A DNA stretch of 35,388 nucleotides from the NCBI GenBank assembly GCA_020723165.1, contig DYJK01000017.1, positions 9,646 through 45,033 of the forward strand, given 5' to 3'. Under the pieces are notes generated by a model. It searched no databases. It saw nothing but the letters and a program-made list of their open reading frames with translations, and was not told the origin of the DNA. Made by a program: the position numbers and the translations under genes. Below are positions 1 to 35,388 of this stretch, piece by piece (position 1 is the first letter of the stretch; every line of letters begins with the position of its first letter). This stretch comes from Melioribacter roseus (lineage in GTDB: Bacteria > Bacteroidota > Ignavibacteria > Ignavibacteriales > Melioribacteraceae).

Positions 1-70
1 AATGCTTTCTTAAATCACGACAAAGTTGTTTGGCAACGGTAATTAATTTTGGATTTTTAGAAAAACTCAT
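1..70 (-). CDS. DUF559-like endonuclease-domain protein, N-terminus only (partial)
   Basis: Reading leftward from an ATG at 70, the frame is open to the window edge and encodes about 23 residues beginning MSFSKNPKLITVAKQLCRDL and continuing RKH. An AAAGGAAAGG ribosome-binding site precedes the ATG. The pattern NPKL-x-x-AKxLCRxLRKx resembles the start of DUF559 proteins, small relatives of very-short-patch-repair (Vsr-like) nucleases of the PD-(D/E)XK fold. It does not look like the start of a type II cas2, which would be expected after cas1. The gene is co-oriented with cas1 and separated from it by a palindromic repeat at 84-166. The family call rests on only 23 residues, so it is tentative, and the catalytic region lies outside the window. 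Confidence 0.5.
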   Translation of the reverse strand, partial: MSFSKNPKLITVAKQLCRDLRKH

Positions 71-83
71 AACCTTTCCTTTG

Positions 84-166
84 AACTCATCCCCGGCCCT
101 TCTCTTAGAAAGAGAAGGGAGTTTTAAAAGTCCCTCTTTTTTTAAGAGAGGGATTTCGGGTGAGCT
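84..166. repeat. Palindromic repeat between cas1 and the DUF559-like gene
   Basis: Imperfect inverted repeat with outer arms AACTCATCCCCGG (from 84) and TTTCGGGTGAGCT (to 166). Inside are two stem-loops, CCCTTCTCTT/AAGAGAAGGG at about 97-119 and CCCTCTTTTT/AAGAGAGGG at about 132-152. Its right end touches the cas1 stop codon (166-168). The closely related element at 1202-1255 lies on the other side of cas1. It may act as a transcript stabiliser or weak terminator. Confidence 0.8.
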
Positions 167-1185
167 CACATCTCCGGGTAAATAATTTTTCTTGCTTCGC
201 CTTCAAAACATTTTGCAAGCGATGAAGTTGTTCTTTGCGCCGCAACCATCAGCGGACTTCTTTTTTCTTCGATAATTACATCAACAGTTGCAATTTCCAG
301 CAATTGTTTTTTTATAGAAGAATTGAGTTCATAAAAATCTTCACCGTTGCTTACTACTGTATAAACCACTTTGTCAACATAGGGGCGGTACGGTTCCATG
401 ATATCGTCTGCCAAACAATAAGCATTGTACTTGTTTGAATGATGGATGCCGAACGTTGGCAGTAAGCCGGAGCCGGCAAGTGCTCTTGCAATAATTGCGC
501 GGAGTATTGCATAACCGTAATTGAATAAATTATTTGGCGGCTCGCCGTAACGGTCGCGGAGAAAATTTGGAATCATCGAAAAGAAATTTTTCCAGTAATA
601 AGCGGCGGCACGTCCTTCGTAATTATCGGGATCACCGGAGCGGACTTTCTTCGCCCATGTTATCATGTTGTTGATTGGGATTTTTCTTTCTTTGAGATTC
701 GCGGCTTGATTGAGAATCTTTGCCGTAATCGTTTGCGACCACAACTGTTTTTTTAACGGCTCGGATGATTCAATCTGCGCTCTAAATTTTTGCGACTGCT
801 CATCATTTGTTGCAAGCGGCATAAAAAGCCCACTTGGCATGTGTGAACGGTTGCACGTAACAATCGCAGAATTATTTTCAAGCAGAGAATCCAGAAGTCC
901 ATGCGTTAATGTAATTTGATGATTGTCCAATACCACAATCCCGATATCTTCAATCGGAACAGTGTTGAGAACCTGTTTTGAAATATCTTTTCTTTTATCG
1001 AGCCATCCTTCGCTTTTTTCCGCAACAATGGTTTCGTGTTCATTCACATCTTGTTCATAAGCCATTTGTTCTTTTTCATTCTCATGTTCTTCTTGCTGTT
1101 GATGATCCAAACCTTTAATTACAAGCTGTTCGTTCTTTTTGGAAAGATATGCCGGATTGCTGAAGTATAATGTTCGTTTGATCAT
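166..1185 (-). CDS. cas1: Cas1, type II CRISPR integrase, with enlarged N-terminal region
   Basis: CRISPR integrase that, with Cas2, inserts new spacers. The start MIKRTLYFSNPAYL and the later block PIEDIGIVVLD (residues 77-87) are typical of type II Cas1. The metal-binding triad is visible as about Glu190 (in YEGRAAAYYW), His249 (second His of GIHHSNKYN) and Asp261 (in LADDIMEPYRP). At 339 aa it is longer than the usual roughly 290-305 aa. The extra length is a hydrophilic, Gln/Glu-rich stretch at about residues 27-72, between the first beta-strand block and the PIEDIG block. The gene follows cas9 on the same strand with a 125-base gap holding a palindromic repeat. No cas2 is visible; the next gene is a DUF559-like ORF. 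The catalytic residues are intact, so it is probably active if a Cas2 exists elsewhere. Confidence 0.93.
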   Translation of the reverse strand: MIKRTLYFSNPAYLSKKNEQLVIKGLDHQQQEEHENEKEQMAYEQDVNEHETIVAEKSEGWLDKRKDISKQVLNTVPIEDIGIVVLDNHQITLTHGLLDSLLENNSAIVTCNRSHMPSGLFMPLATNDEQSQKFRAQIESSEPLKKQLWSQTITAKILNQAANLKERKIPINNMITWAKKVRSGDPDNYEGRAAAYYWKNFFSMIPNFLRDRYGEPPNNLFNYGYAILRAIIARALAGSGLLPTFGIHHSNKYNAYCLADDIMEPYRPYVDKVVYTVVSNGEDFYELNSSIKKQLLEIATVDVIIEEKRSPLMVAAQRTTSSLAKCFEGEARKIIYPEM

Positions 1186-1201
1186 ATTTTTCTCTTATTT
1201 T

Positions 1202-1255
1202 AACTCAACCCCAGCCCCTTCTCTTAATAAGAGAAGGGGAAAAGGGGGATGAGTT
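1202..1255. repeat. Palindromic repeat between cas9 and cas1
   Basis: Near-perfect inverted repeat with outer arms AACTCAACCCC and GGGGGATGAGTT and a central stem-loop CCCCTTCTCTTAATAAGAGAAGGGG. It is the same family as the element at 84-166, so the two copies bracket cas1. It could attenuate transcription between cas9 and cas1. Confidence 0.85.
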
Positions 1256-1310
1256 CGCTTTTACATTATTTTTGTGTAATTAAAATAATTTGAACCATAC
1301 AGAGAGCAAG

Positions 1311-4300
1311 TTATTTATGATTATCTATAATTTCTCCCAAGCAATTAATTGTAATTTTTTGTGGGGACAATGTTTCCAATGCTGCTAAACTCTGTATCTG
1401 ATAAAATCTTTTGCACAATTTTGCATTTCTGCTGTCGTTAAGTTCTGTTTCAAGATGATGTCTAAAAAAGATTTCAAGTTGTTTCCCGTTAAAAAATATT
1501 TTTTGAACACGGTATAAATAGTTGCTTAAGAATCCGTAATCATTTCTTGAAACTGATTCTTCAAAGGCATCAACACTAAGTCCAAGTACAAACATTTCAT
1601 TCTGCTGAAAACTTTCGACGTATTTCCACTTGCTATCAGGTAGTTTTTCAAGAAAACTATCGGGATATTTCTCTTCATCTTCTTCCGCAAGAATTATATC
1701 AATAACTTCAGCCGGGTTTTTAATTATAACCGGTAAGCCGTACTTCTTCCGCTCTACAGCATGCCAGAACGAACAGATACTTATTTGTTTATTTCCATTT
1801 TCATCCAGATAAATTGCGAGATGATGATTGTTCCCCGGTTTAACAAAACCAATCTCTTTGCCGCTTTCGTCTTTGCTGATTGGTTCAATTGCCGAGAGCC
1901 CCGTAAACCATCTCACCGTTTTGATTGGTATTTTTTTCTTTTCATCAAACCAGATTGGATCGTTCTCTAAATTCTTAAAAGCCTCCTTTGCTTTGCCTCC
2001 GTATTTTTCAAGGCGCTCTTTTACTTTTTGTCTGATCATGGGATCAACAATATCTTCAATTTGTTTTTCGTTAAGTGATTGAATAGGTTTTTTAATAACT
2101 ACTTCTTCGCTAAAACATGTACCGTATTTTAACTCAACAGTTTTTTCTTTGTTCAGATATATAGGGTCCTTCTTCAGAGATGCGATTGCTTTTTTAATAT
2201 TGTTATCATACGAAGAAAGTCTTTCTTCAACCAATTGTTTGATATAAGGTTTGTAAATCAGATGTGGATTTTCGAAAAGATATTTTACCGGCTTTTCTTT
2301 TACTATGGTTTTGATTTTACCATAAACGCTTTCTTCACTTAGGGGACCTCTTGGAATGATAACACCGGCTTGAACAATTATTTTTTTACCATTCTGTTTT
2401 ACTTTACGTTTTCCGAAGGACGCGACTTTCTTTCCGGCTTTGAAAGAGATTAAAATTTTCTCCGCCTCTTTCTCAACCTCTTTAGTTGTAAAAGGTTTTT
2501 TAGAATAGATGAAGTTTTCCAATAAGTTTTTGTTTTTATCTAACTCGTGCTTTGCTTCTCCAATCTCCCTCAGCATATCATTGCGGACTTTACTGCTGTT
2601 TAACGTATTGAAGCGCTGGATAAAACCTTGTTTTGTACAAGCGATTGTAAGTGCATCAACAGCATGATGTCTATGGTCGTTACGTTTTGACCATCCTTTA
2701 ATGATTTCTTTCTTGTATGAATTTCCATTTTGGTTTATTTCAATAGTTTCTGTTAAACCGACTTCACGATATTTGGGCCGCTGTAAATTTATCAAAACAT
2801 CATCCCAGCCCCAGATATGTCTCAACTCGGCAGTTACGTTGCCGCTCGTTGCCCAAACGTTATAACAAATGCTTTGAAGTATTTTCCTTGCTTTTCTAGA
2901 AATGTATTGTGTTTCGCGTAATTGCCGATCGATAAAATCTTTTGGGATTTTTTCGCTTGGCATTAGAAGTTTGTCTCTTTTTGTTTTTCCAATTACATGA
3001 TTTTTATAAAGAGTGTTAATTCTTTCCACATAGTCATTAAATTCAGTTTCCGATTTAGTCTGCATGAAATCAAATGCAGTTTGGTCCTTTTTGTTTGCGT
3101 TGCATTTTCTGTGAGCCAATGTCTTATTGCTTTGCGAATCATCAAATAGTTTTGATCTCGGTATTATATGTTCAACTTCTACTTCTTCTCCAAGAATTGC
3201 AGAAGTAAGAGAAATCGGCTGTCCACAATAAATGCAAATAGCGTTTTGTTTCTTTTCTTCATTTGAAATTTCATGATATAAACGCCATTTGATAATATTG
3301 TTTCTTGTTCCCCTTAATCTATATTCTGCAAGCCACTTTTCAATTTCTTTGTTTTCCCGTTCGCGTTCGTTCATGCTTTTGTATGTTTCATTTCTCTCAT
3401 CTTTACTCTGTTTTAATTCTCTTGCTAACTCAATTCTTATTTCGTCCGGCTTTCCATATTTATCAATTGCGGTGTTTATTACATTAATCATTTGGTTAAG
3501 TATCTTTTCAACTACTGGTTGTCTTAAACTATTTTTCTCTAATGGTTTTAGTTTGTCCAACAATTTCCTTTCGTAGTTTTCTTGTTTTGTTAAAGATGCG
3601 GAATGATTATAACCGGCATACGAACATGCATCTGGGTATTTATCGCCATCCATTAAATAAGGTAGAATTTTTCTCATTGCTCTGTGAGATTTATTTCCGA
3701 AACTTTGTTTGGTGAAATCAAGAGATGATAATCTAATTGCAATTTCTTTGGGAAGCCCGAACCTTTTTATCAACGCATTCTTGCATTCTTCTTTATCATT
3801 TATAGAATATACTGTGTGCCATAATTTGTAGAAGGGTTGTGTCTCAACCTCGGGTATGATTCGCTTTTTCTTTTTTGAACCGATAACTTCGCCGGTTTCT
3901 TTATCTACGAGAAATCCTTCTTCATCATATTCTTTTGTAGCCATTTCAAAACTAAAAAGGTTTTTATAACCTTCAATATCTTTGAAGCAATTCGTGATTG
4001 CAACCTTTGTTTTGTTCCCTTGCAGACCGTTAGCTAACTGCTTATTGCCGTAAACATCGTCCTTTTTTAAGTCGAGTATTTTCAACAATTCTGCATAAGA
4101 AAGTTTCTCGTGATTATCCATGTAATCAAATATTTCAAACTTTTTATCTAACGGAATTTCAACTGATTCGCCCGTTTTTCTTTTTAGAGTGATGTTGTTT
4201 ATTGTTTCCCAAATTTTACACACTTGAAACAATGGTGAACTTTTCGGTGCTACCTTTGGACCAATAAATAATTCCTTTTCTTTTCCGTTAGATTGTAGCT

Positions 4301-5033
4301 TAGTCCAAAATCCTTCAAAATCGCAGACAGATACAAGTCCTTTTTGCGATTTTAATTTTCTCTGATAATAAATAATTTCGTCCCTGATTTTGGTTATTAA
4401 TTCGTCTGTTAAAATTTCGGGATAAAATTTTTGTTGATTTTTCATTATCGAATCGAATTCTATAACGTAAGCCTCTCGAGGGAATACTTGTTCTTTGATT
4501 CTATAGTATTCATTTTTACTCAGTTCACTATAAAATTTTTGTCCGATAGTTAATCCATTATCTTTCAATTTATCATATCTGTTCTTTACTTCTTGAACAT
4601 ACTCGGTATCTTTCTTATCGAGATTAGCTTCGCTTCTACTGCTTTTATAACCTCGTTTCTGATTTAGATGAAGTAGAACTCTGCCAACTTCTTGAAGGGA
4701 CAGTTTTTCGTTAACAGCACCGCTCCTGATTTTCCATAGTTCGAGCTTTGGTAATTTTATTAAATCAACATTAGGCAGCATATCATTCTTTTTTAATACG
4801 ACAATTAAATTTTGTCTTCTCAACTGATAGCGGTCGTATCCTTTTCGCTGTGTGCGTTTAAGTGTTCTCTTTTGATTTTTTGATATAGCATTTCCTTTTG
4901 TGAATTCATCTTTGTCATCGGTTGTCAACGGAATAATTCTACTGCCCATTCCGAGTATTTTATTTTCTTCTTCATCAACGATTGCCCATCCGATTGAAGA
5001 GACGCCGAGATCAAGTCCTAATATTTTTTTCAT
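1311..5033 (-). CDS. cas9: Cas9 RNA-guided endonuclease, type II-C-like
   Basis: RNA-guided DNA endonuclease of 1240 aa. All active-site motifs are intact: RuvC-I GLDLGVSSIGWAI with Asp8; an Arg-rich bridge helix at about residues 50-85 (QKRTLKRTQRKGYDR); RuvC-II IRIELAREL with Glu535; HNH with VEVEHIIPRSKLFDD and catalytic His622; RuvC-III HHAVDALTIA with Asp793. The HNH domain carries a CxxC pair (CIYCG) and a later Cys (RKCNANK), so it may bind zinc. The start has an AAAAGGAA site. The cas9-cas1 order, the absence of csn2 or cas4 and the length suggest subtype II-C. The divergent tracrRNA at 5075-5166 supplies the partner RNA. The PAM-interacting region is the C-terminal part; PAM cannot be read from sequence alone. 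No frameshift or missing residue is seen, so it should be functional if a CRISPR array exists outside the window. Confidence 0.97.
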   Translation of the reverse strand: MKKILGLDLGVSSIGWAIVDEEENKILGMGSRIIPLTTDDKDEFTKGNAISKNQKRTLKRTQRKGYDRYQLRRQNLIVVLKKNDMLPNVDLIKLPKLELWKIRSGAVNEKLSLQEVGRVLLHLNQKRGYKSSRSEANLDKKDTEYVQEVKNRYDKLKDNGLTIGQKFYSELSKNEYYRIKEQVFPREAYVIEFDSIMKNQQKFYPEILTDELITKIRDEIIYYQRKLKSQKGLVSVCDFEGFWTKLQSNGKEKELFIGPKVAPKSSPLFQVCKIWETINNITLKRKTGESVEIPLDKKFEIFDYMDNHEKLSYAELLKILDLKKDDVYGNKQLANGLQGNKTKVAITNCFKDIEGYKNLFSFEMATKEYDEEGFLVDKETGEVIGSKKKKRIIPEVETQPFYKLWHTVYSINDKEECKNALIKRFGLPKEIAIRLSSLDFTKQSFGNKSHRAMRKILPYLMDGDKYPDACSYAGYNHSASLTKQENYERKLLDKLKPLEKNSLRQPVVEKILNQMINVINTAIDKYGKPDEIRIELARELKQSKDERNETYKSMNERERENKEIEKWLAEYRLRGTRNNIIKWRLYHEISNEEKKQNAICIYCGQPISLTSAILGEEVEVEHIIPRSKLFDDSQSNKTLAHRKCNANKKDQTAFDFMQTKSETEFNDYVERINTLYKNHVIGKTKRDKLLMPSEKIPKDFIDRQLRETQYISRKARKILQSICYNVWATSGNVTAELRHIWGWDDVLINLQRPKYREVGLTETIEINQNGNSYKKEIIKGWSKRNDHRHHAVDALTIACTKQGFIQRFNTLNSSKVRNDMLREIGEAKHELDKNKNLLENFIYSKKPFTTKEVEKEAEKILISFKAGKKVASFGKRKVKQNGKKIIVQAGVIIPRGPLSEESVYGKIKTIVKEKPVKYLFENPHLIYKPYIKQLVEERLSSYDNNIKKAIASLKKDPIYLNKEKTVELKYGTCFSEEVVIKKPIQSLNEKQIEDIVDPMIRQKVKERLEKYGGKAKEAFKNLENDPIWFDEKKKIPIKTVRWFTGLSAIEPISKDESGKEIGFVKPGNNHHLAIYLDENGNKQISICSFWHAVERKKYGLPVIIKNPAEVIDIILAEEDEEKYPDSFLEKLPDSKWKYVESFQQNEMFVLGLSVDAFEESVSRNDYGFLSNYLYRVQKIFFNGKQLEIFFRHHLETELNDSRNAKLCKRFYQIQSLAALETLSPQKITINCLGEIIDNHK

Positions 5034-5074
5034 GATAAAATTCCTTTTGTTTTTCTATGGAAAATTTTTATGTT

Positions 5075-5166
5075 GCCATCAACATTTGAAGCAAATCACA
5101 ATAAGGATTATTCCGTTGTGAAAACATTTATAGTAGTCCCGCCTAACGGCGGGATTGCTGTTTTAA
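5075..5166 (+). ncRNA. Predicted tracrRNA for the adjacent Cas9
   Basis: On the plus strand, divergent from cas9, the segment ACATTTGAAGCAAATCACAA (5082-5101) runs directly into TAAGGATTATTCCGTTGTG and then AAAACAT. The CACAATAAGG junction followed by a short stem is the hallmark of II-C tracrRNAs: Neisseria meningitidis has CTACAATAAGG at the same place. The 5' part is the anti-repeat, so the matching CRISPR repeat should begin with about GTTGTGATTTGCTTCAAATG. A 7-bp hairpin with a 4-base loop (5137-5154) and a weak T-run (5161-5164) would end the RNA. The exact 5' end is unknown. The short plus-strand open frames overlapping this stretch have no coding support. Confidence 0.78.
5137..5154 (+). 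terminator. tracrRNA 3' hairpin, member of a CCCGCC-type palindrome family
   Basis: TCCCGCC-TAAC-GGCGGGA forms a 7-bp stem with a 4-base loop, followed by TTGCTGTTTT. It probably stabilises or ends the tracrRNA. The wording GTCCCGCCTA(A/G)CGG recurs at 29245-29258, inside a decayed RHS gene. Confidence 0.6.
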
Positions 5167-5255
5167 AGGTGGCAGTAATCAGTAGAAGCGCGGTCAAATC
5201 TTTATATCAACTTTGTTCATTTCTTATAAAAATTCAAGCAAAATCTTGGATTCTT

Positions 5256-5283
5256 ATCCCGCCTACATGAACATGTAGGTAAG
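5256..5283. repeat. Second CCCGCC palindrome copy, degenerate
   Basis: TCCCGCCTACATGAACATGTAGGTAAGGG holds an inner perfect stem CCTACATG/CATGTAGG and an outer CCCGCC paired to a degraded GGTAAGGG. It lies about 100 bases downstream of the tracrRNA hairpin and starts with the same TCCCGCCTA. Confidence 0.6.
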
Positions 5284-5364
5284 GGTAATTATTTCCCCCT
5301 TAGTGCAAAAAAACAGCACATCTGTGCAGTTGTTATCCCATTTTGAAATAATTATTTACCTACC
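5274..5364. repeat. Inverted repeat with about 50-base loop upstream of the 81-aa gene
   Basis: GTAGGTAAGGGTAATTATTTC (from 5274) is complementary to GAAATAATTATTTACCTACC (to 5364), with a local mismatch or indel. The intervening bases contain a smaller hairpin around GCACATCTGTGC. Further on, CCGGT and ACCGG (about 5390-5412) flank a G-rich loop. Together these could form a structured leader for the gene at 5445, or be the remains of a miniature inverted-repeat element. No known riboswitch class was recognised. Confidence 0.5.
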
Positions 5365-5444
5365 AGAATCTTGTAGTTCTACTACATCCGGTCTATGGGG
5401 GGAACACCGGAACAAATTGGATTAACAACTAAAAGGAGGACGCA

Positions 5445-5690
5445 ATGAATAGTTTAAATGAAGTATTTAATCCTCTCGCTGAATTCATTCCCGATGATAT
5501 TTACAACCTCCTGAGCAGCAGAGGATTAATTGATGAAAAATCCGTGAGGGATTACGTCATCAGGAAAAAATTCAGAGATCTGAGAGATCAAAAAATCTCT
5601 GCAAGCGAAGCGATTGAATCACTCAGGGCTGAATACCCATACTTGCAATTCGATACATTACGTAAAATAGTTTATCAACCCCGTAATTAA
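5445..5690 (+). CDS. Small conserved-looking hypothetical protein, 81 aa
   Basis: Not recognised. The frame has a strong ribosome-binding site (AAAGGAGG, 7-8 bases before the ATG) and is followed by a good terminator, so it is a real, probably monocistronic gene. The product is soluble, without a signal peptide or membrane segment, and highly charged. The second half (DYVIRKKFRDLRDQKISASE, then AIESLRAEYPYLQ) looks like short helices, possibly a small DNA- or protein-binding helical domain. The long leader upstream (5170-5444) contains several inverted repeats that may regulate it. Confidence 0.75.
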   Translation: MNSLNEVFNPLAEFIPDDIYNLLSSRGLIDEKSVRDYVIRKKFRDLRDQKISASEAIESLRAEYPYLQFDTLRKIVYQPRN

Positions 5691-5718
5691 CACACATACA
5701 TACTCCTCTTAGAAAAGC

Positions 5719-5753
5719 AGCCGGAAAGGATATTATCCAATTCCGGCTTTTTT
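5719..5753 (+). terminator. Rho-independent terminator of the 81-aa gene
   Basis: AGCCGGAA (5719-5726) pairs with TTCCGGCT (5741-5748), the inner GGATA/TATCC extends the stem, and six T residues follow. It is a textbook intrinsic terminator 29 bases after the stop codon. Confidence 0.92.
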
Positions 5754-5797
5754 ATAAATAGTTTAACTGCAAATGAAAAATAAAAGTCTTATTTTTT

Positions 5798-5840
5798 GTA
5801 CGATTATTCCGCGTAATTACTCCAATTTGGTACGATAATA
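5798..5840. promoter_or_regulatory. Direct repeat GTACGAT-N-AT upstream of hppA
   Basis: GTACGATTATT at 5798-5808 and GTACGATAATA at 5830-5840 are spaced 32 bases apart, about three helical turns. They lie in the otherwise gene-free 5691-6032 stretch between the terminator and hppA. They could be paired operator sites for hppA. The rest of this stretch is AT-rich with no gene seen. Confidence 0.35.
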
Positions 5841-6032
5841 AGGGAAATAGATAGATTAACATAGATGAAAAGAAAATTCGGATTTCAAAATAAATTCTCT
5901 AATTTCGTCTAACCCGATTTTTTGCTCACAAGAAATTGTGTAATATTTAGCCAATCTGAGCAGAAAATAACTAAGATTTATTAGTATACTATCTAATACA
6001 ATATATCTCATAATAAATTATTGGAGAAACAT

Positions 6033-8225
6033 ATGGTAACCAGTCTCTTCTGGTTTGTTCCACTCGCCTCACTCTCCGCACTTTTCTTTGCATGGTTTTT
6101 CTTTAAGCAGATGATGAAAGAAAGTGAAGGAACCGAGCGAATGGCAAGTATTGCATTATACGTTAGAAAAGGTGCAATGGCTTATTTGAAACAACAATAT
6201 AAAATTGTTGGCATTTTCTTTCTTGTTATAACTGCAATTTTTTCAATTATGGCTTATGGATTCAATGTACAAAATCCGTGGGTTCCATTTGCATTCATTA
6301 CCGGTGGTTTTTTCTCGGGTTTATCCGGTTTCTTTGGAATGAAGACAGCAACTTATGCTTCAGCACGAACAGCCAATGCAGCAAAAGAATCACTCAACAA
6401 AGGTCTTAAGGTTGCTTTCAGAAGCGGTGCTGTTATGGGTCTTGTTGTTGTTGGTTTAGGGTTGCTCGATATTTCTATTTGGTTCATAATATTAAACACT
6501 GTATACCCCCAGGCATCCGGGGCGCATAGTTTAGTAATTGTTACTACTACAATGTTAACATTCGGAATGGGTGCTTCAACACAAGCTCTCTTCGCAAGAG
6601 TTGGCGGGGGAATATTTACAAAGGCAGCAGACGTTGGTGCTGATTTAGTCGGTAAAGTAGAAGCCGGGATACCGGAAGATGATCCGAGAAATCCGGCAAC
6701 CATAGCAGATAACGTTGGCGATAATGTTGGAGACGTTGCCGGGATGGGTGCAGATCTTTATGAATCATACTGCGGCTCAATTTTAGCTACTGCCGCTTTG
6801 GGTGCCGCTGCTTTTATGGGAACACCTGAATTACAAATGAAAGCTGTTATTGCACCGATGTTGATTGCCGCTATTGGTATTGTTCTTTCGATAGTTGGAA
6901 TTTTTATTGTGCGTACTAAAGAAAATGCAACTCAAAAAGATTTGTTAGCATCTTTATCGAGAGGAATAAATTTTAGTTCTATTTTAATTGTTGTGTTCTC
7001 ATATATAGTTGTAAGTCTGTTAGGTTTTGAGAATGCTGCCGGTATTTGGGGAGCTATTGTTACGGGTTTAGTTGCCGGAATAGTAATTGGTAAAGCAACA
7101 GAATATTTCACATCACACTCTTATAAACCAACGCAAAGAATTGCAAAGAGCGCTGAGACCGGTCCGGCAACAGTAATAATTTCGGGATTGGGTGTTGGAA
7201 TGGTTTCAACTGCGATACCCGTTATAGCCATTGCTATTGGAATTATATTAGCTTTCTTGTTTGCTTCAGGATTTGATTTCAAAAATATGAACATGGGATT
7301 ATATGGAATAGGAATAGCCGCCGTAGGAATGCTTTCTACATTAGGTATTACTTTGGCTACAGATGCATATGGACCAATTGCAGATAATGCCGGGGGCAAT
7401 GCAGAAATGAGCGGATTGGGTAAGGAAGTCCGTAAAAAAACAGATGCGCTTGATTCACTTGGTAATACAACTGCGGCAACCGGAAAAGGATTTGCAATAG
7501 GTTCCGCAGCACTTACAGCGCTTGCATTATTAGCTTCTTATGTTGAAGAAGTAAAAATTGCTCTCGTTCGTGCCGGTCAAGAAATAATTCAAATCGGGAA
7601 TGATATTACAGTATCAACTCAAAACGCAACTTTAGTGGATTTAATGAATTATTACGAAGTCAACTTAATGAATCCAATAGTATTGGTTGGAATATTCATC
7701 GGCTCAATGATGGCATTTCTATTTTGCGGTTTAACAATGAATGCTGTTGGCCGTGCTGCCGGTAAAATGGTTGATGAAGTTAGAAGACAATTCAAAGAGA
7801 TTGCCGGAATATTAGAAGGTAAAGCAGAACCGGATTATGCGAGTTGTGTTGCTATCTCAACAAAAGGTGCACAAGTAGAAATGATCCTTCCTTCTATGCT
7901 GGCTATCTTAATTCCAATTATTACCGGTGTTATATTCGGTGTTGCCGGTGTTATGGGATTACTTGTCGGCGGTTTAGGTGCCGGATTTGTACTAGCAGTT
8001 TTCATGGCTAATTCGGGCGGTGCGTGGGACAATGCTAAAAAATATATTGAAGAAGGATTTCTTGGCGGTAAAGGATCGGTTGCTCATAAAGCTGCTGTTA
8101 TTGGTGATACAGTTGGCGATCCTTTCAAAGATACATCCGGACCAAGTTTGAACATACTTATAAAATTAATGAGTATGGTCTCGATTGTTATGGCTGGTTT
8201 AACGGTTGCTTTTCATATTTTATAG
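6033..8225 (+). CDS. hppA: Membrane-bound ion-pumping pyrophosphatase (K+-dependent type)
   Basis: Integral membrane enzyme that hydrolyses cytoplasmic pyrophosphate and pumps H+ and/or Na+ outward. The 730-aa product has about 16 hydrophobic segments. The substrate-site signature [13 protein letters not shown] starts at about residue 200, with [20 protein letters not shown] following; a second acidic cluster is [12 protein letters not shown] and a third [17 protein letters not shown] near the C-terminus. The motif [10 protein letters not shown] (residues 477-486) has Ala where K+-independent enzymes have Lys (GNTTKAT), so K+-dependence is predicted. The ion pumped cannot be decided from motifs alone. 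I chose the ATG at 6033 because GGAGAAA lies just before it; an in-frame TTG at 6021 would place that site inside the gene. Confidence 0.96.
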
Positions 8226-8242
8226 GAGATGAAGACAATCAA

Positions 8243-8303
8243 CATCTTAATGACTTTGCGGTTGTAGGTTTGTTATTTTGTTCATCGCAAAGTTATTAAG
8301 ACA
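8243..8303. repeat. Inverted repeat after hppA
   Basis: CATCTTAATGACTTTGCG (8243-8260) pairs almost completely with CGCAAAGTTATTAAGACA (8286-8303) across a 25-base loop. No long T-run follows, so it is more likely a dispersed repeat that stabilises the hppA 3' end than a classical terminator. Confidence 0.7.
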
Positions 8304-8339
8304 TTAAATAAAAATAATTAATGATTTAGAGGTTAAAAA

Positions 8340-9044
8340 ATGAAAGGGGTCATTACACTATTACTATTTTTTTGTGTTGTAACATTTGCTCAAGAAAATC
8401 AAAATCATGAAGTCTCTTCCGATGTAAAAGAACTTTCAGATTTTCATGAAGTCATTTATCAATTATGGCACACCGCATGGCCGGAAAAGAATATCGAAAT
8501 GCTTAAATCACTTTTGCCGGAAGTAGAGGAAGGATTTGCAAAAATTAAAAATGCAGAACTACCCGGAATTTTACGCGACAAAAAATCAAAATGGAACGAT
8601 GACGTTGTTAAATTAGAGAGTACGGTTAAAAATTATAAAGATGCCTCCGAAAAAAATGATTCTGTAGCATTGTTAAATGCTACCGAAAAACTACATATGC
8701 AGTATGAAGGTCTTGTAAGAGTAGTTAAACCGGTACTGAAAGAAGTGGACGCATTTCACCAGGTGCTTTATATGGTTTATCATTATTATTTGCCGGAGTA
8801 CGACATTGAAAAAATAAAATCTTCGGCAGTTGAGATGAAATCAAAAATGGAAGCACTTAATAAAGCACAACTAAGCCAAAAACAGAAATCGAAAGAAGAT
8901 AAATTTAATACAGCTAGAAAAGAGCTGGATGATGCTGTGTTGGCATTGAATGAAATTTCAAACAACGATAGTAGAGAAAAGGTAACTGTTGCTGTTAATA
9001 AAGTTCATTCGAAATATGAAGAACTTGAAAAAGTATTTGAATAA
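8340..9044 (+). CDS. Secreted helical protein with two related halves, unknown function
   Basis: Not assigned to a family. The first 17-18 residues are a signal peptide (ending CVVTFAQ), so the 234-aa product is periplasmic or exported. The mature protein consists of two similar helical units: FHEVIYQLWHTAWPEKNIE in the first and FHQVLYMVYHYYLPEYDIE in the second, each followed by a long amphipathic helix and a basic, Lys-rich region. The repeated FH-x7-H-x3-P pattern conserves two histidines per half, which could bind a metal or haem, although no CXXCH motif is present. An AGAGG site precedes the ATG. It follows hppA on the same strand but is separated from it by an inverted repeat, so co-transcription is uncertain. 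Confidence 0.85.
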   Translation: MKGVITLLLFFCVVTFAQENQNHEVSSDVKELSDFHEVIYQLWHTAWPEKNIEMLKSLLPEVEEGFAKIKNAELPGILRDKKSKWNDDVVKLESTVKNYKDASEKNDSVALLNATEKLHMQYEGLVRVVKPVLKEVDAFHQVLYMVYHYYLPEYDIEKIKSSAVEMKSKMEALNKAQLSQKQKSKEDKFNTARKELDDAVLALNEISNNDSREKVTVAVNKVHSKYEELEKVFE

Positions 9045-9050
9045 TTAAAG

Positions 9051-9135
9051 AGCTGAACGAAGCGGAGAATGAGATTCTTCGCTTCCACTCTGACTTGTTG
9101 AGACTCGTCGAAGCGAGGCGAGTCGCTCAGAATTT
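9051..9135. repeat. Dispersed GAGATTCTTCGC-type repeat between convergent genes
   Basis: The stretch contains GAGATTCTTCGCTTCCACTC and a nested CGAAGCGAGGCGAG/CTCAGAAT part in both orientations, filling the gap between convergent genes. A related copy (GAGATTCTTCGCCCC with ACTCAGAATGACAG) occurs at 16045-16084. It may act as a two-way transcript end. Confidence 0.75.
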
Positions 9136-9136
9136 G

Positions 9137-9793
9137 TTAGTGATCTTCGCAACCGCATGCTTTGCCGGTTTTTGCTTTTTCAAAAGCTTCCCTCCCTTCT
9201 TTGAAAGAAAACCATGCAATAGCAGCAGCACCTAATGAATCAATTCCTCCAATACTGGTTAATTCATAACCGATACTCGACGCAAGCAGTATAATTGAAA
9301 GGTAAAGACAAGTCTTAGTACAGTTTGCATCTGCAATAAGAGCATTTGAATTTAACGCTTTCCCAACTTTCAATTTATAGTTAATCAGCAATGTCATTGT
9401 AACTATCGAAATTAACGAAATTACGATTCCCCAAAATGTTGTTTCCGGTTTGTGGCCAATAAAGAAATTATAAATTGCTGAAACCGTGAGTCCAAATACT
9501 AATAAGTAGAAAGCGAATCCGGTAACTTTCAGTGCAGTCTTCTCAAATTGATCTCTGCTTTCTTCACCATGATTTTTAATCCTGGTTAGCATGTGCCATA
9601 TTCCAATCCCGGAAATAACCTCTACAAAAGAATCCACACCGAAACCAAATAGTGAAAGTGTTTCATCCTCTAGACCAAAGAAAACCGATATAAGCCCTTC
9701 TAAAAAATTGTAAAAGATTGTTATGTATGCTAAAATAAAAGCCAGCTTATATAAAGATGCAGCCGGTTTTCCGGCTGCTATTTCAAATTTCAT
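9137..9793 (-). CDS. CDF-like cation transporter (membrane domain only)
   Basis: The 218-aa product has about six hydrophobic segments and resembles the transmembrane domain of cation diffusion facilitators, which export divalent metals by proton exchange. Segment 2 carries FGVDSFVEVISG and segment 5 NSNALIADANCTKTCLYLS, the places where classical CDF proteins have HxxxD metal ligands. Here the Asp residues remain, the His residues are missing and Cys residues appear instead. The usual cytoplasmic C-terminal domain is absent; the protein ends in ACGCEDH, a possible metal-binding tail. An AAAGGA site supports the start. The gene lies 19 bases after the end of the 139-aa gene and is probably in one operon with it. 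The substrate is unknown. Confidence 0.8.
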   Translation of the reverse strand: MKFEIAAGKPAASLYKLAFILAYITIFYNFLEGLISVFFGLEDETLSLFGFGVDSFVEVISGIGIWHMLTRIKNHGEESRDQFEKTALKVTGFAFYLLVFGLTVSAIYNFFIGHKPETTFWGIVISLISIVTMTLLINYKLKVGKALNSNALIADANCTKTCLYLSIILLASSIGYELTSIGGIDSLGAAAIAWFSFKEGREAFEKAKTGKACGCEDH

Positions 9794-9812
9794 TTGTGAA
9801 TCCTTTCACTCA

Positions 9813-10232
9813 TTAAGTTGAATAATCTTGCATCTGCATCAAATCGCTGTACCTTGACATGAAATATGCAATTAATATTATAAACACCACAATTGATATA
9901 ATGATCAGGATTAAATTTATTATAATCAAGATCTTGATGATTTTAAAGTACTGGCCTTGTAATTCAAATCCTCTACGCATTGCATTTGCATCGTTTGTCG
10001 TTCTAAAAATTGAAAATTGGTCGGCTGCTTCACGGATTCTTAAACCAATAATAATTGTAGGAACTCCTAATAAAGCACCGATAATAGTTAAACAATTTAA
10101 AGCGCCATAGATAATTGTAAACATACCAACAAAGCGCATATCTTTAACCATCTTTTCGAACATAAATTGAAAAGGTGTTGGAGGCTTATAACCCGTGGAA
10201 GACTCAACATTGATATCGTCAAATTGCTCCAT
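9813..10232 (-). CDS. Small membrane protein, unknown function
   Basis: The 139-aa product has a soluble N-terminal arm (rich in acidic residues and PPTPFQF), a hydrophobic hairpin at about residues 35-65, an amphipathic middle (EAADQFSIFRTTNDANAMRR) and a strong C-terminal transmembrane segment (IIKILIIINLILIIISIVV). It resembles the DUF5362-type small membrane proteins of Bacteroidota, but I hold this loosely. The ATG is preceded by GGAG. It is upstream of and co-oriented with the CDF-like gene, so a linked role in metal or membrane homeostasis is possible but not shown. Confidence 0.75.
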   Translation of the reverse strand: MEQFDDINVESSTGYKPPTPFQFMFEKMVKDMRFVGMFTIIYGALNCLTIIGALLGVPTIIIGLRIREAADQFSIFRTTNDANAMRRGFELQGQYFKIIKILIIINLILIIISIVVFIILIAYFMSRYSDLMQMQDYST

Positions 10233-10320
10233 ACTAACTCCTAATTGGTTTGAGATGGAAACTTTAATACTGATGGAGAAAGGAGTCCCTTTGGGAGAAC
10301 CCTCGGCTTCATCGCCTTGC

Positions 10321-10425
10321 TCACTAAAAAATATTTGTGGAGCTAAAGGGATTTGAACCCTCGACTTCTTCGTTGCGAACGAAGCGCTCTCCCAACTGAG
10401 CTATAGCCCCGTATTTTTTTAGTGA
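10321..10425. repeat. Inverted arms flanking the tRNA gene
   Basis: TCACTAAAAAATAT (10321-10334) is the near-exact reverse complement of GTATTTTTTTAGTGA (10411-10425), and they sit immediately on either side of the tRNA. The T-run on the 3' side (minus strand) may aid termination. Confidence 0.5.
10338..10410 (-). tRNA. tRNA-Ala (anticodon CGC)
   Basis: The reverse strand folds into a full cloverleaf: acceptor GGGGCTA/TAGCTCC, D-arm TAGCTCAGTTGGGAGAGC, anticodon stem CTTCG/CGAAG with loop TTCGCAA (anticodon CGC, reading GCG), and T-arm with GGTTCAAATCC. The acceptor has the G3:U70 pair that identifies alanine tRNAs, and the discriminator base is A73. CCA is not encoded. Confidence 0.97.
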
Positions 10426-10483
10426 AACTACGAGAGGTGGGCAATAAAATCAATATTTAAATCAGAATAATTTTTTGATGAGG

Positions 10484-10816
10484 TTAAATAAAATTTACCG
10501 GGTATCTGTCAAAGTCGTCTTTTTCGTTGTTGAAATGATTAATTCCGAATTTTTGTTTAAAACTTTGTAATAATTCGTTGTTATTTATAAACCAATCTTT
10601 GTGCATCAATATTTCGAAAATAATTTTGTCTTCACGCTCTGATAAATCTTTTAGTATCCCTCTTTCTTCGAAACTTAGCTTCGAGTGAAAATCATTTTCT
10701 GTTTTGATCTTCTTGTAGATATTTCTTTTTTGTGCGCTTATGCGGTGAAGTTCTTCAATTAAATTTTCGTAATAAGGGGAGCGGTACAATGCAATATCAT
10801 AGTTTATTTTAGACAT
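10484..10816 (-). CDS. Hypothetical protein, 110 aa
   Basis: Not recognised. The product is soluble, strongly charged and probably all-helical, with a likely coiled-coil at about residues 18-60 (ENLIEELHRISAQKRNIYKK followed by KLSFEERGILKDLSERED). It has no signal peptide. The start follows a weak AAGGAATG-type site. It is transcribed divergently from the aldo/keto reductase, with a 172-base AT-rich gap that must hold promoters for both. The open frame and separate transcription direction make it a likely real gene, but nothing points to a function. Confidence 0.65.
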   Translation of the reverse strand: MSKINYDIALYRSPYYENLIEELHRISAQKRNIYKKIKTENDFHSKLSFEERGILKDLSEREDKIIFEILMHKDWFINNNELLQSFKQKFGINHFNNEKDDFDRYPVNFI

Positions 10817-10988
10817 TGAAACATTCCTTTTTATAGCTCTATATAAAATAAAGCTTGTCCGCTATTGATACTAATTATGAATATGTAAATAAATCATTAA
10901 CTCAATGTTAAATACTTTTAGAATTCTTTATTAGGTTGGAGGTATATAATCAATAATCTTTTTATATTCGAAATAAAAAGGAGATAGT

Positions 10989-11960
10989 ATGGAATATACA
11001 TACCTTGGTAGAACGGGATTAAAAGTTAGTAAACTTTGTCTCGGCACAATGAATTTTGGTCCCTATACATCGGAGGAGGAAAGTATTAAAATTATGAACC
11101 GGGCATTGGAACATGGTATTAATTTTTTTGATACCGCTAATGTTTATGGATGGGAAAAAGGTGTGGGAGTTACCGAGGGAATTATCGGGAGATGGCTGGC
11201 TGAAGACAAAAGCAGAAGAGATAAAATTGTTCTTGCTACGAAAGTTTATGGTAAAATGGGCGATGGTCCTAATGATCAAAAACTTTCTGCATATCATATT
11301 CGTAAAGCTTGCGAGGACAGCTTAAAACGTTTGCAAACAGATCATATTGATTTGTACCAGATGCATCATATCGATCGTAATACGCCCTGGGAAGAAATTT
11401 ATCAAGCTATGGAACAGCTTGTGCAAGAAGGAAAAGTAATTTATGTGGGCAGCAGCAATTTTGCCGCATGGAATATTGCTGAAGCCCAGATGATTGCAAA
11501 GCAAAGGAATTTTTTGGGATTAGTTTCTGAACAGAGTATTTACAATCTCCGTAACCGTAATATTGAACTTGAGGTAATACCGGCGTGTAAACGTTTTGGT
11601 TTGGGATTAATACCCTGGAGTCCACTGGGAGGTGGTATTTTGTGCGGTATTTTAGAAAAGGTAAAAGAAGGAAGAAGAACACGCGAACCATTACACAAGT
11701 CTGCTGAGAAATTAAAGCCGCAAATTGAAGCTTATGAAAATTTGTGTAAAGAAATTGGTATGAGACCGGCGGATGTTGCCCTTACATGGGTAATGAATAA
11801 CCCGGTTGTTACCTCGCCGATTATTGGTCCAAGAACAATTGAACAATTAGATGAAAATGTAAAAACGCTTGGATTAAAATTAAATGAGGATGTTCTGAAT
11901 AAGTTGGATGAAATTTGGCCGGGTCCGGGCAGCCAGGCGCCCGAAGCGTATGCGTGGTGA
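10989..11960 (+). CDS. Aldo/keto reductase
   Basis: NAD(P)H-dependent oxidoreductase with a TIM-barrel fold, 323 aa. It begins MEYTYLGRTGLKVSKLCLGT, typical of the YajO/Tas-like group. The catalytic tetrad is visible as Asp48 and Tyr53 (FDTANVYG), Lys85 (LATKVYG) and His126 (YQMHHID). The cofactor-end motif SPIIGPRTIEQLDEN is also present. An AAAAGGAGA site precedes the ATG. It is the typical length for the family and has no signal peptide, so it is cytoplasmic. The substrate cannot be predicted. It precedes the R-M genes on the same strand, with a 102-base gap. Confidence 0.95.
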   Translation: MEYTYLGRTGLKVSKLCLGTMNFGPYTSEEESIKIMNRALEHGINFFDTANVYGWEKGVGVTEGIIGRWLAEDKSRRDKIVLATKVYGKMGDGPNDQKLSAYHIRKACEDSLKRLQTDHIDLYQMHHIDRNTPWEEIYQAMEQLVQEGKVIYVGSSNFAAWNIAEAQMIAKQRNFLGLVSEQSIYNLRNRNIELEVIPACKRFGLGLIPWSPLGGGILCGILEKVKEGRRTREPLHKSAEKLKPQIEAYENLCKEIGMRPADVALTWVMNNPVVTSPIIGPRTIEQLDENVKTLGLKLNEDVLNKLDEIWPGPGSQAPEAYAW

Positions 11961-12062
11961 ATTTGTTATTTGTGTTAGAATAACTTAAAAGAGATTAGAT
12001 AGAAGGGGGAATTTTTTATAAATTTATTACGAGAGAAAAATATTAAGGACTAAATTGAAATA

Positions 12063-12959
12063 ATGAAAGGAAATGGAAGTACAAATTATAGGATTATAGC
12101 CGGAGATTGTGGTGAGCTACTCAGTGAACGAAGTATTAGCGAGAAGGTAGATTTAACCTTTTTAGATCCACCATTTAATCAAGATAAAGAATACAATTCA
12201 TGGAACGATAGTTTACCTGAAGAAAAATATTGGGAAATGATGCAGAATGTATGCACTAATATTTATAACCTAACTTCCGAAGGTGGTGCAATATATTTTA
12301 TGCAAAGAGAAAAAAATACCGAGAATGTTTTACATTGCTTACGTGAAAGTGGGTGGATTTTTCAAAATCTAATAATTTGGAAAAAGAAAACCTCGGCAGT
12401 TCCGGGTTTAAATAGATTTGGCAAACATTACCAGGTTATTGCTTATGCCACAAAAGGGAAAACACCACGTATTTTTAATAGGTTACGGATATCGCCACCG
12501 CTTCCCGTGCATTATAAATACGAAAGAGAAAACGGTATGTATGTTACCGATGTATGGGATGATATTCGTGAATTAACTTCCGGTTATTTTGCCGGAGATG
12601 AAGCAATAAGAAATGGAGAAGGCGAAAGATTTCATAAACAACAATCGCCGATAGCATTATTGTTGAGAATAATATTATCATCAACAAAAATAGGTGACGT
12701 TGTATTGGATCCATTTGCCGGTACCGGGACGACACTCGTTGTTGCCGAACAGCTTGGAAGAAAATCCTTTGGCATAGAAATAGACCCAGATAATGTAAAG
12801 TGTATAAAAAGCAGATTGAAAAAAATCAGCGATTCAGATGACATTGCAAAATACTTTAAAGATTATATCTATACTGAAAATTTGAAGTTAATCTGGAATA
12901 CAGCACTTGAGATATCTGTTCCCAAGAAAGATAAACCTTTAAAATTATTTGGTGAATAA
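12063..12959 (+). CDS. Beta-class DNA methyltransferase (N6-adenine or N4-cytosine)
   Basis: AdoMet-dependent DNA methyltransferase, 298 aa. The catalytic motif IV is DPPF at residues 35-38, and the AdoMet-binding motif I, DPFAGTGTT, begins at residue 216. The order IV before I places it in the beta class. DPPF fits N6-adenine or, less often, N4-cytosine methylation; the specificity cannot be read off. The gene stops in a TAATG that also starts the downstream PD-(D/E)XK gene (1-base overlap), which strongly suggests translational coupling and a type II R-M pair in which this enzyme protects the host sites. It has no strong ribosome-binding site. Confidence 0.93.
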   Translation: MKGNGSTNYRIIAGDCGELLSERSISEKVDLTFLDPPFNQDKEYNSWNDSLPEEKYWEMMQNVCTNIYNLTSEGGAIYFMQREKNTENVLHCLRESGWIFQNLIIWKKKTSAVPGLNRFGKHYQVIAYATKGKTPRIFNRLRISPPLPVHYKYERENGMYVTDVWDDIRELTSGYFAGDEAIRNGEGERFHKQQSPIALLLRIILSSTKIGDVVLDPFAGTGTTLVVAEQLGRKSFGIEIDPDNVKCIKSRLKKISDSDDIAKYFKDYIYTENLKLIWNTALEISVPKKDKPLKLFGE

Positions 12960-13789
12960 TGTACTCTATATATCATTTCTTCCATTCTCTGTACAAACAA
13001 AAAGAACAATTTAAGAAAGTTAAAAAATTAGGTAGGTTTCCATTTAACACTAAACTATTGTCTTGTAAAAATGAAGGTGTCTTTCCCGATTTAGCGATTC
13101 GAATTAACAAAAAGAAAAATAAATTTACTGGTGGCGAACTAATAGAATTAAAAGATAGTGATTCATATACCGTTTCATCTTTTAATTCAACAATCCCGTC
13201 CCGGGGTAAAAACATTGATAATATTATCACTGGAGAAAACAGTACAATCAAAAAACAAATGGAAAAAGCCGGAGATGATATATTCTCTCTTTCACAAAGG
13301 GATGTTTATTATCTTGTACGGGGTAGGAAAAAAGAAAATCTTAAAGTTTGTTTAGTATATGGAAGCTTCTTTGAAACGATTAGCATAGATAGTCTAATAA
13401 GTCAATCATTCTCTCAAGTTGTAGATGAAAGATTAAAAGAAATTGGCAAGGATATTTCACCCGAATTAAAAGAATCACTATTATCAATATTTTCCGTTCA
13501 GCAAAACTTCAGTAAAGTTCGTACTGTCGAAAAAGCTTCTGTAAAACTTCGGTTCAGAATTATGACAGAAGTTAAAAGTGAAGGTAATATTCTTAATACA
13601 AATAAATATCCCGATATAAAAGACAATACCATGAATTTAGTCATGCCGTGCCATAATAAAAAAGAGGAAATAGACACATTAAAAAAATTTAGTTCAGTGT
13701 TTAGTAAGTCAGAAATAAAGCACTTCAGTATTTTTAAAATCAAACATCATTTCAACGGTTATTTTTTAGTTTTTCAAACCAAGGTATAA
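12959..13789 (+). CDS. Probable type II restriction endonuclease (PD-(D/E)XK)
   Basis: The 276-aa product is encoded directly after the methyltransferase with a 1-base overlap, the usual place for the cognate nuclease. It shows a PD-(D/E)XK-like pattern: Pro43-Asp44 in FPDLAIRI, then 18 residues later Glu63-Leu-Lys65 in GGELIELKDSD. The segment after it (SFNSTIPSRGKNIDN) is reminiscent of the active-site neighbourhood of some type II enzymes, but I cannot name the isoschizomer family. No helicase or specificity-subunit domains are present, so types I and III are excluded. It has no signal peptide. Alternative: a Mrr-like or other nuclease of a non-R-M system. The protein is Lys-rich and the gene AT-rich relative to neighbours, consistent with horizontal transfer. 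Confidence 0.75.
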   Translation: MYSIYHFFHSLYKQKEQFKKVKKLGRFPFNTKLLSCKNEGVFPDLAIRINKKKNKFTGGELIELKDSDSYTVSSFNSTIPSRGKNIDNIITGENSTIKKQMEKAGDDIFSLSQRDVYYLVRGRKKENLKVCLVYGSFFETISIDSLISQSFSQVVDERLKEIGKDISPELKESLLSIFSVQQNFSKVRTVEKASVKLRFRIMTEVKSEGNILNTNKYPDIKDNTMNLVMPCHNKKEEIDTLKKFSSVFSKSEIKHFSIFKIKHHFNGYFLVFQTKV

Positions 13790-13803
13790 TCTTAAGAGGA
13801 ATT

Positions 13804-15996
13804 ATGACAAACAAAAGAAACACTAAGTTTATTGTCATACTTATAATCTTTTTGCAGTTTATTAATATTACTGCTCAAAAGAAAAAACTCACTTACAAAC
13901 AAGTTTATCAATTTGGAGAACCGCGGTTAACACAGCAGCTGCCACGAATTCAAGGATGGTTTAGCGATGAATATTATCTGGAAACAAAAGCAGACCCGAA
14001 TATTCCCGGCTCTAAACCATCATTGATGAAAATAAAGGCAAAGGATGGATCTTCAGAGATATATGTTGACTATTCCAAGTTGAATGGAAATATGCCCGAA
14101 GGTTTTTCAATTGAAAGGGCAGCACCAACCCCGGATTATAAGGGTTTTTTGTTCAACCAGAATAAAGATCTTTATTTTTATTCGGCAGAAGAGAACTCTC
14201 TTAAAAGGTTAACTAACGATGATGTTGAAGAGAAGAACCCAAAACTCTCACCGGATGGGCAGAAAGTTGCCTTTACAAAAAAGAATAATCTATATGTTTA
14301 CAATATTGAAACCGATGAAGAAAAGCAGATAACATATGACGGAAGCGATCTTATTTTAAATGGATGGGCATCATGGGTTTACATGGAAGAAATTTTAGGA
14401 CGCTCTACACAGTATGCCGCTTTCTGGTGGTCACCAAATAGTGAGATGATTTCATTTCTAAAATTTGATGATTCTCCCGTTCCTGAATTTCCTTTGTACC
14501 GTGCGGATGGTCATCATGGCGAACTTGAAAAACAACGCTATCCAAAAGCCGGCGATCCGAATCCGTATGTTAAGCTTGGCATCGCAAATGTTAACAATAG
14601 AAATATTACGTGGGCTGATTTTGATGAAAAGGCGGACCAATACATTGCATGGCCCACCTGGACGAATGATAACGAACTGACTGTTCAATGGATGAACCGC
14701 GGTCAAGACAACATAATAATTTATTATGTAGATCTTACTAAGGGTAAAAAGACAGAGCTCTATAATGAAAAACAATCTGCATGGGTAGAATGGTTTGAAG
14801 ATTTGTACTTCTTAAAAGACGGAAGCGGATTTTTACTTAGAACCGGTGCTGATGGCTATTACCATCTTTATTATTATGATATGAAAGGAAGTTTGGTGAA
14901 GAAATTGACTAACGGTAGAATGCATGTTCAAGATATTGCTTTCGTTGACGAAGAAAATGAAAAAGTTTATTTCCATGGATGGAAGGATAAATCAACAGAA
15001 AAACATTTGTTCGTTGTTGATCTTGAAGGTGAAGACTTAGAACAAATTACTACTATTCCCGGTTCGCATACTTGTACTATATCACCAAGCGGAAAATATT
15101 TCTACGATAGATACAGCAGCATAACTCAGCCAGCTAAAATCGATCTCTGTAAAATTGATGGAAAACTAATTCGAAATATTGCTGATTCAAAAAGTGCTGT
15201 GATGGATGAATACGATTTAGCAAAGGTGGAATTGTTTACCATTCCTTCGGGTGACGGATACAGTCTGCCGGCAATATGGTATCTGCCGCCTGGTTTTGAT
15301 CCGAATAAAAAATACCCGGTAATTTTTTCTGAGTACGGCGGACCAAGTTCGGGCTCGGTTAGAAATTCATTTCCATACTGGCTTGAAGGACATTACTTAG
15401 CTCAAAATGAAATAATTTATTTCTCTGTTGATCATCGCGGTTCAGGACACTTTGGAAAGAAAGGAGCAGATTTGATGCACCGTAATCTCGGCAAATGGGA
15501 AATGAACGATTACATAACTGCCGTGAAATGGCTTAAACAAAAACCATTTGTAGATTCAACAAAAATTGCAATTGAAGGAGGGAGCTACGGCGGATATGTT
15601 GCGGCGCTTGCTTTAACATACGGCGCTGATTATTTCACCCACGGCGTAGCAGATTTTTCCGTAACAGATTGGAAACTTTACGATAATGTTTATACAGAAC
15701 GATATATGGATACACCCGAAGAAAATCCCGATGGTTACAAAAATGCTTCCGTTATAACTTATGCGAAAAACTACAAGGGGCAATTACTTATTCGTCACGG
15801 TACAATGGATGATAATGTTCATATGCAGAATACGATTCAATTAATTACAGAACTAATAAAACTTGATAAAGATTTTGAATTGATGATCTATCCAAACTCG
15901 CGGCATGGATACGGAATGCCGAATGGAATGCATGCTAACCGTGAAGCAGTACAGTTTTGGTTTAAGTATCTGTTAGGCATCGAACATACATTATGA
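13804..15996 (+). CDS. Secreted dipeptidyl peptidase IV-like serine peptidase (S9B)
   Basis: Cleaves dipeptides, typically Xaa-Pro, from peptide N-termini. The 730-aa product has a signal peptide (about residues 1-22, ending NITAQ), an N-terminal eight-bladed beta-propeller (about 50-480; LSPDGQKVAFTKKNNLYVYN is one blade) and a C-terminal alpha/beta-hydrolase domain. The catalytic triad is Ser594 (GGSYGGY), Asp669 (MDDNVH) and His701 (SRHGYG). A double Glu in WVYMEEILGR, in the propeller, is the substrate N-terminus anchor of the DPP-IV group. An AAGAGGA site lies before the ATG, only 14 bases after the restriction gene, so some read-through is likely. It probably works in the periplasm in peptide use. 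Confidence 0.95.
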   Translation: MTNKRNTKFIVILIIFLQFINITAQKKKLTYKQVYQFGEPRLTQQLPRIQGWFSDEYYLETKADPNIPGSKPSLMKIKAKDGSSEIYVDYSKLNGNMPEGFSIERAAPTPDYKGFLFNQNKDLYFYSAEENSLKRLTNDDVEEKNPKLSPDGQKVAFTKKNNLYVYNIETDEEKQITYDGSDLILNGWASWVYMEEILGRSTQYAAFWWSPNSEMISFLKFDDSPVPEFPLYRADGHHGELEKQRYPKAGDPNPYVKLGIANVNNRNITWADFDEKADQYIAWPTWTNDNELTVQWMNRGQDNIIIYYVDLTKGKKTELYNEKQSAWVEWFEDLYFLKDGSGFLLRTGADGYYHLYYYDMKGSLVKKLTNGRMHVQDIAFVDEENEKVYFHGWKDKSTEKHLFVVDLEGEDLEQITTIPGSHTCTISPSGKYFYDRYSSITQPAKIDLCKIDGKLIRNIADSKSAVMDEYDLAKVELFTIPSGDGYSLPAIWYLPPGFDPNKKYPVIFSEYGGPSSGSVRNSFPYWLEGHYLAQNEIIYFSVDHRGSGHFGKKGADLMHRNLGKWEMNDYITAVKWLKQKPFVDSTKIAIEGGSYGGYVAALALTYGADYFTHGVADFSVTDWKLYDNVYTERYMDTPEENPDGYKNASVITYAKNYKGQLLIRHGTMDDNVHMQNTIQLITELIKLDKDFELMIYPNSRHGYGMPNGMHANREAVQFWFKYLLGIEHTL

Positions 15997-16044
15997 AAAT
16001 AAAAATTAATCAGAATTATTCATTGAGAGTCTAAAATTTTAATT

Positions 16045-16084
16045 TGAGATTCTTCGCCCCGATGAATCGGGACTCAGAATGACA
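16045..16084. repeat. Dispersed repeat in the leader of the AlaX-like gene
   Basis: TGAGATTCTTCGCCCC is followed by ACTCAGAATGACAG, with a central perfect palindrome CCCGATGAATCGGG at 16058-16071. It ends only 8 bases before the AlaX-like ATG and borders its ribosome-binding site (GAGGAGAA). Same family as 9051-9135. Confidence 0.8.
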
Positions 16085-16092
16085 GAGGAGAA

Positions 16093-16545
16093 ATGGAATA
16101 CAACGAAAATCCAAAATCATACGATCCGGGAATGCACTCGGCTGAACATATATTGAACGGAACGATGGATAAACTTTTCAAGTGCGGAAGGGCTTTCAGT
16201 GCCCATATCGAAAAAAAGAAATCCAAGTGTGATTACCACTTCAACCGGAATTTAGACACAGCAGAAATTCAGGATATTGAAAAACGGGTAAACTCGGTTA
16301 TCACGGCTGATATGCAGATATACGAAGAGTTTATTACAAAAGAAGAAGCTAAAACAAAATTCAATCTCACACGTTTACCGGAAGAAGCCGGGGAAACCAT
16401 ACGCATTATAAAGATTGGTGATTATGATGCGTGTCCTTGTAGCGGTCCCCACGTTCATTCCACGAAAGAAATTAACGGAACATTTAAAATTGTCTCGACA
16501 AGTTTTGAAAATGGAGTGCTGAGAGTCCGTTTCAAAGTAAACTGA
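16093..16545 (+). CDS. AlaX-like / ThrRS-AlaRS second-additional-domain protein
   Basis: Stand-alone editing domain that in characterised relatives hydrolyses mischarged tRNA (for example Ser-tRNA-Ala). The zinc-binding ligands of this fold are visible: His15 and His19 in HSAEHIL (HxxxH), and Cys116 and His120 in CPCSGPH (CxxxH). At 150 aa it is of the short AlaX type, without the AlaRS-like N-terminal and C-terminal domains. An AGAGGAGAA site precedes the ATG. The C-terminal motif differs from the usual CGGTHV (here CSGPHVHST), so substrate preference is uncertain. It is cytoplasmic. No operon partner in the same pathway is adjacent. Confidence 0.85.
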   Translation: MEYNENPKSYDPGMHSAEHILNGTMDKLFKCGRAFSAHIEKKKSKCDYHFNRNLDTAEIQDIEKRVNSVITADMQIYEEFITKEEAKTKFNLTRLPEEAGETIRIIKIGDYDACPCSGPHVHSTKEINGTFKIVSTSFENGVLRVRFKVN

Positions 16546-16634
16546 GATTACCATAATCTAATTTTAATATCACCTTAATTTTAAGTTAACACACCAAAGT
16601 TATCTTTGTTTTCATTTATTAAGAAAGGTATTAA

Positions 16635-16850
16635 ATGGAAATCAAAGTAGGTGATGTTATAAAATATGTTTTCCCGGACCCGGCCAATAAAGAACAAAAA
16701 AATTTTGTCGGCATTGTTGCTGCAATAAACGATGATCATATTTTTATTATGAATGATAAAAAAGTGAGGTTGAAAGTATCTTATAAAAATTATGTTAATC
16801 TTGAAGCTATTGGAAAAGAAAATTTATCTGTAAATTTCACACAGCAATAA
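16635..16850 (+). CDS. Small hypothetical protein, 71 aa, probable beta-barrel fold
   Basis: Not recognised. A GAAAGGT site precedes the ATG. The sequence begins MEIKVGDVIKYVFPDP and continues in alternating beta-type segments (FVGIVAAINDDHIFIMN, KVRLKVSYKNYVNLEAI), reminiscent of small SH3-like or KOW-like barrels. It lies 9 bases before the lipoprotein gene, so the two are probably co-transcribed. Confidence 0.7.
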   Translation: MEIKVGDVIKYVFPDPANKEQKNFVGIVAAINDDHIFIMNDKKVRLKVSYKNYVNLEAIGKENLSVNFTQQ

Positions 16851-16859
16851 TGGGTTTAA

Positions 16860-17396
16860 ATGAATAATTATTATCCGCTGATATCAAAAGTGTTTATTCT
16901 GTTCTATACAGCATTTTCATTAGCGACATTATCAAATTGTGCAAAAGAAAACGAAGAGCATTCCGCTTTAGAACAAATCAATAATACCCGTTCAGTAAAA
17001 TTGGATGTTTTAATAGATCAATTTGATGCCGTTCAATTCAATTGTAATGAAGTAAATTCAATTCTTAATAAAAATGTTGTTTTAGATACGCTGCTTATTG
17101 GTGTCCAAAAACATAAAGATAACTATGTTCTTAAAGTAAAGGTTAATTGTGGACTGACGGAAAAGATCTTTGCCGAATTAAAATGCACAAAAGAAATTTA
17201 TCATCAGTACCAAAAGACAAAATCTAATAATCTATTGATTGCTGCGAAAATATCATCATTCATAAAAACCGATCTTATGGCTGATGTAGATACGTTAACA
17301 GATAAGTTAAAACAAGTTAATCTCGGCAGCTCTATTTTGTTGAGCGGAGAATGTCTCGCATTGTTGGAAAACGCTTATTATGACAACACAAATTGA
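16860..17396 (+). CDS. Putative lipoprotein, unknown function
   Basis: The 178-aa product has a hydrophobic N-terminal segment followed by LATLSNC at about residues 22-28, a plausible lipobox with Cys28 as the lipidated residue. The mature part is mostly helical and contains further Cys residues (in QFNCNEV, KVNCGLT, LKCTKE and GECLAL), of even spacing typical of disulphide-bearing exported proteins. Its last 17 bases overlap the thioredoxin-like gene, which suggests co-translation. An envelope thiol/disulphide role together with the thioredoxin is possible, but the thioredoxin has no signal peptide, so this is weak. No known family was recognised. Confidence 0.75.
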   Translation: MNNYYPLISKVFILFYTAFSLATLSNCAKENEEHSALEQINNTRSVKLDVLIDQFDAVQFNCNEVNSILNKNVVLDTLLIGVQKHKDNYVLKVKVNCGLTEKIFAELKCTKEIYHQYQKTKSNNLLIAAKISSFIKTDLMADVDTLTDKLKQVNLGSSILLSGECLALLENAYYDNTN

Positions 17397-17715
17397 TTTG
17401 TATTCGCACGATGAATTTAAAAATTTTATTGTCACGAATAAAGCAACAACGGTTTACTTCAGCACGCCGGACTGCAATGTTTGCAAAATACTCAAGCCAA
17501 AACTGGTAAATTTTCTCTCGGAAAATTGTCCTCATATCAAGTTCGGTTATGTTAATATTGATGAATTGAAAGAAACAGCAGCCCAGAACGGTGTATTCAC
17601 AGTCCCGACAATTATTTTTTTCATTGAGGGGAAAGAATATATACGCAAAGCTCGCTTCATAAATTTTGATGAGCTTAAAAATGAACTTGAAAGAATTTAC
17701 AGCTTATTATTTTAG
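17380..17715 (+). CDS. Thioredoxin-like protein
   Basis: Thioredoxin fold, 111 aa. The active site is Cys32-Asn-Val-Cys35 (TPDCNVCKILKPKL) in place of the common CGPC, and the cis-Pro loop is FTVPTIIFF. It lacks a signal peptide, so it should act in the cytoplasm as a disulphide reductase or thiol carrier. The CNVC dipeptide changes the expected redox potential compared with CGPC, and the glutaredoxin-like or Bacteroidota thioredoxin-like families are alternatives. The start lies inside the end of the lipoprotein gene (17-base overlap in another frame), implying translational coupling. Confidence 0.9.
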   Translation: MTTQIDLYSHDEFKNFIVTNKATTVYFSTPDCNVCKILKPKLVNFLSENCPHIKFGYVNIDELKETAAQNGVFTVPTIIFFIEGKEYIRKARFINFDELKNELERIYSLLF

Positions 17716-17731
17716 TGAGGTTTATTTCCAA

Positions 17732-18727
17732 CTAAAGTTCACTTAAAAAATCATTTATCTCTTTGTAAACTTCTTCTGGTTTGTCTTTCCATACAAAACT
17801 TGCCGAGTTCTCAACATCCACAACTTTTATTAGCGGATTTCTTTCCGAAGCATCATTCCATGTTTTAATGAATTGTGCTCTTACATAATTATTAGTTGGA
17901 TTTTGCAAAACAGTTTCATTGAACATTGCTCTAAGCACCAACACCGGGCATTTTATTTTATCAAGTTCGGCTTTTAAATCCGAAGCAATATATTCGCAGA
18001 GATAACGTACCATTACCGGTATCGGTCTTTCAGCAACCTGATCCCAAAGAGACATCCCTTTTGTGGTATCGAGAGAATAGATTTCAGGCAGATAATTTCC
18101 ATCGTTCCAAAATTCTTTTGTTACGTGTTTAAACCAAACCGGCGCAGAATATGTATCGGCTGCTTTTATAAGAGTAGTTAACGGAACATCTTTTTCTTCA
18201 CCTTTTAGGATTCCAATAAATTTTGCTACGCCGCCTAAAATTATTACACCTCCAACTTTATCCGGGTAATCAACCGCTAATCGTAAAGTTAATTGTGTAC
18301 CAAGAACAAAATGACCAACAACAATTGGTTTTTCTAATTCCTCTTTTTCGATTAGTTTGAGTACACCTTCGATTACTCCTTTATTCCAGCTTTGTTCGCC
18401 ATAACTAACAGTTGAATCGGGCATTGGCGGCGCACTTGTATTGCCGAAACCGGGAATTGTGATTGCGTACATTGTGTAATTATGTTTATTAACTTCTATA
18501 AAATCACTAAATATAGAAGTATCGAATCCCCAGCCGGGAATAAGAATTAATGTTTTTTCTCCTTCACCGGTTTTAATATATTCTGGAATTGCACCCAATT
18601 GGCTTGTCTTGTAACCCGGAATATGAACAAGATTATTTATGGTTGAATCTTGTCCCGTGTTTGTTGGCTGTGAATAAATAATTGTAGAAAATAATAAAAG
18701 AAGATACATGAGTACTGATTTATACAT
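17732..18727 (-). CDS. Secreted alpha/beta-hydrolase fold protein, apparently without catalytic Ser and His
   Basis: The 331-aa product has a signal peptide (about residues 1-20, ending STIIYSQP) and an alpha/beta-hydrolase core: LILIPGWGFDTSIF (oxyanion loop), AITIPGFGNTSAPP, and DYPDKVGGVIILGG after the nucleophile elbow. The elbow, normally GHSxGG, reads GHFVLGTQ, so the nucleophilic Ser is missing. Near the C-terminus the usual GHF of the catalytic His motif reads SASFVWKDKPEEV, so the His also appears lost. It is thus either a non-enzymatic binding protein or uses other residues. The frame is intact and shows no decay. It ends 16 bases from the convergent thioredoxin gene. It is in line with the upstream AraC-type regulator gene (125-base gap). 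Confidence 0.85.
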   Translation of the reverse strand: MYKSVLMYLLLLFSTIIYSQPTNTGQDSTINNLVHIPGYKTSQLGAIPEYIKTGEGEKTLILIPGWGFDTSIFSDFIEVNKHNYTMYAITIPGFGNTSAPPMPDSTVSYGEQSWNKGVIEGVLKLIEKEELEKPIVVGHFVLGTQLTLRLAVDYPDKVGGVIILGGVAKFIGILKGEEKDVPLTTLIKAADTYSAPVWFKHVTKEFWNDGNYLPEIYSLDTTKGMSLWDQVAERPIPVMVRYLCEYIASDLKAELDKIKCPVLVLRAMFNETVLQNPTNNYVRAQFIKTWNDASERNPLIKVVDVENSASFVWKDKPEEVYKEINDFLSEL

Positions 18728-18852
18728 TACGTTCTCTCTTTAATAAAAAATTTTTGGACAAATTTAAGGTTACTGAGTAATTAGTTCGTCTTGTTTTATA
18801 AAACCGGACGCGAATTTTCAACTGAATTGGCTGAAATAACCAAAGAAAATCA

Positions 18853-19965
18853 TTAAGAGAGAATTTTGTATTCGGATGGGGTTTTACCGGTTATTTTTTT
18901 GAAAGCCGAATTAAAAGATGATTTACTGTTGAAACCGACTTCCAATGCAATGGCATATAAAGTGTAATTTGCGCTGTGATTTTGATTTACACGACTGATA
19001 AATTCATTCACTCTGTATTCATTAATGTAATCGCTGAATGATTTCCCGAATTTTTCATTAATCAGTTTCGATAATTGGTGCTGGGGCAGATCTATTTTCT
19101 CCGCTAGTGTTTTCAGTTTAAGTTCTGGACTGGTAAAAATTTTTTGATCTTCCATTAGAAATTTTAATTTCTGTAAATATTTTCCTCCTTCCTCGCTGCC
19201 GAATTCCATATACGACCGGTACTTTTGTGCGAAACCCGGAATTATCAACTCTGGATTTAAAACCATTTTGAACGCAATAAAATAGATAATGCCGGAAGTA
19301 ATCAGTGTATAAATGTAATTTGTAACCGGGTTGTATTTTCCGACAATTAAAATGTATATGTAGAGTGTAGATATTGTCAACGCTAGTATCGAAAAACAAT
19401 ATGCCAATGTTTTTAACCAGTTAATTCGTGCAGAAACTGATGTTATATATTGTACGCTTGAGTATTCATGCCTTGCTTTTCTAGTCCAACTAAAAATTAT
19501 TATAAGATAAATCAAGAGATGCACGTTTTGTACTGCGAACAAAACCTTTACATAAGTAATGAACGGTAAATTACCGGCAAGATATTTGTTGATGAAGTTT
19601 GTCCAAATGATCCTATCATAAAAGAAGAAGGGGATATTGTACAAAAATTGTAGAAAGTACGGTACAAAGTGAAGCCAATATTTTTTCTTCCATTTAAAAT
19701 TATTATCGGTTACAGATTTTGAGTAGAAATAAAAAAGGGGACCGTAAAGAAAAATTATTCCGTATGTAACTCCCAGCATTTGAGGCACAAATTCTTTTAG
19801 GTCGGTCCGGATGACAAGGTAACCAATGTTTGCTAATATCATTAACAATATAAGAGCACTTAGCAGACGGGATGCAAGTGCGTTGCTGTTTCTCTTTATA
19901 GTAATAATTGAAATTAAAAAGAGACCCTGAACAATATTAATAATAAAGAGAGCCGACCAAATCAT
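18853..19965 (-). CDS. Membrane-anchored AraC-family regulator (7TM + HTH)
   Basis: The 370-aa product starts with about seven hydrophobic segments (residues about 3-250; for example LLSALILLMILANIGYLVI and IYTLITSGIIYFIAFKMVL), then a soluble linker and a C-terminal AraC double helix-turn-helix (about 275-370), with LKTLAEKIDLPQHQLSKLIN and GFNSKSSFNSAFKKITGKTP. The membrane part should sense an envelope or extracellular signal and the HTH part bind DNA. This type is common in Bacteroidota. The upstream VPS10-like gene and the downstream hydrolase-like gene on the same strand are plausible targets, but no operator was identified. Confidence 0.92.
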   Translation of the reverse strand: MIWSALFIINIVQGLFLISIITIKRNSNALASRLLSALILLMILANIGYLVIRTDLKEFVPQMLGVTYGIIFLYGPLFYFYSKSVTDNNFKWKKKYWLHFVPYFLQFLYNIPFFFYDRIIWTNFINKYLAGNLPFITYVKVLFAVQNVHLLIYLIIIFSWTRKARHEYSSVQYITSVSARINWLKTLAYCFSILALTISTLYIYILIVGKYNPVTNYIYTLITSGIIYFIAFKMVLNPELIIPGFAQKYRSYMEFGSEEGGKYLQKLKFLMEDQKIFTSPELKLKTLAEKIDLPQHQLSKLINEKFGKSFSDYINEYRVNEFISRVNQNHSANYTLYAIALEVGFNSKSSFNSAFKKITGKTPSEYKILS

Positions 19966-20045
19966 AATTTATTTCTAAGAAATTTATACAACGGGCTGAT
20001 CAAATTAAAAATTCAACCAGCCCCAACAATTAATTTATTTATTTG

Positions 20046-20104
20046 AAAACTTTACCGTCTTCGCAACCTCTGCGTTTTGAGATTTCACTCCTTAAACGCA
20101 AAGG
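20046..20104. repeat. Dispersed intergenic repeat (CTTCGCAACCTCTGCGTTT type)
   Basis: Contains ACTTTACCGTCTTCGCAACC, then TCTGCGTTTTGAG, then TTAAACGCAAAGG; the arms AACGCA and TGCGTTT can pair. It fills most of the 144-base gap between the VPS10-like and AraC genes. Confidence 0.5.
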
Positions 20105-20109
20105 AATAT

Positions 20110-23100
20110 TTATTCAGGAATTCTTCCCGGTGTCCATGGTGCACCAATCTTTTCAAGTTCTGCTTCAATTGATTTTAATTCAACATCGTTAATGCGTTTC
20201 AAATCATTGGCTATCGTTGGTAATTCTTCACTCAAAATTTCATAAGCAGTCTTTTGGTTCTTTGTAATATTTGATGTTGAACTGTAATGCGGAGAAATCA
20301 AATGGTTCAATCTCCAATTGAGCGGAACTTCTGCCGGCGGAATTTCTTCACTGCTTGCTTTTGCTGGCTGCCCGTAAAATTTGAAATTGATTCTGCTTAA
20401 CTCGTTTGTAATTGAAGTTACCCTTTGTAATAATTCAAACGATCCGTTTGGAGTGTTATTGATTGTCTGTTTAATGTTTTCAAAAATTTTGGTTAGCTCT
20501 TCAGTCTGTTTCCGTGCCCCCACAAATTTTTTGGCAAGCTCTAAAGATTTCCTTTGGAATGCAACGAGTTCTTCTCTATTAACTGCCGGCAATGTAGTGT
20601 TCTTTAACGGTACTACATTAAATTCTGTTGGTTCAATTAATTTTTTCTCGGCACCTCTTGCAACCAATGAGATACTCACTTTGTGTTTGCCAGGTAATGC
20701 AAGCAGACTGCTTGTGGGCTTTGCTGTCGGATCAAATTTATTATCCTTTGCTGTTATTGGATTAAAACCGTCATACTTCAAATCCCATGTTATGCGGTTA
20801 ATCCCGGAAGAAGCTGCGGTCGTAATTTTTTTCACTTCATTTCCGCTTGCATCAATAATTGAGAAAACTAAGTAGGGAGCTTTTTCATCTTCTTCTTTTT
20901 TTAATTCTTCATAACCCGGCTGCGGAATCGGTTCTCCTTTTTTGAACAGCTCTTTCTCTCTTTCTTTTCTTTCAGCTTTTAAAGTTTTAGGAACCTCTTT
21001 TAAATAATAAGTAAACTGGGCACCAAATTCCGGATTAGGCGCTTTGAAATATGATGCACCTTGTCCATACTTACCATCGGTTTTGATATATAGCAGTGCA
21101 TCTTTGATAGGGAAGAGATGAGCTTCTTTATCTAGCAATTCTTTTGATATAGTTCGTAACGGTGAATAATCGTCTATCACATAAAATCCTCTGCCGAAAG
21201 TAGCGGCTATCAAATCTTTTTCTCTTTCCTGGATTACTAAATCAGGAACTTTAATGTTTGGAATTCCTGATTTCAACTGAATCCATTCAATACCTCCGTC
21301 GATAGTGAAGAACACTCCCCACTCTGTACCAACAAACAACAAGTTTTTATTAACCGGATCTTCAACTATTGTATTCACAGCGCCATTTGCCGGAAGATTA
21401 CCGGCGATAGATTCCCACGTTTTTCCTTTGTCGTTACTTTTAATTATGTAAGGCTTAAAGTCATCACGTTTGTGATTGTTAAAAGTTGCATAAACAACAT
21501 TTTCATCAAACCGTGAAGGAAGTATATCGCTTACAAGCGTAAACTGTGGCACATCGGGAAAGTCATCTGTCTTTGTCCAGTTCTTTGCATCCTCGGTAAT
21601 TTGGATTAACCCGTCATCGGTGCCGGCAAAAATTAAATTTTCTTTAATTGGAGATTCAACTAGCGATACAATCAAACCAAACTGTGAAGTGCTTACATCT
21701 TTATCAACCGCATCGATACTCCAATATTTATCCATTACTTTAAATGAGTTTCTATCTGTTTGAGTTGTGAGATCACCACTAATAGTTTGCCAGTTTTCTC
21801 CGCGGTCGTCACTTCTGAAAACTCTTTCGGCAGCAATATAAAGCCGTGTTGGTGAATAAGGACTGATAATGAACGGTGTATCCCAATACCATTTATAAGT
21901 TTTTTCGCCTTTGCCGGGTTCCGGACGAATATCTAAAACCTCACCGCTTCGTTTATCGTAACGGATTATATTTCCGTACTGCCATTCAGAATAAACAATG
22001 TTGGGATCGGTTGGGTCGATTGCCTGGAAGAATCCATCGCCGCCGACAGTCATCATCCAATCACTGTTAACGATTCCATCTTCACTCAATGTGCGCGAGG
22101 GACCGCCCATACTTTGGTTGTCTTGTGTTCCACCGTATATGTTGTAGAATGGTAATTCATTATCAACATTCACTCTGTAAAATTGTGTTACGGGAAAGTT
22201 AGCTTTAAAATCCCAATTAGCTCCGTCATCAAATGATTCGTAAACTCCGCCATCACCGCCGATCAGCAAATGTTTTGTGTCTGTTGGATCAATCCACAAT
22301 GCATGATCATCAACATGGCGGTTTGCAATACCGAGATTCTTCCATGTTTTACCGGCATCAAGTGTAACTTTTGAAACAACATCCATCAAAAAAACTTTAT
22401 CGATATTTGTTGGATCAGCATAAATCTCGTTGAAGTATTGACCTTTAGCATAAGTATCGCTCATTTTTTCCCAGGAAGCGCCGCGGTTAGTTGAGCGGTA
22501 AAATCCTCCTTTATTTTCTGCGGCTTCAACACTCAAATAAATTACATCCGGATTAACGGGTGAAATTGCAATACCCAATCCGCCGAGATCAACCGAAGGT
22601 AATCCCTTCATAATTTTTTCCCAGGTAGCACCGGCATCTATTGATTTGTAAACCGCTGTCTCCGGTCCGCCGCCAATTTTTGTAAAGATGTGTCTTCTTC
22701 TCTGTTCTGATGTTGCATAGAGAACATCGGGATTGTGAGGATCCATAACAATATTGTTTACGCCGGTATTTTCGCTGATGCTCAAAATTTTATTCCAGGT
22801 TTTACCGCCATCTGTTGTTTTGTAAAGTCCGCGCTCGCCGCCCGGTCCCCAAACCGATCCTTCAGCAGCAACATAAACAACATTAGAAGTGCGCGGATCA
22901 ACTACTATTCCGCCAATTTGCCGGGATTCTTTCAATCTCATGTTAGCCCACGTTTGTCCGCCATCGGTTGATCTGTAAACGCCGCTGCCGTAACCAAGTG
23001 CGCGCTGATGATTATTTTCACCGGTTCCAACCCAAACAGTAAATTGATTGTTTGGATCAATAACAACACAGCCAAGCGAGTAGGGAAGTGAATCTGCTAT

Positions 23101-23376
23101 TGCATTCCATGTAACGCCGGCATTTGTAGTTTTCCATAAATGTCCGCTTGCCGATGCAACGTAGTACTCACTCATGTTATTTGGATTGACTGCAAAGTCG
23201 GCAATACGGCCGGAATTCCATGCCGGACCGATACTGCGGAATTTTAATCCGTTGAAAGTAGAACTGACTAATTTGTTTTTTTCTTTGCTATTATTTTTTT
23301 TGTCGTCATTCTTTTGTGCAAAGGATATTGCTTGTAAGCTTATAATAAATAACAGTAAAATTAATTTGAACTTCAT
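20110..23376 (-). CDS. Secreted VPS10/BNR-repeat beta-propeller protein
   Basis: A large exported protein, 1088 aa from the ATG at 23376. It has a signal peptide (ending SLQAISFAQ), then two seven- to ten-bladed sialidase/sortilin-like propellers built from repeats of the Asp-box S-x-D-x-G-x-T-W: STDGGQTWANM, TTDGGKTWNKI, SIDAGATWEKI, STNRGASWEKM, SDDRGENWQTI, SNDKGKTWESI and others, over residues about 60-700. The C-terminal third (ITWDLKYDGFNPITAKDN and after) is a beta-domain followed by a helical tail. Proteins of this kind are frequent in Bacteroidota and often annotated as glycosyl hydrolases, but Asp-boxes are structural and no catalytic residues can be assigned. Substrate or ligand unknown. 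The ATG is preferred over the GTG at 23382 because GGGGTGG lies just before it. Confidence 0.9.
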   Translation of the reverse strand: MKFKLILLLFIISLQAISFAQKNDDKKNNSKEKNKLVSSTFNGLKFRSIGPAWNSGRIADFAVNPNNMSEYYVASASGHLWKTTNAGVTWNAIADSLPYSLGCVVIDPNNQFTVWVGTGENNHQRALGYGSGVYRSTDGGQTWANMRLKESRQIGGIVVDPRTSNVVYVAAEGSVWGPGGERGLYKTTDGGKTWNKILSISENTGVNNIVMDPHNPDVLYATSEQRRRHIFTKIGGGPETAVYKSIDAGATWEKIMKGLPSVDLGGLGIAISPVNPDVIYLSVEAAENKGGFYRSTNRGASWEKMSDTYAKGQYFNEIYADPTNIDKVFLMDVVSKVTLDAGKTWKNLGIANRHVDDHALWIDPTDTKHLLIGGDGGVYESFDDGANWDFKANFPVTQFYRVNVDNELPFYNIYGGTQDNQSMGGPSRTLSEDGIVNSDWMMTVGGDGFFQAIDPTDPNIVYSEWQYGNIIRYDKRSGEVLDIRPEPGKGEKTYKWYWDTPFIISPYSPTRLYIAAERVFRSDDRGENWQTISGDLTTQTDRNSFKVMDKYWSIDAVDKDVSTSQFGLIVSLVESPIKENLIFAGTDDGLIQITEDAKNWTKTDDFPDVPQFTLVSDILPSRFDENVVYATFNNHKRDDFKPYIIKSNDKGKTWESIAGNLPANGAVNTIVEDPVNKNLLFVGTEWGVFFTIDGGIEWIQLKSGIPNIKVPDLVIQEREKDLIAATFGRGFYVIDDYSPLRTISKELLDKEAHLFPIKDALLYIKTDGKYGQGASYFKAPNPEFGAQFTYYLKEVPKTLKAERKEREKELFKKGEPIPQPGYEELKKEEDEKAPYLVFSIIDASGNEVKKITTAASSGINRITWDLKYDGFNPITAKDNKFDPTAKPTSSLLALPGKHKVSISLVARGAEKKLIEPTEFNVVPLKNTTLPAVNREELVAFQRKSLELAKKFVGARKQTEELTKIFENIKQTINNTPNGSFELLQRVTSITNELSRINFKFYGQPAKASSEEIPPAEVPLNWRLNHLISPHYSSTSNITKNQKTAYEILSEELPTIANDLKRINDVELKSIEAELEKIGAPWTPGRIPE

Positions 23377-23486
23377 AACCACCCCGATTTTATGATTAGT
23401 TAATTTGAATTGATTCCCGGAAAGTAAAAAGTTTTTGATGCGAGTTTTTAATATTTTGCTTTTGCAAATGCAGCCGTGTTTGATTG

Positions 23487-25037
23487 ATGAGCAAACCTAT
23501 AAAAAAAATAATTCTAATTCTAATATTAATTACGATTCTGCCGGTCGTTTTCTTTACTTCCTTACAAGTAACATCCTTAAATAATGATGAAAAGATTATA
23601 AGCGATATCTACAAAAACCAGCTTGAATCGATCCTTTTTTCAGTTAATCAATATTCGGAAGATTTAGTTAACTCATGGCTGAAAAATATCGAAACGGTTT
23701 TAAGCGGAAACAAAACAGAAGCGGATTTAAAAAAAGAATTTAAGATGTTCTTTAATCAAACAACCGCCGTAAAAGAAATATTTATTTCCGATAGTTCTTT
23801 TTCAGATCAGCTGACAGTAAAAAATATTAATAAAGTTCCGGAATTATATTCGCAGAACGAAGGAATGTTAAAAATTGCAAATGATAATCGTACTTTGCTA
23901 AACAGATTGTACAAGTATTACAATTCCGGTTTTCAGAAAATCGAACCGCTGCAATCATCAAACCAAAATATTCAATATTTAATGTTCATCTTCGAAGGAA
24001 AAAAATTCTGTATTGCCGGAATTGACAAAGGGATTTTTATAAGACAAAATTTGTCTTCCAAAATTCAGGGCATTGCAAAAGATCAATTCATGGCAGTTGT
24101 TTATGATTCAGTAACAAACAGCAAAATTTATGAAAACGAAACTGCCGACTTAAATAGAATACAGCAGAGAGAAAAAATCTGGCTGATACCCGGATACAAA
24201 CTTGGTATTTTGCTGAAAGGAAGAACAATAGAAGGATTGGTAAACGAGCGGTTGTACACAAATCTAATTTCAATTGTAGGGTTACTTTTGCTGATGATAG
24301 TAGTTGGCTGGTACGGTTACCGTAATATCAAAAAAGAGATTGAACTTGCACAAATCAAAAGTGATTTTGTATCGAATGTATCGCATGAATTGAGAACACC
24401 GCTCGCTTTGATCAGTATGTTTGCAGAAACACTCGAAATGAACCGGGTAAAAAGTGAAGTGAAAAAACAAGAGTATTACGGAATAATCAGTCACGAATCG
24501 AACCGGCTGAGCCGGATTGTAAACAGCATTTTGAGTTTCTCGCAAATTGAAGCCGGCAAAAAGAAATATAACTTTGCAGAAGTGAATTTGAATGATGTTG
24601 TATCAAAAATTTTTGAAACGTATAACTATCATTTAGCAAACAAAGGTTTCGCATTCCGATTTGAACCGTCAAATGATCTGCCGGAAGTTAAAGGTGATGG
24701 AGAAGCAATATCAGAAGCGGTTATCAATTTAATTGATAATGCTGTTAAGTACAGCGGCGAGAACAAACAAGTTTTTGTTAGAACAAAAAATGAAAATGGT
24801 TTTATCGTTATAGAAGTTGAGGATAGAGGCATAGGAATTTCAAAACCGGATCAGCAGAAAATATTTGATAAGTTTTACCGTGCATCAAAAGGATTGGTAC
24901 ATAATACAAAAGGAACGGGATTAGGATTGACACTGGTAAAACATATTGTTGATGCGCACAAAGGGAAAATTGAATTACAAAGTGAAACGGGAAAAGGAAG
25001 TTCATTCCGTTTGTTATTCCCAATAAAAAATTTGTAG
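23487..25037 (+). CDS. Sensor histidine kinase
   Basis: Membrane sensor of 516 aa: transmembrane segment 1 at about residues 8-27, an extracytoplasmic sensing domain at about 30-250 without recognised family, transmembrane segment 2 at about 254-276, a HisKA domain and a HATPase_c domain. The phosphorylated His300 is in VSNVSHELRTPLALIS. ATP-binding boxes are VINLIDNAVKYS (N), VEDRGIGIS (G1), IFDKFYRA (F) and GTGLGLTLVKHIVDAHKG (G2), all intact. It phosphorylates the response regulator encoded 118 bases downstream. The start could be the TTG at 23484 or the ATG at 23487; there is no good ribosome-binding site. Divergent from the VPS10-like gene. Confidence 0.95.
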   Translation: MSKPIKKIILILILITILPVVFFTSLQVTSLNNDEKIISDIYKNQLESILFSVNQYSEDLVNSWLKNIETVLSGNKTEADLKKEFKMFFNQTTAVKEIFISDSSFSDQLTVKNINKVPELYSQNEGMLKIANDNRTLLNRLYKYYNSGFQKIEPLQSSNQNIQYLMFIFEGKKFCIAGIDKGIFIRQNLSSKIQGIAKDQFMAVVYDSVTNSKIYENETADLNRIQQREKIWLIPGYKLGILLKGRTIEGLVNERLYTNLISIVGLLLLMIVVGWYGYRNIKKEIELAQIKSDFVSNVSHELRTPLALISMFAETLEMNRVKSEVKKQEYYGIISHESNRLSRIVNSILSFSQIEAGKKKYNFAEVNLNDVVSKIFETYNYHLANKGFAFRFEPSNDLPEVKGDGEAISEAVINLIDNAVKYSGENKQVFVRTKNENGFIVIEVEDRGIGISKPDQQKIFDKFYRASKGLVHNTKGTGLGLTLVKHIVDAHKGKIELQSETGKGSSFRLLFPIKNL

Positions 25038-25127
25038 GGAACGGTTTCCAACCGTTCCGAAAAAAGGAACAAGTTTATAACCGTTCCGCAAAAAAGGAAC
25101 AAGTAGGAAACGATTTATAACCGTTCC
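25038..25127 (+). repeat. Nested palindrome block between kinase and regulator genes
   Basis: GGAACGGTT-TCC-AACCGTTCC (25038-25058) is a perfect 9-bp stem starting right after the kinase stop codon. It is followed by two copies of AACCGTTCCG(C)AAAAAAGGAACAAG and a partial third (ATTTATAACCGTTCC). The arrangement allows alternative hairpins. It may tune read-through from kinase to regulator, or be a tandemly expanded repeat. Confidence 0.85.
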
Positions 25128-25155
25128 TCAATTAGTTGAATTTAGGAGAAGTAAA

Positions 25156-25836
25156 ATGAAAATATTAATCGTTGAAGATGAACCATCAATGCGGCTTGGT
25201 TTAAAAGACAATTTGGAATTCGAGGGGTACGAAGTTGAATTTGCCGAGGATGGTGAATCGGGATTAAAGAAAATTTTAGAGAACAAACATAATCTTGTTA
25301 TACTCGATGTGATGCTTCCTAAGTTATCCGGGTTTGATGTATGCAGAAAAGCGCGCGAGAATGGAATTAAAACCCCAATCATTTTATTAACCGCAAAAGG
25401 TGAAGAGATTGATAAAGTAATCGGGCTTGAACTTGGCGCCGACGATTACATAACAAAGCCGTTTAGCTTACGTGAGCTCCTTGCTCGTATAAAAGCAGTG
25501 TTAAGGAGAAGTGATAATGTTAAAACAGACGATGTCATTAAAATCGGGAAACTTGAAATTCACTTTGCAACGTACAATGCATTTGAAGAGGGTACACAAG
25601 TACAAATGTCCCACAAAGAATTTGAACTGCTCAAATATCTTTGGCAGAATAAAAATAAAAATGTAACACGCGATGATTTATTAAAAAATGTGTGGGGACA
25701 AGATGTCTTTACCACAACACGCACGATTGACAACTTTATCGTAAAACTACGCCAAAAAATAGAAGCCGATCCAAACGATCCAAAGGTAATACTAACTGTG
25801 CACGGGATAGGGTATAAGATGATTAGCTTTGTTTAG
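25156..25836 (+). CDS. OmpR-family response regulator
   Basis: Two-domain transcription factor of 226 aa. The receiver domain has phospho-acceptor Asp51 (LVILDVMLPKLSG), the acidic pair in VEDEPS, the switch Thr in ILLTAKG and the Lys in DDYITKPF. The C-terminal winged helix (about residues 130-226) includes LSHKEFELLKYL-like MSHKEFELLKYLWQN and RTIDNFIVKLRQKIE. The partner is the histidine kinase upstream, on the same strand. A TTTAGGAGAAG site precedes the ATG. Targets are unknown. Confidence 0.96.
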   Translation: MKILIVEDEPSMRLGLKDNLEFEGYEVEFAEDGESGLKKILENKHNLVILDVMLPKLSGFDVCRKARENGIKTPIILLTAKGEEIDKVIGLELGADDYITKPFSLRELLARIKAVLRRSDNVKTDDVIKIGKLEIHFATYNAFEEGTQVQMSHKEFELLKYLWQNKNKNVTRDDLLKNVWGQDVFTTTRTIDNFIVKLRQKIEADPNDPKVILTVHGIGYKMISFV

Positions 25837-25912
25837 ATCAATTTGCTGTGGTTGATGAAGGAGCATTATCTGAGCAGTCAACAATCCTCTGCTAATTTTA
25901 AAACACTGAAGT

Positions 25913-26389
25913 TCATTTAACATCAATGCTAAATAAATATTCGTTGTTTTCATAATAATTGATTCCGCTGAAATAAGTCTTCTCTATTTCTATAATATTT
26001 GGAATAACAGCTCCCCAACTCATACTATCTGCAACACAAACAGCAGAATACTTATAATGAAGAATGTTTCCACCTAACTTTACTTCAATAGGTTCTATCT
26101 CCCAATAACTTCTTCCATTTTTGATTACAGCTATAACAACATTCTTACTAAAATCTACCTTAGTAATTTTGTTTGGGTCAAAGGGATAAGGCATGGGAAT
26201 GAAGATGTTGTCAAATTTCGCTTTTGATTCTATATATAAATAATTGTTCCCGCTGTTTAAAAGGGTTTTATTGGAGACAAAATATCCATCGACTTTATTA
26301 AAATTAATGTTAATAATATTTTCGTTGGATGATTCACATGCGAGAGACAAAAGCATTAATAATAAAATTGATAATAATTTTGTTTTCAT
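25913..26389 (-). CDS. Putative lipoprotein
   Basis: Not recognised at family level. The ATG at 26389 gives a clear lipoprotein signal (MKTKLLSILLLMLLSLAC), with Cys18 as lipidated residue and Glu-Ser-Ser after it; the longer frame starting at 26422 would bury this signal. The mature part is beta-rich and of 158 aa total. A hairpin-rich spacer separates it from the next gene on the same strand. AT-rich composition and the absence of similar neighbours suggest accessory content. Confidence 0.75.
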   Translation of the reverse strand: MKTKLLSILLLMLLSLACESSNENIININFNKVDGYFVSNKTLLNSGNNYLYIESKAKFDNIFIPMPYPFDPNKITKVDFSKNVVIAVIKNGRSYWEIEPIEVKLGGNILHYKYSAVCVADSMSWGAVIPNIIEIEKTYFSGINYYENNEYLFSIDVK

Positions 26390-26422
26390 AAAGTTTGTAA
26401 AGACGCTGCAAATAACCGACAC

Positions 26423-26525
26423 CCTTGATTTACCCGCTGTTATATTGCGGATGCCGCAATGTTCCGTAGAAATCCCTTCGGGAAAAACGCAGTCAATGCT
26501 GCCCCACTTGTTCGGTAGTTACGGA
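26423..26525. repeat. Multi-hairpin intergenic element
   Basis: The gap holds a perfect stem ATTGCGG-ATG-CCGCAAT (about 26442-26460), a smaller TCCCTTCGGGA hairpin, and outer arms (AATAACCGACA near 26410 and TTGTTCGGTAGTTAC near 26510) that are imperfectly complementary. It resembles the structured spacers between accessory genes in Bacteroidota. No open frame is credible here. Confidence 0.5.
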
Positions 26526-27170
26526 TTATAATGTATAACCAAATAACAATCTATAATGGTTCTCTTTTATTACTCCTCCAGATGGAATAATATAAATATT
26601 CCGTAAATCATTTAATCCAAACCAAGCTTCTAAACTTATACTGAATGGTATGAAAGCATACGTAGAGCGAATGCCAATATCACCCGACCAATCCTTAAAC
26701 CATTTCGAACGATCATTTTTATAAGAATCAGTAGATGTACTATGTTCAAATTGAACATAAATATGGTAATTAGCTTTCAAACCAACACCAAAGTGAAAAC
26801 TTGAAAAATTTAAGAAAAAAAAAGAACCGCCCTCAATTGCATTAAAATAATATTTGGATTGATGGCCATATTCAAAACTACTACTGCCACCAAAGCGATT
26901 ATAACCAGTAAAGACCATTGCTGAAAAATTATTATCAAACTGAATACTATAATTAATTCTGATATTAGGAGTAAGTGTAAAGTATGTTCGGTCAATTGGT
27001 CCAGCTCCTATTGTTTCTATTCCAGATGGTGCACTCCAAAAAAAATTATTTTGACCCACTCCAATTTCAATTCCCAAACCTTCAGGAAATGGCTTAAATA
27101 TTTGACCAAAATATTTGGTTTGAGGAATAACTAATACAATAACTAAAATAAACCTCGTGAATAACTTCAT
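26526..27170 (-). CDS. Probable outer-membrane beta-barrel protein
   Basis: Not recognised at family level. The 214-aa product has a signal peptide (MKLFTRFILVIVLVIPQTK, ending about YFGQ) followed by alternating hydrophobic/polar strands rich in Tyr, Phe and Gly (INYSIQFDNNFSAMVFTGYN, FHFGVGLKANYHIYVQFE, IPFSISLEAWFGLN) and a C-terminal strand ending in Leu (YRLLFGYTL), the typical barrel-insertion signature. It is probably an eight-stranded barrel of the OmpA/OmpW size class. The 360-base region beyond its start (27171-27530) is AT-rich, contains no gene and must hold divergent promoters. Confidence 0.75.
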   Translation of the reverse strand: MKLFTRFILVIVLVIPQTKYFGQIFKPFPEGLGIEIGVGQNNFFWSAPSGIETIGAGPIDRTYFTLTPNIRINYSIQFDNNFSAMVFTGYNRFGGSSSFEYGHQSKYYFNAIEGGSFFFLNFSSFHFGVGLKANYHIYVQFEHSTSTDSYKNDRSKWFKDWSGDIGIRSTYAFIPFSISLEAWFGLNDLRNIYIIPSGGVIKENHYRLLFGYTL

Positions 27171-27530
27171 AACTATTGTCCAAATTAATATTACTGCCTA
27201 ACATATATTTATACTGATTAAACTCTATATACTATTTGCCTTTTATCAAGAGCCATTTTCGTAACAAACCGTTATTTGATATGTAATTATTAGCAATTAT
27301 TTCATCCGCCCATAACTTAATTTTTTGGTTTTTATTTATCAACAGACTAATTAATTCTCTAAGTGATAGGCTATCTTATTCTAATTTCGTTGTTGTACAA
27401 TATTACTTTGTGCTGTTACATCTTTTTACAACTCCTTACTTACACATGACAACTTACCACCGAACCTCTCTGTCTAATGTATCAGAAAAACAAAATTTCA
27501 TGTTGAACAATGTTAGTCAGGAGGACTAAA

Positions 27531-27965
27531 ATGAAAACAAGAAGGGCAAGCTTAGCAAAGAAAGCCGGGTTAATATTAGCGGCTGTAATGTTCATAGCAA
27601 ACACAGCTATGGCTCAAGAGAACTCAAAGAGTACCATCAGCGCACGTGCAATTGATAACTTGAAAATCGGGATAATGTCTGATAATTCAGGACTCAGAAA
27701 AAGTTCTATCTACTTTGCCGGCAAGTACCGTGTAACAGAATCTGTTGATGCACTTGTAAAACAATTAAACAAAATTGAAGACCCCGGTACTAAAGTATTG
27801 ATTGCGTTATCTCTCTATTTGATAGGTGAACAAAAAGGTCTGGATGCTGTTTACAATTTATCAAGAACAGATAATGACAGCTACGTCCGCAGAATGTGCA
27901 ATGCAATCTATGCCGAGTTTATCAAAGTTGATGATAACAAATATACAAGCGCCGATATTCGTTAA
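27531..27965 (+). CDS. Secreted small HEAT-repeat-like protein
   Basis: The 144-aa product starts at the ATG at 27531, which has a strong CAGGAGGAC site 6 bases upstream; a frame extension to 27510 is not supported. The signal peptide is MKTRRASLAKKAGLILAAVM followed by FIANTAMAQE. The mature part has two to three helical HEAT-like units (SSIYFAGKYRVTESVDALVK, TKVLIALSLYLIGEQKGLDA, YVRRMCNAIYAEFI), a likely protein-protein interaction module in the periplasm. The strong ribosome-binding site suggests high expression. Partner unknown. Confidence 0.85.
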   Translation: MKTRRASLAKKAGLILAAVMFIANTAMAQENSKSTISARAIDNLKIGIMSDNSGLRKSSIYFAGKYRVTESVDALVKQLNKIEDPGTKVLIALSLYLIGEQKGLDAVYNLSRTDNDSYVRRMCNAIYAEFIKVDDNKYTSADIR

Positions 27966-28054
27966 CCCGGTGACAATTTTTTACAATTAATTACACATTA
28001 ATGACTTTAAATAAAACTCAATATTGTAAGTTGAAATCAAAATTAGGCAGAGCA

Positions 28055-29140
28055 ATGAATCTGAAGATAAATCTGAAAAATAAATATTTCTTCAATGCAC
28101 TCCCCTTAATGCTATACTTCTTTCTCTTTGCCGGTGGTAATGTTCATGCGCAAGAGATGAACAAATTGATAGACCTTAGAGGATTGTGGCGGTTCACAAT
28201 AGGTGATGATGCCAAATGGTCTAAGCCGGAGACAAACACAAGTGACTGGGAAATTGTTAAAGTTCCATCTTCCTGGGAAAACGAAGGATTTCACGGTTAC
28301 GATGGTTATGCCTGGTACAGAAAAAATTTCAAAGTTCCATCGGCTTTTAAGGGAAAGAGTATAGCATTAAATTTAGGAAGAGTGGATGACGTTGACGAAA
28401 TTTATTTCAACGGTCAGCTTATCGGCTACTCAGGTTCGTTTCCACCGGATTATTCAACTGCGTATTATGCCTGGAGGAAATATACCGTTCCGGAAAATCT
28501 TATCAGGTTTGATAAAGATAATGTTATTACGGTAAGGGTGTATGATGCGGAATTGGATGGCGGAATATTAGAAGGGGAGATTGGTCTGTATGAAATGAAA
28601 AACTGGGATCTGGATTTGGTGGGCATATGGAAAATAATTTTGGATGACGATCCTTCTTACAAAGAGAAAAATTTTAACGATAAGAATTGGGACAATGTTT
28701 ACGTTCCCGGTTATTGGGAAACTCAAGGTTATGAAGATTACGATGGGTATGCGTGGTATCGTTACACATTTTTTGTACCGGAAAAATTGAAAGGAAAAAA
28801 ACTTGTTCTGCTTGCCGGCAAGATTGATGATTTTGATGAAACATATCTCAACGGTAAACTTATCGGTTCAACCGGGCCGATAAATAATATTCCGCGCAGA
28901 ATGGATAACAGAGGCGAGTGGCAGAAAGTTAGATCGTATCAAATACCGGATAACACTTTGCAGTTTGGTAAAGAGAATACAATTGCTGTCCGTGTTTACG
29001 ATGGATATGTTAATGGTGGAATACACGAGGGACCGCTAGCAATACTAACACAAGAAAATTATACAAAATACTGGCGAAAGCAGCGTACCGAAAACAATCA
29101 AAGTCTTTGGGAAAAATTTTGGGAAGATCTTTTTGATTAG
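28055..29140 (+). CDS. Secreted protein with two tandem GH2-type carbohydrate-binding jelly-rolls
   Basis: The 361-aa product has a signal peptide (about residues 1-33, ending GGNVHAQ) and two homologous domains at about 38-181 and 184-345. They share W-(E/Q)-x-x-G-(F/Y)-x-x-YDGYAWYR, G-x-x-DD-x-DE-x-Y-x-NG and a final VRVYD. These are the sugar-binding domain hallmarks of glycoside hydrolase family 2, but the catalytic barrel is missing. It probably binds a glycan or is an accessory subunit at the cell surface. The start could be the ATG at 28001, but the signal peptide favours 28055. Tail residues WRKQRTENNQSLWEKFWED form a charged helix. No catalytic role is claimed. Confidence 0.85.
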   Translation: MNLKINLKNKYFFNALPLMLYFFLFAGGNVHAQEMNKLIDLRGLWRFTIGDDAKWSKPETNTSDWEIVKVPSSWENEGFHGYDGYAWYRKNFKVPSAFKGKSIALNLGRVDDVDEIYFNGQLIGYSGSFPPDYSTAYYAWRKYTVPENLIRFDKDNVITVRVYDAELDGGILEGEIGLYEMKNWDLDLVGIWKIILDDDPSYKEKNFNDKNWDNVYVPGYWETQGYEDYDGYAWYRYTFFVPEKLKGKKLVLLAGKIDDFDETYLNGKLIGSTGPINNIPRRMDNRGEWQKVRSYQIPDNTLQFGKENTIAVRVYDGYVNGGIHEGPLAILTQENYTKYWRKQRTENNQSLWEKFWEDLFD

Positions 29141-29245
29141 CGGAGGAAGTCTTCATCTGGATGTAGTGAGTAAAACTATCTCAAGTTATTTTTATACCTA
29201 AGTAATCACGTAAGTAGTAATCCGTTTGTAAAGAATCGACGTTTG

Positions 29246-29263
29246 TCCCGCCTAGCGGACGGG
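29246..29263. repeat. CCCGCC palindrome inside the RHS fragment
   Basis: TCCCGCCTAGCGGACGGG, a bulged hairpin. The core GTCCCGCCTA(A/G)CGG is shared with the tracrRNA 3' hairpin at 5137-5154. It interrupts the RHS frame in multiples of three. Confidence 0.8.
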
Positions 29264-29312
29264 CAAGTTTTTTAATACGTTCACCGTTATCATTGTATGT
29301 GTAGTTGTAATT

Positions 29313-29340
29313 GTGGTTCGACAAGCTCACCACAAGTGGT
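29313..29340. repeat. GTGGTTCGACAAGCTCACCAC-type repeat in the RHS fragment
   Basis: The arms GTGGT and ACCAC flank TCGACAAGCTC, and ACCACAAGTGGT adds a second small palindrome. Translated on the minus strand it yields VVSLSNH. It is absent from the matching position of the intact RHS gene. Confidence 0.75.
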
Positions 29341-29506
29341 AGGTTATTATGGTTGTAATCATTCATTGTTATGCCTCTTAATCCATCGTTTGTCACATTG
29401 CCTTTTGTATCATAAGCGAAGGAATAATTACTTCCGTTCAAAGTAACGCTCTCAATTTTGTTATCGGCATTGGTGTAATTGTAAGCAATGCTGCTACCGA
29501 CGCAAA

Positions 29507-29540
29507 ATTAGCCGGCAAGCATTACTACTTACCGGCACTA
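29507..29540 (-). terminator. Probable terminator of the immunity gene
   Basis: On the minus strand GCCGGTAAG and CTTGCCGGC form a 9-bp stem (one mismatch, 8-base loop), followed by TAATTTTG. It lies about 20 bases after the stop of the putative immunity gene. Confidence 0.65.
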
Positions 29541-29559
29541 TTTTAATATTCACGGAATG

Positions 29560-29958
29560 CTATTGATTTTCTTTCAACGAGCTAAATATCTTTTTAGCTT
29601 TATTATTTAATTTAGAATAGAAAGCAACAAAGTATTTTTCTTCTAATTGGAGATTGTAAAAAATTTCCTCACGTAGTATTCTTTCCCCTTCGGAATGTTC
29701 GCTTGTGGCTAATTCATTCATTACATTATAGCATAAATTCAGTGTGTTGGAATTATCGTCATCTAGTGATTTTTCGTATTCATTTTTCAATATCCTTTCA
29801 AAAAAATTTCTAAATGTTACACAAATTATACTATTGTTGGTTCTTTCGTAATCGGTTAATTGACTAAACTCTACACATTTCTTAAATGCTTCAACCCTAT
29901 TAGTGAAATATTCATTCATGTTTAAGAAAGGGTTTTCTTTTAGAATGAAGTTAACCAT
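29560..29958 (-). CDS. Putative immunity protein for the RHS toxin
   Basis: Not recognised by sequence. The 132-aa product is small, acidic to neutral, soluble and probably helical (EYFTNRVEAFKKCVEFSQLT, LCYNVMNELATSEHSEGERI), without a signal peptide. It starts 1 base after the RHS stop codon, and its AGGAGGA ribosome-binding site is formed by the last codons (Gly-Gly-Lys) of the toxin, so translation must be coupled. That arrangement is what is expected of a cognate immunity gene. It is followed by a probable terminator. Confidence 0.7.
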   Translation of the reverse strand: MVNFILKENPFLNMNEYFTNRVEAFKKCVEFSQLTDYERTNNSIICVTFRNFFERILKNEYEKSLDDDNSNTLNLCYNVMNELATSEHSEGERILREEIFYNLQLEEKYFVAFYSKLNNKAKKIFSSLKENQ

Positions 29959-29959
29959 A

Positions 29960-32900
29960 CTATTTTCCTCCTAATGCATTTTGTATGTCAATCAGAATGT
30001 TTTTTAAAATTGCTCTATCTTTTGATGACAAGTTCTCATTGCGCATAATATTAATTAGATTATCTCGATAATTAATTAATTTTTGAGCGTGTGTTCCTTC
30101 ATATCTAAACGCATCCATAGAACTTCCGCTTCCGATTTTAGCACCTTGTCTATATAGTTCATTAATTGCATTTTTTAAACGTGGGTTTGTTACAGCATTT
30201 AATAATGTTTGTCTAGCTGTTGGTAATAAATTTAACGTCGCCGGCATAGGTAAAGGTGCTGATTCTTTAAGAGCCAAATCAACGATCGATAAGATCGACT
30301 TTGCTAAATAGTAAGGTGTTGTATACTGATTGCCAGCGTTGATACTTTCCCATGCTTTTTCAATGTTTTCTTTAGCTTCAGCTCTTGCTAATAAAACGCT
30401 TTGAACCCACTTTGTCCATGGTTCTTGAGGTCTTTCTGCGGTAACTACAATTTCCGGTAATATTATTTCTTTATTTTTCTTTTCAGGCTCATCTGTGTCT
30501 AGTCCAAATTCATCAATATAATTCATTGGAGTGCACAAAGTATAATTATATGGTGACCACCCTGGATACTTTTCAGAAAGTGGGTCAACTTGTAACCACA
30601 CACCCAATTTGTTGTTATAGTACCGTGCACCCCCGCAAATAGCGGGGTAAACTCCATAATCATTTCCGCTTTCTTCATCTCTCTCTTTTTCGGTTAGCAT
30701 GTAACGGCTGTTGTTAAATTGCCTAATTGTTTCACCATACGGATAGTAATCAAAAGCAGAAACAACGTTGCCACTATTATCGAGTACACTTCTAATACTT
30801 CCCAAATGGTCTTTTAAATAATAATATCTATTTGTTGTACTGTCGGTTAATTCTATTTTGCCAACTAATCCGTTACCAAAGATATTTACTTCTTTCGGTT
30901 GATTGCTTTCATAACTGTAAACAACAAGTTCTCTGCCCAAATAATCTCGTAAGTAGTAATCTGTTTGCAATGAATCTGTGTTTTGCTTTTTAATTCTTTC
31001 GCTGGCATCGTTGTAACTGTAACGCATGTTGTTGGTTGTTAGTGGAAGGTTGTTTCGGTTGTAGTCACCCATTATTGTTCCGCTTAATCCATCGTTTGTC
31101 ACATTGCCTTTTGTATCGTAAGCAAAAGAATAATTGCTTCCGTTCAATCCAACAGTGTTAATTCTATTAGTTCCGTTAACAGCAGTCATTGATAGAACAT
31201 TATTTGTCCGGTTCTTAGTCATTATTCTGCCATCACCGTTGTAAGTATAACTTTCAGAATTATCCGGGATAGTTGAACTTGCATTAGTTAATCTGTTCAT
31301 ATCATCGTAAGTAAAAGCATAAGTATAATCGCCCCATGTTCCGTCGCCAACGTTATGAACTTTCTGTGTATCAATGTTGCCGCTTGCAGAAAATCTCAAA
31401 TATTCTGTGAACATTCCGCCCGAATGGATAACATCCTTCAACAATCCGCGGTATTTGTCGTAATCATAATCAATAGTTCCTATAGGGCCAGGACTGAAAT
31501 AATCAACCTGGTCGGCGGTATTATAATTATAGACAGCATCGGTTTGTTGAGTATTGTTTGGTGTTTTACTGCTCACTTGTTGTAATCTGCTCTGTGCATC
31601 GTAAACATAATTAAATGTAAAAAGACTATCTACATCTATCTGCGTCATGTTGCCGAGATTATCATACTTGTAAGAAATAGTCCTTGTTCTATCTAAGATC
31701 ACATTATAAAGAAGGGAATCGGAAAGTTCGCCGCTTACAACTTTGAATAAATGATTACCGGTTTTCAAGTACATGAAATTATGCACCAATTTTCCAACGC
31801 CGGCATTGTCTTCCGTGATAAGTGAATCATTATCATAGATTTTGTAGATGCCGGAAAAATTCCTCAAGAAGTAGAACTTAACCGTATCAGGACCAAAAGA
31901 AGGAGAAGGTGGATCAATTTCATCAACGAGTATTTGCAGTTTCTTGTTTAATGTGTAAAGAAGTGAATCTGTACCGGTTCCGGTAGAATCGGCAACAGTA
32001 ACAATAAAATCCCGTGTTCCGGCTTCGATACCGTTTACGATAAATTGGTTAGAGCCGGTATTTGTAGTAATAGAATCAACCACGGTAGTATCGGAGAAGA
32101 CTGAATCGGGAGTCCAAAAAAGTTTTGCCGTTCCGATTCTGTTAGTTGTAAAGAAAACTGTAATAGTGTCCGGCACCGGAATGGAAGCCGAAGGTGGGGA
32201 AACACTGTCGATAGTAACAGTAGGCGGCTCGGTAATTAGGTAATTAATAGAATCTGTTTGCGTACTGCTAACAACTTTAAGAATATGCTCACCAACGGAA
32301 AGATTAACAAAACTGTAATCAAAATTTCCGCTGTTTGCACCGGTTGTAAAGAGATTTATACCGTTATCATAAATTTCGTAAATGCCGTCAAAGTTACGTG
32401 TAAAGTAGAGTCTAACGGTATCGGGCAGAGCAGCCGGGGATTGCGGCTCTACATTTGTGATAACGAGTTTTTCGTTTAGAACATAATCGATCGAGTCCGC
32501 AGTCGTTCCGTTTACATTTGCAACAGAAACTTTTAGTTCGTGTGTACCGGCAGTAAGATTACCTAAGAAGTAATGATAAGTACCGGCACCGGTTCCATCG
32601 CTGCCAATGTTAACATCATCAACTAAAAAGTTAAGTGTACCGGCATCTGTTGTAAATTCCATATCAACCGTATCAGGAGCCGGTGATGATGCAGATGGAG
32701 GTGTAACTCCCAATATTTTTATTCCATTTTTTAAAATGTTATCGCTGATAACGGCAGATTCACCCCAGTCGGTTTTTACTTGTAAGTAAACGGTTTTATT
32801 TCCGTACGGAGCGCTCAATTCAAAAACCGGTGTACCGGCCGGCATAAAAGGTAGCCATATAGCATTACTAAAATCAGGAGACTCGCTTGCCCGGTAGTAA

Positions 32901-35388
32901 GTTACCGGCACTTGTGACGATACAGTATAGTTAAGATCAACATTAGCGTTCAATGTATATTCATTACCGTTGTTTATTAGGAATGAAGTAATAACCGGCG
33001 GCTCGGGCAGATAATTAATACTGTCGCTTACAACATTTGATTCACCGTACTGATTCTTTACTTTAAAGTAAAGAATCTTTAATCCGTATCCGTTAGATTG
33101 ATTGATTTCAAAATATGGAGAGGGTGAATAACCTGACCAGATTGTTTCGGGAAGATTTGAGTCTTCGCTTGCTATGTATTGTGTAGGTGAATTTGTAGCA
33201 CTGTTATTAAGAACTACAATACTATTTGTTGTTGACGCTTCACCGTTATTGATGCTGAATAATGTTACCACCGGTATAGGAATATTAATTGTAACTGAAC
33301 TGCTGTCTTCAGCGGACCAGGTGCCTTCGTCATCTTTTACTTTGAAATAAATTGTATGGGTACCGGTGCTTAACGATGATGTCGTAAAAACAGAAGAAGT
33401 GCTAATAGTATCATCTAAACTTGATCTCCATAAATACATTTGAATGTTTCCGCTGTCCGGGTCGGTTCCGCTTCCGTTGAAATCAACCGGTTCGCCTATG
33501 TACGCTATTGAAGGGGAAATTGAATTAATGATAGCGATCGGTAATTCATTACCGATGCTATAATTTGCAAAGTCATCAACTGTAACATAAGCTGTAGTTA
33601 GTGAAGCATGAATTGTGTAATCACCCGGAGAAGGGGCGGTCATTATTTTTGTGATTGTCCCGGCAGATGTAACTTCGAACGTTTGTGAGTAGTAACCTGA
33701 ACTGTAGAACGCAATATTTATTGTGCCGGGTTGATTGTATGAAAGTGTTACTTCTAAATCGAGAGGTCCAAAACCCGACCCGATTGCACGTTGAACGGTA
33801 TCGATAGTAATTAAAGTTGTTGGGTATATAGTTACGAGATCACCAATTTCGTTTGACCATTCGCCTTCGTTATCCTGGACTTTAAAAAATATTACATGAT
33901 TACCCACACTCAAAGAAGACGTACTAAACGAAGCGGAGTCGCTCAAAAAACCATCAATGCTTGATCTCCAATTGTACGCTTGAATTGCGCCGCCATCGGG
34001 ATCAGTACCACTGCCGGAAAAAGTAACAGTTGTCCCTTGTAATGCTCTATCGTGGGAGATAGAAGTAATTGATGCTGTTGGAAGAACATTATTGATAGTT
34101 AAAGATTGGCTCGATTCATAACCCCAGGCATTTTCATCATCCATAACTTTAAAGTAAATAGTATGGGTCCCGGGACTCAGAGTAGAATCGCTGAAGGAAG
34201 CGGAGGTGCTCAATTGACCATCGATACTTGATCTCCAGTTGTAACCTTGAATTGTGCCGCCATCCGGATCGTAGCCGCTCCCGGAGAAAGTTATGTTTGA
34301 ATTCCAATCAGCGGGGTTTGGAGAAATAGAATTTATTATTGCCCACGGTAAAGAATTTGCTACGGTATGATTATAAAAGTCATCAACAGTAACATAAGAA
34401 GTTGTTAATGATGCATGTATGGTAAAATTACCGGGCCATGGTGCAGTAAGTACCCTTGTCATTGTGCCGGCTGAAGTTACTTCGAATGTTTCGGTATCGT
34501 ATGCCTGGCTGTAAAACGAAATTGTAATTGTACCGGGCTGGTTATATGTAACAGTAACTTTAATATCGAGTGGACCGAAACCCGAACCGATTGCTTGTTT
34601 AACAGTATCAATGGTAATTGAAGTAGGCGGATAAATAGTAATAATATCTGCGTCTTCATTTGACCACCCACTTTCATTATCCTGGACTTTAAAGTAAATT
34701 ACATGATTTCCAACGCTGAGGGATGATGAATTAAATGAAGCTGAGTTACTCAATTGATCATCAATACTTGATCTCCAATTGTACGCTTGAATTGCGCCAC
34801 CATCGGGATCGGTACCACTGCCGGAAAAAGTAACAGTTGTCCCTTGTAATGCTCTATCGTGGGAGATAGAAGTAATTGATGCTGTTGGAAGAACATTATT
34901 GATAGTTAAAGATTGGCTCGATTCATAACCCCAGGCATTTTCATTGTCTTTAACCTTGAAGTAAATAGTATGGGTCCCCGGACTTAAAGTGTTATCGCTA
35001 AAAGTAGCAGAAGTACTTAACTGTCCGTCGATGCTTGATCTCCAATTATATCCTTGAATGGCACCGCCGTCCGGATCAGAACCGCTTCCGTTAAAAGTAA
35101 CTTCGGTTCCCCAATTTGCCGGATTTGGAGTAATCGAACTGATGGTAGCAGTCGGCGATGCATTGTTTACGGTAACAGTTGTTGTAACACTTGCCCATGC
35201 ACCTTCATTGTCTTGTGCATAGAATGTTAAAGTATGAGTACCAACACTCAAAACATAACTATAAGTATTAGTGTTGCTAATTACACCATTGATACTGGAA
35301 ACCCAACGATAAGCTTGAATGGTTCCACCATCCGGATCGGAAGCATTACCGGCACCGGTGAAAGTTTGTCCGTACGTTCCCGAGGTTG
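29960..35388 (-). CDS. Giant PKD-repeat/YD-repeat (RHS) polymorphic toxin, 5' end outside window
   Basis: The frame is open to the right edge, so the visible part (about 1809 codons) lacks its N-terminus and export signal. The TTG at 35251 is internal: upstream codons still read as PKD-type sequence (NASDPDGGTIQAYRWVSS). Order toward the C-terminus: at least five visible PKD-like units (SGSGTDPDGGAIQAYNWRSS type) interleaved with two CARDB-like units; several other beta-domains; YD repeats (YKYDNLGNMTQID, YTYNGDGRIM, YSFAYDTKGNV); the RHS-associated core (YYYLKDHLGSIRSVLDNSGN, YYPYGETI, VDPLSEKYPGWSPYNYTL); linker EIIDEFGLDTDEPEKK-like; and a variable tail of about 200 residues ending DAFRYEGTHAQKLINYRDN and LKNILIDIQNALGGK. 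By family knowledge the shell encloses the tail toxin; its activity is not identified. A 132-aa gene follows at once. Confidence 0.92.
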   Translation of the reverse strand, partial: TSGTYGQTFTGAGNASDPDGGTIQAYRWVSSINGVISNTNTYSYVLSVGTHTLTFYAQDNEGAWASVTTTVTVNNASPTATISSITPNPANWGTEVTFNGSGSDPDGGAIQGYNWRSSIDGQLSTSATFSDNTLSPGTHTIYFKVKDNENAWGYESSQSLTINNVLPTASITSISHDRALQGTTVTFSGSGTDPDGGAIQAYNWRSSIDDQLSNSASFNSSSLSVGNHVIYFKVQDNESGWSNEDADIITIYPPTSITIDTVKQAIGSGFGPLDIKVTVTYNQPGTITISFYSQAYDTETFEVTSAGTMTRVLTAPWPGNFTIHASLTTSYVTVDDFYNHTVANSLPWAIINSISPNPADWNSNITFSGSGYDPDGGTIQGYNWRSSIDGQLSTSASFSDSTLSPGTHTIYFKVMDDENAWGYESSQSLTINNVLPTASITSISHDRALQGTTVTFSGSGTDPDGGAIQAYNWRSSIDGFLSDSASFSTSSLSVGNHVIFFKVQDNEGEWSNEIGDLVTIYPTTLITIDTVQRAIGSGFGPLDLEVTLSYNQPGTINIAFYSSGYYSQTFEVTSAGTITKIMTAPSPGDYTIHASLTTAYVTVDDFANYSIGNELPIAIINSISPSIAYIGEPVDFNGSGTDPDSGNIQMYLWRSSLDDTISTSSVFTTSSLSTGTHTIYFKVKDDEGTWSAEDSSSVTINIPIPVVTLFSINNGEASTTNSIVVLNNSATNSPTQYIASEDSNLPETIWSGYSPSPYFEINQSNGYGLKILYFKVKNQYGESNVVSDSINYLPEPPVITSFLINNGNEYTLNANVDLNYTVSSQVPVTYYRASESPDFSNAIWLPFMPAGTPVFELSAPYGNKTVYLQVKTDWGESAVISDNILKNGIKILGVTPPSASSPAPDTVDMEFTTDAGTLNFLVDDVNIGSDGTGAGTYHYFLGNLTAGTHELKVSVANVNGTTADSIDYVLNEKLVITNVEPQSPAALPDTVRLYFTRNFDGIYEIYDNGINLFTTGANSGNFDYSFVNLSVGEHILKVVSSTQTDSINYLITEPPTVTIDSVSPPSASIPVPDTITVFFTTNRIGTAKLFWTPDSVFSDTTVVDSITTNTGSNQFIVNGIEAGTRDFIVTVADSTGTGTDSLLYTLNKKLQILVDEIDPPSPSFGPDTVKFYFLRNFSGIYKIYDNDSLITEDNAGVGKLVHNFMYLKTGNHLFKVVSGELSDSLLYNVILDRTRTISYKYDNLGNMTQIDVDSLFTFNYVYDAQSRLQQVSSKTPNNTQQTDAVYNYNTADQVDYFSPGPIGTIDYDYDKYRGLLKDVIHSGGMFTEYLRFSASGNIDTQKVHNVGDGTWGDYTYAFTYDDMNRLTNASSTIPDNSESYTYNGDGRIMTKNRTNNVLSMTAVNGTNRINTVGLNGSNYSFAYDTKGNVTNDGLSGTIMGDYNRNNLPLTTNNMRYSYNDASERIKKQNTDSLQTDYYLRDYLGRELVVYSYESNQPKEVNIFGNGLVGKIELTDSTTNRYYYLKDHLGSIRSVLDNSGNVVSAFDYYPYGETIRQFNNSRYMLTEKERDEESGNDYGVYPAICGGARYYNNKLGVWLQVDPLSEKYPGWSPYNYTLCTPMNYIDEFGLDTDEPEKKNKEIILPEIVVTAERPQEPWTKWVQSVLLARAEAKENIEKAWESINAGNQYTTPYYLAKSILSIVDLALKESAPLPMPATLNLLPTARQTLLNAVTNPRLKNAINELYRQGAKIGSGSSMDAFRYEGTHAQKLINYRDNLINIMRNENLSSKDRAILKNILIDIQNALGGK
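30631..30647. repeat. In-frame palindrome in the RHS core
   Basis: CCCCGC-AAATA-GCGGGG, a perfect 6-bp stem. In the protein it encodes the piece YPAICGG between DYGV and ARYYNNKLG, where RHS cores normally read YDYFGARYYDS. It looks like an inserted element kept in frame. Confidence 0.7.
33540..35150 (-). repeat. Tandem super-repeat of about 807 bases inside the RHS gene
   Basis: The PKD-PKD-CARDB-like block is present twice in tandem. Identical stretches start at 34024 and 34831 (TAACAGTTGTCCCTTGTAAT) and at 34091 and 34898, giving a constant 807-base (269-codon) offset. Identity is near complete over about 130 bases, more than the surrounding parts. Confidence 0.85.

What the first reader, a model, noticed from the sequence alone, without database searches (positions are those of the whole stretch)
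29181..29506. RHS fragment with two palindromes translated in frame
Against the intact copy within the same window, the fragment carries extra LARPLGGT and VVSLSNH peptides coded exactly by palindromic repeats. This shows directly that such elements enter coding sequence without breaking the frame. The fragment may also serve as recombination donor for the neighbouring RHS gene.
Basis: seen in the sequence. Interest (0 to 1): 0.6.

Follow-up and report, generated by a model that had tools for sequence, protein, structure and literature searches.

The report
Tiny palindrome inserted in frame

Summary
Partly confirmed. The RHS fragment (29181-29506, minus strand) is a relic of the core just upstream of the tip region of the neighbouring RHS gene. 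Only one of its two palindromes is an insertion. Palindrome B (29247-29267, LARPLGG) adds exactly 7 codons relative to the neighbour. Palindrome A (29311-29335, VVSLSNH) adds none relative to six of seven other RHS homologues; the neighbour is four residues short. B is a degenerate copy of a 21-bp unit, consensus CCCGCCTGCCGGACGGGCAGG. Empty-site comparisons show 21-nt in-frame insertions in prolyl-tRNA synthetase, alanyl-tRNA synthetase and a peptidyl-prolyl isomerase. Four genomes of at least three genera have it at the same AlaRS nucleotide, while close relatives are empty. Frame keeping follows from the length, 21 = 7 codons. In-frame palindromes are known (Rickettsia RPE, intragenic REPs, Cod-2); a unit this short, this widespread and recurring at one site was not found in my paper searches. 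What moves it is unknown. The fragment has no demonstrated start, and a donor role for the RHS gene is unsupported.

The parts
29181..29506 (-). RHS core relic, about 100 codons, matching the core just upstream of the RHS-associated core/tip region of the neighbouring gene; ends in a stop soon after the YYLRDYLG motif
   Evidence: third-position-biased divergence
29247..29267 (-). Palindrome B: 21-bp unit, degenerate copy of CCCGCCTGCCGGACGGGCAGG (3 differences by inspection), read on the minus strand as LARPLGG; 7-codon insertion relative to the neighbouring RHS gene
29311..29335 (-). Palindrome A: 7-bp stem around an 11-nt loop, containing the dispersed 18-mer GGTTCGACAAGCTCACCA; read as VVSLSNH; no net insertion relative to six of seven other RHS homologues
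30936..31147 (-). Segment of the intact RHS gene that matches the fragment; lacks B and is four residues shorter at the A position
29960..35251 (-). Intact RHS-type gene, 1763 aa as listed, PKD-type domains in the N-terminal part and Rhs_assc_core (TIGR03696) in the C-terminal part
29560..29958 (-). 132-aa ORF directly downstream of the RHS gene, no family match; position suggests an immunity-type partner (inference)

Best explanation
The fragment is a remnant of an RHS core, probably left when an RHS gene or cassette was duplicated and decayed. While its lineage was still coding, or before decay went far, it received one copy of a 21-bp palindromic REP-class unit (B). Because the unit is exactly seven codons long and its consensus has no stop codon in any frame, it can land in a gene in any phase and orientation and only add a heptapeptide (read as PARPAGG, LPVRQA(G), CPSGRR, PACRTGR, PPAGRA(G) or RLPDGQ). 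Selection then keeps the copies that fall where the protein tolerates seven residues. Palindrome A belongs to another dispersed hairpin family but did not lengthen the RHS protein; it either replaced sequence or arose within it. Shown: sequence, 21-nt gains, in-frame insertion in several genes, recurrence at one AlaRS site, wide distribution. Inferred: mobility, the hairpin as moving form, selection as filter, the relic's history.
For: Gain of 21 nt against empty sites: ProRS, 2 of 30 aligned loci filled (92 of 97 genomes had a match), congener of one filled genome empty. PPIase, 1 of 11 aligned loci filled, seven extra residues against L304-L306. AlaRS: of the 30 best-scoring loci read at the site, 1 carries the unit (L349), 1 a different insert (L374) and 28 neither; the congener G220 and five g139 genomes have spans 21 nt shorter than the filled query; a cytoplasmic AlaRS in the PDB (9x2h) also lacks the seven residues. 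RHS fragment +7 codons. The gain leaves no room for a target duplication. 132 distinct copies in 120 named stretches: 71 in frames of 200 codons or more; the 60 of those with 15 or more codons on both sides use all six frames. Of 114 copies with enough flank, 23 sit in-frame only between long open frames, 4 are ambiguous, 3 look shifted, 84 have no such frames; of the 3, by my reading, two sit at gene boundaries and one is GC-rich and ambiguous. Conservation does not extend beyond the 21 bp. The two free positions read GC in 108 of 132, about 1 in 16 expected by chance.
Against: My pattern fixed 18 of the 21 positions and limited one more, so the edge test shows only that conservation does not extend further. 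This genome holds few copies: 2 with up to 1 mismatch, 5 with up to 3. In 97 genomes B gave 73 matches at up to 2 mismatches, but the reversed control gave 10, so single weak matches may be chance. No mobiliser was linked: none of 24 Y1-transposase loci (21 distinct) has A or B near the gene by fixed patterns; L093 has two B copies about 5 kb away. In-frame length could partly be ascertainment, since frame-breaking insertions in genes would be purged. A consensus open in six frames is unremarkable: 84% of composition-matched shuffles are too. The PPIase of G048, congener of the filled G035, differs in spacer length from both. The window copy is degenerate and lies in a relic.
Confidence: 0.78

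Rival explanations
1. The fragment is simply dead DNA; frame conservation around the palindrome is coincidence and carries no information.
For: No start codon of its own; short; only a TTG-start ORF.
Against: 31 nucleotide differences to the RHS gene in three ungapped blocks fall 4/5/22 over codon positions 1/2/3, and the 108-codon frame is unbroken. The same unit preserves frame in essential genes.
Confidence: 0.2
2. Filled sites such as AlaRS are inherited from a common ancestor and were lost in other lineages, so the unit is not mobile now.
For: Same site and identical unit in three of the four filled genomes, one change in the fourth.
Against: Of 30 AlaRS loci read at the site only one has the unit, and five genomes with 91-98% identity to the filled query are 21 nt shorter. 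In ProRS the congener of a filled genome is empty. The unit is identical where the flanks are only 83-85% identical.
Confidence: 0.12
3. The recurrent same-site copies spread by short homologous recombination between related genes, not by repeated independent insertion.
For: Flanks at the AlaRS site are well conserved and would serve as homology.
Against: Flanks of filled genes differ by 15-17% from each other, so any exchanged tract must be short.
Confidence: 0.35
4. The unit is a sequencing, adapter or assembly artefact shared by metagenome bins.
For: Many of the 120 stretches are titled as metagenome-assembled genomes.
Against: Also in records titled as strains (Pedobacter sp. Leaf170, Aequorivita capsosiphonis DSM 23843, Flavobacterium soyangense), with substitutions, and in frame inside genes; a random adapter would not respect frame.
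Confidence: 0.03
5. Palindrome A is an insertion that was compensated by a deletion, so both palindromes entered the fragment.
For: Exact 18-nt match to a dispersed family with no match to the control pattern; stem of 7 bp.
Against: Six of seven other homologues have the same linker length as the fragment without the palindrome.
Confidence: 0.3

Closest known systems
GTAG- and CGTC-tagged REPs, including intragenic ones (Di Nocera et al. 2013, PMC3733652; abstract, background, first parts of the results, the distribution section and passages read)
   Same: Short palindromes; single units and inverted pairs; some inside genes and translated; tRNA synthetase and DNA repair genes among the hosts, as here; CGTC REPs reported in Chlorobi and Bacteroidetes; no dedicated transposase for CGTC REPs.
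   Different: Here a fixed 21-bp unit without the tag-stem layout in the window copy, low copy number in this genome, and nearly identical sequence across about eleven phylum-level groups. The consensus figure of that paper is not held, so I could not compare sequences.
Rickettsia palindromic elements, RPE (Ogata et al. 2000, 2002; papers not held or not seen; described in review PMC10969869, passages read)
   Same: Palindromic DNA inserted in frame in unrelated genes.
   Different: The review gives about 150 bp and Rickettsia as hosts; this unit is 21 bp and not confined to one lineage.
Cod-2 family (Cozzuto et al. 2008, PMC2267715; passages read)
   Same: A very small repeat in various coding sequences, giving different peptides in different frames.
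   Different: I did not compare the sequences; described there as one of many repeat families in a survey of 40 genomes.
REPIN/RAYT systems (PMC3116915, PMC2817692; search listings only)
   Same: Palindromes in inverted pairs, as in genome G003; Y1 transposases common in the relatives.
   Different: No Y1 gene found close to A or B in 24 loci, 21 of them distinct.

Membership tests
REP (repetitive extragenic palindrome) | 20-40 bp palindrome forming a stem-loop | tested here: met
   21-bp unit, hairpin at the window copy
REP (repetitive extragenic palindrome) | High copy number in the host genome | tested here: not met
   2 copies at up to 1 mismatch, 5 at up to 3, in 3.8 Mb; one relative, G003, has 29 at up to 2 mismatches
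REP (repetitive extragenic palindrome) | Mostly between genes | tested here: not met
   71 of 132 copies in frames of 200 codons or more; in G003 none of the 19 copies read is in such a frame
CGTC-tagged REP | CGTC at one end, stem starting with AT, CCA tail | tested here: inconclusive
   Layout absent at the window copy by inspection; in G003 the unit sits at the apex of CGTCAT...ATGACG hairpins in several copies
Rickettsia palindromic element | In-frame insertion into unrelated genes | tested here: met
   Empty-site comparisons and host gene list
Rickettsia palindromic element | Length of about 150 bp | tested here: not met
   Gain is 21 nt
REPIN/RAYT | Linked Y1 (RAYT) transposase gene flanked by the palindrome | tested here: not met
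   No A or B close to the gene in 24 Y1 loci (21 distinct), mostly about 1 kb of flank, fixed patterns only; L093 has two B copies about 5 kb away
MITE | Terminal inverted repeats and target-site duplication (definition partly recalled) | tested here: not met
   Gain equals the 21-bp unit, no duplication
RHS protein | RHS-associated core domain | tested here: met
   TIGR03696 in the intact gene, 44.7 bits against cut-off 32.5; the fragment shows only a weak YD-repeat match, 16.1 bits, E 0.012

The most novel reading that the evidence does not exclude
A single 21-bp palindromic unit, nearly invariant across about eleven phylum-level groups of bacteria, is a currently mobile element whose codon-multiple length makes it protein-safe. 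It inserts without target duplication, repeatedly at the same nucleotide of conserved genes such as alanyl- and prolyl-tRNA synthetase. It may be one of several 21-nt units: the same ProRS gene of G071 carries a second, different 21-nt in-frame insertion.
Probability: 0.35. Interest if true: 0.85.

Novelty: new variant of a known kind. Interest (0 to 1): 0.62.

Why it matters
It offers a clean, countable route by which proteins gain short peptides: one defined DNA unit, empty sites in close relatives, and essential enzymes as hosts. If same-site recurrence is confirmed, how so small a palindrome finds its site becomes directly testable, and short insertions seen in tRNA synthetases or repair proteins of these bacteria get a mechanical explanation. 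For the RHS locus itself the consequence is small.

Tried and rejected
Tried and dropped: (1) many copies of A or B in this genome: A exact 1 copy, and at 3 mismatches only 105 against 71 for the control; B 5 at up to 3 mismatches, control 0. (2) A as an insertion in PrpD of this genome: no gap in 18 aligned loci out of 74 genomes with a match. (3) RAYT linkage. (4) Known RNA family at the locus: one weak match below its gathering score, not at the fragment. (5) Phage spread: 17 stretches in the viral collection, 8 of them from one record set. (6) Six-frame openness as a special feature: not special. (7) Outer arms supplied by the target: first flanking pair 45 of 132 complementary against about 33.5 expected; pairs 2 and 3 give 29 and 30 against about 33. 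(8) Paper searches for the unit or its peptides: one unrelated paper; some searches gave the known kinds named above or unrelated papers. (9) TrpB of this genome as an insertion: the unit is near the N-terminus, before the part that aligns to solved structures, and I had no empty-site comparison.

Faults in my own runs: the row labelled rhs was read in a wrong frame and is void, and the script stopped before its last count; the neighbour's sequence is taken and the count was redone. In one search the L252 row was out of register, so its identities there are void; one search was used instead. Of the 26 of 59 copies in frames of 180 codons or more I regard four (L046, L061, L062, L066) as doubtful, leaving 22. 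Group labels were assigned by me from record titles. Lists of matches were cut by the tool; AlaRS genes beyond the 30 fetched loci were not read at the site.

Full report
What was checked. The finding says that an RHS fragment at 29181-29506 carries two extra peptides, LARPLGGT and VVSLSNH, each coded by a palindrome. I read the region, listed frames and aligned the minus-strand fragment with the RHS ORF 29960-35251. It matches at 86% over 107 nt and 85% over 41 nt. The gene is RHS-type by the Rhs_assc_core model with PKD-type domains upstream. The fragment is open over 108 codons without a clear start. Over 60 codons in three ungapped blocks the 31 differences fall 4, 5 and 22 on positions 1, 2 and 3, with 7 amino-acid changes; so most of the divergence happened under protein constraint. 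On the minus strand the order is RHS gene, a 132-aa ORF without family match, then the fragment. That is the layout I recall for displaced RHS core pieces in other bacteria (recalled, no call).

Palindrome B. The 21 nt at 29247-29267 are a seven-codon gain over the neighbouring gene: sequence on both sides stays in register. In this genome there is one further close copy, near the N-terminus of TrpB; whether it is an insertion there was not tested. In 97 genomes, this one included, 23 have matches at up to 2 mismatches: 73 matches in all against 10 for the reversed control. Of 59 distinct copies read, 26 lie in frames of 180 codons or more, 22 after dropping doubtful ones, and none of the 19 from genome G003 does. 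Host genes include ProRS, a peptidyl-prolyl isomerase, HsdM, a rhamnosidase, an AMP-binding enzyme, a short-chain dehydrogenase, Cas1 and proteins with C-terminal sorting domains; in some of these (one HsdM, Cas1) the unit lies before the matched domain.

Empty sites. ProRS was found in 92 of 97 genomes. In the 30 aligned loci two carry TRLPDGQ at the same position and 28 do not; the congener of one filled genome is empty, and the two PDB relatives shown also lack the residues, with a clean seven-residue gap in one. The isomerase of G035 has seven extra residues against its homologues L304-L306; its congener G048 has a different spacer, two residues longer than those.

Wide survey. The two open positions read GC in 108 of 132, and in 73 of 88 copies from loci under 45% GC, so chance matches are a minority. 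Conservation falls to background outside the 21 bp, though the pattern itself fixed most inner positions. 71 of 132 lie in frames of 200 codons or more; the 60 with at least 15 codons on both sides use all six frames. Of 114 copies with 300 nt on both sides, 23 lie in-frame only between open frames of 80 codons or more, 4 both ways, 3 shifted only and 84 have no such frames. Of the three shifted ones, by my reading, two sit at gene boundaries and one is GC-rich and ambiguous. The scripted chance of 23 or more in-frame out of 26 at one third is about 9e-9, but a fixed 21-nt length alone would give the same outcome. Host genes named by NCBIfam, in 19 named-genome frames scanned, include AlaRS (two scanned), LeuRS (three), MetRS, GatA, MutS, UvrA, PurL, a NifS/IscS-type cysteine desulfurase, MtaB, PEP synthase, a pyruvate dehydrogenase E2 and kynureninase; long conserved genes are larger targets, and I chose these frames, so this is not shown to be a preference. 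By record titles, copies with the GC loop in loci under 55% GC occur in 12 groups, or about eleven phyla if Ignavibacteria are counted with Bacteroidota.

Same-site recurrence. AlaRS carries PARPAGG (PARPTGG in Pedobacter sp. Leaf170) between FGD and YFK in four named records: Pedobacter, Mucilaginibacter, Sediminibacterium and a Chitinophagaceae bin. Three of these have an identical unit while the flanks are 83-85% identical. Over the phylum, 381 of 395 genomes had an AlaRS match. Of the 30 best loci, read at the site, one has the unit (L349, G166, the same genome as Leaf170 by 1751 identical bases), one (L374) a different insert and 28 neither. The congener of G166 and five g139 genomes, 91-98% identical to the filled query, are 21 nt shorter. 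A cytoplasmic AlaRS in the PDB lacks the residues. ProRS gives a second recurrent site. Either the unit inserts repeatedly at preferred places or short recombination carries it between related genes; I cannot decide.

Palindrome A. The hairpin is real and its 18-mer occurs in 9 of 97 genomes, this one included, control 0; in a few loci two such hairpins lie close together in opposite orientation (L011, L017, L029). But the fragment's linker has 12 residues, as in six of seven other homologues, and the intact neighbour has 8. So A is no extra peptide. In PrpD of this genome an A-like palindrome lies in sequence without length change. In L011, by contrast, an A pair lies in a sorting-domain-like end and may be an insertion (not tested with an empty site).

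How it most likely works. Shown: a 21-bp unit, seven-codon gains, no target duplication, all frames used, recurrence. Inferred: a hairpin form that is inserted precisely, with selection removing copies at intolerant places. Frame keeping needs no special mechanism beyond the length. Y1 transposases, the hypothesised movers of GTAG REPs, occur in 53 of 58 genomes searched and four times in this one, but none of 24 loci (21 distinct) has A or B close to the gene. In G003 the unit sits at the apex of larger hairpins arranged in inverted pairs, six pairs aligned, which resembles REP doublets.

Relation to what is known. In-frame palindromes are known from Rickettsia (RPE), intragenic REPs are known from several species with tRNA synthetases and repair genes among the hosts, and a tiny coding repeat read in different frames (Cod-2) was reported. 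My searches for the sequence or its peptides found no report, and related searches gave only these kinds or unrelated papers; subscription papers are mostly outside that library. I therefore call it a new variant of a known kind.

Verdict.

Noticed in passing
L122 positions 1501-2100 (ProRS of G071): A second 7-residue insertion (SQRDGKP, with a CCC-AAA-GGG palindrome) in the same gene, absent from the other 29 of 30 aligned loci. It hints at further 21-nt units.
   Followed up: partly
L374 (AlaRS of G451): A different insert at the AlaRS site where the 21-bp unit sits in other genomes.
   Followed up: no
L050, L068, L102, L103, L067, L116, L117, L118, L011, L227: C-terminal secretion sorting domains repeatedly carry palindrome-coded peptides in their loops, in different frames and from different palindrome families. 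Five were scanned and match Por_Secre_tail, one of them below the cut-off; the rest were judged by eye.
   Followed up: partly
L093, L106, L107, L111, L115 (genome G003): Repeated composite elements of about 150-170 nt ending in inverted B units; six copies aligned. The contig length of G003:C2 equals that of a record titled Ignavibacteriae bacterium isolate IGN16, which suggests the window's group.
   Followed up: partly
window 28001-29140: ORF with two stretches matching the glycosyl hydrolase family 2 sugar-binding domain and no catalytic domain match at E 0.001.
   Followed up: no
L162, L184, L218, L221, L222, L232, L244, L245, L254, L264 (termite-gut Bacillota bins): Two bins account for 17 of the 132 B copies, and one viral-collection record set holds many further copies. 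A high-copy host worth studying for a mobiliser.
   Followed up: no
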